Positions 1-64,000 of a DNA stretch of 64,000 nucleotides are shown in pieces; position 1 is the stretch's first letter; each line of letters opens with the position of its first letter. Position numbers and translations under genes: made by a program. Under the pieces are notes generated by a model. The model was not told the origin of the DNA. It ran no database searches and saw only the letters and a program-made list of their open reading frames with translations. Source of the stretch: Fennellomyces sp. T-0311 (taxonomy: Eukaryota; Mucoromycota; Mucoromycetes; Mucorales; Lichtheimiaceae); the NCBI GenBank assembly GCA_025266875.1, contig JALLLT010000024.1, positions 547,188 through 611,187 of the forward strand, written 5' to 3'.

Positions 1-867
1 ACGCGAACGACACGGACCACGGAGCAGCGGAGCAATCCCGGAAGCAGATGAAAAATCAGGTAGTGTACGGCGACGATGTTCATTATCGCTTTCGTGCTCG
101 TTTCTGGGCTGGAATGGTCTTCCGGTATGTTGGCTACCGCATCCCCTGCTCCTCCTCAAAGCTGAGTGCATCTCTAGCCATCCCGCACTGCAAGCTATAC
201 ATTACCATTGGCGGATAGAGCCAGGAACCGAGTATCCGTGTCCGATTTCCTTTGATCCGTTTCAGTACATGCACGACAATAAAGTCAAATTGTCGTTTTC
301 CTTGGCAATGTATGAGCCCTACGAAGCAATGCCATCCCTATGCGACACTGTAGACAAATATCTAAAAGAGAGCCCGGCTGCCTCGATGTACGGAATGATA
401 CGCGATCAGAATGGCAAATGCACTCGATGTCACTTTTCGAGCAGCTTCCAAGTATGCTCTCCAAGCACACATGCATATCTTTTGTTGACTTGACCGTGTC
501 GAGTAGATTGCCGACGCACGCTTTTACAAGAGTGATGCATATCGCGCATACTTTGACCACATTGACAAGGCAAACGGCATATTCTACGAACGATGGTAAG
601 GCGTTGATCGTCTGGCAAAATAAGAATGGGCTTACAGTGTTGCTGGGGAATAGGAGTGATTCGATGATACAGTCGCTCGGTGCAGCTTTATTCTTGCAGA
701 AAAAGGACATTCACCGCTGGGAGAACATTGGATTTCGCGCGACAAATTACCTGTCCCATTGCCCTACGAACCGATCACTATGGCTTCAATGCGACTGTCG
801 TCCAGAGAATAACTTGGACACCGATCCTCTTAGCTGTATTTCCACCTATTTGAATATTCCGAATTAA
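1..867 (+). CDS. Alpha-1,2-mannosyltransferase, KRE2/MNT1 family (GT15), 5' truncated by the window
   Basis: Golgi type II glycosyltransferase that would transfer mannose from GDP-mannose to O- or N-linked glycans of wall and secreted proteins. Exons: <3-124, 178-451, 507-595 and 654-867; all three introns (53, 55 and 58 bp) keep phase. Family landmarks appear in order: VVYGDDVHYR, HYHWRIEPGTEYPC, SFDPFQYM, LAMYEPYEAMPSL, KCTRCHF, IADARFYKSDAYRAYF, FYERW, ALFLQKKDIH and a Cys-rich C-terminus with CDCRPENN. The N-terminal membrane anchor lies before the window. Oddities: the usual CHFWSNFE block reads CHFSSSFQ, and the conserved His after the FYERW block (WGDxPVHS in relatives) is Gln. As I recall, that His binds the metal in yeast Kre2p. 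This may be a divergent or inactive paralogue. Confidence 0.88.
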
Positions 868-2061
868 TAATGTTCCACCATTGAAGCGTAAAGCTTAATC
901 GTATCTGATGCTGATAGGCGTCTTGGTTGTTTGTTAAGGTACTTCTAATCCGTACTACTGCGTATGCCCGTCTGAGCCACAAATGGGCAACATATAGTCA
1001 TCGTCGGCTACTTTTCACCAAAGCTGTACATTGCAACACATAAGCTTTATATCGCTACAGACTATATGCTTCTTGATGAAGCCACAGGACCATAGTTACT
1101 TGAAATATACATACATAGCCATTTCCAGATAAATTTTGCTCATTCATCGAGTGAAAGCAATATTCTACCTACGGATACAAACCAGCACTCTGATTACGTT
1201 CAGGGATAATATATTCACAGACTTCTGATCGAGATACCCAACCACGAGCTCGGGACAAACTTGCTCTATTTTTAAGCATTACACGTCAGACGGTCCAACG
1301 TATGTCTCCTGGTTCTATGCTGGTACACCATGATTTGCAGCTGCATTCCACGGTTCGGAAGCAATATGTTGATTTTGCACTCCATTGTGTCACATCCCTT
1401 GTGTAGTACCTGTCGTACATAAGTCTTTTCCATTGCTTGCTCCACATATCCTTTTTTCCGGCACAATTAACAGCGGATCAAGTCTAAAAAAGACAAAGTG
1501 GATGAATAGCCAGTGACCAGGTCTGTACACTGCCTCGTCGTGTCGCAATATGATGAATCGTGTGTGCAGTTGCTGCATAATAACCGAATGAATGTCGGAG
1601 ATCTCTCCCTCCAACAACCAGATTTGTCCCTAGTTACATACATTCATCATGTTTCTTTTTTCAAATACTTGCATGAATGCAGATCAAGGTATGGCATAAA
1701 CTGTCCGGTGGTCAGATGAACAGCTCGGCATGATCGGCAATTATCCGATGTTTTTGTCATTTGACACTAGTTGTCAAACATGTCTTGTATTTCACCTAGA
1801 ACACGAGTATATGAATCAGGACAAGCACCCGATCCCAATTCGATAGGTACAAAATACTTTTTTTTCTCTTTGCAAACCCGATGGAAAGAAGAAAAAAAGC
1901 CATATTTTGTCATGGCAATGATAGCAACGGTCCACCGGACTTAAAGCGATCATCATTTTTGATGCGGAATGAGCAACTGAGATTAAACATGAGTCAGAGC
2001 CGCGGTTCATCTAAGCCGCCTTTAAGCTTGACACTTTTCCTTTTCACTCTACAAATTAAGA
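868..2061. other. Intergenic, no gene recognised
   Basis: About 1.2 kb between the mannosyltransferase and TRP2. Only short ORFs without family resemblance. Holds the TRP2 promoter at its right end and a 7-bp inverted repeat TTTGACA/TGTCAAA near 1760-1778. Confidence 0.6.
1990..1996 (+). promoter_or_regulatory. Gcn4/CPC1-type site TGAGTCA upstream of TRP2
   Basis: A perfect TGAGTCA lies 66 bp before the ATG of the anthranilate synthase gene. In yeast and filamentous fungi this palindrome binds Gcn4/CpcA and brings amino-acid biosynthesis genes under general amino acid control. The match and its place are seen; function is inferred. Confidence 0.55.
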
Positions 2062-3727
2062 ATGGCCTTGAAACTGAAACCAACACTCGATGAAGTCCAG
2101 GAAATGGTCCGAGAGGGCCGTGGCAATACCATTCCCATATATGCCGAACTGGATGCTGATTTCTTAACACCCGTCTCAGCGTACCTCAAAGTGGCCGACC
2201 GGTGCGATTACTCTTTTCTGTTTGAATCGGTAGCTGGTGGCGAGACCATTGGTCGATACTCATTTATTGGTGCCGGTAAATAAAAAAAGAATAACGGCCA
2301 CTGTACGATCGAAGGATATTAAGCTTGGATATGTAGACCCGTACAAGCTGATTAAAGTGGGCAAAGACCAAGCAGTGCAAGGGGATCCGTTGGTTGCCAT
2401 AGAGAAAGAGCTTGAGCCGATCAAATATGTCAAAATACCCGGCTTGCCATCATTTACAGGTAGATCAACAAACCTGTTTGTCATGGCAACGGAAAAAAGC
2501 TTAACAAGTGTATAGGCGGTGCTGTGGGATACATTGGATTCGACTGCTATCAATACTTTGAGCCGACCATCGAAGGCGACCTGCCGGATCCAATCGGTAT
2601 TCCGGACGCAATCTTTATGCTGTGCGATACGCTGGTTGTTTTTGATCGAGTTCGGCACGTTGCCAACGTTGTGTCGCATTTCCGCAGTGATGCAACTGAT
2701 CCAGAGGCGGTCAAGAGGGAATACATGAAGGCAGCGGAAGAAATTGAATGCACAATGACATTGTTGAACGAACCACAGGTGCCTTCTGTTCCGCAACCAC
2801 CCATCCAACTCGACCAGACAGCCACGTCCAATGTCGGTAAGGACGGTTACGAAGGGTTCGTGACCAACTTGAAACACCACATCAAAGAAGGCGATATCTT
2901 CCAAGCCGTGCCATCGCAGCGTTTGGCTAGACCCACCACATTGCACCCGTTCAACGTGTATCGTCATTTGCGATCACTCAATCCATCCCCTTACATGTTT
3001 TACGTCAACCTGAAAGATTTCACGGTGGTGGGTGCATCGCCTGAAATGCTTACCAAGGTGCAGGACCGTGTAGCCTACACACATCCAATTGCTGGTACAA
3101 GAAAGCGTGGCAAGACGCCACAGGAGGATGAGGCGTTGGCTAGAGATCTTTTGGCGGATCCCAAGGAACGTGCTGAGCACGTCATGTTGGTGGATTTGGG
3201 TCGCAACGATATCAACCGGGTCTGCAAGCCGGAAACGGTGCACGTGGACAAACTCATGCAGATCGAGTATTATTCGCACGTCATGCATATCGTTTCCAAT
3301 GTGTCTGGTACACTTCGCGACGACAAGACACCGTTTGATGCCTTCCGTGCCATTTTCCCTGCCGGTACCGTTTCAGGTGCACCCAAGATTCGCGCCGTAG
3401 AATTGATTCGTGGGTTGGAAAAGGAGAAGCGCGGCATCTATGCCGGTTCGGTAGGCCACTTTGATTACTCGGGTGATCTGGATACCTGCATTGCCATCCG
3501 TACCATGGTCTTCAAGGATGGCGTTGCGTATCTCCAAGGTAAGTTTGGACAGAATAAAAAGCACAGTACGTGTGTGCTAAGAAGTAATATTAGCTGGCGG
3601 TGGCATTGTGCATGACTCGGTGGAAGAAGACGAATACCACGAGACGATGAACAAGATGGGATCGAATCTTGCGACACTGGAGCAGTGCGAACGGAAAATG
3701 TACGAGAAGCAGCAGCAGGAGCAATAG
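2062..3727 (+). CDS. TRP2: Anthranilate synthase component I (TrpE/Trp2)
   Basis: Converts chorismate and ammonia/glutamine to anthranilate, the first committed step of tryptophan synthesis, with a TRP3-type glutamine amidotransferase as partner. Exons: 2062-2275, 2337-2459, 2516-3538 and 3594-3727; introns of 61, 56 and 55 bp; 497 residues, the usual length for the family. The N-terminal domain has FESVAGGETIGRYSFIGADP, the region that binds feedback-inhibiting tryptophan. The chorismate-binding domain shows the AVPSQR, SPEMLTKV, PIAGTRKRG, DLGRNDINRV and GTVSGAPKIRAVELI blocks and the AGGGIVHDS end. The ATG at 2062 is the first, and follows a pyrimidine-rich leader. The stop is only 43 bp from the convergent stop of HID1, so the two 3' UTRs must overlap. 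Confidence 0.97.
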
Positions 3728-3770
3728 TTTTTATTTTGGTACACAACAAAATACAAGGATTTTTTTTTAT

Positions 3771-6700
3771 CTATACTGCGGTGGGTTGTTGTTGTTGCTG
3801 TGGTGATGCCGGTGGCTGCTCTGCACCAACGAGTTGCTGCTTGATCTGGAACAGCTTGACCTGCGTTCCGCTCCAAGGACAATAATCCGTGATGGACGAC
3901 ACGTACGCTTGTCCCCACAACATGCTTCTGAACCAAATCACCAGCGCCTCACCCCAGCGGAACTTGCGGATAAAGATAGGTGGAGGAGGCGGGAGAATGC
4001 CCACCAGTGTGATGCCGCGCAGAAACTCCAGCACTTGCGCATCCGAAGTCAACGACTGCGTTGAACACAGCGTTTGTACCTGCGGAACCAAATGCTCCAA
4101 CAAGACCAGGATGGGCTGCAGTGGAAGCTGTCCGTGCCATTGAGAAACCCAATCTTCCGTTGCCATAAATCCGTTTTTGGCACCTGGTAAGACGGTAGTA
4201 GTTATAGACGACGTACTGGCTTGTCGCTGTGGAGGTTCGGTGGCGCCGCTGCTACTACTTTCACCGACAGGTGATTCCGGAAGCTTGCCGCGCGCCTTTT
4301 CCGACAATCCATCCTTTTGTCCCTCTTTCACTTCCTCACTTTGCACGCTTTTGGTGTCGTCGGACGATGCCCGAGATACGCTGTTGCGACGAAGCTTTTC
4401 TTCCTTGAGCTGCCGTACGCGTTCCACTTCTGCAACTGCCTTGTCCAGTGAAAAGTCACGCAGCTTTTCGAATTTGCCGTTACTTCGAACAAGGGCGTAC
4501 AGCAGGTTGGGGTTATCTATGGGCGTGTTGATATAGCGCTTCTTTCGTCAAAGTGGTCGGCCAAGCTTTACCTGAGAACTGGTATTGGATAATGTTGTTG
4601 AAGGCTTCGAGCAAGTACCCAACAAGACGATGGTTCGCTTCATCCGCGAGCAAGAAGCCCGGTGCTGACATGGATCCAAACAGCGTCACGAGTTTGCTGG
4701 ACGATGTGACGGACAGATTTTTCAGATAGGGCGAAATGTTGGTGATGGTGAGGATCAGTGCTGGGTAGAGAGTGGACAGGGATCCACGCGACGTGGCAAT
4801 CAGCGTGAATATGGACTGCGATGGAACGCCGGTTTTAGTATCCACGTAACCCGTGCTAGCGTTCCATGACTTACAATGATGAGGAAATCGGCATACGTTC
4901 CGTGGAAAGCAGGTATCCGGATACCGGCGGGAAGCGACGAATGGCCGTCGAAAGGCCGGTTCAATTTGACACCGAATGTGCGGTCCGAGGAGAGCGTCTG
5001 CAGGATAAAGGCGCACATACGAACTAGGCCCACTTGCGCTAGTCCATTGCTATCAGCAACAAGGCAAACAAACCAAGCGCACGGACCAACTTACCAGGAT
5101 CCAACTTGTTTTCCATGGCATAGTAAACCAGCACAACCATTAAATCCAGCGCCCGCTCCGTATCCATCAAGTAGCTCCGGAACCGCTTCCTTCTTTGTTA
5201 GTCTCGCTCTTTCGCTTTTGCTTCCGACGCAACAAATACCTGATTCGTTTCCAGCAGTTTCCAGCAAAGCATCATCATCTCGACGTGACAGCGCACGCGT
5301 TTGGTTGATCCCGGCAAATAAGTGTTGTTGGCCTGCATGGGGTTGCTGAGAATACGGTAAATGCCATCAATCAAGAACTGGAAATCTTGAGCACGATGCA
5401 ACTTTGATAGATAATGTCTGAAGGAATTATCGCTGGTCTCATCCACCTCGAAATCGCCATTGTTTTGGGAAGACTCGGCGTCTTGCGCCTGTTTTTCCGC
5501 CAGAGCACGCTTTTCCGGATCTTGAATCAAGAGATCGGCACCCGATACCACTTCGGCGGGCGGCGATGTGACGCGTTGGTCGATCTGCCGCATGGTGTGT
5601 GCAACACGAGGCGAATGGTAGTCCAGGATCACCAGCAGCACACGCAGGCACATTACGACAAGCTGTTCGCGTGTGTCGGTGAATACCACATGGTTGTATG
5701 GCACGCCCCATCCCAGCGGATTGTACTTGCATGCCGTGTTTAGCAGCGAACAGAGCAGCGCAAGCACCACTTTTCTTTCCGTTTTAGCGACAATGAAGTG
5801 GAGCCATCGGTCTTCTTTGGAAAGCACTTGTGATGGCGACACATACATGGATCGCGACAGTAACACGATCAGCAGCCGCAATACCTCGATCCGGTGCATA
5901 TCGTTCTCGCGAGACGAGCCGATGGGTGTGCTGGATCCTACACCCGATTCCCAAATAACGTGATTCACTTTCCCACCCTCGGTCGTCGTCATCGTCGGTG
6001 GCAGCGTAAAGCCGGCCAGGAACAAGCATTGCAATGTCACTGCGGCTGATCAGTTATTACAACAGTAGCCACCACAGCGTTCGATCTTACGTGTCAATAT
6101 GACCTCGCCCCGCGGCGGCAACGTATCGTACTGTGGTTGCGTCTTCTATATATAACCCGCTAAGCCCTCTTCCTTGCAAGTTCATATGACTAACTTACGG
6201 GTTGCTCATCGGCTTCTTCTTGCGTGGCGGGCTCCGGGATACGCTCAACGGATCGAGGGACCCAGAATAGCTTGTCTTCCCATTCAGAACACTCCGGGCT
6301 TTCAAAGATGTAGGGTATCAAGCGCGATAAGACACGGAAACAATTGAGTAGTTGTGGAATACTCGTCGTGTTGGCTGGAAAGTTGGCTGCCGCAACAATC
6401 GCATTCATCTGATTTAACAACTGGAGAACATTGCACGGTCAGCTACTGCCACAATGCCACGCCTCTCTTTTTCTTTCGAACCTTGTCAATGAGCGTTTCC
6501 AAATTCTCTCTGCTTGAATCTCGCGCGCGACGAATATCGCTCGCTCCAATTAACGAATAGACATCATCCACAGATTCCGGCAACGTCCAGAACTATAACA
6601 GTTTAGTTCAGCTCAGTTTTCTTCTGCATGGTCGCTCTTACCAGGGACCAGTAGTCATCGGCTGTGTATGGAATGTTCTGCAGGAATGTACTCAGGCGAA

Positions 6701-6797
6701 TCAGCAAAACAATAGCAATAGAGTGTCATGTTACCTGTTCTTCAAAGAGACGAAACACGCCTTTTCGAAAGGCTAGCTTACTGTCGGTGGCACCCAT
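3771..6797 (-). CDS. HID1 family protein (high-temperature-induced dauer formation 1 homologue)
   Basis: HID1/Ftp105-type peripheral Golgi protein, involved in trans-Golgi sorting and dense-core vesicle formation in animals and in Golgi localisation of partners in fission yeast. Exons, in transcript order: 6735-6797, 6642-6677, 6482-6592, 6199-6420, 6091-6145, 5240-6039, 5095-5185, 4875-5038, 4572-4815 and 3771-4516. All ten join in frame to give 843 residues; human HID1 is close to 790. The N-terminus MGATDSKLAFRKGVFRL matches the family start and has Gly2 for N-myristoylation. Other family blocks: KYNPLGWGVPYNH, RNFGV-like DRTFGVKLNRP, TNISPYLKNLS, LLEAFNNIIQYQF and the C-terminal WHGQLPLQPILVLLEHLVPQ, followed by WGEALVIWFRSMLWG. 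A Ser/Glu-rich charged linker lies before the last block. Intron 6 ends at GGAAG after CTAAC. Confidence 0.93.
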
Positions 6798-7338
6798 ATA
6801 CGTTTGAGAGAAGCGAAGGAATTTAATTCGCCAAGAAACTGTGTCGCTTTTGGATTTCCGTGGACTTTTAAGGTTTGCTTTATTCTTTTTTAAAACGTCA
6901 TTCTACACCAAGCCTTAAACGTTTCTGTGGTCGATTGTTTTGTTGTCTACAGCATGAAAAGGCTAGCCATTTTGGATGGGTGATGGGGGCTTTGCTCAAC
7001 CACAAGTCGTCGTTGGCCTATGACAGCTGCTAGTTGGACGAGCTGGCTTTGGAGCCGCAACTCCGTATACTCATCACGGAGATCTTATTGTAGCTGCTTT
7101 TGTTTTTCCTGACACCTTTTGCAGCTCTATCAATTCTTCCAGACTAACTCCGGGCCTTCAAATTAATGCTACAATGGCACCCATTTGTCTCATTTATGTG
7201 TAAAAAAAACAGAGGCTTGGAACAATTCTCAATCTCACGTCAATTTATCAGCAAAAAATAATGAAACTAAGGGTACAAAAGTCGTAGCCAGAAAGGACTT
7301 GCTTCTTTTTCTTCCTTTATATCATTGTTCAAACCAAC
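6798..7338. promoter_or_regulatory. Shared intergenic promoter region of HID1 (-) and the homeobox gene (+)
   Basis: The two genes are divergent, 541 bp apart. No ORF of interest. T-rich tracts lie just before each start. No specific operator is recognised. Confidence 0.5.
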
Positions 7339-8154
7339 ATGGCCTTCATCGAGCCACCGCCCGACCTTAGCTTATCCACGCGAGCGAAGCGTCGTGCCCG
7401 CACCCGCCCACATCAGCAGCGCATTCTCCTGGACTTTTACAACAATGTTACGACAAAGCCATCAAGGGAAGTCTGTAACAGAGCTTTAGCTCCAGCAACA
7501 GGGATAGCAGGTCTAAGTGTTTACTATTGGTAAGCAAGGCAACCTTCTTGTTGGGCGCCTGTTATTCTGTCCCGCATAAAAAAAACTGATTTAAAAAAAA
7601 TGTAATTGTTGCTGGTTTTCTTCTTTTTTTTTTTCTCTTTCTTTAGGTTTCAAAATCGTCGATCCAAAATGCAACGGGAGCGTCAACACCAGGAGCGACG
7701 TGGACGTTCGTTATCACCTAGGGCCCACACTGAAAGCGTCACACCGTCATCACAGTCTTATGTCACAGGAACGTCTTCAGTAGCCGCGTATTCCGAACCT
7801 CTGCCTCCCCAGCAACCCCCGCGACTGCCACCTGTCTCAACGTTGATGCCAATGTCTGGTTCAGCCTTTACTCCAACCACCCTTAGTGCGGGTGCAGCCG
7901 CCTCCAATGCTGCGAGAACTTATCGCCCTAGCTATCCAGAACCCACGGCTCCTACCTACGTTACATCTCCTGGTACCGCCGAAGCCTCCCCGGTTCCTTT
8001 CTACTTCCATAACCCGAGCTTTGGTATTGAGTCTAGCATGTTGCAAATGCTGCATATTCGTGATCAACGCCATCAGGAACAGCAACAACAGCAACAGCAA
8101 CAACAGCAACAACAACAGCAGCAGCAGCAAAAACAGAAGCAACAGAGCCATTAG
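7339..8154 (+). CDS. Homeobox transcription factor with C-terminal polyglutamine tract
   Basis: Nuclear DNA-binding protein. Exons: 7339-7529 and 7647-8154, intron 117 bp, splitting the Trp codon of the recognition helix; 232 residues. The homeodomain runs from about residue 12 to 74 (KRRARTRPHQQRILLDFY ... VYYWFQNRRSKMQRER), with W64, F65, N67 and R69 in the WFxNxR signature. It is of typical 60-residue length, without a TALE insertion. The middle is rich in Ser, Pro and Thr, like an activation domain. The C-terminus holds 17 consecutive Gln codons (8080-8130, mixed CAG/CAA) and then Lys/Gln. It is divergent from HID1. The target genes are unknown. Confidence 0.9.
8080..8130 (+). repeat. CAG/CAA repeat encoding 17 Gln
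   Basis: In-frame trinucleotide tract inside the homeobox gene. The codons are mixed CAG and CAA, which usually makes such tracts more stable than pure CAG. Confidence 0.9.
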
Positions 8155-8453
8155 CCAACATATATCTAGCAGTAATAGATATTGATCCTTCCTCTTCCCT
8201 CAGTTTACAACCTAGCGCGCCTTATAGTCAAATAATCTTTGCTTAATGTATATTCCCATTGCGAGCCATACTCCCTTCTTGCGTAATAAAGTCAGCTGAC
8301 AACAAGTAATGTGCGTTCTCTTACAAGTGTTGAAAGTTCGTGCCATGCTTTATCATCAAAGTATAGATAAAAGATTACTGTGCTTGATCTATCACGGGCA
8401 CATGGCATATCTCTCAATGATATATTTCTTTTATTTCTAAAATAATCAGAGGA
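8155..8453. other. Short convergent intergenic region
   Basis: 3' flanks of the homeobox gene and the lipase gene. AATAAA-like signals are present (near 8284 on +). Nothing else seen. Confidence 0.6.
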
Positions 8454-10471
8454 TTATATTGGATCCACATCTTCTGGCTCCTCCGTTTGCAACGATACAA
8501 TATCAGGCTTTATCTTGCTTCTGGGGTATTCATCGTCGTTGTTTTGGCCACCTTGCAAGCCGGTGGTGCCCATGACAACCCATCTTGTTGAGCCATGACG
8601 CAAAGCATCACAGTAGTCCGATGGAAAATGGTCGTTGAGAAAGAATGGAAACACAAGTCGAAAGAGGATTCGAATCGTATTTTCATGCACCATGCGGCGA
8701 ATCACGTAATGGTTCAACATACCCGAGAGATGAAGAAAAGAGATACGACGGATGGGGACTGGTTCCCCAGTATGCGGATTAGGTGGATATAACGTAATAT
8801 CATAAGCTGAACCAACAAAAACAAGTGTTCCTGGAGGAGTACTACGTTTTCATTGACAAGCATTGAGCTTTTTTGGTTACGAATACAAAAAAAGTAAAAC
8901 TTACTCATACGGGGCCCACAGTGGTATCCGCGTAACGACGTCTAGCAACATTGGCTTACTATTGCGATCTGTCTACTTTTTACATAAAAAGTACCTACCG
9001 TTGTTGTACGCATGATGGAATATCTTGTTGGACATGTGCATATCAAACGATCGTGCGAATGCGGCGTCACCTATTTTTGGTTGTCCAAACGTGTACAATC
9101 CTCCAAAGTACTCTAGCGCTGGACTCTTGGACTGAACCATTTTTGCCAGAAAAACTATACAAAAGATTAGCTTTTTGTTGCTCGCTACGAGTAAAACATA
9201 CTGGTTCCAAGTGCGCCACCAAGCGAATGGCCCGTAATAAAAAGCCTTCTTCGTTCATCACGTCCTTTCATCAGATTTAGAATATGCTTTTCGGCCTGAT
9301 CAAACATTGTACTTGTACGAACATCCGTATCGGGACCCATCCAACTGCTATCCACGGGATCCGATACGTAATGAAACACGTTGAGTGTTAGAAATTGAAG
9401 GACCTTGATCACAGCTTGCATGGCAGAAGCAATGGTACGATACAGAGAGGCATTGTTGAGTTCGATTTGAACTCGTGATGACGATGATGATTCACCGTCA
9501 CCTTGTCGAGAAGGCGGGTCTCCCATTGCATCCCAAAACCCTTTGTGCACTCTGACTACGCCGTTTCGTGTATGTATTGTTCCGAGTCCCGTGTTGACGT
9601 TGGTAATGTAGTTTTGGATATTGAGTGGATTTGTTCTACGCGTATTGGATTAGCTTGATCTGCAGTCTTTTTCTTCAGATGTATACCCTCGGAACACCAG
9701 CAGGATATCGTTATCCTTTTCGACAATAAAGGCACAAATGTTCTACAAAGGCGATACATGAGTTTCGTACGTAAGCATGTGAACAAGGGCTAATATAACC
9801 TGGTAAGCGATGGGGCGAAAGGACTTGACCACATCAAACCCAGCCTTTTCCAATTCGTATCGGATGACGGCAATATCTTCGTAGACCAATTTGGAGGCCA
9901 CACTACACGTATAAGCCAAAGGTTGAGAGTACCTTGGGCGTTGAAACAAACGACCAGCGCCTGCCTCTGACTTGCGTTTCTGAAACAACTTGGTGTCCTC
10001 CAAATCCTTGTTCATCGGAATGGTTTCGTCAAACAAAGTAAAACTTGGATCCATGGCATTGATGACTGAGTAGTAATGACCCGATGGGTGTTTTCCAACA
10101 AAGCGACGCAGGATCCAGCGGAGCGCATGGTCACTCATCAATAACAGCATGAACCATATAAAGAATGTGCCTCGGATGCACGTTGAAATGATGGGCCCCA
10201 CTATTTTGGTACGTGATAGGGTCCTGGCAACGGGTCTCAATACCCCACTGATACCAGTCAACAGGTTGGAAAAGATGGGCGCTCCGTGCTTGATGGTTTT
10301 GTAGCCAACAAATAAAATGGTCGACGTGCCCATGCAAATCAGTGAAAAAGCAATGAGGAGAATGCTCAATGTCGTTCGATTGTTCGACATGCAATAGAGT
10401 CCTCCCCATGCGGGTATGGAGGATATGAGAAAGGAAATTCCAAAGTAGAGCCGGTTTCTTCCATGTCCCAT
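8454..10471 (-). CDS. Membrane-anchored class 3 lipase (Lipase_3, alpha/beta hydrolase)
   Basis: Likely acylglycerol lipase of a membrane compartment. Exons: 9800-10471, 9687-9742, 9202-9635, 8999-9154, 8905-8941 and 8454-8841; all join in frame to give 580 residues. The N-terminal ~135 residues hold several hydrophobic helices (FGISFLISSIPAWGG, LSILLIAFSLICMGT, FFIWFMLLL), so the protein is membrane-embedded, unlike secreted Rhizomucor-type lipases. Catalytic Ser380 lies in GHSLGGALG, Asp440 in NNDVVTRIP and the probable His496 in GMLNHYV. The VFRGTNPL oxyanion segment is formed across the exon 2/3 junction. TFGQPKIGD follows the nucleophile, as in the family. The C-terminal ~70 residues are acidic. 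It resembles sn-1-specific diacylglycerol lipases in layout; the substrate cannot be told. Confidence 0.92.
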
Positions 10472-11101
10472 CGTGGCATGTTATGAAAGAAGAAAAGAAA
10501 AAAAGCGTTGCCATGATTATTTAATTCATGCAAGTGCTAATACCCCTCATGCGTCTGCCTGATTGGCGCGGATGATTGTTTTCCCCTAGTTGTGATGAAG
10601 ACGCAATGACGTACATTGATCCGTTAGGACCATCACCGACCTCATGACGTTGGAGTAAAGATGTATCGGTACTTCTTCTCCGACTTTTCGATACTAAGCG
10701 ATGACCGCTTGATACTTGTTGAGCGACTTTGAATTTCCGTCTCTGTCGTGTGTGACGACCCTAGGAATGATTCCTTCGTGGGGTAAACTCAGCAGGTGAT
10801 GTCCTATCTACACTGGTAATCCGAGTAAAGAGCAGCGGACCCCAGCTGACCATCGTCACTACTCACTGTTACAGAAGTGGAAAAGAGACCATTGCCTAAG
10901 AATTTACCATACAAAACGACAAAGAGCAATTGGGCTACTAATACGTTGCCTATGAGCAGCAAGTAGCCACAAAAAAGAAAAGCGTGGACCTGAGTTGCTC
11001 AGGGGCGAAAGGTTACACCAAATCTACGATTCAAAAAATAATCCGTTACCCAACGATCTTATCTGATTCTTTTTTTTTCGCCTTTTTTTTCTCTTTTACG
11101 A
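10472..11101. other. Divergent intergenic region, no gene recognised
   Basis: 630 bp between the lipase start and the small ORF at 11102. A T/C-rich tract (about 11068-11098) precedes the right-hand start. Confidence 0.5.
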
Positions 11102-11404
11102 ATGAAACTTCACATTGCCGTATTGTTTTCCATTTTCCTATTAGTGTCTTGCGAGGATGAAAATGACGGCTCGTACGTAACCCCGTTTGGTCAAGACGTT
11201 TACATAACACATAAGGCTAGAATGTTTTTCTCTCCATCACTGTTGACGAATACAACATTGCTTTACGTCACTGCAATCCTCTCCGCCCTGGTGTGGTCCT
11301 CCGGATATGTCATCGAATACATGCTTGATCGACAAGAACAATTGGAGCTTGAAAAATGTGTTTCGGCACCGTCGTACGGCAGCGTCGATATATCGGATCT
11401 GTAA
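11102..11404 (+). CDS. Small hypothetical secreted or single-pass membrane protein, 100 residues
   Basis: I do not recognise this protein. It begins with a classical signal sequence (MKLHIAVLFSIFLLVSC, about residues 1-17). A second hydrophobic segment follows (LLYVTAILSALVWSSGYVIE, about residues 54-73), then an acidic/Gln-rich tail EYMLDRQEQLELEKC. If the first segment is cleaved, this would be a type I membrane protein with a ~27-residue cytoplasmic tail. The ATG follows a pyrimidine-rich leader like those of the proven genes here, which supports it. No intron is needed. Against it: short, no recognised homology. Confidence 0.45.
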   Translation: MKLHIAVLFSIFLLVSCEDENDGSYVTPFGQDVYITHKARMFFSPSLLTNTTLLYVTAILSALVWSSGYVIEYMLDRQEQLELEKCVSAPSYGSVDISDL

Positions 11405-11614
11405 ACGAGTCCTATCATAACTACATGCAATTCATTGTTCCTAATATACCCATTTTTATAATCTTTTTTTTTTTTTGCGTAATGACAACGGCTACGGTTG
11501 CTTAAAATGGACAATTTTTGAATGAGTCGTATAATAGATTGCTCGACATAAAGACTGCTAATATACACTAAAGATGCTACCGGATATACTCAAGTGTTTT
11601 TGCGTACTGCAGCA

Positions 11615-12019
11615 TCAGATTGGCAGATGGAGTAGAATCAAGCGGATGTGATTCCGATAGACAGGTAAGCCTACTACTGAAACTTCACGCAATCCATTCG
11701 GTTCCAAAGCATGTATAGCTTTAAACCCGGTCAAAAGTCGATAATTCATGACCTTTTGTAAATTCACCAAATTCTCACTGGAAACTGTCTGGGCCACTGC
11801 GTTAAATAACTGTAATTCTCGTTGCACACGATTGGGAGATTTATCCAAAGCAGTATATATTAAGTGCCACAACCGAACAAAGCGCGCCTTTCTTCTCACG
11901 TATACGTTTTCTTTCGTCACAAACCATGATAAATCTATAGAAAAGTAAGAGCTTGCTTCAAAAGCTGTAAAGCAAAAAAAGTAAAACCACACACACGCAC
12001 ACACACACAATTGTATCAT
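11615..12019 (-). CDS. Hypothetical ORF, possibly an exon of an unrecognised gene
   Basis: An open frame of 134 codons. Its first 25 codons are a (TG)n microsatellite reading as a hydrophobic stretch, ending in TTTGCTTTACAG, which looks like a 3' splice site. The following ~110 residues look protein-like (LWHLIYTALDKSPNRVQREL, then QLFNAVAQTVSSENL). The real exon may therefore start near 11968, with upstream exons I could not identify in 12020-12600. Family unknown. Confidence 0.25.
   Translation of the reverse strand: MIQLCVCACVWFYFFCFTAFEASSYFSIDLSWFVTKENVYVRRKARFVRLWHLIYTALDKSPNRVQRELQLFNAVAQTVSSENLVNLQKVMNYRLLTGFKAIHALEPNGLREVSVVGLPVYRNHIRLILLHLPI
11988..12009. repeat. (CA)n microsatellite
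   Basis: CA dinucleotides with one CG interruption, about 22 bp. Confidence 0.85.
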
Positions 12020-13012
12020 GTGAGTAAACTTCGATGATCAACCGCGACACGCCTCGTTATCTGTACATAATCACATGAGTGCCGAAAAAAAGAGGCCGTA
12101 AAGAAGAATGGGACCGGGCACATGATCCTATCTTACGTGAGGCCCTATAAAGAAACATAAGTTTTGTAATGTAAAAATAGAAAGTGGATCGATTAACATG
12201 AAACAATGGGTGTGAAGACAATTTCTGCAAGTTTATTGACTGATCATAAAAAAAGTGTTACCATGTCAAAGGTAATTTCGTCATTGATGCAACAAGTTTC
12301 TTTTTGTTTGAAAGACTAGTACTAATGCAGTAACCCCGTAACATCTCGTTTATGAGTCTTTAAGGTCTGTATAAATGTAGTGTATAACGAATGAACGGGC
12401 CACTGTAACACGAATGTTGTTCCGCACTCTATGTTTCGTTTGCATTAGCCGCATGGTTGCAAGCGTGTACATAAATTCACATGGAAGTGGACTTTTTAGT
12501 ACCTGAGTTATTAGGTAAACGCGGCAATCACGAGTAATGTAAAAAAAAGTGCAATCGCTTTTTATTACATGGTCCCCCCCTAATAATCTCCTATACTAAC
12601 CAAATGTTTTTTTTTGCAAGTCCAGCGAAATCGGCAACTGATTCTCGTTGATTGCTGCTAACACGAATGACACATGGTATGTGAAAAGATAAAACGGATT
12701 GCATCGGAAGAAGCCAGAGTTTGACCGGAAGCATCCGAATCCATAAATACGCCATTGGCCATTGGTTAGTAGGATATGCCCAGATAGGCTACGTGAGAAT
12801 GCAATGGGGGCCAAAATGTGAAACCTTAGAAACTGTCGTCATGAAAGCAATTTACCGCCATTTTTATCGTTTTAGGGGTTTGAAGGGAGAGAGAGTAGTG
12901 AGTAAAAGCATGAGCCACCATCTCTCTCTCTTTCTCTTTCTCTCTCTCTTTCTCTCTCTCCCTTTTTTCTTTTTCCTTTTTTTTCTGAGCTTGCACATAT
13001 ATCCGCAAAATC
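12020..13012. other. Intergenic region upstream of the cyclin gene
   Basis: No recognised gene. Short ORFs (such as minus strand 12596-12814) have no family resemblance. The right end is the cyclin promoter and leader, with a long pyrimidine tract. Confidence 0.5.
12921..12987 (+). repeat. (CT)n/polypyrimidine tract in the cyclin leader
   Basis: CT repeats interrupted by TTT, then T-rich sequence, ending 26 bp before the cyclin ATG. Such tracts are common just upstream of fungal starts; this one is unusually long and regular. Confidence 0.8.
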
Positions 13013-13661
13013 ATGCAACATCAACGGTTACAAGACTTTATTGAACGACCAGCTAGTATATCGTTTCTACGGTTCTTGAGTGAACAGGCGTCGCTTGTGA
13101 TACCGTGCCATCCAACAAAGACAGCCACCGTCCCACCACTACAGCATTTCATCCATTTCTTGGTTCGTCGGTCGGCTGTAGGGCCGGGGACATTATTAGC
13201 TGTACTCGTTTTACTCGACCGTTTACGCATTCGACTGGCACCCATTGCAAAAGGCATGCCATGCACGCGCCAACGCATCTTTCTCGCAACTTTGATCGTC
13301 ACCTGTAAACTGCTCAATGACACGGCACCCAAGAATCGCCATTGGACGCACTATGCTCACTACTTTACGGTGGAGGAAATCAACCTCATGGAGAAACAGC
13401 TGCTGGCGTTGCTGGTATGGAGATAGAAGGCGAAAGAGAGAACGAGAGAGAGGACCAGTGTTATTGACAATAGAAGGGGCTGCGTTTTAGGACTTTGAAC
13501 TGAGCATATCATTGAATGATCTTTACACCATGTTAGCCCGGTTTGATCTCAGCTGCGCAGCTTCGTGCAAGAAGACGCTGGTGGACACCAACAGCATGAG
13601 TATGAGCCACCTTCCTGGAGTCTGTGGCAATCAGCCCTCACTACGCCGTCTGCCCCCCTAA
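13013..13661 (+). CDS. PCL1/PCL2-type cyclin (Pho85/Cdk5-class partner)
   Basis: Cyclin of the Pcl1/2 subgroup, which activates Pho85-like CDKs at G1/S and in morphogenesis. Exons: 13013-13414 and 13491-13661, intron 76 bp at phase 0; 190 residues. The cyclin box covers nearly the whole protein: QDFIERPASISFLRFL, LAVLVLLDRLRIRL, CTRQRIFLATLIVTCKLLND, KNRHWTHYAHYFTVEEINLM, EKQLLALL|DFELSISLNDLY. The CKLLND, HW and EINLMEKQLL residues are the family hallmarks. The short C-terminus has no extra domain. A long pyrimidine tract precedes the ATG. Confidence 0.9.
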
Positions 13662-13870
13662 TCCCCTGTATTTGTATACCTCTTGTTCTATCCCCCCAAC
13701 ATCGCCCTATACATACGCACCACGCACACACATCCATCATTACGTACACTATGGCATTCTTTTTCGCTTCATGATTTGCATTCTTTCTCCACAAAAAAAG
13801 TTTATGAGTATATGTATATGACCATTCGCAACGCATTTAATTTACCATCCTCCTAATACACATGCTTTCT

Positions 13871-14065
13871 TCACCAACCGCCGTCGCTTGCCACACCGCC
13901 CCATGCAGGTTCAACTTGAGGCGCGTCCCCCCAACCCTCGTCATCGTCCTTCACGACCGCTTCTTGTTGCTCTTCGCGAGGACCTTCCACTACACTAGGT
14001 TCTTTGGTCTTGACCCAGTCTTGCCGCGTAACCCATTTCGGATTGCCAGGATGACTTGGTTCCAT
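13871..14065 (-). CDS. Small acidic Trp/Gly-rich hypothetical protein, 64 residues
   Basis: Unrecognised. It reads MEPSHPGNPKWVTRQDW at the start and ends in an acidic, repeat-like section with GWGD, WGG and GGW. WG/GW dipeptides in an acidic, disordered setting are typical of Argonaute-binding hooks; that is only a resemblance. The ATG at 14065 follows a T-rich leader. It starts 82 bp past the stop of the CTC1-like gene on the same strand, which is very tight for separate genes, so it could also be part of that transcript's 3' UTR. The frame continues upstream to 14137 through a hydrophobic poly-T-derived stretch, probably not translated. Confidence 0.3.
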   Translation of the reverse strand: MEPSHPGNPKWVTRQDWVKTKEPSVVEGPREEQQEAVVKDDDEGWGDAPQVEPAWGGVASDGGW

Positions 14066-14146
14066 TTCAACAATAAAAAAAGAGGCTGTATACGTATAAA
14101 GAAAAAAAAAAGGCAGGGCCAAAATGTGACCGCGCAAAAAGGCGCT

Positions 14147-17100
14147 TTATTGTTCTCTTTTGCTGCAAAGACTATCCATCTGCACGATCAAATCCCATGC
14201 GCAAGCTGCAGGATCAAGCCTTTCTATCTGGACAGCAACAATTTTGGGACATTCAGGCAGAACCACCGCGTCTTTGGACTTGGCATAGATCCTGAGTTGT
14301 TCAAAGATCGTCGCATCCTTTTTCGTCATCCTGTCCCGCGCGCGTGCATACACCATCAACACCTGTCCGGCCACCCGGCGACAGTGCCCGGACAGCTCGT
14401 CTTGCTGATGATGGTCCCATGGATTGTACGATAGCGTGCCATGATCCAGCGCCATGGCCTTGATCTTGTCGATTTGAGCTTCGTTCATGTTGAGCAGCCC
14501 AAAGACCAGTCGGTCGCCATCAAAATATGCACGGGCCTGGCCAGTTCCATCGAAAAGTGTGGCGATTGCATGCGCGGTAAAAAGGCGTGGAGCCATCTTG
14601 CATTGGCGATAGCACTTGCCATTCGAAAGTGCTGTGCCGCAGTGCGTGCATTGCCACGACAGCGTGACCGATGATATGTATTTGATTGTGCAGTCAAACT
14701 TGAACACCATCGGGTCGCTCGCCCGCGTGATGTCCGCCAGTCGTTTGCGCGGAATCTGTTCCGTCAAAATCGTCTCGGCTCTCGGATCGTGCACTTCCGA
14801 CACTTCTGCGGACGTGCATGCCAGCGCTTGGCAACGAACACCGAGATCCGTCGCTCTTCGCACAACATTGTAGAACGTCACCAGCGACCCGGGAATCATC
14901 CCCAGTGGATATCTCTGCTTCCATACGTCCATGTAAATATCCACCGTATCCAACCCATCCGTCTGCCGCACGCGAAAGAACAGCTGGTTGCGGCCTTGTT
15001 GCCCCGTGCCAACTCCGTACTGCTCAAATATCTGCCGTGCATTCGTATCGATCGTCGCCAATGCCCGCTCATGATGCTCGCGAAACCCCTTGGAAACAAT
15101 CACTCCTTGCACGTTCACCGTCTCGTGAAACATCTTGTTCCCAATCTGCACGCCGGCGTTCTCGTCCTTGGATAGTTTAAATAGATCTGTCACTTGGTGT
15201 ATCCGCGGTGGGGTCACAGCGGCCACCGAGGACCCGTCGATGGGCGTGAGTCGAATGGCTTTTTCGGTGGGATTCGTGGTTAATATGGTATGCTGGCGAT
15301 CGACGACCAGTGATTGCGGGAGTTGCTTGGGCATTCGGATGTTTCGTGGCAAATACTTTGAGTGATCGACGCTGACGGTGCTCTCCTTGTTATCGGTGAC
15401 GATTCCGATCCAACAGCCGGCCCGCAGCTGTGGCAAGTATTGCATGCTTTGTGTTTTGGAGTTGAGGATGAGATGCACTTCGTCCGGCGTTGTGCTACTG
15501 GTGTTGTCATCATCTATGACCGGGTATCGTATGGCTTGCACGTGTGCATCGAGTTCAAAGGTTTTGTCCAATTGCGTCGTTACTGTTGTCGGCTGGACTC
15601 GCAGCACTTGCAGTACCGATAACGACTTGGTATCGCGAGGTCGCTTGAACCCTGCCACCCGCTGTGTATCGAGAGTGGCCGGCAACGCGATTGACTGCTG
15701 CTGTGCCGACTTGATCTTTGCCACACGTTGCATGTCGTTGGTATCGCACAGGATGTACACGCAATCCAGCATCACCTTTTCGCCGTGCTCCTCTTGATAG
15801 TCCAGATCCTCTCGAACTAGTCGAAACCGTCGTAACCGATACATGTCGCCGCGATGGAATCGCTGGTTTTGTTGCGGCAAAAGGACGAGTGGTATCTTTC
15901 CAGAGTCATCCATGAAATACAGGCGTCCGTCTGACATGGAGTCCACGATGCCCATCATAATCATATCATCCTTTGTTTCGTCAAATGAAGCCAGAAACAC
16001 TTCCACGCGCATATCTTCTCTGGATGACGCTGTGGATCCGGCGTAATGACTTGGCAACTGGCGCGCTTCCAACAATAGCTGGGTCATGTCGGATACGCAC
16101 GGATACCGTTTCAATTGGGCAGTGTTTGCGCGTGTCTTGACGGCCGAACATGCTTGCTGGTGATGAAATATATCTCCATACATATCACCAAACGGCTTGG
16201 ATGGCTTTTCATTCGACCTACTGATTTTGCGGATCTGCTGTTTGGAGAGCGATTGGCTGAATTTGCCGGTGATAGCTGCGTACATTTCCAATTTTTGAAT
16301 CAACGTGTCGAAATCAGCGCGTATCCGAACACATTCCGAGAACAATGGCCCGTAACGCGTGTCTGGTAGCTCCAGGTCGGTGTGGGTTGGAAATCCAACG
16401 ATCTGCACATGGGTTCGCAGACATCCAACAAGAATGACATGCGCTTGGGTGTCTCCGCGTTCGACTGTTGGTGCTCGATACGTTCGCATAATGGCCGATC
16501 CGATGTCAACGGCGAGCATATGCGCACCTGATATATGCAGTTGCATCCCTTGACGATACGGATACATCAATGCATAGTCCGTGTAATTGAACAAGCACGT
16601 GACGAGTTGATGATCCAGCTCATACACCCCGAATACCGGATCAATCACCCGAGTCACCATGCCCTTGTACGATGCCATGCTGGTTGTTTCCACTGGACGT
16701 GGTATTGCAGGTGGCAGTCGTTCATCCGTCGTTTCGATTGAGGGTGCTGGCAATTGCTGAATCTGTCGCTCAGACATTTGATACGTACGCGACTGGCCCG
16801 GGATGAATGCAAGGACACCTCGCACCGGTTCTTCTTCGATTGTCACGGATGCCGTCTTGACGTACACGAAAACATGGCACGTGCCAACCACAAATGTGTG
16901 ATACCAACGCGTATCACCTTGAAACACAACTAAGGCGGACGCCTCCCCGTGTAAACTGGCTAATTCGATAACAAATTGCGCTCCACTTGAAACAGGTTTG
17001 GAAACAATACGTCCTGCCACATGAACTACCTGTTCGCTTGGACAACAAAGTAGATCCGTAATGGACCACAGATCGAGCGTTGGAAGTAATTCATTGGCAA

Positions 17101-17437
17101 TTTGCTCGGCGTGTATTGATTGCTGCAGTATGGATTGAGCCGTGTTACTGCCTAACGGGAATACATCGTCGAGATAAACTTCGAGCCACGACGCGTTTTG
17201 ATGATAAATGTAGTTCCACGTAGAAATGCACACTGCCATACCGACAAGGTCGTGATGAAACTTATCGACGCGACATATAAGTGAATCGATCGTGGTTAGA
17301 TCACGGATTAGAATGCTTCCTCTTCGTGCTTTTTCGTCAGTGCAAATGTCGAATCGACCGACAATGCTGGCTTGCACCTGGGTCGACGTTTGGCTCTCTT
17401 CCACGAGACATTGCTTGTTGACGGACAACAGCGTCAT
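14147..17437 (-). CDS. CTC1-like / RPA1-like OB-fold protein (candidate CST telomere complex large subunit)
   Basis: An intronless frame giving 1096 residues from the first ATG at 17437; the open frame extends 19 codons further without an ATG. The size and layout resemble CTC1 of the CST complex (CTC1-STN1-TEN1), which binds telomeric single-stranded DNA and controls polymerase alpha fill-in: a long all-beta protein with one C-terminal zinc ribbon. The ribbon is WQCTHC...GKCYRQC, with Cys930, Cys933, Cys942 and Cys946, set in the strand FKFDCTIKYISSVTLSW. DGTGQARAYFDGD follows, as in the RPA70/CTC1 zinc-ribbon OB fold. Several upstream segments read as OB strands (VVHVAGRIVSKPV, HVILVGCLRTHVQIVGFP, VFLASFDETKDDMIMMGIVD). 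Alternatives: a divergent RPA1 paralogue or another OB-fold DNA-binding protein. Telomere function is inferred. Confidence 0.6.
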   Translation of the reverse strand: MTLLSVNKQCLVEESQTSTQVQASIVGRFDICTDEKARRGSILIRDLTTIDSLICRVDKFHHDLVGMAVCISTWNYIYHQNASWLEVYLDDVFPLGSNTAQSILQQSIHAEQIANELLPTLDLWSITDLLCCPSEQVVHVAGRIVSKPVSSGAQFVIELASLHGEASALVVFQGDTRWYHTFVVGTCHVFVYVKTASVTIEEEPVRGVLAFIPGQSRTYQMSERQIQQLPAPSIETTDERLPPAIPRPVETTSMASYKGMVTRVIDPVFGVYELDHQLVTCLFNYTDYALMYPYRQGMQLHISGAHMLAVDIGSAIMRTYRAPTVERGDTQAHVILVGCLRTHVQIVGFPTHTDLELPDTRYGPLFSECVRIRADFDTLIQKLEMYAAITGKFSQSLSKQQIRKISRSNEKPSKPFGDMYGDIFHHQQACSAVKTRANTAQLKRYPCVSDMTQLLLEARQLPSHYAGSTASSREDMRVEVFLASFDETKDDMIMMGIVDSMSDGRLYFMDDSGKIPLVLLPQQNQRFHRGDMYRLRRFRLVREDLDYQEEHGEKVMLDCVYILCDTNDMQRVAKIKSAQQQSIALPATLDTQRVAGFKRPRDTKSLSVLQVLRVQPTTVTTQLDKTFELDAHVQAIRYPVIDDDNTSSTTPDEVHLILNSKTQSMQYLPQLRAGCWIGIVTDNKESTVSVDHSKYLPRNIRMPKQLPQSLVVDRQHTILTTNPTEKAIRLTPIDGSSVAAVTPPRIHQVTDLFKLSKDENAGVQIGNKMFHETVNVQGVIVSKGFREHHERALATIDTNARQIFEQYGVGTGQQGRNQLFFRVRQTDGLDTVDIYMDVWKQRYPLGMIPGSLVTFYNVVRRATDLGVRCQALACTSAEVSEVHDPRAETILTEQIPRKRLADITRASDPMVFKFDCTIKYISSVTLSWQCTHCGTALSNGKCYRQCKMAPRLFTAHAIATLFDGTGQARAYFDGDRLVFGLLNMNEAQIDKIKAMALDHGTLSYNPWDHHQQDELSGHCRRVAGQVLMVYARARDRMTKKDATIFEQLRIYAKSKDAVVLPECPKIVAVQIERLDPAACAWDLIVQMDSLCSKREQ

Positions 17438-17964
17438 GGTTGTCCCGAGACGAAAAGAGGGGTGCAAACACCGACCAGCAATTAAAGTTGACACTTGATC
17501 AAGACGCGACTTGGACTAGGTTTTTATTGCTTGCCAATCGTCGGCTCTTGTGATGTATGTGCTATACATTGGGTAGTGATACTATGCCTGGGGGTTAATT
17601 TTATATATTGGATTGAGACACACGTTAACTTAACGTGCCCATTCATCTATTCCGTATCGGGAAAGATCTAACGCAGTAATGTAGTTTCGAACAAGATATT
17701 TCCTGCTTTGATAAGTTGCTGTGATTGACCAATGGAAGGGACGGAGGATTCGGTTATCTTTTGCAATCAAAGTAGATAAACCACACAGGATGACGTTGTG
17801 GCTACCTAGCGAGCCGCGGCTGGTCGCTGGCCAGAGGATCAAAGTGTTCATCAACTATTATCAGCAATGAAAACAATCAATATAGCCCAAGACCAGTGTT
17901 TGCGAAAAAAAGCCATTCATGTTTTAGTTGTTTACTATTACTACAAAGAAAAAAAGACACTAAA
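17438..17964. other. Intergenic region between CTC1-like and dioxygenase genes
   Basis: Promoter of the CTC1-like gene and 3' flank of the dioxygenase. The minus-strand ORF at 17630-17854 has no family resemblance. Confidence 0.5.
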
Positions 17965-19237
17965 TTATTGCTTCTCAGCCAACGCCTCACGTCTCGACTT
18001 GGACTTAGGATCATAGTAAGGGCGTTCAGCCTATGAATAAACGATGCATCAATAAGATTAAAGCCGTTAGAAGATGAGCAGCAGACAACTTACCGAAGGG
18101 CTGACACGATAGCCGTGACGCAGGCCAGTTCCAAAGTAATCATATACAGGGTTATGATAAGTAACACGGTTATCCCAAACAGCAATAGCATCTTCGGTCC
18201 ACTTGAAGCGAACCTGGAAATCAATTCCAGTTTCGATATGGTCAAACAAAAAGTCCAAGACGGCCTTGGACTCGCGACGAGTGAATCCAACAATGCTGCG
18301 AGTGAATCCGCGGTTGACGAACAAACTCTTCCAGCCAGTGACAGGGTGAGTTCGAATGACGGGATGGACGTTATCAGGAGCTTCACGACGAAGGGGATGG
18401 CCAGTAAGGCGAGCAGTTTCGCGATGAACGTCACCGGAATGAACAGCTTCCAAACCTTCCAAGAAGGTCTTCCATGCGGGTGACAAGCGATCATAGGCCT
18501 CGTAACCAGAGCCCCAAATAGTATCACCACCAGCATCACCGGGCAATGTGTCAATCTTCAAAAAGGCCAAACCACCAGGTTGGTACTCGTAGCTAATGTC
18601 GCTGTGCCAGCCATCACCGGGGCTCTTCAGCTTGAGTCGCTCAAGAACCTTGGGGTCGCTTTGTTCGATTTGGAGTGTCAATACTTCGGGAACGTTGGGT
18701 GGGTGACCACCAACATTATGAATATGCCTAGATAATGGCATTTAGTCCAAGTGCTTCTTTTCGCAAAAAAAAAGACGATGTATACTTACAAGGGACCATA
18801 GTGTCTGCCAAGGTCGACGGATTGCTTGACCTTGATATCTTGATCACGGAAAAAGACAACACCACGTTCAGCAACCAACAAAGCCAAATCGTTCTTTTGT
18901 TGTTCGGTCAACTTGGACAATTGGATACCGTGTACTTCGGTACCAATATGAGGCGTCAAGTCAAAGATCTTTTCAGCAGCGTCGTAAATGGATGCCTTCT
19001 TGGGGTCAGCCAGATGACCCTTGTCCTTGTGCTCATAAGGTTGCAAAGCAGGGTACTAGTATTCAAATAGTGTAAATACATGTACACTTTTCGTGGCAAA
19101 ACATTAAGCAAACTTACGTAAACTTCGGGAAAAACAGCATAACCGCCATTTTCACGGACAAGTTTCTTCAAATCAAGGTTCTCGATGAACTTGGCAACCT
19201 CCTCAGGGTTTTCGGTGTCAACAACGTTTGGTGGCAT
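17965..19237 (-). CDS. TauD/TfdA-type Fe(II)/2-oxoglutarate-dependent dioxygenase
   Basis: Alpha-ketoglutarate-dependent hydroxylase of the taurine/sulfonate dioxygenase family. In fungi such enzymes (yeast Jlp1 type) release sulfite from sulfonates or hydroxylate small acids. Exons: 19118-19237, 18790-19055, 18094-18727 and 17965-18030; 361 residues. Iron ligands: His170 and Asp172 in WHSDISYE, and His320 in RVTYHNPVYDY. Arg332 or Arg336 (GLRHGYR) should bind the 2-oxoglutarate carboxylate. The GTEVHGIQLSKL and RGVVFFRDQDI blocks are typical of the fold's start. No signal peptide, so probably cytosolic. The substrate cannot be told from sequence. Confidence 0.93.
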
Positions 19238-21874
19238 GTTTTCGATAGGTAGTTTGATATATGTAAAACGAACTATTGCGCTGGCTATATATATTCTTTT
19301 TTTTAGTGCAAAAGATGATGTGTTACGACAGAATATATGGAATTGCGCAAAACTACTTACTTTGGATCTGCTATGGTGCGAACGATGATAAATATCGCGC
19401 CTTTATGTAATTGTTTTTCTGCGGTCTGTGAGTCTTTTTCATTGTTCATGTGGGGAGCACAAATGCTAGTTCATTTTTTGCAACTGATTCCTGCACCCCT
19501 CACGAATCTAATCGACCGTGCAAGTTTATATTGAAGAAAAAGTATATTTCTTATGATACCATTCGAAAACGGCCGACATTGTCCAATGGCATAATTAAAG
19601 TTGGAGATGGCCAACTTATCCGCTCACATGTGGTGTACCCGGAGTTTGCAGCCATTGTCCCACTTCGCGTATGATCCGTTTTCTGAAGCACGCAATCACG
19701 TACGAAATTTGCACCCACTCTTACACAATTTTTATGGTATTGATCGAAGATAAAGATAAAAAATGAGTCAATGATGCCATCTAGAATTACACACGCTCAT
19801 CGGATTTCATTATGACTTAAGCATTCTGCTTTCATTTATTTTTGAGATATTCTTTAATATGGCATATAAATGGGAAAAAGAATAACCAGTGATATGTGTG
19901 CGGGTTTTAATTTCCCCGGAGACTTGCTGGCGGGTCGGTGAAATGTGCCAGTTTGAGCATCTGTTTTTTTACTTAATGCTCGAAAGCCTTTTCTTCAGTT
20001 AATATGGTAGCTAGACTGATAAATATCTAACATTACAGATTATCTGTGATTGTATATGCCTAATAGTAAAGCACATGTGGATATATCCAAAGCATCGTTC
20101 GATGTAGCTGCATAATAATTGGTATGTCACGAATTATACAGCAGCACAAGTAGTAATTCGAGCGCTTGCGTCAGTAATGTACTGATAGTACCTTTTAGTT
20201 GGTTGACAACGGATAAAGGAGTACGGTCTCACAAAAATACAGCAGTTTCGAACATGAGACCTTTTCCAAGCGTATTAAAGTGCATCGACTATGTACGAAA
20301 TTGCGGTAAGCAAACTTGGATCAGTGATGTTTTCAAGGATAGGTCGTCTTTTTTACATAAGGCTTGCTTCTACCACTGTTCAGATCGACTTTTGGGGTCA
20401 CATATCAGACACCGTCATTCGGTCTAACAATCTGAAAGCAATATGCTCACGGCACAATATGTTATGTCGCTTGTTGATTCAAATATTCTTATTGAACAGC
20501 CTTGATGGATAGTTCGGCTTATCCAGCAGAATGTAGTGACGGAATGCTGCTGTTATTAATGTCATGTTCATTTCCAACCATGCAGCATTCTAATACCAAT
20601 GCACTCTGGATGTAGGAATGACTGCATCATAGTGCATGCTTGTCGGTTTCAGCAGCTAGTATCTTGCTGTGACCGTAACCATTTCACCGTTGCCATAATA
20701 ACTTTCTCTAACGCGTAGTCTGTATGTAGTTTCACAAAGCACTCGTTCATCTACGGTAGTTTTAGCTAGATGTTTTTGGGACACAAACATTCCCAACTTG
20801 ACATTTGGAAGCGGCTCTTCTCGTATAGCCTCGCACCTACGTATCTTTCGTGCTCCACTTCCAACGGTAATTGGGTGTAAAAAAAAGCCCAGTAACGTCT
20901 TTATGTAGTAATAATGATCGCTGCAATGGAAGTTTTGACCTGCATTTTATTGTGTGTGAACCCTTGATTCGATATACAGATGTCGCAAGTTTAACAGAGG
21001 GGATTCAAACCATTCCTCATTCTATCTATTTCAGTTTTTGTAACTGTACCGTACATATTGATCTCAAAACACTGGTTGGTTCCACATGCTCTTGTATGAA
21101 GTCGGTAATTTGGTCATCTTCTTCATCACTGAGAAGAGATGAATGTATAGTCCATATTCTAATGTTGACAGCGATGCAAGTGTCGATTATTTGGATGATG
21201 AAGCGACCATTATGACAGGAACGTCCTATTCCAGTATATGTTACGGTGTATGCGGCATAATATATATGTGAATCATTGAAAAGGTCTGTGTATCGTATCC
21301 CTCACTTACGTTCGGTTTGGTCGGAAGACATTCCCCATAAATCTATTAAAGCGTCAGGAATATTTTGTTGATTTTGCATCTTGTCTTCAATATGGCATTT
21401 TTGGCTTTCACTTGCCGGCGAGTGTATGTCTACATAAACTTGCATATATCACAGGTACCTTTTTCTAAATACTGACGCAGAATAGTTTATGATACGTGCA
21501 AAAGCCGCCATACCACGTAACACTATGACAAATCCTTATTATAGGTCGATGGAAGGCTTAGAAGTTCATATTCTTAGAATAGAGCACCTCCTCGTAAATT
21601 ATACATACATTATTATTAGGTACGTAAGAAAGAAAGAAAAGTGACAATTTTTCAAAAGTTTTGTTTTTTTTTTTTGTTTTTGTTTGCTTGACCGCAATGG
21701 TTATCAGCGATTATCGATATATCCACTGTGCCAGATTAGCCCATACCACTTACACCATATACAATGCTAATAAAAGACGCACAAGTCAAACCTATCATTG
21801 GAAATAATTGCCAGTATATTTCGAAAGCTTATATGCACGCACAGATTATGATCCTCATACGTATTTCGCTTTGG
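19238..21874. other. 2.6-kb gene-poor intergenic region
   Basis: AT-rich, with only short unrelated ORFs on both strands. No repeat, tRNA or transposon end recognised. The left end is the dioxygenase promoter. Confidence 0.5.
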
Positions 21875-23665
21875 TCAATTCTTATCGACTTTCACAGCTT
21901 TGATTTGATGCCAATCGGAATCACACATGCGATCGAAGGTCATCGAAGGGGTAGTCAAGCTCAACGCAAAAGTCTCGACTTTGCTATCCATCTTGTCCAG
22001 AAGTGCATGGATAACGTCGTCCTCAATCTTTCCTTCGTCTTTGCTGCAGTTGATATCCAACGAACGCAACGATCTAGCAACCACAGGGCACGTATCCAGA
22101 AACTGCTCTAGTCCACTCTTCATACCGATGCAATTGGTTCCAATGATTTTGAGCTCCTTGAGTGCCGGAAAACATCTACCAATACTTAAAAATATCATAT
22201 CGGTTAATGCATCCACGCTGGCCAATTCCAAAAATTCAATGCGACGCCAGCTATGTGTCAATTCAACGAAGCGCAATAATCCTGTTCCTGTGAGTTTCGA
22301 TCCATTTGACACTTTCAGACGCGTCAAGCAGGTGAGGGATTCCAACGCAACCAGGATGGCATCTGTTACTGAATGGCCTACTGAAAAGTCGACGCTGGTC
22401 AGACTCGAGCAATGGCTGTTTGAGAAAAATGTACGGAGTAGCGCTGCAACTTTGCTGCTTGGCTCTGACATCAATGGGGCACCTCGGGCAATTTCTTGGT
22501 CGCTGAACCTGACTTTGCGCAAACAAGGGAACTTCAGTGTGGCAAACTGGTTCAGCGCTGTTGGCGTCAAGATACGGCCATCCACAATCAGTGTTTCGAG
22601 AGTCAAATGGTTTTTGCTAACAAGTCGTGGGTAGACTGTCTCTCTTCCGAATGCGTTGGGTCGTGACCATTCGGTGATGAGCAGCTGCTGTAGGCCGGGC
22701 TGCTTGGGTGGTTCGATCGGCGGTGTCGCGGTATCCATATGGCCATCGGTAGTAATCTGAAGTGATCGGAGGTCAGGCATGAACTGATAGATGGCGCGCG
22801 TTGACAGCTCGGCGTTTATAAAGTCAAACGAGACAAAGGTGGCAGTCTGTAGCTTGGGCATGCGGGGTATAAATGGATCCAGAGGTAAGTATCGGGCACT
22901 GCCGCTCATGTTGATATACACGTCCGTAAGGTGCTGATGTTCGTTTTTGCCGAGTCGTGCTAGCATGATAGGTTCGAATGTTTCCCGTTCAGGAAGATTG
23001 CGTTTGCTCTCCTTGAAGCTGTAGTATGTGAACTTGCGCAGGTTTGGAAAGCTGGAAAGCACCGTGTCAATGATGATAATGCCGTGTAGGTGCGATTTCC
23101 AGTGCCGTAGGTCTAGTGTGGTGATGCTCTGACCCGTATATGCAATCAATTTATCAAGCCACGCGGACGACCATGAATCAGACGAAATCATTACTGCAGA
23201 GAATGAGTCCACCCGACGCGTCTTTTTTCCATCGAACCACGTACCTTCATGAATGCGGGCACACCCGATAGCTTCCAGCATCTCGATAGCGCGCAATAAC
23301 TCAGCGTTCTTTTGGTCCGCGGATATGTGTGGCCACCGTATTATGAGATGCAGTTTGTGGATGGCGTGGTGCTTGATATGGTCCCTGTATGCAAGGAGTA
23401 TTTTACTCACATCGTAATAACCGTATTCAAAAACGTCGCCATTGTTGATTTCTGACCACATAAGGGGCCAGTTGAATGTTGCTGTGCGCCATGACCGACA
23501 CACTTGACTGCATACCAAGCGATCAATAAACGACAACCGGTTGAAAATGCAATGGCGTACTTCCAGCGGCAATAACGGAAACCTGTGATTGCTGGTGGTG
23601 CCTTTTCCTGAAGGCCTAATTACAATACGATTGTGGACTACTTGCTTGGGCTTACTTTTGAACAT
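21875..23665 (-). CDS. F-box protein with leucine-rich-repeat-like body
   Basis: Probable substrate adaptor of an SCF ubiquitin ligase. Single exon; 596 residues from the first ATG at 23665 (the open frame runs 15 codons further up without an ATG). The F-box lies at about residues 29-73: FPLLPLEVRHCIFNRLSFID, then CSQVCRSWRTATFNWPLMW. The body has irregular leucine-rich repeats of the type LTSVDFSVG, LTRLKVSNGSKLTGTGLL, IEFLELASVDALTDMI, LKELKIIGTNC, typical of the large F-box/LRR families in Mucoromycota. No catalytic domain. The substrate is unknown. Confidence 0.85.
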   Translation of the reverse strand: MFKSKPKQVVHNRIVIRPSGKGTTSNHRFPLLPLEVRHCIFNRLSFIDRLVCSQVCRSWRTATFNWPLMWSEINNGDVFEYGYYDVSKILLAYRDHIKHHAIHKLHLIIRWPHISADQKNAELLRAIEMLEAIGCARIHEGTWFDGKKTRRVDSFSAVMISSDSWSSAWLDKLIAYTGQSITTLDLRHWKSHLHGIIIIDTVLSSFPNLRKFTYYSFKESKRNLPERETFEPIMLARLGKNEHQHLTDVYINMSGSARYLPLDPFIPRMPKLQTATFVSFDFINAELSTRAIYQFMPDLRSLQITTDGHMDTATPPIEPPKQPGLQQLLITEWSRPNAFGRETVYPRLVSKNHLTLETLIVDGRILTPTALNQFATLKFPCLRKVRFSDQEIARGAPLMSEPSSKVAALLRTFFSNSHCSSLTSVDFSVGHSVTDAILVALESLTCLTRLKVSNGSKLTGTGLLRFVELTHSWRRIEFLELASVDALTDMIFLSIGRCFPALKELKIIGTNCIGMKSGLEQFLDTCPVVARSLRSLDINCSKDEGKIEDDVIHALLDKMDSKVETFALSLTTPSMTFDRMCDSDWHQIKAVKVDKN

Positions 23666-23824
23666 TGCGGAAGAGAGTTGTTTTTGACAGTTAAGGAGCT
23701 GGTAACACACAGGTCATTCATTGTTCATCACACGCACACAAAGACGGCATTTAAACAGTCAACTTTATTTCCGAGCATCAGAAAGCAAATGCTGCACACA
23801 AGAAGGGGAGAAATACAAAGCAAA

Positions 23825-24877
23825 TCATTCCATGTCCATCACTTTGGTTTCGTCGTTCTCTCCAGCCGCAGTGCTCACATCATCGTCGCTTGAAAAGTTG
23901 TCATTCGCTGTGTCCTCGCGCATATTTTTGTCTCGCAACTCGGGTACGCAGTGATTGTTGCGATACTTGTTATACGAGTCGTAGTCGTGCACTTTTCCGT
24001 CTGCTAAAAGGCGTCGGTACGCGTCCAACTCTCCTTTGTACCGGCGCTTGTGGTTGGACAGCCAGTAAGTCAAATGTCGGGAGCTAATGCCTGTCTTTCT
24101 TTGGATTCGGCTGCGTTCACGCTTACTTGGCTTGGTACCATGGCCAAACGTTTCAAAGAACAGCGTGTTCAGCAAGTATGTGGTTGCTTGGTCATACGAT
24201 GTTTTGGTTCTATGGACGCTAGGAGGGCCAGAGATATTATCGTCGCTTATCAGAGCCTTGGGTGCTTCACTTTGCTGCTGCAGCGGCGGCGACGGGAACT
24301 GCGGCTGAGGTCGATATTGTGGACATGTTGGCTGATGATACTCTTTCGGCAAAGCATGGGTTAAAGGTCGAAGCAAAGCCATCGGAGGTTGAGATGGTCT
24401 AGGTACCACTGGCTCTCGCTGTGCAAGTTCCACCTTTTGTGGGCGCGAATACAGGTGCACTGGATCAATGCTTGGAGGAATATAACCAGGGGTAGATGGA
24501 GAGTAGTATTGATATACCGTGGTTCCACCATGTTGATGGTAGTGGGTTTCGTAGGTGGAGTGATGACCATCACTTTGGTTCATTCTGACAGGATAACCTG
24601 GCGGAGGTGACGCGTACACTGGTAGTCTCGAGTCACCGAAAACATAATATCCAATGCGTGATGGTAGCGGAGGTGGAGGAGCAAACGATGACGACGGCAC
24701 GGACGAAGCCTGTTCTTCATAACGGTACGAGATTGTCTCATCGGCATACACCATACGGTCAAACATCTCATTATTTTGTTTCTCTTCTTCCTGGTTAAAG
24801 ATCGTGCGAGACGGTTCTGAGAGATTGTTGTGCTGAATCAAGGCGGATCGATCCCCAAACCGGTATGAATGTTCCAT
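23825..24877 (-). CDS. Divergent homeodomain-like transcription factor, paralogue 1
   Basis: 350 residues, no intron. The DNA-binding part is at about residues 225-290. It starts with KTSYDQATTYLLNTLFFETF, then KPSKRERSRIQRKTGISSRH and LTYWLSNHKRRYK. This has the helix-turn-helix spacing of a homeodomain, with a WLSNHKRR recognition helix in place of WFQNRR. The N-terminal two thirds are Pro/Ty/Gln-rich and probably disordered; the C-terminus is acidic. It is a clear paralogue of the gene at 42856-43890: the KTSYD...NHKRR block and the following (A)YxRL...YD...VPE part are shared. The start at 24877 follows a TATA box and a pyrimidine leader. The two paralogues bracket the receptor-like array. 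Confidence 0.8.
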   Translation of the reverse strand: MEHSYRFGDRSALIQHNNLSEPSRTIFNQEEEKQNNEMFDRMVYADETISYRYEEQASSVPSSSFAPPPPLPSRIGYYVFGDSRLPVYASPPPGYPVRMNQSDGHHSTYETHYHQHGGTTVYQYYSPSTPGYIPPSIDPVHLYSRPQKVELAQREPVVPRPSQPPMALLRPLTHALPKEYHQPTCPQYRPQPQFPSPPLQQQSEAPKALISDDNISGPPSVHRTKTSYDQATTYLLNTLFFETFGHGTKPSKRERSRIQRKTGISSRHLTYWLSNHKRRYKGELDAYRRLLADGKVHDYDSYNKYRNNHCVPELRDKNMREDTANDNFSSDDDVSTAAGENDETKVMDME

Positions 24878-25683
24878 AGTTGTGCGAAAAAAAGCGGATA
24901 GAGGAGTGAAAAGAAAAAGACCGATGATCCGTGCTTTTTATACCACAAAAGAGTGCTTGGTTAACCACTTGTGGCTAACCGAAGCAAATGTAGTCTTCTG
25001 CAATAGTCGTCAGAGATGACTCCTTATCATTCATGACATTAGGTGCATGGCTGATTATTTTACGATGTCCCTGCCAGGACAAAGTACAACGGCAGTAGCA
25101 CAAACACTGCTTTTCTGCATGTCTCACACCACGTGGACATTCTCCGCTTCTTGTCGCAGGAACATGAAACAAATACTTCTTAGCACAGCACCCTGTCAAT
25201 GCTTTTCAGAGTTTTGCTACTTTTGTACTCCTCTGTCTTTGCCAATCGACTGTATTTATCCAACTGCTTCTTTTACCGTGTTTGCCATATACTGTTCATT
25301 GTATGCGGCTAAAGATTACGTAAAATTTCGACTTTTTGTGGTAAGCCTAGGTGCTCATAAAAATATTGATAGTCGGCTTGCATGATCGGTGTGTCTAACA
25401 AAGCTAAAGAGACATTGACGCTTGCCATCTATTGGCCATATTATAAAATGAGATCTCCATACGTACTCCCGATTAAGTAACAGTGCTCTTTTTGTGAAAA
25501 AAAAAAGATCTACATTATGACAACATGTCACTATATAACTATTTGTTACAGAAACAACAGGTCCATTCGAGATTTATTGCTCCCGCTCATTTAATGTTAA
25601 CGATGAAGAACTATAAAGGTTATAGTTATTATCATTATTATTAAAGTGTACCACACAGTAAACAATGGTGCACAAGTTATTAT
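24878..25683. other. Intergenic region between homeodomain gene 1 and array gene A
   Basis: Contains the promoter of homeodomain gene 1 at its left end. A T-to-A rich 3' flank of gene A is at the right. No gene seen. Confidence 0.5.
24935..24942 (-). promoter_or_regulatory. TATA box (TATAAAAA) of homeodomain gene 1
   Basis: 58 bp upstream of the ATG at 24877, followed by a pyrimidine-rich leader. The paralogue at 43890 has the same octamer at the same distance. Confidence 0.6.
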
Positions 25684-27085
25684 TTACACACCATCCGGTT
25701 TGACGGGTGCCAATACAAAACGTGGTGCAGGTCCCTGATGCTGATCTGGCTTTGTTGCGCTATATAGTGGGCCAGAATTACTGCCGCCGGTATCCAAAGA
25801 ATGTGGAACATCTTGCTGAATTCCTGGATCCACCGAATGTGGTACACTGTGTTTAGAATATTCGGGATCGTGAACATGCGGTACATCTTGACGAATTCCT
25901 GTGTCCATTGAATGTGGGACACTGTGTTGAGGATATACTGGGCCTTGCAGGGACGGTACATCAGCTATTAAAAAGATTTCAGTGTATTGTACTCACATAC
26001 TTTGTCACTGCGTACTTACTGTAGAAATTCGACATGGGTGGTGGCTGAACTTGTGCTATAGTTATTGTTTAGTACCAGCATTTCAACAAGGCCACATTTT
26101 TACTCACCAGATATAGGTAGCGCAAGACCTCCATTTGTTGGCGGAGTACCTGATTCCAAAAATCGTTTGCTGGATACTTTTTCTTGCTTTTGATTCTTTC
26201 GTCGCTTGTAGAAACAAAAAACAACAGGCACAATAATAAATAAACCGACCTATTATAAACTGTTATTACATTGTGCGTGAACATGCTTAATGCATACGTA
26301 CGCCACCAACACCTCCAACCACGGCACCTGCGATCACTCCAGGACTGGTACCACCACCACCACCGCCATCCTCAGATCCATCATCCTTGGACGCATCGCC
26401 GCTGGAAGTTTCGCTACTGCTACTGGTAGTACCACTGCTGCTTTGCGATTCTGATACACCTGGGGTAGTTGAAGATGAAGGACTGTTTGAAGAAGTAGGA
26501 GGAGTCGAAGTTACTGGTGTTGCTGCTACAGAGGAAGATCCGCTTTCTACAATAAATAGTGACATTAGGCAACTGTTGTACAGATTTAGTCGTCGTTTTC
26601 TGATAACGTACGCCCCGAACTAGAGCCTACGATGGTAAAGTAAGCACTATACGCTGTAAGTCCATCCGAGCTAAATTGAATAGCATCTTTGAAGCGGGTA
26701 TATAAGTATATTGAAAGAAGCGATTTATATGTGAACCTACAGGCCGTGCCGCTTTCGATGCTCGTTGGAATCGACCAAATATACGAGCCACTCGAGGCTG
26801 GAACGTTAGTGGCAATGGTCGTCACCACTCGTAAACTAGTTGATGACCCTGTCATCAGAACTATCTGACCGATTGTTGTAACGGTAGGGTCGATCCAAAG
26901 GTAATTCGGAAGTTATTAGAAATACGAGGGTAAGTCCATTGAAAAAATCGTGATATATACCATTGTAGAGTTACGTCACTACCAGCGTTATAAACAGCAC
27001 CCGAAAGGGGATTAGTAACAGACAGCAATTGTTGTGCCGAAGCAATTGCAGCAAAGAATGCTATAATAGCGATGATAAACTTCAT
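25684..27085 (-). CDS. Array gene A: KNH-domain type I membrane protein with VPH-repeat tail
   Basis: 352 residues if all introns are removed. Exons: 26961-27085, 26741-26895, 26612-26686, 26302-26546, 26108-26249, 26020-26055 and 25684-25964; intron phases 2,1,1,0,1,1. Signal peptide MKFIIAIIAFFAAIASA. Then a Kre9/Knh1-like ectodomain (VTNPLSGAVYNAGSDVTLQW; NVPASSGSYIWSIP) and a Ser/Thr-rich stalk with an acidic GDASKDDGSEDGGGG end. The transmembrane segment is GVIAGAVVGGVGG|VGLFIIV, then PVVFCFYKRRK (about residues 184-214). The cytoplasmic tail of ~138 residues has VPH repeats (HSVPHSMDTG, QDVPHVHDPE, HSVPHSVDPG, QDVPHSLDTG) and ends APRFVLAPVKPDGV. Oddity: intron 1 needs a TG instead of an AG acceptor at 26896-26897 to stay in frame, so this copy may be mis-spliced or decaying. 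Function unknown; a wall-facing sensor or adhesin is plausible. Confidence 0.72.
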
Positions 27086-28625
27086 TGCTAGCAGTAAAAA
27101 AAAAAGGGGAAAAGAAAGAAGACCTTGGAAAGGTTGATTCAAACCCCAATTGCCTTCTGTGCAACGATTGTGCTATGTTCCGCATTCTCGGGCATTCAAG
27201 GTAGTTCATTGGCGCGCCATTGTGTCGTACAAGTAATCCAACACTTTCCGATCACATCTTTTTTAAAAGAAAGGCATCGTTCCTAAACGTCAGGATCAGC
27301 TTTAAGCAATGTACTAATTGCAGCTGATTTGATTGTTTTTGTTGAATTTGAAAAAAGTAATGGACTTGACGGGTTTCACATGTGCGTTTCAAAAGCCTTA
27401 ATACTTCATAAGTTAGCTGTACTCTGGCACTTGTTCCTCCGAGAATATTTATACATCGTACCAAAGTCTAACCTTTTCCTTATTTGTGCTCGAAAGCACA
27501 AAAAACGTTCATGGGGCTTACCGTCATATTTTATTCTATGCTTTCCAGTTGTAGTAAAAAATACTTCCATATTTTTCCATACACTCGAATTTTGCTACCT
27601 CAAAGCAAACCGGTGATTTATTTCAATTCACTTAGGCGGGCGTGAAGTAGCTGGGCCTGAAGGCAACCGAATGAACAACCGAGCTGGTTTCCTTGCCTCG
27701 CCTAATCAACCTATAATGTGTTGAGCTACGCTATGGAAACCGGTGATCCATGCTATACATTATCCTTTTAAAACTGTGGTTTTCTTCGTGTTGTGTAATA
27801 AACGACTTCCAGATACACATTACGTTGTGCATTTACGGCCACATACGCACTCTACTTTATTTTAATAGCAATGACTCAACCTGGGCTTGGAGCCGATCGA
27901 ATGTTCATATCAGTGAAGTGATGAAAGAATAGCAGGTTATATAAGTGAAAAATAAAATCAGTTCGCCAAGAATTTGCTTCCTTTTCCTTCTTTGGCCTTT
28001 GCAATGAGCGAGAACCAAGCGGTAAGCTGTTCATTCTCATGAATAATATGACATTCAACTGATCAAATGCGTACATCGATTGCTTCAGAGCACTACCCCC
28101 CCCTTCGTAGCTGGTTAACCTGCAGTGGGCAGTGGGCTGGCCTGACCAATGTAAGTTTGAACCTCTCCTTATGCATGTATGGCATGTGTCTTAATACTTA
28201 TGACGCGGTATCCACACGTGCTTGTGGTGTGTAGAACAATGTATGTTATGCACAGTCATACAGAGAGAAACAATTTACTGAAGCTCAGACATATGATACA
28301 GGTCTTAAGCTTTTCTCTCGTTGATTATAGAATTCTACAACTCTATGTTCCACTTCGTATGTTGTGTTTTCTTTCCTGAGGTACATCCTTTTTATTAGCG
28401 ACATCAACGACAACGTCATATATTCCGACGATATGTAATACGGGGAATACCCTCCCCCTTCGTCTTCTTTGTATGCATTCATTCGACGAGATTAATACCT
28501 TTGGCCACAAATTAACGAATTATATTAAATTTAAAAGCACTGTAGCGTTTGGAGCCATGTAGTATAAGGTCAAGCATTTCCGTAAATTATCGGTGACTAT
28601 CCTTATGCGTTGCCGGGAAGCTTCT
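27086..28625. other. Intergenic region between array genes A and B
   Basis: About 1.5 kb, AT-rich. Short ORFs only, none with KNH, stalk or tail features. Left end is the promoter of gene A. Confidence 0.5.
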
Positions 28626-30065
28626 TTAACCGTGGTAATTGGGGCTGTCATAACGACTTGGCTCGGTCTCAAGCGTGTGAGGAACATGCTGGCGACCATA
28701 GTATTCTGGATTTACAGAATGTGGAACCTGTGATGGATATTCCGTTTCTGCTGAATGAGGAACATCTTGACGTACATAATCCATCGAATGTGGGACATCA
28801 TTTCGATACTCCACGGTTTGGGAGTGTGGTACATCAGTATAGTATTGCTGATCAGGTTCTAAAAGATAAACATTAGCACAACAATGTAACAGGAAAACTT
28901 ATTACTCAACTGTAACCAGTTGAAGGTGGGACATATTGTGCGGAGTGATAATGCTCTTGGCCTGTGGCTATAAAGTTCCTATTTTAGAAAAATTCACGAC
29001 AAAAACGTTTCTATGCACTTACTGATCACATAAGGCGGTACAAAACTTCTGGTTTGATACGACTCTTCTGCGGTTGGGCCCGTATCCTTGCTTTCAGCCC
29101 CAGAATTGCTTCCGCCTTGTTCTTTCTTTCCACGGCGCTTATAAACACAGAACAAAACACCAATAAGCACAATAAGACCGACCTATATAATGTTATCAGT
29201 AAAGTTGGTATATCTGTCGATTTTTCTGATTATTTACCCCACCGACACTGCCAACAGCAATACCAGCAATTGCACCTGTTCCAAGACCATCATCGTTGCC
29301 TCCACCGCCGCCTGGTGTCGAGGTTTCATCTGCATGTGAACTGGTTCCAGTTGGAGAGCCGGGTGGGTTTGATGCAGTGGCAGCGGTTGAAGATCCAGAT
29401 GTGGTAGCTGATGGGGACGATGGGCTCGGTGAAGCACTAGATGACGATGAACGAGGAGGTGGTGAGCTTGTTGGTGGAGCAGCAGAAGAACTTGGTGGAT
29501 TAGATGATGCTGGAGCTTTTGAAATAACGTTAGATTAACGGTGCGTAACCCAATCTGCTTAAATATACCATTACTAGGCGATGCAATTGTAAAAAAGCCA
29601 TCCATCATATATCCATTGGGAGCAAGGTCAGTAGACTTAAATAGGACTTTATCTAGCAATGCAATCATAAACAATAAGTATATATTCTTTAGAAAAAGCC
29701 TTCAGTACAACTTACATATGTCACTGTCTAATGGCGTAGTCAGCGTAGTAGGGACTGACCAAGTAAAGCTTCCACTAGCCGGATCGATGTTTGTTCCAAT
29801 CGTTATAACTTTCGTAAAAGAACCGAAAATCAATCGCATGAGCTCAATGTCCATGGTGGCAGTAGTAGTTGTCCTTTCAGAGTTATTCCATACATGAGTT
29901 TAAAGGAAACAATTGAAATTTTGATAGCATTGCATATACTCACTGCCAGGTGATGACAGCGTCTTGTCCGGCAACAAAAACGCTATCCGAGTTAGGTGAT
30001 GTAATCGTTATTTGGGCCGATACAGCTCCAATGAATGCAAAAATAAAAGCAGTAATAATATTCAT
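28626..30065 (-). CDS. Array gene B: KNH-domain type I membrane protein with five VPH repeats
   Basis: 363 residues. Exons: 29944-30065, 29716-29873, 29569-29652, 29238-29515, 29023-29182, 28911-28967 and 28626-28858; phases 2,1,1,0,1,1. Signal peptide MNIITAFIFAFIGAVSA. KNH-like domain (ITSPNSDSVFVAGQDAVITW; NIDPASGSFTWSVP) and a long Ser/Pro/Thr stalk. The transmembrane helix is GAIAGIAVGSVGG|VGLIVLI, then GVLFCVYKRRG. The tail has DVPHSQTVEY, DVPHSMDYV, DVPHSAETEY, QVPHSVNPEYY and HVPHTLETE, spaced 11-14 residues. It ends ETEPSRYDSPNYHG, without the C-terminal box of A, D and E. The intron 6 donor is the less usual GTTGAG. A TATA box lies at 30153-30160. Role unknown; the regular repeats suggest binding sites for a cytoplasmic partner. 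Confidence 0.82.
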
Positions 30066-31220
30066 AACTGCACGCTTTCTGGAATAAATTACAAAAGAAA
30101 AGAGAAAGATCATCACTCACGATCCTGCGCCTCTTTTGGGATTATTCTCCCAATTTTATAACCCCGTGTACTTTTTTCCTTACTTTCGCCATTCAGTCCA
30201 TGTGTAACCACTGGATTTTGTAATTCATTATTGCTAGCTTGTAAAAAAACCATGCAATGAACAATTTTATGGCAAGGTGTTTCAAAGACTACGTCGTTTG
30301 AGCGACAATAGAAGCAGTCAATATACAGAATATTTTCTAGTCATTGGATGTGTACAACAGAAAAACTTGTCTTGACTTTAGTAACGTATACACATCTACC
30401 CTATCTCGTCACAATACGATTAAACATACAAACGGTGCGTCATGTGTACACGACGGTAAGTTTAGGTGCTATAATCTGACTTCGTATAAGCTTAAAAGAA
30501 ATGTAATTAACATCACCTTGTCATTCAGTAAATCTATTATAATCAAGGGAATTCTATGGCTCACCCGTATATACTCTGATCCCTTTAAATGCTAGTGTTT
30601 AAACTTTTTGAAACCGTACAGTAATAATCCTTCCTTGGGACCTTGGTTGTGTAACGTAGTGCCAAACTTAGTTTTGAGTTGTACTCGTCTAGGATCTCCA
30701 TTCCAGCGCGGCAGGTCGAGCCATTGATAAAACGTCGGAGACCATATCAATGCAATTAACATTAACGTTACCAACTTTTTCTTACAAGCAATGCACATTG
30801 ATTTACAGATAAGAATATTTCCAAACGAATTCACAGAATATAATATTACAGCCACAACGATATCAGTATTTGGCTGAGGCAAATTCTAAAAATAAGGTGT
30901 TTACAAATAAGGTATGTAGAAGCTCTCGATTCAGAAATGGAAACTTGCCGGGCCGGATCAACACTGTCCCAGCAGATTTTCTCATCGGCATCAGAAAAAA
31001 AAATTCATGGTCTCACTCTATTTTAACTATCAGTCACGTATGCCGAAAACTGGTGCTTTACATGACATGTCTCCAGATGAAGTATAGCTACGAGGACTGC
31101 AAATTAAAAACTATTTTTTTCATAAGTGTAAAGACACCATTTTGGAATGAAAAATATATATTACACTAACTTTGCAAAGACATTATTATTATTTACAAAT
31201 AGTAAACTGAATTTTATCTT
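30066..31220. other. Intergenic region between array genes B and C
   Basis: Holds the promoter of gene B. A minus-strand frame at 30592-30882 lacks an upstream ATG and has no recognised homology. Otherwise nothing seen. Confidence 0.5.
30153..30160 (-). promoter_or_regulatory. TATA box (TATAAAAT) of array gene B
   Basis: 88 bp upstream of the ATG at 30065, followed by a TTTCTCTTTTCTTTT leader. Confidence 0.45.
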
Positions 31221-32714
31221 TTAGCCAAAAGGAGATCGTGCGTGCGGTGGGTGCGGTGAATCTTGGGTGTGTGGAATCTGACGACTAATGTATTCCACAC
31301 CGGCAGAATGCGGTACTTGATAGACTGGGTGTTCTGCGCCCATAGAGTGTGGAACTTGATGGCCTGCTGAATAAGAGTCCGTACTTACAGAATGTGGGAC
31401 ATCGTGAGCATATTCTGGACTCATTGAACGAGGAGGCACATTGCTCAAGAATTGTGGCTCGGTAGTCACTAAAAGTGGCGTTAGAACTATCAACAAAGGC
31501 TATCGTTTTCCATCTACTCACTGAATACCGCAGGAGGAGGGGGAGAATATTGCCCAGGTTGATCTGAATTTACAGGAGCATGTCTTTAGTATCCAAGTAA
31601 ACAAATTTCCTTAGAACATGATGCTCACGGCTAACATATGACGGGGTAAATCCTCTGGTCTCAGGAGACTGGTTAAAGTTGTCGTGCACTGGAACAGGAG
31701 GGCTAGGTTGACTTTCTAGCGACTCCTCTTTTTCTCGTCGCCGTCGTCTATAGACGCATGGAATCACTATCGCGAGAGCAATGAGACCAACCTACACCAT
31801 TATGGCAGAACCGTTTATATTGTTAGCACATATAGATTTTTGGATTACAGCAATCAAGTACTTACACCAGCAACACCACCCACTACAACGCCGGCAATAA
31901 CTCCTGGACTTAGTCCATCGTTATCATCACCATCACTGTCAGATGTGTTGCTCGTCTCGCTAGGATCGTCTCCACTTCCTGTTGTCACCGGAAGCTCACC
32001 CTGGGTGGGGACACTTTGTGAAGGGGATGGCGTTGGCGACTGTGACGGAGTGGGTGACGAAGTCGATCTTGACGATGAACTGCTGCTCGGTTCTGGTGGC
32101 GGTGATGATGATGGAGGTGGCGCAGAGGAGGACGAAGGAGCTATACGAGGAAATTATTAGACTTTCATAATTTCGACAGCTGTACATTTTTCCGATGAAG
32201 TACCACTAGAAGAGGAGGTTGACGAATTGATAACTGTAAATCGTGGACTGGCTGCGTAAAGTCTTCCAGGTCCTGCAAAGAAAATAATGTCTAAAAAAGA
32301 GAGGATTTACCAGAAGGTTATAACCAAAATCGTATGTAATTATACATTGTAGCTTACAGTCACTGCGAGTTTCCATGTCATCGGGGAGTATAACGCTGTA
32401 GCGACTGAGTGAAGCATCCACGTTTGTGGCTATCATGAAAACACCGGCAAATACGTTAGGATCCGATGCACTTTTAAGGAGATTGATCTCCGGTATAACG
32501 TCCAAAGTGTTATCAGTTCGGCTCCTATGCACAAGGATCGGTTAAAGATGATTAGGATGATTGAGCGTCCGCTTTTTCGATTCTAGCATTACCAAGTGAC
32601 AGTCAGAACGTCACCAGTGTGGAAGACTTGGCCATCGACTGGTGAATTTACTTGTATCTGCGCAGTACCAGTGGCAACAATTACCGCTATGATGACAATG
32701 ATGAGAAGCATCAT
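31221..32714 (-). CDS. Array gene C: KNH-domain type I membrane protein with VPH repeats
   Basis: 367 residues. Exons: 32593-32714, 32358-32524, 32204-32290, 31866-32140, 31629-31791, 31522-31563 and 31221-31468; phases 2,1,1,0,1,1. Signal peptide MMLLIIVIIAVIVATGTA. KNH-like domain (VNSPVDGQVFHTGDVLTVTW; TNVDASLSRYSVILPDDMET) and a Ser/Pro-rich then acidic stalk. The transmembrane helix is GVIAGVVVGGVAG|VGLIALA, then IVIPCVYRRRRREK. The tail has proline-rich YSPPPPAVF, then DVPHSVSTD, QVPHSMGAE, QVPHSAGVEY and QIPHTQDSP, spaced 12-15 residues. It ends in HARSPFG, without the PRxVLxPVKPDG box. Same layout and intron positions as A and B, so it is a tandem duplicate that has diverged strongly. 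Confidence 0.82.
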
Positions 32715-34287
32715 TATTTATACAAAGAGAAAGAAGACGGTAAACTAGAGGAAAAAGCCTGATCCTGGGCTTGGATCCTAAGTACACTGAAAAAGTGAAT
32801 TCTATTTCGCGCCGTTAGATCGTACAAATATGTGTAACAGCTCACCGTTGCAAACCTCAGCCATGTGCTCTTTGCAACAAGCAAGGCAAAGTCAAATACT
32901 AGCAGATTGTCGAATTTGTGTGTTCCAAACGTAACTAAGATACGCCGTCTCACATAATTGGTTAATCTAGGGTGCTGTGCCGCATCATGAATTCGTACGT
33001 TTTGACACATCAAACAACAAATAGTGCTTATTATTAAAGTTATAGCGATCAACAATTATACTTTAGATACATAAAGCGTTATTGAATATCGCCAGAAGAC
33101 TCCCCTCATTACCTCTGTTCAACGCTTCTATGCCGTCGTTATAATTTAATTCCTAGCAGGATTTTAGAGAAATGGTCACAAGTGCCCAGAACATCGTTCG
33201 ATCCTAAGCTCACATGACTGCGGAGTCAGAGGATAGGTGCTAAGCCGATACATCGAACACAAACTTCTGGTAATATCCTTTTTCAACCTACCCAGGAATA
33301 TGATGAAGAACTGGGACGAAAAATCGGATGTCACAATTGATGAGCTGTGCATAACCAGATGGCTGATACGGCTTAAAATCTGTTATTTTTAGCAGAACTG
33401 AATTAAGTACTAAGGCGTTTTAGTGCATCTGAATACGCTGTAACAGATCCCCTCTGTTGTTACTCTTGTGCTATAAACTCCCTTTTGACTTATCTATGGT
33501 CTCTGTATGTACTTCCTATTCAATCTTACCACCCATCCTCTCATCACAACCTGCTCTTAAGCACAGATATCCTTGGCCAACCCTATGTTGCATTTGATTG
33601 TACGCTTTGCACATTCTCAGTCTTCTTCTGCGTACAAAACCCCACCGTAAACGCTGTTTCTATTATACAGTGCAGCTTACACAACCTCAATCTCTGGCTC
33701 GGATCATTTCGAAATACCTCATAAAGTTGTACTGTGCATCCGGCGCTCCTCGTTGTTATTGTCGTAGTTAGGAACTTATAAATACCCCCAAAGAATCGGA
33801 TGAAATAAAGCAGTTATCCATGTTTTCGTAATTCACATCTTAAATATCCTGATCACACCATGGCATAGGCTTATTCAGGATGCTAGATTCTACTTTTGGT
33901 GAACCCACCCTACCAATTTCTCTTCTTTTAACTTATATTGTTGATTCTAATCCACATAAGCATCCACCTTGCAAATAATTTTCTTTTACAATAACGTATA
34001 TTCTGCTTGCTCTACTACTTAATTGCAATAGGATGTCACTTGCCAATACATAAGTGATGTAATACATCATTTGATGAATACCCATCACTGTAATAACTTA
34101 TTGGCCGCATTTTACCTGTTATACAAATCAGACCACCACGCGCCTACCGTGATGTTATTTTACAAAATTTTGGTAAGTGTGAAATTGTCAAAGGGTAGAG
34201 AAAAAGTTGTGCTCAATGTAAAATTATGCATTGCTATCTGTCATTATGTTGTAAATGTGGATATAGGAGTACGCAGTATAGTACTTG
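32715..34287. other. Intergenic region between array genes C and D
   Basis: About 1.6 kb. Promoter of gene C at the left. No ORF with family features. Confidence 0.5.
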
Positions 34288-35635
34288 TTATAGGCCACCA
34301 TCAGGTTTCACGGGCCTTAACACCATCCGTGGAGTATCGTCATCATTATTATGAGATGCTGATGAGGTTGAGTTGCGTTCTTTCGCCAGGTCCCCAGGAA
34401 CCAGTGTTGTATCTGCTGTGTTAGTTGGAGACGTAGGATATTGGGTGGTCAGCAAATTATGATTGGGTAAGGGAGCACTGGTGTTGTAGTGATCGTACTG
34501 TGGCTGTGTCGGCGCTATTTGTATGTGTACTATGTGAAAAACTAGTGTCTGTAACATACGCAGTCGAGACTGTGCTTACTGGTATAGTTCGCAGGGAAAG
34601 CTTGATATTGTCCAGGCTGTTGATAGCCACCGGGGCCTGACGCTATATAAAGAAGCTCTTGAATGCTTGCTACTAAATTAGTTCCAAGATACTTACTGAC
34701 GATATATGTAGGTACGACGTTTGCAGTAGAATATCCGCCTTGAGGTGGAGGAGGATAGCCGGTATTTGTATTTATAACTTGTGATACTTCTTTTGGCTGG
34801 CGCCGCCTGTAGAAAAGGAATGTAAACAAAGCAGCAGCAATGAGACCTAACTTTGATGATCATGCGCGGTATCTTTTGTGAGTACATTTCTTCGTAGTAT
34901 ATGAATGGCGAGATACTTACTCCACCAACACTGCCAACCACAGCGCCTATAATAATTTCTGTGCTCATACCACCACCACTCTCATCATCTCCACTTGAAG
35001 TCGATGTATATGTATAAGAAGGATAGGTATAGGAAGGTGTGTATGGTGTATATACGGAAGTTCTTGTTGTGGTGGGAGGAGATGAAGTCACTGTATAAAG
35101 CAGTGCTATTAGCACCCTTCTACACGCAAAACATCATAATTTATGTAGACTATACCGCCACCAGGACCTCGGATACTGAAAAGACCAGCGCTAGATAAAA
35201 AATTCGGTCGCCCATTAATAGAGAACCGAATGTCGTCTACAGTATAGCATGTAATGTGAGCGACTATAGGAATGAAACAAACGTAATACTAACATGCATC
35301 TTCTTCAATTATTACACCAGTACTGGGAACGCGCCAGACATAACGACCAAGTCCAGGATCAACGTCTGTTGCAATGGTCAACAGTACATCTATTCCAGTA
35401 CCACCATAATATTGGAGTTCCATCGATGATATAATATCAATTCCTTCCTGATAGCTATATCTCTGATAAGAATTGGCTTTTAAAGCTCGTAGTTTTCCTA
35501 CCCTGGCCAGCTCCAGGTGATGATGGCATCTTCTCCAACAGTGTATGCGGTACTATATGTTGGTTCATGGATCGTCAACTGCGCTGAAACAATAGATACT
35601 GCAAGAGTAAATATGAAGACTGTGGACTTTATCAT
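34288..35635 (-). CDS. Array gene D: KNH-domain type I membrane protein, Pro/Gln/Tyr-rich tail without VPH repeats
   Basis: 334 residues. Exons: 35502-35635, 35294-35454, 35156-35236, 34921-35090, 34697-34850, 34580-34642 and 34288-34529; phases 2,1,1,0,1,1. Signal peptide MIKSTVFIFTLAVSIVSA. KNH-like domain (TIHEPTYSTAYTVGEDAIIT; TDVDPGLGRYVWRVP). The stalk is short and Tyr/Pro/Thr-rich (YTPYTPSYTYPSYTYTSTSS), unlike the Ser stalks of the others. The transmembrane helix is IIIGAVVGSVGG|LGLIAAA, then LFTFLFYRRR. The tail has PPPPQGGYSTANVVPTYIV and GGYQQPGQYQAFP but no VPH motif. It ends TPRMVLRPVKPDGGL, the same terminal box as A and E. The box is therefore independent of the VPH repeats. 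Confidence 0.8.
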
Positions 35636-35775
35636 CGTAAAAACAATATGTAAAGAAAAAGAAGTAAAAAGAGCCTCTTCTTCCTGGGGTCAACCTGATG
35701 ATTTAGCTGAGTGGTCTTTCTCAAAAATCTATTTTCGTCGTGTAACTACTAACATGATCCAAAAGTTATACTCAA

Positions 35776-36046
35776 AAGTGCAGCGCCACACTTTATCAAT
35801 TTGCCCCTTCGTTTTGTCAAACTAAGCTGAACCATACAGTTATGGAGATGATATACTCCATATATTATAACTCTTTGTTGGTCTAATGCTGAAACGCATA
35901 TTTCGATCAGATCAAAAACTGATCTACTGGCAAGCCAATCCACATGTAAAACTTGTGTAACCGCTGAAAAGTAACCCGGGGAAGTCATATGATGTTTTCC
36001 ATAGATAGCTAGGTGAATCGCCATAATAACGAGATGCTGTCAAACG
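35776..36046 (-). repeat. Diverged duplicated segment, copy 1
   Basis: Resembles 37850-38115 over its whole length on the same strand. Shared words include the GAGATGCTGTC end and GATCAGA...ACTGAT. A minus-strand frame is open for ~90 codons (35749-36024) in this copy but broken in copy 2, so it may derive from a gene. Family not recognised. Confidence 0.55.
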
Positions 36047-37849
36047 TATTTCCCATGAATGCGACCCGGACGTTTTCCTGCCGGTGATAGTGTATCTTAT
36101 GGTATGCATCCTATGAAGCATCGACTTTGTTTCAACAATGTCTACGGACATACCCCTCAATATTATTGAAACTTTGATTTGGCTGTTTTGGAGCCCTTCG
36201 GTTTGACCATTTTTACAGCCGATCTCAGTAGATTCTAGTTCTTTGTCACCCACAACCTAAATTATGACCATTCTATGCACTTTTTTTTTTATGTTTGGGT
36301 TTTATGGCGAGCAATTTGCGCTTACTATTTGTAGCGGCGGCATTCGCTGTTCCGTCTTTTCCTTGGCTATGGAATTGAAGTGTCTTGTTATGCATTTAAC
36401 TAATCACTTGTAGAGGAATACCACTTACCCACTGACCCACATTTCGCTTCCATCAGTTACAATTCTTGCAAATTGCGAAGGTCCGTACTATTGGTCCGAT
36501 ACCAAAAAATTGGCCTAGAGAGCATATCTGGGCTCGTCCCCGAATACTTTTAATTGAAGCGCGAGTAGATTCACTAGATTTTATAGTCACTCATAGGCAA
36601 CGTATTCTCATAACGGTTGATCGACACCACTCTTGATGACCAAAGGGGTTATTGCCGGTAGCACATGGCAAATTGTCTATGCTCATGGTTGCTTAGTCGT
36701 TCTAACACAAACAATTGATCAGGAATTTGTTCAAAGTGACGTTTGTAAACTCAATTTACCAGCCTTGGACGTCGGTGTAAAAGGCCAAAGGAAGAAAAAG
36801 ATATTACAAGGGCCTGCTTTTATATCATTTTTATCGATGACAACTTTCTCCTTTTTTTTTGTCGGTGTGTAAGATAAGCTTCACTGCAAAGAAGCTTGTG
36901 CTCTCATACTCGACTGGCTGGAGCTGCAAAGGAGTTTTTCCTTATTCTTAAGGGAAGACTTATAATTGACCGCCTTTTGTCTTCTCACATGTCATCTACT
37001 GAACACCTGTGCCACAGAAAGTAGATGAACAGGTTCCATTCATTAATTGATTCAGCCACCCTCGTCGCTTAGTAAGTGTCTGTAACCTAATGAATGCATC
37101 ATAAGCTTTATGCTATTATTCAGGCTTGTGTGTGTTGTGAGTAGTGAAATGAATAATCTAAATGTAAAAACAAGATGTCTTCGTGGTTTAAGGAAAGAGG
37201 AGGCTATCTACTTTTCACCAATGATACTACATTGTTTGCTTGTACTTTTTGGCCGAATGGTTATGCTGATCGTTGTGTTAGTTTGACCTGCACGTTTGAA
37301 AGCAATATAGTCAATACGCCAAGTAATTGTGATCTTCTAATTTAACTATTAACTTTAATTGTTATTAGATGGGATGAGAATAGTCAATTATTGAAAAGGT
37401 CATTTAAATTGTTATTTCAAGCGATATACGTATTCGCAGTTTTTGGTATGGCTGTGTCAAACAGCAGAGCTTGCACAGATTTCTGAACCGGATGTATGGG
37501 TCGCTGAAGCAAGCATGCCAGTTTTTGCAAGGTAAGGTCAGAGGCTTTTCAGGTATGTTTATTTTCAGTGGGTATTGCAAAATTCGATGTATGTAGTCCC
37601 ATTGCAGTTACGCATTCTTTACATATTTTTGAATGACGATACAGACGGCGCTGCTTATTTATCAAGCGACCTGGTACAGTTTGTGAAGACGTCAAGCGTA
37701 GTTTAGCATTCATAAGTTGCTTTGGTGAGACATGGAAACGAGTCCGGCGGTTCATTTGTTTGCCTTCAGGCCTAATTCTTAAGCCCATCAAATCATACTT
37801 TTCATTTTTTGTTAATTATTAGCACAGTCAAAAGCTACATTCAAGAAAA

Positions 37850-38115
37850 AAGTACAGCCCCACGCTTTACTAATCTTCCTTCAACTTATCAAATGTAAAG
37901 TAGGATTGAGCCACACAGTAAACGGTATAATTTCTCCACCGATTTTAATTCTTTGCTTCAATACTGAATGCAACTTTCAGATCAGAAACTGATACGCTGG
38001 TGTACCAATCTCCACATATAAATTTTGGTATAACCGTTAAAAAATGTCTTTATGTATGATATTTTCCACTGATAGTTATATGAGCTGGCATGACAGCGAG
38101 ATGCTGTCGAACATG
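37850..38115 (-). repeat. Diverged duplicated segment, copy 2
   Basis: Counterpart of 35776-36046, with in-frame stops. It looks like an old local duplication followed by decay. Confidence 0.55.
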
Positions 38116-38645
38116 TGCACTAATAATCATAGCAGCGGTTGGTAACTATGACAAGCAAACTTTTCACAGCAGCATGGAATACTTCAGATCACGCGACATG
38201 ACCACCAGAATATTTATACATTCATTGATTGGAGGAAAGCCGCCTATTTCTCGTAGTAAAAAATAACCACTTCGTGCCCTCTCCTAAGCAGCAAAATTTT
38301 GAAGAATTTATGTTGATGCAATAAAACAAGACTGTGAGATATGGTACTGAAAAAGTGTATAAAGTATGTGCATATCAGTTATAGGCTATCTATTTTTCTG
38401 CCCGGCGACTCGTACTTTAGAAACTGGAGTCTGATTTTGCTTTAAGAAACGACCCATAGGATGATGATTGTCGGTGAGTCATGGATCGTGACAAGTGATA
38501 GTATAAAAGTCCGTCATACAGAATGACAATTCAGTGGTTAAAGTGCTTTATGGCATTCTCAATTAAAAAGAAGGGTTTATAAGTATATCTAAGATACGTG
38601 AAATATATATACAACCGCCAGAAGATAATTGTCACAGACAGGCTT

Positions 38646-39729
38646 TTATGCTCCATCTGGTTTGACAGGCTTTAAAACCAATCGTGGTGCACTACTGCCA
38701 TGATTATCGTTTGTTATATTAAGTGCGTCTGGCTTTCGCGCACTGTAATATGCCCGTGGTACGTGCTGTATAATATGAGTGTTTTCTACAGTATGTGGTA
38801 CTTGCTGTATAATGTGCGCGCTTTCTACGGTATGTGGTACTTCCTCGTAGTATGTCGCAGCAGCCTGTGTATGAGGAACCTCCTGATGTAAAGTTTTATC
38901 CTCCAATCCAGGTAGAGTCTGCTTGTAATAAGGCGTAGTATCCAATGCATGCGGGACTTCCTCGCGATAATAAAAGTCTGACCCATGTATCTGGGATCCC
39001 ACTACCGTGCTGCTCGCTTGACTGTTAGGTGCCTGCGAGCCATTATTAGCTGATCTTTGACCTATCGGATTTATCAAATGTTAATACCTATAAACATATG
39101 GTCTGTTCGTCTTCCACAGCACTTACTATCAGTGCGACGATAGGAAGTAGGCGCTGCAGTTTTCTCGGCAGTATGACGAGATATCCCATTTTCAGTTTTG
39201 CTTATTCTTTTTTTGTGAGCAATTTTTGCGTATGATACACTGTTTTGTGTTTTGTTCACGTTTTGATTCCTACGCCAGAGTAGTACAATTGCAGCAATTA
39301 TAATAGCGACCTGTGATATGTAATACGAGCGTCAGTGGTCATTGCAGCTGCAAATAGATAGTATACCATACTCCGACGACAGAACCCACCGCAACAGCAG
39401 CAATGATACCAGGGCTAAGGCCTATGTGTTCATGATCATGCGTAGAGCTTGAATCATCGGTTGAATCCTCAATTGAAGTTGGTGCTGCTGTTGGAAATGA
39501 GGGATTCCAATCATTTGCGGAAGGAAAGTTGTTTGCTAAATTCACAATCGACTGTATTAGTCCTGGTTTTATGTGGTGTCTCCGCCGCAGTAAACAACTA
39601 AAACTTACCGAGATCCGTAGGAAAATTAGACATAACGGCTGAAAAAACTGAGCTGAAGAATTCATCACGTTCATCTGAATAGACTGCAACGGTGTGTATA
39701 GCGATGATAATGATAATAGATTTCATCAT
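38646..39729 (-). CDS. Array gene E: ectodomain-less type I membrane protein with VPH repeats
   Basis: 294 residues. Exons: 39609-39729, 39372-39535, 39127-39310 and 38646-39061; phases 1,0,1. Signal peptide MMKSIIIIIIAIHTVAV. Only ~75 residues of ectodomain follow and there is no KNH domain: the two exons that encode it in A-D are absent. The transmembrane helix (GIIAAVAVGSVVG|VAIIIAA, then IVLLWRR) still has the phase-0 intron inside it. The tail is the longest of the array: basic KIAHKKRISK, then EVPHALDTT, EVPHTQAAATYY, EVPHTVESAHII, QVPHTVENTHII and a degenerate HVPRAYYSA. It ends APRLVLKPVKPDGA. This looks like a tail-only relative that could compete with or modulate its siblings; that is inference. 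Confidence 0.78.
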
Positions 39730-40707
39730 AATTGCTTTTTAAATTGAAGGAGAAGGAGAGAGTAAGTGGGTTTTAGGAACCGCAGTTTCTCCTTTCAATT
39801 TAAAGAAGTTTATATCGACCCACCGCATTTCACAAACCTATCATATGGCATGTGTAACCGTCTTGTGGGCTTTGCGAAACATCGACTAAATTCCCAGACA
39901 CTCGAAAGCATTTGCTTCCAAAAAGGAAAATTTAATCCATCCTAAGATCTGACGAGATCATGTATGCAGAACTCCGATGCAGCAATGTTTACGTCTATCC
40001 CAAAGTAATTGATGAGTAAAAAAGTACTAATCATATGTAACGCGGTCTATGCACGCTTCATAATACATATCATAACATAGAGCAATCCATCAACGGTGCT
40101 AAAATTTTAAGCTTTCATAAGAAAACGGCTGCTTTGACCGGTGTCAGGTTATGTCCCAGTCACAATTACATATGCCGAAAAAATTACGTGGATATGTTGT
40201 TGAACGCTTTAGCTGTTAATGGATAATGCGTCCATAAATACAGTGCAGTAGAAAGTTCTTCTACTGGAAACCATAGGTACGATTGCTCTTTGCTTCACAG
40301 TCAGGTGGACCGTGGCATCCAGCAATAGTTCTGGATAATGATTATCTAAATAATTATAGAACAAAAATGTTTTAGAAACTGCACTGGATGTGTTTGAAAA
40401 GTACGTTGTGTAGTTGAGAAACGCGTTAATGATGTCTCCCATAAGGGGCAGATGCGTGCCAACATAACCTATCATTATAACTAGTCGTAATCACGGTAGC
40501 GATAGTCTCTACTACTCTTTATAAAGATTCATTTTATTACGATTGGGGTTATTGTATTTTTTACGGATGCTTCTGTAGAGCATTTTAGTGCTGATTCAAT
40601 TCAGGTAGTGTACTCTTTTCATAAACAAACAAAATGCCATATGGAGCTCAATACGTAGTTCGATTGGTTCTTGTATTTCTTGAAATTGGCGACAAAACCT
40701 TTTGCTA
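39730..40707. other. Intergenic region between gene E and the MITE
   Basis: Promoter of gene E. A minus-strand frame at 40209-40475 has no recognised homology. Confidence 0.45.
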
Positions 40708-40879
40708 CAGTGGCCGCTTTATATAACGATACTTTATATAACGATAATTCGATATAACGATACAATTCTCGATGCACCAAAACGGTAATCACTGCCAAAT
40801 CCCATTTTATATAACGATATTTTGATATAGCGATAAAGTTTAAGCTGCACCATCATATCGTTATATAAAGCGACCACTG
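40708..40879. mobile_element. 172-bp MITE with pogo-like terminal inverted repeats
   Basis: The ends are CAGTGGCCGCTTTATATAAC... at the left and the near-perfect complement ...AAAGCGACCACTG at the right. A TA flanks each side (40706-40707 and 40880-40881), the target duplication of pogo/Tc1/mariner elements. The subterminal ATATAACGATA motif recurs several times. The termini match those of the larger element at 41818-42799, so this is its short non-coding derivative. Confidence 0.88.
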
Positions 40880-41817
40880 TACAAACAACGAAACCGAATA
40901 ATTTTTCCGTTCGAACCTCTTTCCTACCAGCCTTTTCTTCCGTATCTCCTCCAGCAGGTACGTAATACATGTCACTGCATTAGATCAGTTTCATATGCAC
41001 AAGAGCTGTCTATATATTCCGTGGTGTCAAAAAAATACGAGCATGGTGCTGGTACACAATTTGATAATGTCTAATTCTTGCCAAGACATCAATGATCAAT
41101 TTCCGGTCAACTAGCGCAACTACTGATGGGTGTAATCTGTGCTTTTTATATGTTTCTTGATCCAGGCTACCATGGTGATACGATTATCCATGAAACGCTC
41201 CCATCCGCTACCTAGCCATCCTTAAACGCTTCAGATTTCTCATCGTGTAAGCTGTCCAAGGACGATAACAATATACACTATTAGATGCATTATGTCAATC
41301 ATCATAATACTTTACTTCTAGTCGCTGTTTATGAATTGCATATCTCTCTGTCCAAGCGAAAGTCAACCAATGATAACTGCGCTCTGTGTTCGCTATCGTC
41401 ATATTATCGAGCAGGGAAAGAATAATAATAGGAAGGTTTCTGGATTCGGATTGGATTGGATAGAAAAGGAACTTTAGCGAGGACGAACAAACCTCTTTGC
41501 CAAGACTGACATTGTGTAGGATCCTTTATTACGCTGTTTCGGTGCACTTTGTATATTTTCTTTCTAAAGTGGGAGCATGAGAGCGTACATCATCGAGTGT
41601 ATTGAATTGCGAGGCATTTGATTAAGGTAAGGGAATTGTGTAGCTTAAAGTTAAAATAACCCAGTTCCGATGGCGCGAGAAAAACATTTCCAAGCAATGG
41701 CTAAGCCAACAGAGTTCACACAAAAGTGTTCATACAAGATTGAAAAGCATACGCTTACAGTATCAAACTAAGTCATTAGATTTGTGGTAATTTGGAAAAT
41801 TTGCGCAAAGGTGATTA
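40880..41817. other. Intergenic region between MITE and transposon
   Basis: No gene or repeat recognised besides the flanking elements. Confidence 0.5.
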
Positions 41818-42799
41818 CAGTGGCCGCTTTATATAACGATATGCCGGTGCAACCCAAATTATATCGTTATATCGAATTATCGTTATATCGAATTAAGACT
41901 CCGAGAGGATGTATACGGTTAAACCCTTATCCAAAGCTTATTCATCATCTCCACTGAAAAGAAGTGTAAAGAAAGCTCTAGAATCCAGTGAAAAGTTTAT
42001 AGCTTAGCTTAATTTATAAACTAGCATTACGCTTTTGTGTACTCCTTCATCAATTTACTTTGAAATGTCTTCCCGTCTTATTACTGCCGATAAAATTGCT
42101 TCTGGTTCCAAGCGAATCATCAATGGAGGTGAATCTGTCCCGGAGACTAACAAGCGCAAATCCCTTACGAAACGGCAAAAACTGGCGCTTATTTACAAGT
42201 ATAAGCAGACAAAGTGGACGCAAAAGGAGCTTGCTTTATGGGCACAAGAGAAGTGGCAACTCGACTTTGTTCCGAAGCAGTCCACCATTTCTGAAACTAT
42301 CACAGATATGGAGAAGTACTTGGCTACGTTGCATCCAGAAGAAGGGTAAGCTTTAATCCTGATCAGTTGCTAACATGTAAGATAGGTGAGGACTCAGATG
42401 CAGTTACACAGAGACAAAGACATGAGGATGGCGATGGCGCTGAGCAAACTCCGGTTTATACCAGAGCGGAACGAAAGCGCCACATAAAGGAATTCCTGGA
42501 CATGGTCGTGGTTGAGGATGAGATAGATGTAGATATCATCCGACTTCTTCGTAGAAAGATTCAGAAATTAGAGTCAGAAGAGCGCAATACCACACACCAA
42601 ACCAGTATTCTTTCCTATTTCTAGAAATAAAAGTCTATCATTGGTTCGCTCGATATAACGATATCTGGGACCAGGAGTATCGGATATCGGTATATCAAAA
42701 TTAACGATATTTTACTGCTCCCCGCGCTGGGGAATTGAGAATTGTATCGTTATATCGAATTATCGTTATATAGAGTATCGTTATATCAAGCGGCCACTG
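41818..42799 (+). mobile_element. 982-bp pogo/Tigger-like DNA transposon lacking the DDE domain
   Basis: 24-bp terminal inverted repeats (41818-41841 and 42776-42799, one mismatch), flanked by TA on both sides (41816-41817, 42800-42801). Subterminal regions repeat TATAACGATA-type words in both orientations, as expected for transposase binding sites. Inside is a CENP-B-type DNA-binding ORF but no DDE catalytic core, so the element cannot move on its own. Confidence 0.88.
42065..42624 (+). CDS. CENP-B-type HTH protein of the transposon, DDE catalytic domain deleted
   Basis: The first part, from the ATG at 42065, has the pogo/CENP-B N-terminal helix-turn-helix (NKRKSLTKRQKLALIYKYKQ, ELALWAQEKW, STISETI). 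The second part (to 42624) is charged and ends HQTSILSYF, like the C-termini of Tigger/pogo transposases. The several-hundred-residue DDE domain expected between them is missing. The first frame meets a stop at 42347-42349. Joining GT at 42346 to AG at 42412-42413 keeps frame and gives 163 residues; the junction is my inference. A product would bind the element's ends without cutting, and could act as a repressor of active copies. Confidence 0.65.
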
Positions 42800-42855
42800 T
42801 ATGCTGCTGGGCAAGTCAAGTATGAATGGCAAAACTGGAGAGTAAGAAAGTGAAG

Positions 42856-43890
42856 TTAATCATGATCGGTATCCACATCTGCGTCGCAAGCCTCTTCGCC
42901 GTCACTTGGCAAACTGCTTCCTTCACCAAAATCCCCCCTTTTATAGAAGGATATTTCCGGGACATGGCAATTTTTGCAGTAGTCCATAAACTCATCATAA
43001 CTCTTGATCCTTCCACTTCGCTGGAGTCGTTGATAGGCCATGAGCTCGGGTCTGAAACGGCGTTTGTGATTCGATAACCAGTAAGTGAGATGTCTCGAGC
43101 TGATGCCAGTCTTATGCTGGACCTTGCGACGCTCCAGCTTTGTTGGTTTGCGCTCGTTGCCGAAAGACTCAAAGAACAGTGTGTTCAGCAGATAACTTGT
43201 CTTTGGATCATATGAAGTTTTTGAGCGACGACATTTCCTATTACCAGCAAGCGTAAGACCACGAATCACTGTTTCTGGTGGGGAAGAAGGCCCTTTGTGT
43301 TGACTGCTTCGGGTCAAGGATGGTTTAACTTGTCGTGCCGATTTCTGTGAACCATAATCGTTGATATGATGTTGCAGTGCATTCGTTCGCGGTTGGAGTA
43401 GTGTCAATGGAGGCGGATCGCTACTGCTATCACAAGCCAACAAGGAACTCTGTTGGATAAATGGACACTGAGGCTCCACAGTTTCCTTATGCGACAAGCA
43501 CACCGGATCAATTGTGGTTGATGAGCTAAGCTGATTACCATAGTGAGGATTACCATGAGAGCAGACGCGTCTACAGCAACAATAGATGACAGGGAATTGC
43601 GCGCTGTGATTCCCTGGTGTGTACAGATGCATTGAAGCTGAAAGAGACTTGGCATTAGTACAGGACGTCGATCCAGATACTGAAGAGGACACTGATTTCT
43701 TGTCACCACCTTCGCCTTGACTATCCTGCATCTTGTCCACGTCGAGCAAATCCTCAAAGAGTTTCTTGTTCTCTTCATCAATGCTTACGTCGTTGCTGTA
43801 TGAAGTAATCTCATCCAGTAAAGGCCCAATTTGCTTAACCGATGAAAGCTGGCTCTTGGTGACTTTGCTTGATACGTCTGACAGATACAT
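42856..43890 (-). CDS. Divergent homeodomain-like transcription factor, paralogue 2
   Basis: 344 residues from the ATG at 43890, chosen because the TATA box at 43948-43955 is 58 bp upstream and the longer open frame has no ATG. No intron. The DNA-binding block (KTSYDPKTSYLLNTLFFESF, KPTKLERRKVQHKTGISSRH, LTYWLSNHKRRFR) is nearly the same as in the gene at 23825-24877, and the C-terminus is again acidic. The N-terminal half (Ser-rich, with a CCCRRVC patch) is unrelated to that of paralogue 1. The stop lies only 57 bp from the right end of the pogo-like element. Targets unknown. Confidence 0.8.
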   Translation of the reverse strand: MYLSDVSSKVTKSQLSSVKQIGPLLDEITSYSNDVSIDEENKKLFEDLLDVDKMQDSQGEGGDKKSVSSSVSGSTSCTNAKSLSASMHLYTPGNHSAQFPVIYCCCRRVCSHGNPHYGNQLSSSTTIDPVCLSHKETVEPQCPFIQQSSLLACDSSSDPPPLTLLQPRTNALQHHINDYGSQKSARQVKPSLTRSSQHKGPSSPPETVIRGLTLAGNRKCRRSKTSYDPKTSYLLNTLFFESFGNERKPTKLERRKVQHKTGISSRHLTYWLSNHKRRFRPELMAYQRLQRSGRIKSYDEFMDYCKNCHVPEISFYKRGDFGEGSSLPSDGEEACDADVDTDHD

Positions 43891-45269
43891 TTTAGGAGAT
43901 AAAGAAGGAAAGGAAAGAGGCAGGTATGTGGTTAGCCCCAAAGACTCTTTTTATAAAACATTAATGAATTCGAGTGGTTTCTTTTTCTTTGATGATTTTG
44001 TCTCAGTGCACTAAACAATAGTTGTCCAGAAAACAACATCGCTTTTTTGTCAGTTGTTTACGTAGTGGAAGCTGCGCCAAACACATCAGCCCCCGGCTTA
44101 TGATTACTTGTCAAAATGTGCGGCAACCGTAGCACAAACATACTTTCTGCATACTCCTTTATCAACCGTTGAAGTCTGTGCGCGTAAAGCGCTGTTAGGC
44201 TTTTTTTGGAATTACGTATGAGTCTGGAACTCAAATAAGATCGTCATTGCACCTGACTTACCGGTTCAATTTTCCTAATTCATCGGTCTATTTCTATGAG
44301 CGAGAAATGATAGATTACACCTGGACGACACTTCATCTAGAATCGGGTTTGTACAAAAAAATACCGTATGCGTGCGATCAGGAGACCAGTGAATACATGT
44401 GTACCGGTAACTAAGTATCATAGCTCTGCTATATAAGTTACTCCGATCACGTCTATAACTACCATTCGAAACTTCAGCATCGTAAAGGACTTATATTTAC
44501 GTTTATCCGCTGAAAAGGGGGCACTTTTGCACAGGGTCCAGGAGCAATAAGAGTAATTTCGATTTATAATGACACATTCGCCGGAAACAAGCTCGGGTTC
44601 GTTCCGAAACAGAAACGATGATGGCAAAAGTGATAAATTGCAGCTACGCGTATACACTCTGCACATCACATGCAACAATACAGTTGTGAGGAGCAATGCG
44701 ATTGTTTGTATTAATATATATTAGATGGTACAGCATCAGTTAATACTAAGACAGGTAAGAGGTTCATCAGATGATACTCGCACTGGAAATATGGACCAGG
44801 GCCCTGCATCCTTGTTTACAAGCGAGTATTATTAATAAGTATAAAGTGAAAGCAGAAAGTATCAAAGCCAATGTAGCATGTAGCCATCTTTATATACACC
44901 AAGGTGGATCTCAATCATCTATCGAGTGCTACCTCTCTTGGCATAGAATGACAACAGCAGGGAATAAGGGGATACATATCGATGATGGCATAATAATCAC
45001 ATGCAGTTTCAGAACGCTCCGTAAACTGAGGCACATAACAAATTGAGTACAACAAATATATTAGAAGGTGGCGCTGAAACAGGGGAATAATCAGGATACA
45101 AGACGCATACCCAAGGGACTTAAACTATGGCGCAAGCAGACTCGCCAGTATAGACGTATTATATATAGAAAAAAGAAGAAAGAACAGACAAGAAGGGGTG
45201 TTTTGTGGGGAAGAGTATCTAAAGAAAAGGATATACAAATTTTCAAATGCACAGTTGGGGTATACAAAA
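43891..45269. other. Intergenic region, no gene recognised
   Basis: 1.4 kb between homeodomain gene 2 and the SEC2-like gene. Apart from the TATA box, only short ORFs without resemblance to known families. Confidence 0.5.
43948..43955 (-). promoter_or_regulatory. TATA box (TATAAAAA) of homeodomain gene 2
   Basis: 58 bp before the ATG at 43890, followed by a CT-rich leader. Same octamer and distance as at paralogue 1. Confidence 0.6.
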
Positions 45270-47503
45270 TCAATGGACAATTACAATCTGCCCTGTTCCT
45301 TGAAGGCCCTGAACGTCAGTGACGCTCACAACGCTTCCAGAGTCGCTACCGCTTCCGTATCCCGAGTGTTCAAGGACAAGACTCTCGCGCTTGGATCTTG
45401 ATCTTCGCTTGGACGACGCTTGCAAACGTGGCCGCAATGGCTCATCATCGAAGAGACCCATGCTGCCCACTTTGGCTAGACCCATACGTCGTCGGAAATG
45501 CAAACATTGCTTGAACATATGCAGCACTGGCGAGCTCTGCATCAGACCCTGACGCAAATGGGACATGAAGCTGTAGAAATCGCACACCGCAACGATACGG
45601 TCCCTGCAAAACCGATCGATGGGGAGCCATGGTGCCGGCTTCTGTTGTTGTTTCGTTGTTTGCGCAGGTGCACCATGAAGTCGCATGCGATATTCACAGA
45701 TGCGTAGCACGCCGCAACACGTGCACTTGGTTTTCGGTGCAGACGGAGATGGTTGTTGAAGAGTAGGGGTGCCGGATGCAGACGAAGTGCTGATATGGCT
45801 GGTGGCAGGTGAAGATGATGCCGATGATGAGAAGGCTGAGCTGAGGCTGTTTGAGTTCCACGTCTGTATATCGCACCGGTTGGCCACGATCGCATCCGTC
45901 AGCTTCCGTTTGAACCATGGTGATTTCCACCATGACGATCCGGCGCTCTGGAACAGGCAAGGCTCTACATCTTCAGCAACCACTCGTTTCATAAATGGTG
46001 TAGCAGGCATTGTAAGCTGAGGCGACGTCGAAAGTGCCTTGATATGCTCTTGGAACTCGTCAAAGACAAGTCCATCGATGCGAATTGTTCGGTTGGGCAA
46101 CAAGTGACTCAGACTCTCATCTTCGCTCAAGGGCACTAGTGGTGATGTAGGGGAGGACAGGCGGAGGGACGAATGGCGCATCATACGGGATCGAGGAAGA
46201 ATAGCTGATGCGTCAAAGTCGTCTTGGCGATACCTGCCAAGTCGCTCAGTGGCCGTTGTACTTTGGTTCACTGCGGCATCCAGGTCCACAAGCTGTTCCT
46301 TGATATCTCTCAAGCGCTCCTCGCGTGTATCCCAAGCCTGCAGGACGCTGCTCAGCTTGCCGCCAGTTTCGCGATCCAGACGCACAAGTCCATCACGGTC
46401 GTTCACTTCATCCATCAACACGGAGTTGAGAGTACGGAAAAGCGAAGCAGTCACTTCCTGGATGTCTTCTTCCAAGGAATCCTTGACCTGCTCAATACTG
46501 AAGCGGAGCTGCTCTTCCTCGGATAATGCCGATGCAAGCGAACTCAGATCGCGTTTCATGTATGCCTTCTGTTCTATTTGCTGATCGAGCTGTGCAAGCA
46601 GTTGACGACAGTTGCCACAGAATGAGCCGTCGCTTGGCAAAGCTACGTCCTGGTGACCGCCTGGCGGAGTTGAACGCAACTGGTGCTGCTGAATCGGCTC
46701 ACCATCAGAAGAGGGCATGCGTGTCATGGAGGAGACGGAAGTGGTTGTCGAAAAGGTGCCAGTGCCACCAGCTTGCAGAGAATCGCCATCTGTGTGACGA
46801 GAAATCTCAGAGCCATCGACAGACGACTCGAGGCCCTCCATGAGGTTGACAGGTTGCTCCGAATGGTGCGTCCAAGGTGATACACGGAACGATGCGGCTG
46901 GCGGCACTGCATACTCGTCTTGTTTACGCCACTCGCTTGCAGCTGCTGCTCGTCGCTCCAGCTCGCCCTCCTCCAGGTCCTCAGCCGCGTCGTCGGAAAA
47001 GTCCATTTGCGAATCTGCAGTGGGTGTGGCTGTTTGCTGTGCTTGGCGCAGAAAGTTGAGTGCAAGGTTGACATTGTTTTCTTGGCCTGGTTCCCCAGCC
47101 GCAAAATCCGAAAGGAGCACGATGGCTTCTTTGCTGTTGAACTCTAACTTCTGCAGTTTCTTCGACAGATGGTGGATGTACTGGTCCTTCTGTGACAGGC
47201 CGACAAGCCAGTCGTGGCGGTCGTGTTCATATTTGCGGTGGATCGTCTACAAGAAGGGACAAGACAATGAAAGGGATTGGTCTATATTGCATTCATTATG
47301 CTGCGACGGAGCAGTGCGATGCTTACGGATAGGTCAGTCTCAAGATCCAGCACTCGTGTCTCTAGCTTGGCAATGATATCCTGTGCCTGCAGCAAGAATG
47401 GCAAGACATCCTCTTCCGAGAATTCGTCCATTGCCAATTGCAACTCATCAAAACTTTCGTCCTTTTCTGGTTGGAGCGGAATGCCCGCGCTAGTGACTTC
47501 CAT
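45270..47503 (-). CDS. SEC2/Rabin8-like guanine nucleotide exchange factor
   Basis: Probable GEF for the Sec4/Rab8-type GTPase on secretory vesicles, acting in polarised exocytosis at the hyphal tip. Exons: 47327-47503 and 45270-47246, intron 80 bp, phase 0; 717 residues. An N-terminal coiled coil (EDVLPFLLQAQDIIAKLETR, IHHLSKKLQKLEF) is followed by a low-complexity linker. The Sec2-type GEF coiled coil is at about residues 270-390 and contains SLEEDIQEVTASLFRTLN, the family core. The C-terminal part has TPFMKRVVAEDVEPCL, CTCCGVLRICEYRMRL and PIDRFCRDRIVAVCDFYSFM, as in fungal Sec2 proteins. The tail is basic and Ser-rich. Divergent from gene F, 484 bp apart. Confidence 0.87.
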
Positions 47504-47987
47504 GGGAAGGAATGTGGGGGTATTCTTAGAAATGAGATGCGAAAAGAGAAAGAGAGGAAAAGAAAAAACGCTTTAGGTGAGCTGGGTTTGGCTGTGCGAT
47601 TTTCGGTGCACAGATAGACACTGCAGCAAAAGCGCTCACAGGACCTCACAACAAACAAAGGTGGTCCTCAACGCCAAGCCATAAGCGGACGGGGACAGAC
47701 GTGCTTTTGGAAGGAATGGCGAAGGTGTCGCTCGGTGGCGGGTTTATCGGGCGCCACGCGCGGAGAGGAGGGCCTTTTTCTTGCTTGATCAAACCGTGCA
47801 AGCCGGAGTTCTCGATGCAGGTTACACATGCAATGTGGAAGGCCTCCGAAAAGGATGTGGGATTGGAAGGTAAAAAAAACTTTTTTCCTTTTGTGAACGA
47901 GGCCAAGATGAGTATAAAAAGCGGGTCTAACGCTCAGATAGCAATCCACTACCTTCCTTCTCTTTCCTTTCTCTTTTATAAACCGCT
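47504..47987. promoter_or_regulatory. Shared promoter region of SEC2-like gene and gene F
   Basis: 484 bp between divergent starts. A TATA box for gene F is at 47913-47920. ORFs in the middle are not convincing. Confidence 0.5.
47913..47920 (+). promoter_or_regulatory. TATA box (TATAAAAA) of gene F
   Basis: 75 bp upstream of the ATG at 47988, followed by the CCTTCCTTCTCTTTCC leader typical of strongly expressed fungal genes. Confidence 0.65.
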
Positions 47988-48783
47988 ATGAAGTCCATTG
48001 TCGCCGCCATCGCCGCTCTCGCCTTCGCCGTCGTCTCGGCCCAGGAACAAGGCATTGTCTATGTCACCGCCCCTCTTGATGGTGCCACTGTCACCGCTGG
48101 CGAGCCCTACACTATCAGCTGGTACGCTCATGAGACTCGGTGCAATTCCCTGTCAAGATGCTAACCATCCTATCACTCATATAGGCAACAACCCACGGTT
48201 GATGTCATCACCCAGATTGAACTTCGTCAGGGTGTGTCCACCAGCCTCCAGCCCGTCTTGACCATTGCTTCCAATGTCGATGCCTCCGAGGGCTCTTACG
48301 TCTGGGAAGTTCCCGCTGATATCGCCCCAGGCAACAACTGTAAGCCTATTGATCTATCCGTCATTTCGTTGCCATGCTAACGTGATTAATGTCATGTAGA
48401 TGCTTTGGTGTTCGGTACAAACCCCTTCGCCTATAGCGGTACTTTCAGCATTGAAGGTGGTAGCGGTGGTATGTTATCAATGTGATGTGCAAACGGACAA
48501 GAGAAAGCTAATCTGATTCGTTTTAATAGCGAGCTCCTCGGCTGCCGCCTCCTCCAGCGCTGCCCCTAGCTCCAGCGCCAGCTCTTCTGCTGCTTCTAGC
48601 TCTGCCAGCAGCAGTGCTGCTTCGTCGAGACCCGCATCGACCTCGTCTGCTTCGCCTACTGGCACTAAAACCCAGAATGCTGCAGATGCTGAGGAAACTG
48701 ATGAAAGTGCCGCTGTGAAGTCGCAGCCTGCTGCTCTTGCCGCCCTCGCCATTGCTGGTGTCGCCGCTGTTGCCATGATCTAA
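47988..48783 (+). CDS. Gene F: GPI-anchored Kre9/KNH-domain cell wall protein
   Basis: Small Ser/Ala-rich surface protein of the Ser-Thr-rich GPI-anchored (Kre9/Knh1-like N-terminal domain) family. Exons: 47988-48121, 48185-48339, 48400-48468 and 48530-48783; phases 2,1,1; 203 residues. Signal peptide MKSIVAAIAALAFAVVSA. KNH domain VTAPLDGATVTAGEPYTISW, NVDASEGSYVWEVPADI and FAYSGTFSIEGG. A Ser/Ala stalk follows, and the C-terminus PAALAALAIAGVAAVAMI fits a GPI-attachment signal. Codons are mostly C-ending and the promoter has a strong TATA, so it is probably highly expressed, unlike the AT-rich array genes. The three introns fall at the same places and phases as the first three in A-D and G, showing common descent. 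Confidence 0.92.
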
Positions 48784-51700
48784 AGAGGCAGCGCACTTCT
48801 ATCCCCATCACATACTTGTACGTTTCTTACTAATGTAATATGCCGTCATCTCGTGTCTACTTTTCTATCTCTGCCACCTCCTATCTCGAATCGTCAAATT
48901 GTTATAATAAAGAAAAATTACATATAATACTTCTTTTCTTCGCTTACAATGGAAGCATGAAACGATCGCCACCTTGCCAGCACTTCTGGTACACAAACGT
49001 TGGTGGTACGGGTATAATTGGCCAAATTTGTTTTTTCTTGATATTTGTGCGACTTTCTGCCTTTTCTCCACCTTCGGATTTTCCACAAACAATAAGAGAA
49101 GCACGTAAAGCACAGAAACTTGAGAAAGTTGATGGGTCGGAGTCCGACCCAGGATCGCCTTACTCTAGCGCTGATCCTTATCTGGGATTCGGAAAATGGG
49201 AAAACGAAAGGAGTGATGGTAGTGGTTGCATGTCGAACCCCTTGTGTCAAGGGTCTGTGCACGGACTTCTAGCCTAGTCGAACTATACGAACAAGCTTTT
49301 TTATTTTTTAATTTCCCTGCGGGCTTCTATGGCGAGAACGGCGCTAAAGCTTGGCGTCTAATGCAATAAAAAGTATAGCTCATCGACCACGTATCCATGC
49401 AAGTCTTACGAAGGGCTTGGCGTAACATTACTTTGGACACTTAACCAAATACGATCTTGTGTGTCAGATGTAGCACATGGTCGTTTGCAACTTATATCAA
49501 TATTTCATCAACTCTATTGCAAGGGAGCAATGACAGGCCTGGACTCCCTCATCTCTATGTTCAAGTCCCGATCAAAAAACCATAATTCGTAACCTTTTTT
49601 CTTCGTAATCATACGATACGTCAGATGAAATAAAGTGAAACGGCGGGAAGAATTCTTCATGCATTACAAGGTTTTGTGATGATCTTCATGGTGCAGCACG
49701 CCGAGGAAATTATGCAAACAAATGGCTGACACGCGCTATATATGTCATTATTAATCAACTTTTTTTGGCCAAGTCTCAATGTCGCATCAACCCGGCAGCC
49801 AACATTACTAGTGTCAAATTACATCAGAATGAAATCGATGATGGTACCAGCAAATGTCGTTGGTTCCCATGTCACCCCGGTCGTCTCAAGCGGCACCGGC
49901 TCCCACGATTTTGGCTCAAAACAGAACAGTGCGGAATCTTTTTTTGTATCTGAGTCAGGTCTGAGATACATATATCACGTTTTGTTTTAGGACTGTTGTG
50001 CTTCTTTCTTATACCTTTTCCGGAACATTTAATCCATCTTGTGCTAACTAAAACTGAGCACTTTATTTCTTTCTTTTTTTAAGAAAAAATAACTTCCTAC
50101 ATGTGGCAAATTTTGATACAAAGGGGGCAGGAAAGGAGGAATTGCAATTGACAAAACCGTTTTGTTTGCATCCTGCACGCGGTTTTCCATGTAAGGCTAA
50201 AAATGCGTGTTGTAAAGCAATATTTTTGTTTCGCTTGCAGAAGTTACCCCGAGCGCGCCTCACATGTCTTTCAACCTCACCCGGCTATTTGGTGTCGGTC
50301 CGCCATATACACGAAATATATATGTGTGCAAATTATTACATGTGCATGCAGCTATTGTAGTCCTTGAGTAACCTCACTCCGTGAACGCGACGGCTTCGTC
50401 TATTATTAGATTGACGTTTCGTTTGATTGCATTTTGTTAATGAATGGTTACGATAGGTGCACTGAAACATCATACGGCTGGTATTCAACTCCTTTTCCGT
50501 GGTAAGGGACATCCATGATTGAGCTTCCAGTAACTTCGATCGGATCATCAATATACCAGCTCCATCTCCATTCACAATAGTCTCTTTTACAACGGCAGCC
50601 ATATCACGGCGATCAATCAGCTCAAGTTGTATATCTTGTGGGCGCTGTAATCTCGTTGATCTTGACAGAATATACGTCATATCAGTCGCGATCGAAATGA
50701 TGTTTATATATCTTTTCATGACATGAACGGGTAGTTCTAACTTGGGTATTGCACAAAACGCGAGTCATTGGCTTGCATACAAACGTGGGTGTTATCAACA
50801 CAACCACAAAAGCTGCAAATGCATCCCCACAATTATGTAGCAACAAAGCAGGAGTTAGCCGAAGACGACCCCTTTGTGTATTGTTATGGCTTGGCTTCGC
50901 GCTGCTTCCTTCCCACACTAATGGACTTGTTCATCAAATGGACGAGTTTAGTGAAGTAAAGCTGCGATGCATGTTTCTTGGGCATGCAGTGCAATGATGA
51001 GATTTAATCTTTCTCAGTACGTACCAGTATAATGGGCTTATTTTTGGATCATGTGCCGTTTTACCTTGATATGCTATGCAACCTAATCATTGCATTGTGC
51101 GAAACAAATGTTTTGTATATCCTTTTTTCATATTTTTTAAGCGCTTCTCTATATATATTCTAAAGATTCTGATCGTCATGAAAAAGAACGCCAGGTTATT
51201 GATAAGAGAACTAATTTTAAAACTGTCGTTAACACTTTCTTGGTAGAAAGTTAAGCTTCCAGTTGCTGCACGAAAACAATAACAATAACAATGAAAGCTA
51301 ATATTATTGGACCAGGCAATCGTGCTCACGTGAGACAGTTACAATTGGTTCCCAATCATAATGATTTTACAGGCTTCTCGTAAACATTCATATAGTTGCG
51401 TACCTACGCTTCAAAAAGTAGTATCATAGTAGCGATGACGTTAGATAGTCATTATACCTTATAAATGATCTGCACCTGCTATAAGAACTGTAGATCTTTA
51501 TTTACTCCTGTCTCAGCTAAACTCAATATGTAAAGTATATGCACTCAAGGAAAAAAAAAGTTGTCAACTTGCGTGACATGAATTTTCATACGACCCTTAC
51601 TATTATCAAGTATATTTGCAAAAGTCAAAATTCGATGCGTGTAATATCAATTACAAGAATCTTAACTTTTTGTTTAGTTTATTACTTTGTTGTTATGCGA

Positions 51701-51860
51701 ACGTAAAAGGAATAGGCACAATCAATTATGGAAAAGGAGGTAAGTTGAAAGATCATGTTACCATGTGAAAAGGATTTTTAAATAGTCCATGCATCAGAAG
51801 CCATTCCTTCAAAATCGGATGAGATCCACACCACCATGCATTCGGAAATGCCTGTTATGT

Positions 51861-52181
51861 CTATTTGTTGCCAAGCGTTTCCATGGTGATTTTTTTCCCG
51901 CTCTCGGAACCAGAAAGGCCGAAGACCGTACAAATTTTCCCGGAAGTTTCATGCATGGTTACAAGAGGAACGGGACCGGATACGGTGCACTTGCTTCCGG
52001 TTTGCCAACTAGTCACTTCTTTTAATGGGTTAGTAGCATAAGAATATCGTGTCGTCGCGCTAAAAAAAGGGTCTAAGGTAACAGTGTAACAGAATCTATA
52101 TGGGGTTTTCCTGATGACTGGCGCTTGCCTTTCTTTAAAAAAAAATTGCCGTGATACGAGTTTCCTTATGGAGTTGGTCAA
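51861..52181 (-). pseudogene. Probable KNH-domain remnant
   Basis: An open frame without an ATG that reads NPLKEVTSWQTGSKCTVSGP, TSGKICTVFGLSGSESGKK and ITMETLGNK. This is the pattern of the first half of a fungal KNH-like domain (xxPxxxxxWxxGxxxTVSW ... GKIxxxxGxSxS), with the conserved Trp replaced by Gly. No signal peptide and no second half. Weak evidence. Confidence 0.35.
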
Positions 52182-52703
52182 CTATCGTTCCTTTTCACGT
52201 TGGCGTCCAAAGAAACTTGGGTTATTGACGTATGAGTTTAATGAAGGTAACTATATTGAGTACATCATCAGGACCGCCAGCTAGTCAGTTTTGGGATTTT
52301 GGTCAAGGAAAGTTCGTCACCGAAATTCAGTTGTTTCAAGCCACCTAAGTTACGTACGTAGTGAAAGAAGCCTGTATTATTTTTGGGTTTGATATACGTA
52401 TCCATCATTGCGTTTCCTATTCATAGTAGCAGGATTTTCAGCGAGATATGATAAAGCCATTGTAACCATATTTCTTCTACGTGGTCTATGGCGAGCCGTG
52501 TGGTCTTAGCGTGGCAATGGCTTTATCTGCGGCACAGAAATACTTGAAGCATTTCTCTACCATCAGTACCAAAAGCTTTGAAATTTTATTGGCAACTTAA
52601 CTGTATAACTAAAGCACCAGCGGTTTGACTCAAAATCTTACATTACGTATGGAGAGTCCTAAGTTATTAATTGGGCAAACAACGTTGCTTCGAAAGCCCA
52701 TGT

Positions 52704-52722
52704 TATATATATATATATATAT
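52704..52722. repeat. (AT)n microsatellite
   Basis: About nine AT dinucleotides. Confidence 0.8.
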
Positions 52723-53779
52723 TTACAAACCAAGACAAGTTATGTTAGTCAACTTCTCCGGTGAACTATGTAGTATAATGATAAAGCTTCTTTACAAATT
52801 ACTATGTGCATTGGGTGATAATAAGACGTCTTAAGCAACAGTCCGATCTTGTACACGCGACGTGGCAGTCATACACGCCGATATTTCCCTTTCTTCAATC
52901 TTCGCCCGAAATCTTGTTCTTATAGATCAATTAGTGGTCTGTAGCGAGCTATGTCAAACTACCTAGTATTATCGAAAGCAGTACGTCTTATTGGTCGATT
53001 TGGAAACTACCATTCAGCTGATATCATTTTCTTTAACAGTAATAGTGGGTAGTGCCATGTCTGATGCCCACAATTTGTGAGAAATTAGCGGAAATACGCT
53101 ATGTTTTATGATGATATCAGTGATGTGGTGTAATGTGAATTCATTTAAACCCGTGCGTATTACTCGCTTTCTGTTCGTAAACTATCTCTTTGTTTTATAT
53201 AATGGACGGTGTACGTACTACTCCTTTAACTCTCATTACTATATATGTTCTGTTGCCAAGACTATGTATTCTATTAATAATGGTAATAAAAAAAGACCGT
53301 TCTGTACCCACTTTTTCTTTTGCAATAATGCACTTCTTTTATGCAATCGTGCTGTCAAAAGAATGCCTTAGCTGTTTAAGGTAATCTTATCAAAGATTAT
53401 TAGTAGGCGACCCCTATTTTGCGCATGAGCTTTTTTTTTATAAAAAAAAATCTTATGACAGTCAACTACCTTCCATCGCTCCGTTTATTCGAAACCACCT
53501 TACACCATTTCACTTGAGTAACATCAACTTGTATCCATCAATTGAACAGATCATACTCTACTTGTCATAACACTTGTAGGCCTTGTCAATATCAAGAACA
53601 TGATTCTATCGCGCCAGCAAGGTTTCAGCGCAGTTTTACATATCTATAAAACCCGGGGAAGTGTAATTGCTATGGATACAATTGTATCGGTTACACACAT
53701 TGTGAAAATAGGTCCTCGAGAAAGACGGGGTTCTAATAAAGACTTGATCTGGTATGAAAATCGAATCCAGTCTTCGAAA

Positions 53780-55021
53780 ATGAACCTTTCTCTTACACTA
53801 CTTTTAATCTGTGTGATGCTGCTCATTGTTATTATTATCGTCCATGTTATATCCTTCGTTTCAGCTCAAATAGTAGTCACCAGACCAACGCATGGTTCGA
53901 TCTATACAGCTGGAGAGACGGGCCTTATCATTTGGCGTTGGGAAGAGTAAAAATTCTATCCAAGCGTATCATAGTACATACGATCCATGCTAACGGAAGT
54001 TATACAATTCGCTGATAGTGGCGTCACTCCTCAGGAGGATGCTTTATCAATAATTGAATTGCGTAGGAAGATTAATGACAATGGCGACCATATTGTTATC
54101 GGTATCATTGCCGAAAACGTTGATCTCAACGATGGTGGATATATATGGTCAGTTCCGGCTGACATTACGGTTTTCGGTCAACATTGTGCGTTTCACGTAC
54201 GAAACATGCTGTTTATATTAATCCTTTCATTCGATAGACGATGTCGTTTTTTCATCTCCTAGTCTTCCAAGTTCATATGCAAGTGCAGGGTACTTTTCCA
54301 TTGAGGCGCCACATGAGAATGGTATATAATATTATGTCAAGTGCAACGATAACGTTCTTTAGCGTTTTCTAATTCTTTCAATAGCTACTTCATCTGTTGC
54401 ATCTACGAGTACAGCTTCTGATGAACCGGCGACTTCTAGTAGCACCGTAACTGAAAGTACTTCAGGTCCTAAAGCGACATCTCCAACACCAGACGAGAAA
54501 AGTGAGGGTAATAGCGCAGGGGTAATTGCAGGAGCTGTGGTAGGCGGTGCTGTTGGTGTGAGTATAGCATTTGAAAAAGAGAATTATCGCATATGTTAAT
54601 CACGATATTGCAATTACGTATATTCTATAGTTTGGTCTCATTGTGGGTGCAATTGCACTCTATTGTATTCGCAAGCGTCGGCAAGCAAGAATTATATATG
54701 AAAACGAGTTAAATGAGGGCTACTCTGACGGTGGAAAGGATCCGAATTATGCGACGGAGTTCATACCTCCATATTTTACAGGTACTTTTGTAAATATGTG
54801 ATTGTCGAGTTTCAATGTATCCATGTCACTGAAAATGATTTCATACAGAATCAGAACAAAACAGCAAGGATGCTGTACATAGCCTTAGTGCATATCACAC
54901 AAATCAGGAAACTCCAAAAGTAGTTTATACAACCACCTCGGATAAGACAGAGGTGTCATCACATCCAAATGAAGAGGGTGCCAGTGATGTCCCAAGATAT
55001 AGGATGACACCAGTTAACTAA
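53780..55021 (+). CDS. Gene G: KNH-domain type I membrane protein
   Basis: 304 residues. Exons: 53780-53946, 54019-54185, 54238-54321, 54385-54557, 54631-54781 and 54849-55021; phases 2,1,1,0,1, matching array genes A-D. A long hydrophobic signal sequence (MNLSLTLLLICVMLLIVIII...). KNH-like domain (VTRPTHGSIYTAGETGLIIW; ENVDLNDGGYIWSVPADI) and a Ser/Thr-rich stalk. The transmembrane helix is GVIAGAVVGGAVG|FGLIVGA, then IALYCIRKRRQ, with the intron inside. The tail of ~90 residues is acidic, lacks VPH repeats and ends DVPRYRMTPVN, a possible degenerate form of the PRxVLxPVKPDG box. It lies outside the array and on the other strand. Convergent with the ADAM gene, 207 bp away. Confidence 0.82.
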
Positions 55022-55228
55022 TGATGTGTGCACCTTTGAGTACGTACATATGCCAAAACTTTTCTAATAGCCTCTAAACGCGAACAGTAATATTTGTTAA
55101 TTGTATGTATCAATTGGGACAGAGATGTATTGAATTAAAAGCACAAATAATCTAAACAAAATCAGTCCATATCTCTGCGAAAAAGTGCGATAGCCACGTC
55201 GTGATAGATCTTGCAGCCATGTAAGAGT

Positions 55229-57847
55229 CTATTTGCTAGTGCTGACATATTTGCAAGATCCAGCTTTGCACTGCCCACCATCTCCACACGGCGTATCATC
55301 TAAAAATTCGGTACGGTAATAAATACAATCGCTGGCAATATATGGTATCCCACATTTCAATCGGCAGTTAGAGGTGTGGATACTGCATGCACGCGTGTAG
55401 CGGTTTTTATTTATCTGCGACTTGACGTCACTATTCGTCTCGTAATATGCATTGTCCAAAAGCGCATTGCAGTCCAGTACTAACACTATTATTTCCACCA
55501 CACGGCAATCCATCGTCTAGGAATTTGTCAGAGGGACAGTCACCAGAGATGCCATCGCAGTACTCAGGGACATCACATTCGCCGGATGCCTCACGACAGA
55601 TATGACTGACAGGTTTTATCTGGCAGTTACTACAGCACCCATCGGTTGCGTCACTTTTTGGAAAGTTATTAGCCATATCCGAGTTTCAACCAAAGTAAAA
55701 ACTTACTCGCACACAGCATCGTTAATAAATTTACAAGTTTGTGGATCACAGCATGTAGTTTCCTTTCCCCCTGGATCGCAGTCCTCTCCATCTTCTTTAA
55801 TTCCATTACCACACATTAATAATGTTTGTACAGAACGACCACCGGGTGCTATAGATAAAGCGTCATGTGTTTTAGAGCCTGGCTTTACGGTAGCGTTGGC
55901 AGAAAGGACGAATACTCACCTTCAAGACACGATCCAATAGATGGAAGCTGGCTACAAATGGCCGCTATTGAACATGGACTGAAGGAATTGGTGGTGCTGT
56001 TTTTTCTTGGATTCATAATATATTTTCCTTCAGTATCGCAGGTGGTCTCACTTAGTGGACAGCATGTACAATCGCTAGTATCGCATGGGCAATCGCCGGA
56101 TACGCAGTCGTGATGAGCACCTATTAACACGTTTAACCATACATATGTAGGATGATATATACTCTCATTTTTGGTAATATAATATAAAGTATATCCACGT
56201 TTACTTACCAAAGGTGTGTGCAATTTCATGGGCTAAAGTTTTCCACTCTTCAATGGAATCTATACATATATATAGTGCGTATATTAAAATATGATTTCCA
56301 TATTTTTCAGAGAAAAATTACTTACCAGCTGTAGACATACTGGTACCTGACACGTACTCAATGCGACCATCGGATAATTCTTGCACTATTAGACCAGTAT
56401 TACACACCTGTGAGTACCATGAGAGGCCAATAACGGAAGTAGCAGTTCTAAAATAAATCAAGGAGAATTCATGAATAACCACTTTTTAAACATTTTGCTT
56501 ATGCTTTACATGCAATTGGTCATTAAATGCCACAACCCAAGCCCATCGTCGCTCGTAGTTGATCGCCATTTACTGAAATCGTATAGACGGGCCTCCATTG
56601 TGTAGGCTTCTGAGCAGCCTTGGTTCCAGTTAGGGTTTGAAACCGATGGACATGTCTCATGCATAATCGTAATATTCATCAAGGCCAGTTGAATATTAAA
56701 TGTACGCTCGTAGACAGCCGAAGCCGTGTTCAGATTGTTAATGATTTGTATGCGTGCATTCTCGGGTGACCCATAACGTTTCGTATATGTACAATCTGCA
56801 GCCACTCCAATATACAGACCTATGTAAAAGACAACGGTAAGGAGGTGTTTCGCTTAATTTTAATAAAGACTCTTACTTTGAGTTGATGTTGGACATCCAT
56901 TTGTCGCATGGCGCTTTGTCAGAGTTCCAGTGGGATCAAGCATGCGACGTGGGATAAACATCCCGAGCTCTCGTGCAGCAGGATGACCGACACGTAGTAC
57001 AGGATGGCGTAACTGACTGTTTCTGTCAAGGACCAACCCCGGTTCTTTATCAACTTGATTAGTACTGCCTTGAGCTAACAGGGTAGTGTCAGAGTCGCGA
57101 TAGATGATCATCTGCGATGCATCTTTGTCCGTTAGTTCCACGTCATCCGGATTTTTGGATAGTTTGTAGTTTGCGCTTGTTTTTATATGATACATATCAC
57201 CGTGCATGGTAAAGCTACCTTCAAATATCGGGTAATCCATCCCAGGTCTAGTCTTGTTAGAGAATATGTTATGAAAAAATATTAATGTATAGCTTACTTT
57301 GTCAGGTCCTGTCGGACGATGATCCGCGCCCATCCTAATGTGTCTTCATCGGAGAATTCGGCACTGGCGCTGTCCCGCTTCCAGCAATGCTCTGACTCCA
57401 TGTCGCCGACGATGACGTGCCCGCGGTAAATTCGAAGCTGATCATGAGTGATTGGAGTGTCCTTTCTGTCCTGCCACGTAACCGCATTCGGATGAAACAG
57501 ATCAAAGTTGGGTGTCAGATGCAGGTGTACCGTTTGATTGTAGATATGAAGAGTTAGTCGCAAATTGTCACTGTATCCAATAGCGTGGCTGTCTGTAGTA
57601 TATCCGGCATCCGGAGTGGACTCGCTTTTTTTGATATGCTTCTTCGGGTGATGAGTAACCTCGAATTGAATATCCCTCAATGGCTCGAGATATGATAGCT
57701 TTCGCAATCGTACGCTATGTCCTAAGTAATTCTTTGGCTTAATATATCATTGCATATAATATACACTGACTCACCAGAAACTGGAAGGCTAAACAGCAGT
57801 ACGTTTGTGAGTAGTAACAAAAACCAGATACTAGATATCAATTCCAT
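55229..57847 (-). CDS. ADAM-type metalloprotease with disintegrin domain (reprolysin family)
   Basis: Zinc endopeptidase of the fungal ADAM group. Exons: 57775-57847, 57298-57721, 56877-57247, 56510-56819, 56326-56447, 56209-56259, 55920-56120, 55707-55848, 55485-55653 and 55229-55414; about 682 residues. Signal peptide, then a propeptide to about residue 285 with a Cys (SEHCWKRD) and a basic site TLTKRH. The catalytic domain has HEIAHTFGAHHD (His444, Glu445, His448, His454) and the Met-turn YIMNP (Met486). The disintegrin domain follows (CGNGIKEDGEDCDPG; SGECDVPEYCDGISGDCP), then a Cys-rich end (FLDDTPCGDGGQCKAGSC). No C-terminal transmembrane helix is seen, so it may be secreted. Oddity: the join to the last exon either uses a GTTAGT...CAG intron that removes TGLQCAFGQC, or hides a frameshift. 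It could shed surface proteins such as G or A-E. Confidence 0.88.
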
Positions 57848-59799
57848 AAACAAAAAGATGTTTCTGCTTCGGCCGTTTTTCTATTTTGCTGCTTTTATAC
57901 AGCGAACATCCTAAAGAGTAAAAGAAGAGCACGCTTTGTGTCATTCTTTACTGTGGTACATGATCACCGTTTAAAGGTATTGACGGATGCCTCTCCGTAC
58001 TAAGATTCCTTCCAATATACATTCTCAATAAACAATGGCTGCATGTTTAACTGTCGAACTTAATTTTAACAAGGTTGTACTACTATCCGCGTAATCGCTT
58101 TTTGCTAAGCCGAACAGGGTCTCCGAAATCAAGGAAACTCTTTTTCAGATGTTTTGCTGCCATGTACGTACCTTGCTTTGAGAAAAACGTATAACACAGC
58201 AAAGATAAGCTTTCTTCAAAGATACATTTGCTAATGTCTGTCACTTGATTGAATGATGTGTTCAGAGTGCCATCACTTTTCAGTGGCGCAGATGTTGGCT
58301 TGGCAAATTAGCGCCACACAGGTCATGTTTACCACAAATATTTGTCTTTTTTTGATGCTGTTGTAAAAAGAAATTGTTTGCATTGTGGCTAATTGGTGTA
58401 TTTCGAATGACACTATTGGGATGTTTATAAGAAACGGATACTGTTAGGTTGTACACTGAACTGTGCTGGAGGTACAATAAAGTACAAAGGGATAATTCGA
58501 AAAGATCCAAATAAAAGATGAAAATCTGCAGATCGCACAGTATATTAGATCAAGCAACAAACACAGTGATAATCTGTGTGATTAAAAGAGGTATGACAAT
58601 ACAAGGCATAAAATGACGGCAGAGTAATTTTTTTAACAACGTAAACTTCATTTGCATATGTATTTATGCCATATTCAGATACTATGTTGGGAAAGGAGGT
58701 CCTGGATCCATTTAAGTTCTACGGTCCGCAACGATAATTGTTTAGCAAACCATAAAAAAAGTACAAGAGTAACCATTATGTGGTTGGTTGAACGGCCGTA
58801 CACGATCTCATCCATGATCCAAATATCAGTTTAACTCCTATCTATATTTGAAGTGCATACCAGTACACCAATGAAGAAAACAATGCTATACACGTATAGT
58901 AAAAAAGAGTCTCATCTGACGCTATGTGATAAATAGAATAAGACAGCCGCGTAGAATACAGTCGAGACTCGAATTTCACAACTAAAAAAAAGGGGCCCAG
59001 GATTCGGTTGCGAAAATTGCGGCTTTGCAATAACCGCGATCATTGCTAACTGTCTATATAACTGGCTTATTCTTCGAAAGTATTGCGAAAAGTGGAGTGT
59101 GCGAAAAACTGGTGCTGCAAAAACCGAGGCTCGACTGTAATCGCCATTATATTAGTTACATTGTACCTTTTTCATTTTTGTTGGAAAGTGGTAACGGGGT
59201 ATGTAATGGTATTGTACATTAGGATTAGCAGGACAAAACGGATTGCTTAACCAGTGACAACGACTTGGATTAAAGGATAGTATAAATGGCGGATTAGTTA
59301 TTACACGTATACTTGATATTGAACGCTTGACATACTGATAGTTGGATTCTACCTAGCTTTTGATAGCAAAGTTTGTATGCAGGAGATTTGCGCTCCAGCT
59401 ATTCATTCGGTGGCTGGATGAATATCGCCGAAATGCCATTTTAGTCATTGGCTTAGCAGTTATTGATGTAGTACTAATGCATGGCTCCCGGTGCCCGACA
59501 ACAAAGATCTTGAAGATGGTATACATATCAACTTCTAAGCTGTGAGGCACACTACATATATCATTAATTTACAACTAAAGTCTGTACTATAGACACGGTA
59601 TAATAATAGTAGGAAAGTATGCATTTCAAAGCATACATCACACCACGCTTGCGGCGCACTGTCGATGAATGGTTGCACTTTACCCGTAAAAAGCGGCAAG
59701 AGGATACAAGGCGTTTTCAGGTATTGCAGCCTCGCCTTGAATCCAAAAAACGTGGCAGTCTATAGCGCTAATGTTTTCTTTTTGCTTCTTGTACACCTA
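57848..59799. other. Gene-poor region upstream of the ADAM gene
   Basis: 2 kb. Promoter of the ADAM gene at the left. A 48-codon basic ORF at 59619-59765 (+) begins with ATG but has no recognised homology. Nothing else seen. Confidence 0.45.
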
Positions 59800-60795
59800 T
59801 AACTCTTTCTGGACCGACTATTGCTAATTTATCAGGGGCTACTGAATACATTGCAGGAGAAACAATAAATATCACTTGGATATGGCCGGATCAAGAATTA
59901 TAGGAGCTGGAGTATGTCGTAAATGGTTTCTAACGTACCTATGCACTATATAACACTACAGAAAACGATAACATATATATTCAGGTTACCGTAGTGCCTT
60001 ATCCAGTATTAACAATTACCTTAAACGTTAAACGTAATCTTGTGTCTATGTTTGTGGTACTCCTACGAACATAAATTTTGAGGTATCTTGTAAGCAAACA
60101 CAGGCTACGTATTCTTGGCTTATAGCAAAAATATTAATATACAATATTTCCAAAAAGTAATGTCGCTTCCATAAAAATCAATGTCGCCAAGGCCCAATTT
60201 TTATAAAATGAAATATACAGCGACTTCCCATTTTGGAACGACATTGATTTCTTTGGGTAGCGACATTACTTCTTGGAAATACTGTATTTTGTAGGCAATA
60301 TTGTTTTAGGTAATATAAATGAAACTGTGGCTTCGTATACCTACATTTGGGTATCAAGGAGTAGTATGAGATCACTTGCGAGCATGTATCTCGTCCATTC
60401 ATCCAAGCAAACACTTGTTTTGAAATATCAATTTCTCCTACCACATATGCAACAACCCTACATCTTCCACAGGTGAAACGCATGACTCGGATAGCAGTGT
60501 ATCTAATAGTCACTTCAGTTCAGGTGTAGTCCTAGGTATCGCGGTAAAATCATTTGTCGATGTACGTAATAGTAAGTATCGATCTCAAATCTTACTATTT
60601 TCTGATAACGTTAGTTACATCTATTGTTCTCATTGCTTGCATATAGTTCTTTAATGTATGTAAACGGCGTCAAACAAAAACAAGACTTGTGGATGCCCAT
60701 AACGAGTCGTTAGGGAGCAAATTCCGTTCAACTGTTATTGAGATTTTTAAAGCCTATCGACTTTGGCTAATACGTAGAAACTTTAGCTCCTGAAC
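59800..60795 (+). pseudogene. Gene H: decayed KNH type I membrane protein gene
   Basis: Fragments of the A-D/G layout occur in order. Near 59806-59903: TEYIAGETINITWIWPD, ending in a stop with no donor. Near 59980-60030: YIQVTVVPYPVLTITLNV. Near 60310-60350: NINETVASYTYIWV, like the NVDASxGSYxWxVP strand. Near 60485-60560: a Ser-rich stalk and GVVLGIAVKSFVD, then GTACGT as in the mid-membrane intron. After a TATAG acceptor near 60647 comes FFNVCKRRQTKTRL, with most of the membrane helix gone. No start codon in frame. A MITE is inserted in the KNH part. Closest in sequence to gene G. Confidence 0.7.
60142..60284. mobile_element. 143-bp MITE inserted in pseudogene H
   Basis: Long imperfect inverted repeats: the left end CAATATTTCCAAAAAGTAAT and the complement of the right end CAGTATTTCCAAGAAGTAAT continue to pair through GTCGCT and AATCAATGTCG. 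TA flanks both sides (60140-60141, 60285-60286). It covers almost only the repeats and has no coding capacity. Its termini differ from the pogo-like family at 40.7-42.8 kb, so it is a second Tc1/mariner-type family. Confidence 0.8.
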
Positions 60796-61724
60796 AAGAC
60801 GACACAGTCAGAGTTTTTTTTTTAAAAAAAAAGTAAATATAAAACAGATTGGATCAGACGTATTCGGGATAAGATATTCAGGAGCAGGGCATGGACGATA
60901 GGACCCTGGCTCGGAAGATAATACTGCCAAAATGGAAACTGATGATGGTCTTCAAAAGTACCACAGCCAGAGCGGTGGCTCCCAGAAGCCAGAGCAATCA
61001 GACACCGCCTTTCTCTCGCCTCGCAATCATGACAACGCCCCGCATTTTAGAATGGCATCCATTAAGGCAACAAGTGATAGATAGTGGTATGGCTTGGGCG
61101 TGGGGTTGGATTATTAGTGTCAGTGGTGCTATCAGTTTTGGATAGGCTACTTCATCCAATGCGTTCAATGGCTTGAATAAAGTGCCGGATTTAAGGGCCG
61201 CGGGAAAGACGTGCTTTTGTAGCTGAAGCGAACGCGCATGTGGCATTAAGTTTGTATCCAGCTGTCGAAACGGTACTGTTACGCACACAACGGCAAAGTT
61301 TAAGCGATGTACTAAAAACAACAACAACAAACATGATACTTGTGGACGTGTACGTAGATTTGTTCGCGCATCCGAGAGTTCCTTTTAGCCAGGAAACGTT
61401 TAGCAAAGAGACAGAAAATATGTGTGTTACACTCAAACATAAACCCGATCTGCGTTCTTGAATATCATGCATGATGCGTAGAGAACGGAACCCTGTCGCC
61501 AATGCAAAACTTGCACCAACAAGACGCTGCACAGTATGGATTAGAGACAGGTAGCTGATCTGATCGTTTACTACATATGAACTGCACCAATGTGAAGTTT
61601 TGTATGCATTATAATGACGCGTCATGCGCGGAGCCAGTCACCACCCAATCCGTATAAAGTTGCCTTTCACGGCGCTCTCTTTTTTTTTCCTCTTCTGTGT
61701 GTGTTCCTTGAATTGTGAAAAAGT
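60796..61724. other. Intergenic region upstream of the aminopeptidase, possible gene remnant
   Basis: Frames at 60891-61145 and 61240-61461 (+) look partly coding but are broken and share no recognised family. A TATAAAG at 61653-61659 is the probable TATA box of the aminopeptidase gene. Confidence 0.4.
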
Positions 61725-63917
61725 ATGCCCGTTGCAACTGGAGAACACTTGGCAGCGTTGCGCGCCGTCATGAGCTCGGACGAGTACAAGATTGATGCCT
61801 TGTAAGTTGTTATACTGCAACAGTTAAGAATTGACGATTAAAAACCATTCTGTTGCAGCCTGATTCCGTCGGAAGATGCCCACCAAGTACGTGGTCTACC
61901 ATTCCACACACACGCACACACATACATATATACTGAACATGGAAATAGAGTGAATATATTGCAGACTGCGATAAGCGCAGACACTGGATTTCCGGGTTCA
62001 CTGGCTCAGCAGGTATGGAAGATGGGTGAGACAAACAGAGTTTTTCTCACGGGGTTGTCGATGCACGAAAAAAAAAGGTTATGCGATCGTTTCAACGGAC
62101 GAGGCTGCACTGTTTACGGATGGACGATACTTTCTGCAGGCGTCGGAGCAGTTGGATTCAAACTGGACATTGATGAAGCAAGGATTACCGGGAGTCCCGA
62201 CATGGCAAGAGTATCTTGTCAAGGTAAACGGGTCTACGCGAGTCTCCAAAAGGGGGATTTATTGACGAAAATGGGATAGAACCTGCCGAGTGGAATTCGA
62301 ATCGGCGTTGACCCTACTCTGTTGACTGGAGGTAAAAAGCGCGGGCCCTTTTGTATTTGGAAAAAGACGACTAAAACAAAAGAGTCATTTGAAAGCCGAT
62401 GCACGCGTTCTCTCGGAAGCCCTGAAGAGCGTCAACTCAACGCTTGTCCCGGTGCACGAGAATCCGGTGGACAAGGCGCGGGGTGCAGACAGACCTGGCC
62501 CTCCCATGGACGTCGTGATCACCCATCCTATCAAGTTCTCTGGCAAATCCCTCGCTGCCAAGCTGGAGGATCTTCGCAAGTATATCGAGAGCAAGGATGC
62601 TTACGGTGTTGTCGTCTCTGCCTTGGATGAAATTGCCTGGCTGTTCAACTTGCGCGGTTCAGACGTCGAATGCAATCCCGTCTTCTACTCGTACGCCATC
62701 GTGTCGCGCTCCGAAGCCATTCTGTACGTCGAGGCAGCCAAGATCACCGACGAGGTGCGCGAACATCTCGGCGATCACGTTACGCTGAAACCATACGCTC
62801 AGGTCTTTGAGGACTTGAAGACGATTGGCGAAAAGTTGACCGCGTCGGGTCAGAAACTGCTGACCAACAACAAGACGAGTTTGGCAGTGGAGGTGGCTGT
62901 GGGGCAAGTCAATGTCCAGGAAGAACGATCGTTTATCAATGACGCCAAGGCGATCAAGAACGAGGCTGAATTGAAGGGTATGCGCGATTGCCATGTGCGC
63001 GATGGTGCTGCGTTGGTCCATTACTTTGCTTGGTTGGAGAAGCAGCTGAAGGCGGGTGTCGTGCTCGACGAGGTGGATGGCGCCGATCGATTGGAAAAGT
63101 TCCGCGCTGAACAGGCTGATTTCGTCGGTTTGTCTTTCGATACCATTTCTTCCACGGGATCCAATGGCGCCATCATCCATTACAAGCCTGAAAAGGGCGT
63201 GTGCAAGACCATCGATATCAACCAGATCTACCTCTGCGATTCTGGAGGCCAGTACAAGGACGGCACCACCGATGTCACCAGAACCTATCACTTTGGCGAG
63301 CCCACCGCTTACGAAAAGCGATGCTTCACGCGCGTTCTTCAAGGTCACATCGCCATTGATGCGGCCATCTTCCCGCAAGGAACCACAGGCTTCTTGCTTG
63401 ATCCATTTGCCAGACATGCTTTGTGGAAGGACGGTCTTGATTTCCGCCACGGCACCGGACATGGCGTTGGCTCGTTCCTGAACGTTCATGAAGGTCCACA
63501 GGGCATCGGCGTTCGTATCGCTTACAATGAAACACCACTGGCAGCCGGCATGACCGTAACGGATGGTAACGGGAGCCCTTGTACCAACAAAGAGGCTGGA
63601 TACTAAAGAGACACTCCTTTTTTTTTGCAGAGCCTGGCTATTACGAAGACGGCAAGTTTGGCATTCGTATCGAAAACGTATTGGTTGTCAAACAAGCACA
63701 AACCCCTCACAACTTTGGCGACCGCGGCTACCTAGGATTCGAGCACGTTACGCTCGTTCCTATTGGACTGAAGCTGATTGATACGGAGCTGCTCTCGCCT
63801 GCCGAAAAGAAATGGGTGAACGATTACCATGCCGAGTGCCTGGAAAAGATTGGGCCCCTTGTAGCTTCGGATGCTGATGCCACTGCTTGGCTGGAGCGAG
63901 AAACCTCTCCCATTTAA
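61725..63917 (+). CDS. Xaa-Pro aminopeptidase (aminopeptidase P, M24B family)
   Basis: Cytosolic metallopeptidase that removes the N-terminal residue from peptides with Pro in second place. Exons: 61725-61801, 61859-61886, 61949-62012, 62078-62223, 62280-62331, 62396-63565 and 63631-63917; 607 residues, close to the ~620 of human XPNPEP1. The N-terminal creatinase-like domains carry [30 protein letters not shown] and [20 protein letters not shown]. Metal ligands: Asp404 and Asp415 ([15 protein letters not shown]), His478 ([18 protein letters not shown]), Glu513 (TDEPGYYE) and Glu527 (IRIENV), the same spacing as in the human enzyme. TATAAAG at 61653 and AATAAA at 63932-63937 frame the transcript. 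The gene is complete. Confidence 0.95.
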
Positions 63918-64000
63918 AGAAAACAAACTGTAATAAACAAGTAAAAAAAGAAAGAAAATGAGCCTTGGCAGCAGCATGAAAAAGAAACCTTAAAGAGGAA

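Follow-up and report, generated by a model that had tools for sequence, protein, structure and literature searches.

Five minus-strand genes (A-E) in the genome of Fennellomyces sp. T-0311 (Mucorales, Lichtheimiaceae) encode predicted single-pass proteins. Genes A-D share a layout of a signal-like N-terminus, an Ig-like ectodomain of the Kre9/KNH type, a Ser/Thr/Pro stalk, a Gly-rich membrane helix and a cytoplasmic tail. A sixth member, gene G, lies on the plus strand and is absent from the original prediction. All gene models were rebuilt from the DNA, and coordinates are positions in the window, the whole stretch of 64,000 nt that was analysed:

27085-25684, minus strand: gene A (352 aa), signal-like N-terminus and KNH domain, then stalk and helix, VPHS repeats in the tail, C-terminal PRFVLAPVKPDGV
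26896..26960, minus strand: gene A intron 1 in the aligned model, acceptor TG, not AG
26925-26861, minus strand: gene A intron 1, GT-AG alternative, 12 residues replaced
26250..26301, minus strand: gene A phase-0 intron within the helix, position common to kelch-type genes
25684..25725, minus strand: gene A C-terminal motif PRFVLAPVKPDGV and stop, contains PVKPDG, 19 matches genome-wide
30065-28626, minus strand: gene B (363 aa), KNH domain and stalk before the helix, five VPH[ST] repeats in the tail
32714-31221, minus strand: gene C (367 aa), KNH domain and stalk before the helix, VPHS repeats in a tail that does not end in PVKPDG
35635-34288, minus strand: gene D (329 aa), diverged KNH domain, short stalk, helix, tail ending in PRMVLRPVKPDGGL
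39729-38646, minus strand: gene E (294 aa), helix, tail with VPHT repeats, ending in PRLVLKPVKPDGA
47988..48783, plus strand: gene F, KNH protein with a hydrophobic C-terminus and no cytoplasmic tail, read from open frames
53780-55021, plus strand: gene G, weak KNH domain, stalk, helix, tail ending in PRYRMTPVN

The seven-exon structure that had been predicted holds for genes A-D, where the intron phases are the same in 4/4 (2,1,1,0,1,1) and the first intron shifts by at most three residues between genes, but not for gene E, which has four exons and only a short ectodomain. Gene G has six exons (phases 2,1,1,0,1). Genes A-E, together with four long open frames from the window, served as the training set for the splice finder. 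Joins made by eye were those of exons 1 and 2 in the gene at C152:93082, of the domain of gene F and of the start of exon 1 in G, where the start codon was shifted upstream. Gene F looks GPI-anchored from its sequence. Hydropathy over 19-residue segments gives each of A-D a hydrophobic N-terminus plus a single inner segment, which is followed by basic residues and by a tail of 136-140 residues (counted from the end of the best hydropathy window). Gene E shows the inner segment only, and its N-terminus is signal-like by eye alone. The signal peptide, stalk, helix and tail of A-D were called by hydropathy and reading rather than by a dedicated predictor. These profiles and the rebuilt models bear out the proposal of five same-strand genes for type I membrane proteins. 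The gene B model corresponds to a public protein of the same strain, P0001 (BJV82DRAFT_658256, 379 aa), with 100% identity over the whole of gene B plus 16 N-terminal residues, so that the splicing of B has been predicted independently. The terminal 3 kb of the window contain no telomere repeats in either orientation.

The family appears to be undescribed, as had been suggested, in that no description was found in the open literature searched. A search of 5.8 billion proteins with the helix and tail of gene A yielded 36 candidates and none at E up to 10, gene A itself included, which implies that the gene is absent from that protein set or annotated differently there. The gene B protein retrieved nine matches, consisting of B itself and a weak remainder (7990 candidates scored), a result that says little about KNH-tail proteins in other genera.

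A KNH domain had been assigned to all of A-D. Pfam supports the assignment for A (8.4e-17), B (3.2e-8) and C (2.1e-5), each over the cut-off of Kre9_KNH (PF10342); gene D has no Pfam KNH match and is recognised only by a profile built from seven such domains (prob 99.4, E 1.7e-21; 40 shuffles reach at best prob 3.3 and E 0.013). Two further array-type genes lie on C152. The one at C152:93082 reaches 24.7 bits against a cut-off of 24.6, and C152:75478 and G (E 0.018) fall below the cut-off. The Pfam scan detected no KNH domain in gene E. P0001 as a tblastn query found no ectodomain match at the two C152 loci, and the four matches from a PDB sequence search with P0001 cover no more of the KNH domain than its last residues. 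The coupling of a KNH domain to a membrane helix proved not to be special to the array, since a gene on C113 of the same genome encodes a KNH-stalk-helix protein with a tail unrelated to those of the array. The idea that the tail consists of structured repeats is likewise not upheld: in the low-confidence model of P0001 (mean pLDDT 49.9) the ectodomain is beta-rich and nearly the whole tail falls below pLDDT 50, and the tail is therefore better read as short linear motifs.

One of these motifs leads beyond the array. The PVKPDG pattern has 19 matches in the 45.6-Mb genome versus three for a reversed control, a difference on which chance occurrence was rejected. The motif is in frame in 18/19, followed by a stop after 1 to 9 residues; C113:349738, with 99 residues after the motif, was left out. 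Among the 18 genes, 11 carry a kelch head by tblastn, one has kelch remnants only, four have a KNH head, one (gene E) has none, and one head was not resolved. The array-type genes with a C-terminal PVKPDG are A, D, E and the two on C152; B, C and G lack it, B having KPDQ within its tail and G ending in TPVN. Automatic models ran into upstream neighbours at C46, C106:962422, C143:62181, C143:65990, C150 and C152:75478; where such a model was used later, it was trimmed by eye.

The motif is also retained in kelch relatives from Phascolomyces, Zychaea and Circinella. A kelch-profile search gave 20 matches, 15 of them with a complete tail (10/15 from other genera), with PVKPDG in 12/15 and KPDG near the end in 14/15. 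The matches set aside were P0029, which has no kelch domain, and P0012, P0016, P0020 and P0028, whose models stop short of the tail or soon after it begins. P0020 comes from Phascolomyces, and P0012, P0016 and P0028 come from Fennellomyces. At C106:654070 the public model, P0012, ends without the motif and the rebuilt model has it. The structure model of one kelch protein, P0014, consists of a confident propeller, a helix at 412-443 and a tail mostly below pLDDT 50. Its best solved matches are kelch proteins, and it carries the name "galactose oxidase" in one source.

The helix provides a second link between the two kinds of protein. A phase-0 intron interrupts the helix at one and the same point in 11/11 kelch models with a resolved helix (C150:142213 and C1:946638 had no sound model and were not counted) and in 8/8 array-type genes (A-E, G and the two on C152), and the public proteins of four kelch genes (P0010-P0013) read through the helix as in the rebuilt models. 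A generic intron of Gly-rich helices was considered and rejected, since of six other Gly-rich-helix loci matching gene B four are uninterrupted and the pattern was not found in two. The KNH-helix gene on C113 has a phase-0 intron too, but three residues further on.

Profile-to-profile comparison (hhalign) of KNH-type with kelch tails, with the helix removed, gives prob 96.9 and E 1.8e-10; removal of the last 14 residues as well leaves prob 70 and E 4e-5, and the best of 60 tail shuffles reaches prob 0.5 and E 0.12. The match is partly circular, because the motif had selected 11/23 kelch tails and 5/8 array-type tails and sits in the kelch-search profile. Such similarity might in principle arise if the tails of two families without common origin had converged on identical short motifs, as the shortness of the motifs and the unrelated heads would allow. 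The tails of B, C and G taken alone do not match kelch tails (prob 0.3, E 0.22, comparable to shuffles), and the KNH rows do not group in a helix-tail tree, where they need four changes and form a single group in 0/200 bootstrap trees. That tree, with 1/28 inner branches firm, is too poorly resolved to fix either the number or the direction of swaps. Convergence would nevertheless have to account for a helix intron of identical phase and position in both kinds and for a tail match that persists without the last 14 residues, and we regard it as very improbable. The sequence itself shows a helix that is shared together with its intron, tail motifs in common, heads of two kinds, and genes that cluster in arrays. 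A reading in which the array belongs to a larger Lichtheimiaceae family of single-pass plasma-membrane proteins, with one membrane-tail module bearing different heads (kelch or KNH) and a putative shared cytosolic partner, thus seems somewhat probable.

The tails also contain PxY-like motifs. Motifs of the [LP]PxY kind recruit Nedd4/Rsp5-type ubiquitin ligases, and the proteins might be wall linkers or adhesins that do not signal, in which the head holds wall material, the PxY-like motifs recruit such a ligase, KPDG is a trafficking signal and the tail motifs govern sorting and turnover only. [LP]PxY is present in 11/23 kelch tails, where shuffles predict 1.05, and a looser form, [LIVPFT]PxY, in 6/8 array-type tails (seven occurrences against 2.24 expected, 2/500 shuffles as high), both definitions having been picked after the tails had been inspected. 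No catalytic domain exceeded its Pfam cut-off in A-E, G or the two C152 genes, as would be expected of a linker. The strict [LP]PxY, however, is found in 0/8 array-type tails (0.91 expected), and the repeated KPD and VPH motifs are left unexplained, which makes this account rather unlikely, though worth weighing.

Diverged paralogues lie close together on C100, C106, C143, C152 and C1, as might be expected of receptors for self or non-self recognition under diversifying selection, a role first proposed for the array. All 20 pairwise comparisons gave pN < pS, against that proposal, with dS saturated (1.4 to infinite), so that the divergence looks old and the selection test has no power. Recognition receptors of this kind appear improbable.

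To our knowledge, surface sensing in early-diverging fungi has been little studied beyond analogues of yeast sensors. The Wsc/Mid2 sensors have a Ser/Thr-rich stalk, and the polarity landmarks Axl2 and Rax2 are single-pass proteins with a large ectodomain and a cytoplasmic tail, as in the array. Wsc1/Mid2-type sensors are described as reaching into the wall with a long ectodomain, which a single helix connects to a cytoplasmic tail (PMC6685044). Genes A-D resemble these in their signal-like N-terminus, Ser/Thr-rich stalk, single helix and cytoplasmic tail, whereas their tail motifs look different and the Pfam scans list neither a WSC nor a Mid2 domain, with E up to 1 for A-E and up to 0.5 for G and the two C152 genes. 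Kre9/KNH proteins have a role in beta-1,6-glucan assembly. Kre9 and Knh1 are listed among the soluble proteins of the periplasm, with KNH1 appearing among the GPI proteins as well (PMC7389562). The array proteins share their N-terminal Ig-like domain (A, B and C; D by profile only; G and the C152 genes weakly) but add a helix and a cytoplasmic tail, and so differ from secreted or GPI proteins with no tail. The closest counterparts are in the family itself: kelch membrane proteins such as P0014 share the helix and tail motifs and, in Fennellomyces members, the intron point, with a propeller head where the array has a KNH head.

In the membrane-tail family favoured here, the head would bind wall polysaccharide or protein outside the cell, and the long Ser/Thr/Pro stalk would keep it in the wall. 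Motifs of the disordered tail (the VPH[ST] repeats, KPD[GA], and PVKPDG at the C-terminus together with a few residues preceding it) would serve as docking sites for one cytosolic partner common to the family. Different cues from outside would then lead to one internal response, by analogy with the route to Rho1 via Rom2 proposed for Wsc/Mid2, and the outside-to-inside signalling originally suggested for the array proteins may be of this form. More tentatively, the proteins could be modular receptors in which unrelated heads have been exchanged on one helix-tail module that docks the same putative adaptor via PVKPDG, allowing new specificities without rewiring inside the cell.

A tail motif found on two kinds of ectodomain offers a bait that is both short and testable in the search for the cytosolic partner, and its occurrence in a genome allows the whole family to be listed. 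If the heads have truly been exchanged, the family would be a case of fungal receptor evolution by domain swapping, with a logic comparable to that of plant and animal receptor families.

The array of membrane-protein genes on the minus strand (A-E) stands as an observation, and it extends beyond the original prediction, both through a sixth member and through the occurrence of its tail outside the array. The window is the final 64 kb of contig C100 (547188-611187; the contig ends at 611187) in a 45.6-Mb genome, and a taxonomy look-up places Fennellomyces sp. T-0311 in the Mucorales, Lichtheimiaceae. Genes A-D each have seven exons, with introns of 47-74 bases and common intron phases of 2,1,1,0,1,1. 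Gene E has four exons and is without the Kre9_KNH Ig-like domain (KNH, PF10342). P0001 (BJV82DRAFT_658256), a public Fennellomyces sp. T-0311 entry annotated as a hypothetical protein, equals the gene B model plus 16 extra N-terminal residues. Every intron of A-E has GT-AG borders in the rebuilt models save intron 1 of gene A, where the splice finder, whose training set included A-E, favours a GT-AG alternative that swaps 12 domain residues past a conserved Trp. The two features are:

53780-55021, plus strand: gene G, the sixth KNH-helix-tail gene (phases 2,1,1,0,1), outside the region first described
26960-26896, minus strand: gene A intron 1 in the aligned model, with a TG acceptor needed to preserve domain spacing

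The C-terminus of gene G, PRYRMTPVN, resembles a shortened form of the C-terminal tail motif PVKPDG.

Among the array-type genes (A-E, G and two on contig C152, at 75478 and 93082), Kre9_KNH is above the Pfam cut-off in A, B and C, barely above it in C152:93082 (24.7 vs 24.6 bits) and under it in G and C152:75478. In gene D the domain is detected by profile comparison only (probability 99.4 and E 1.7e-21, against 3.3 and 0.013 for the best of 40 shuffles). The Pfam scan placed no WSC, Mid2 or catalytic domain above cut-off in these genes. Genome-wide, PF10342 exceeds its cut-off at six places (gene A, the window's plus-strand KNH gene F and four others), in a search that can overlook intron-split genes. 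The KNH proteins of F, C128 and C124, in frames read by eye, have a hydrophobic C-terminal stretch with no tail behind it and look GPI-anchored, and that of C140 looks secreted. One further KNH protein bears on the proposal that coupling of KNH to a membrane helix is special to the array:

C113:244018-247254: L001, a protein built of KNH domain, stalk and helix, whose long tail is rich in Gln, Tyr and Asn and is without PVKPDG-family tail motifs

This protein of the same genome also has a helix and a long tail, so KNH ahead of a helix occurs beyond the array as well, and the proposal is not supported. Among nine database matches to gene B, P0005 and P0008 have a similar order of parts; a Pfam KNH match was looked for in both and none was found. 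Locus L073 (C152:97800-103800) has KNH exons at about C152:99840-100340, its open frames show no downstream helix exon, and it is perhaps a broken member. A review (PMC7389562) classes Kre9 and Knh1 among the soluble periplasmic proteins and describes an analysis in which Zygomycota yielded homologues of KRE6 and SKN1 alone (none of KRE9), a statement with which the KNH domains of this Mucorales genome are at odds if presence of the domain counts.

The tails of A and E, used as genome queries, led to loci on C46, C143 and C152 ending in PVKPDG. This pattern has 19 exact genomic matches, versus 3 for its reverse, and a stop follows within 1-9 residues in 18 of the 19 frames, those of A, D and E included; the exception, C113:349738, continues for 99 residues. 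The ectodomain is kelch in 11 of the 18 genes (tblastn with P0014, P0023 or P0026) and KNH in four (A, D and both C152 genes, neither of whose ectodomains was matched by tblastn with P0001). Gene E has no recognised ectodomain, C1:946638 was left unassigned in the count, and the remaining gene has mere scraps of kelch:

C150:141897-147200: L068, a PVKPDG tail with kelch scraps, which the automatic model fuses to an upstream gene

The C150 gene looks decayed, and its upstream neighbour in the model bears what we take to be F-box-like sequence. Two clusters of kelch-type genes with this tail, C106:934765-962438 and C143:13966-65990, resemble the window array and contain four matches to the motif apiece, and a further kelch-type tail without exact PVKPDG lies near C143:69200.

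Three observations speak for homology between the kelch-type and array-type genes. First, a phase-0 intron within the Gly-rich helix, after a run like GAVVGSVAG, is found in all 11 kelch-type models having a resolved helix and in A-E, G and both C152 genes; public models P0010-P0013 continue through the helix as the rebuilt models do. Of six other Gly-rich-helix loci, four (L027, L029, L031, L033) are uninterrupted at this point and two (L032, L077) did not yield the helix pattern, and the C113 gene has a phase-0 helix intron three residues beyond the shared position. Second, tail-only profiles of 8 array-type and 23 kelch-type genes, in which the motif is present by selection in 5 and 11 tails, respectively, match with probability 96.9 and E 1.8e-10, falling to 70 and 4e-5 without the last 14 residues (best of 60 shuffles, 0.5 and 0.12). 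Third, KPD occurs in 6/8 array-type and 23/23 kelch tails, where shuffles predict 0.28 and 0.87; the counts for VPH[ST] are 4/8 and 2/23 (0.10 and 0.06 expected). On the other side, the tails of B, C and G alone gave no match to the kelch tails (probability 0.3, E 0.22). The helix-tail tree resolved almost nothing, and 0/200 of its bootstrap trees grouped the KNH tails. A shared tail below different heads is, on these comparisons, well supported within Fennellomyces.

A kelch-type profile of six models, all chosen by the PVKPDG motif, retrieved 20 proteins (E ≤ 1e-5) from 7999 candidates scored, among which no KNH-type member was found beyond Fennellomyces. The tail is complete in 15 of the 20; PVKPDG lies at most 15 residues from the end in 12, and the others carry KPDG (P0015, P0019) or KPDI (P0022). 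Other genera contribute 10 of the 15: six come from Phascolomyces articulosus, two from Zychaea mexicana and one each from Circinella umbellata and Circinella minor. Taxonomy look-ups of P. articulosus, Z. mexicana and C. umbellata gave Lichtheimiaceae. P0012, the public model of C106:654070, stops without the motif present in the rebuilt model. In the predicted structure of P0014, for which kelch proteins are the nearest solved matches, the propeller is confident, residues 412-443 form a helix and most of the tail is disordered.

Pairwise identity among A, B, C, D and G is 25-36% in the ectodomain and 28-48% in the helix-tail. The suggested diversifying selection left no sign in these genes (pN < pS in 20/20 comparisons), in a comparison that is powerless at dS of 1.4 to infinite.

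The order of parts, the common helix and tail, the two kinds of head and the arrays are established at the sequence level. In the mechanism we propose, the head would contact a protein or a polymer of the wall, the stalk would cross that wall, and the tail would recruit a common partner via VPH[ST], KPD[GA] and PVKPDG. Less probably, the tail might serve sorting only; [LP]PxY is enriched in kelch tails (11/23), but this motif was picked after the fact and its strict form is absent from all 8 array-type tails. Partner recruitment by the tail would resemble the working mode of the Wsc and Mid2 sensors, described in PMC6685044 as having a long ectodomain that lies in the wall, a single helix and a tail proposed to bind Rom2, although the present family is a member of neither.

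PVKPDG is absent from 5.39 million open-access papers, and no description of the family appears in the titles and opening parts of abstracts among the open-access matches listed, in keeping with its original designation as apparently undescribed. The family adds a new variant to the known fungal surface proteins that cross the membrane once. Its most interesting aspect is the use of one tail beneath different heads, for which a functional role is proposed from sequence.
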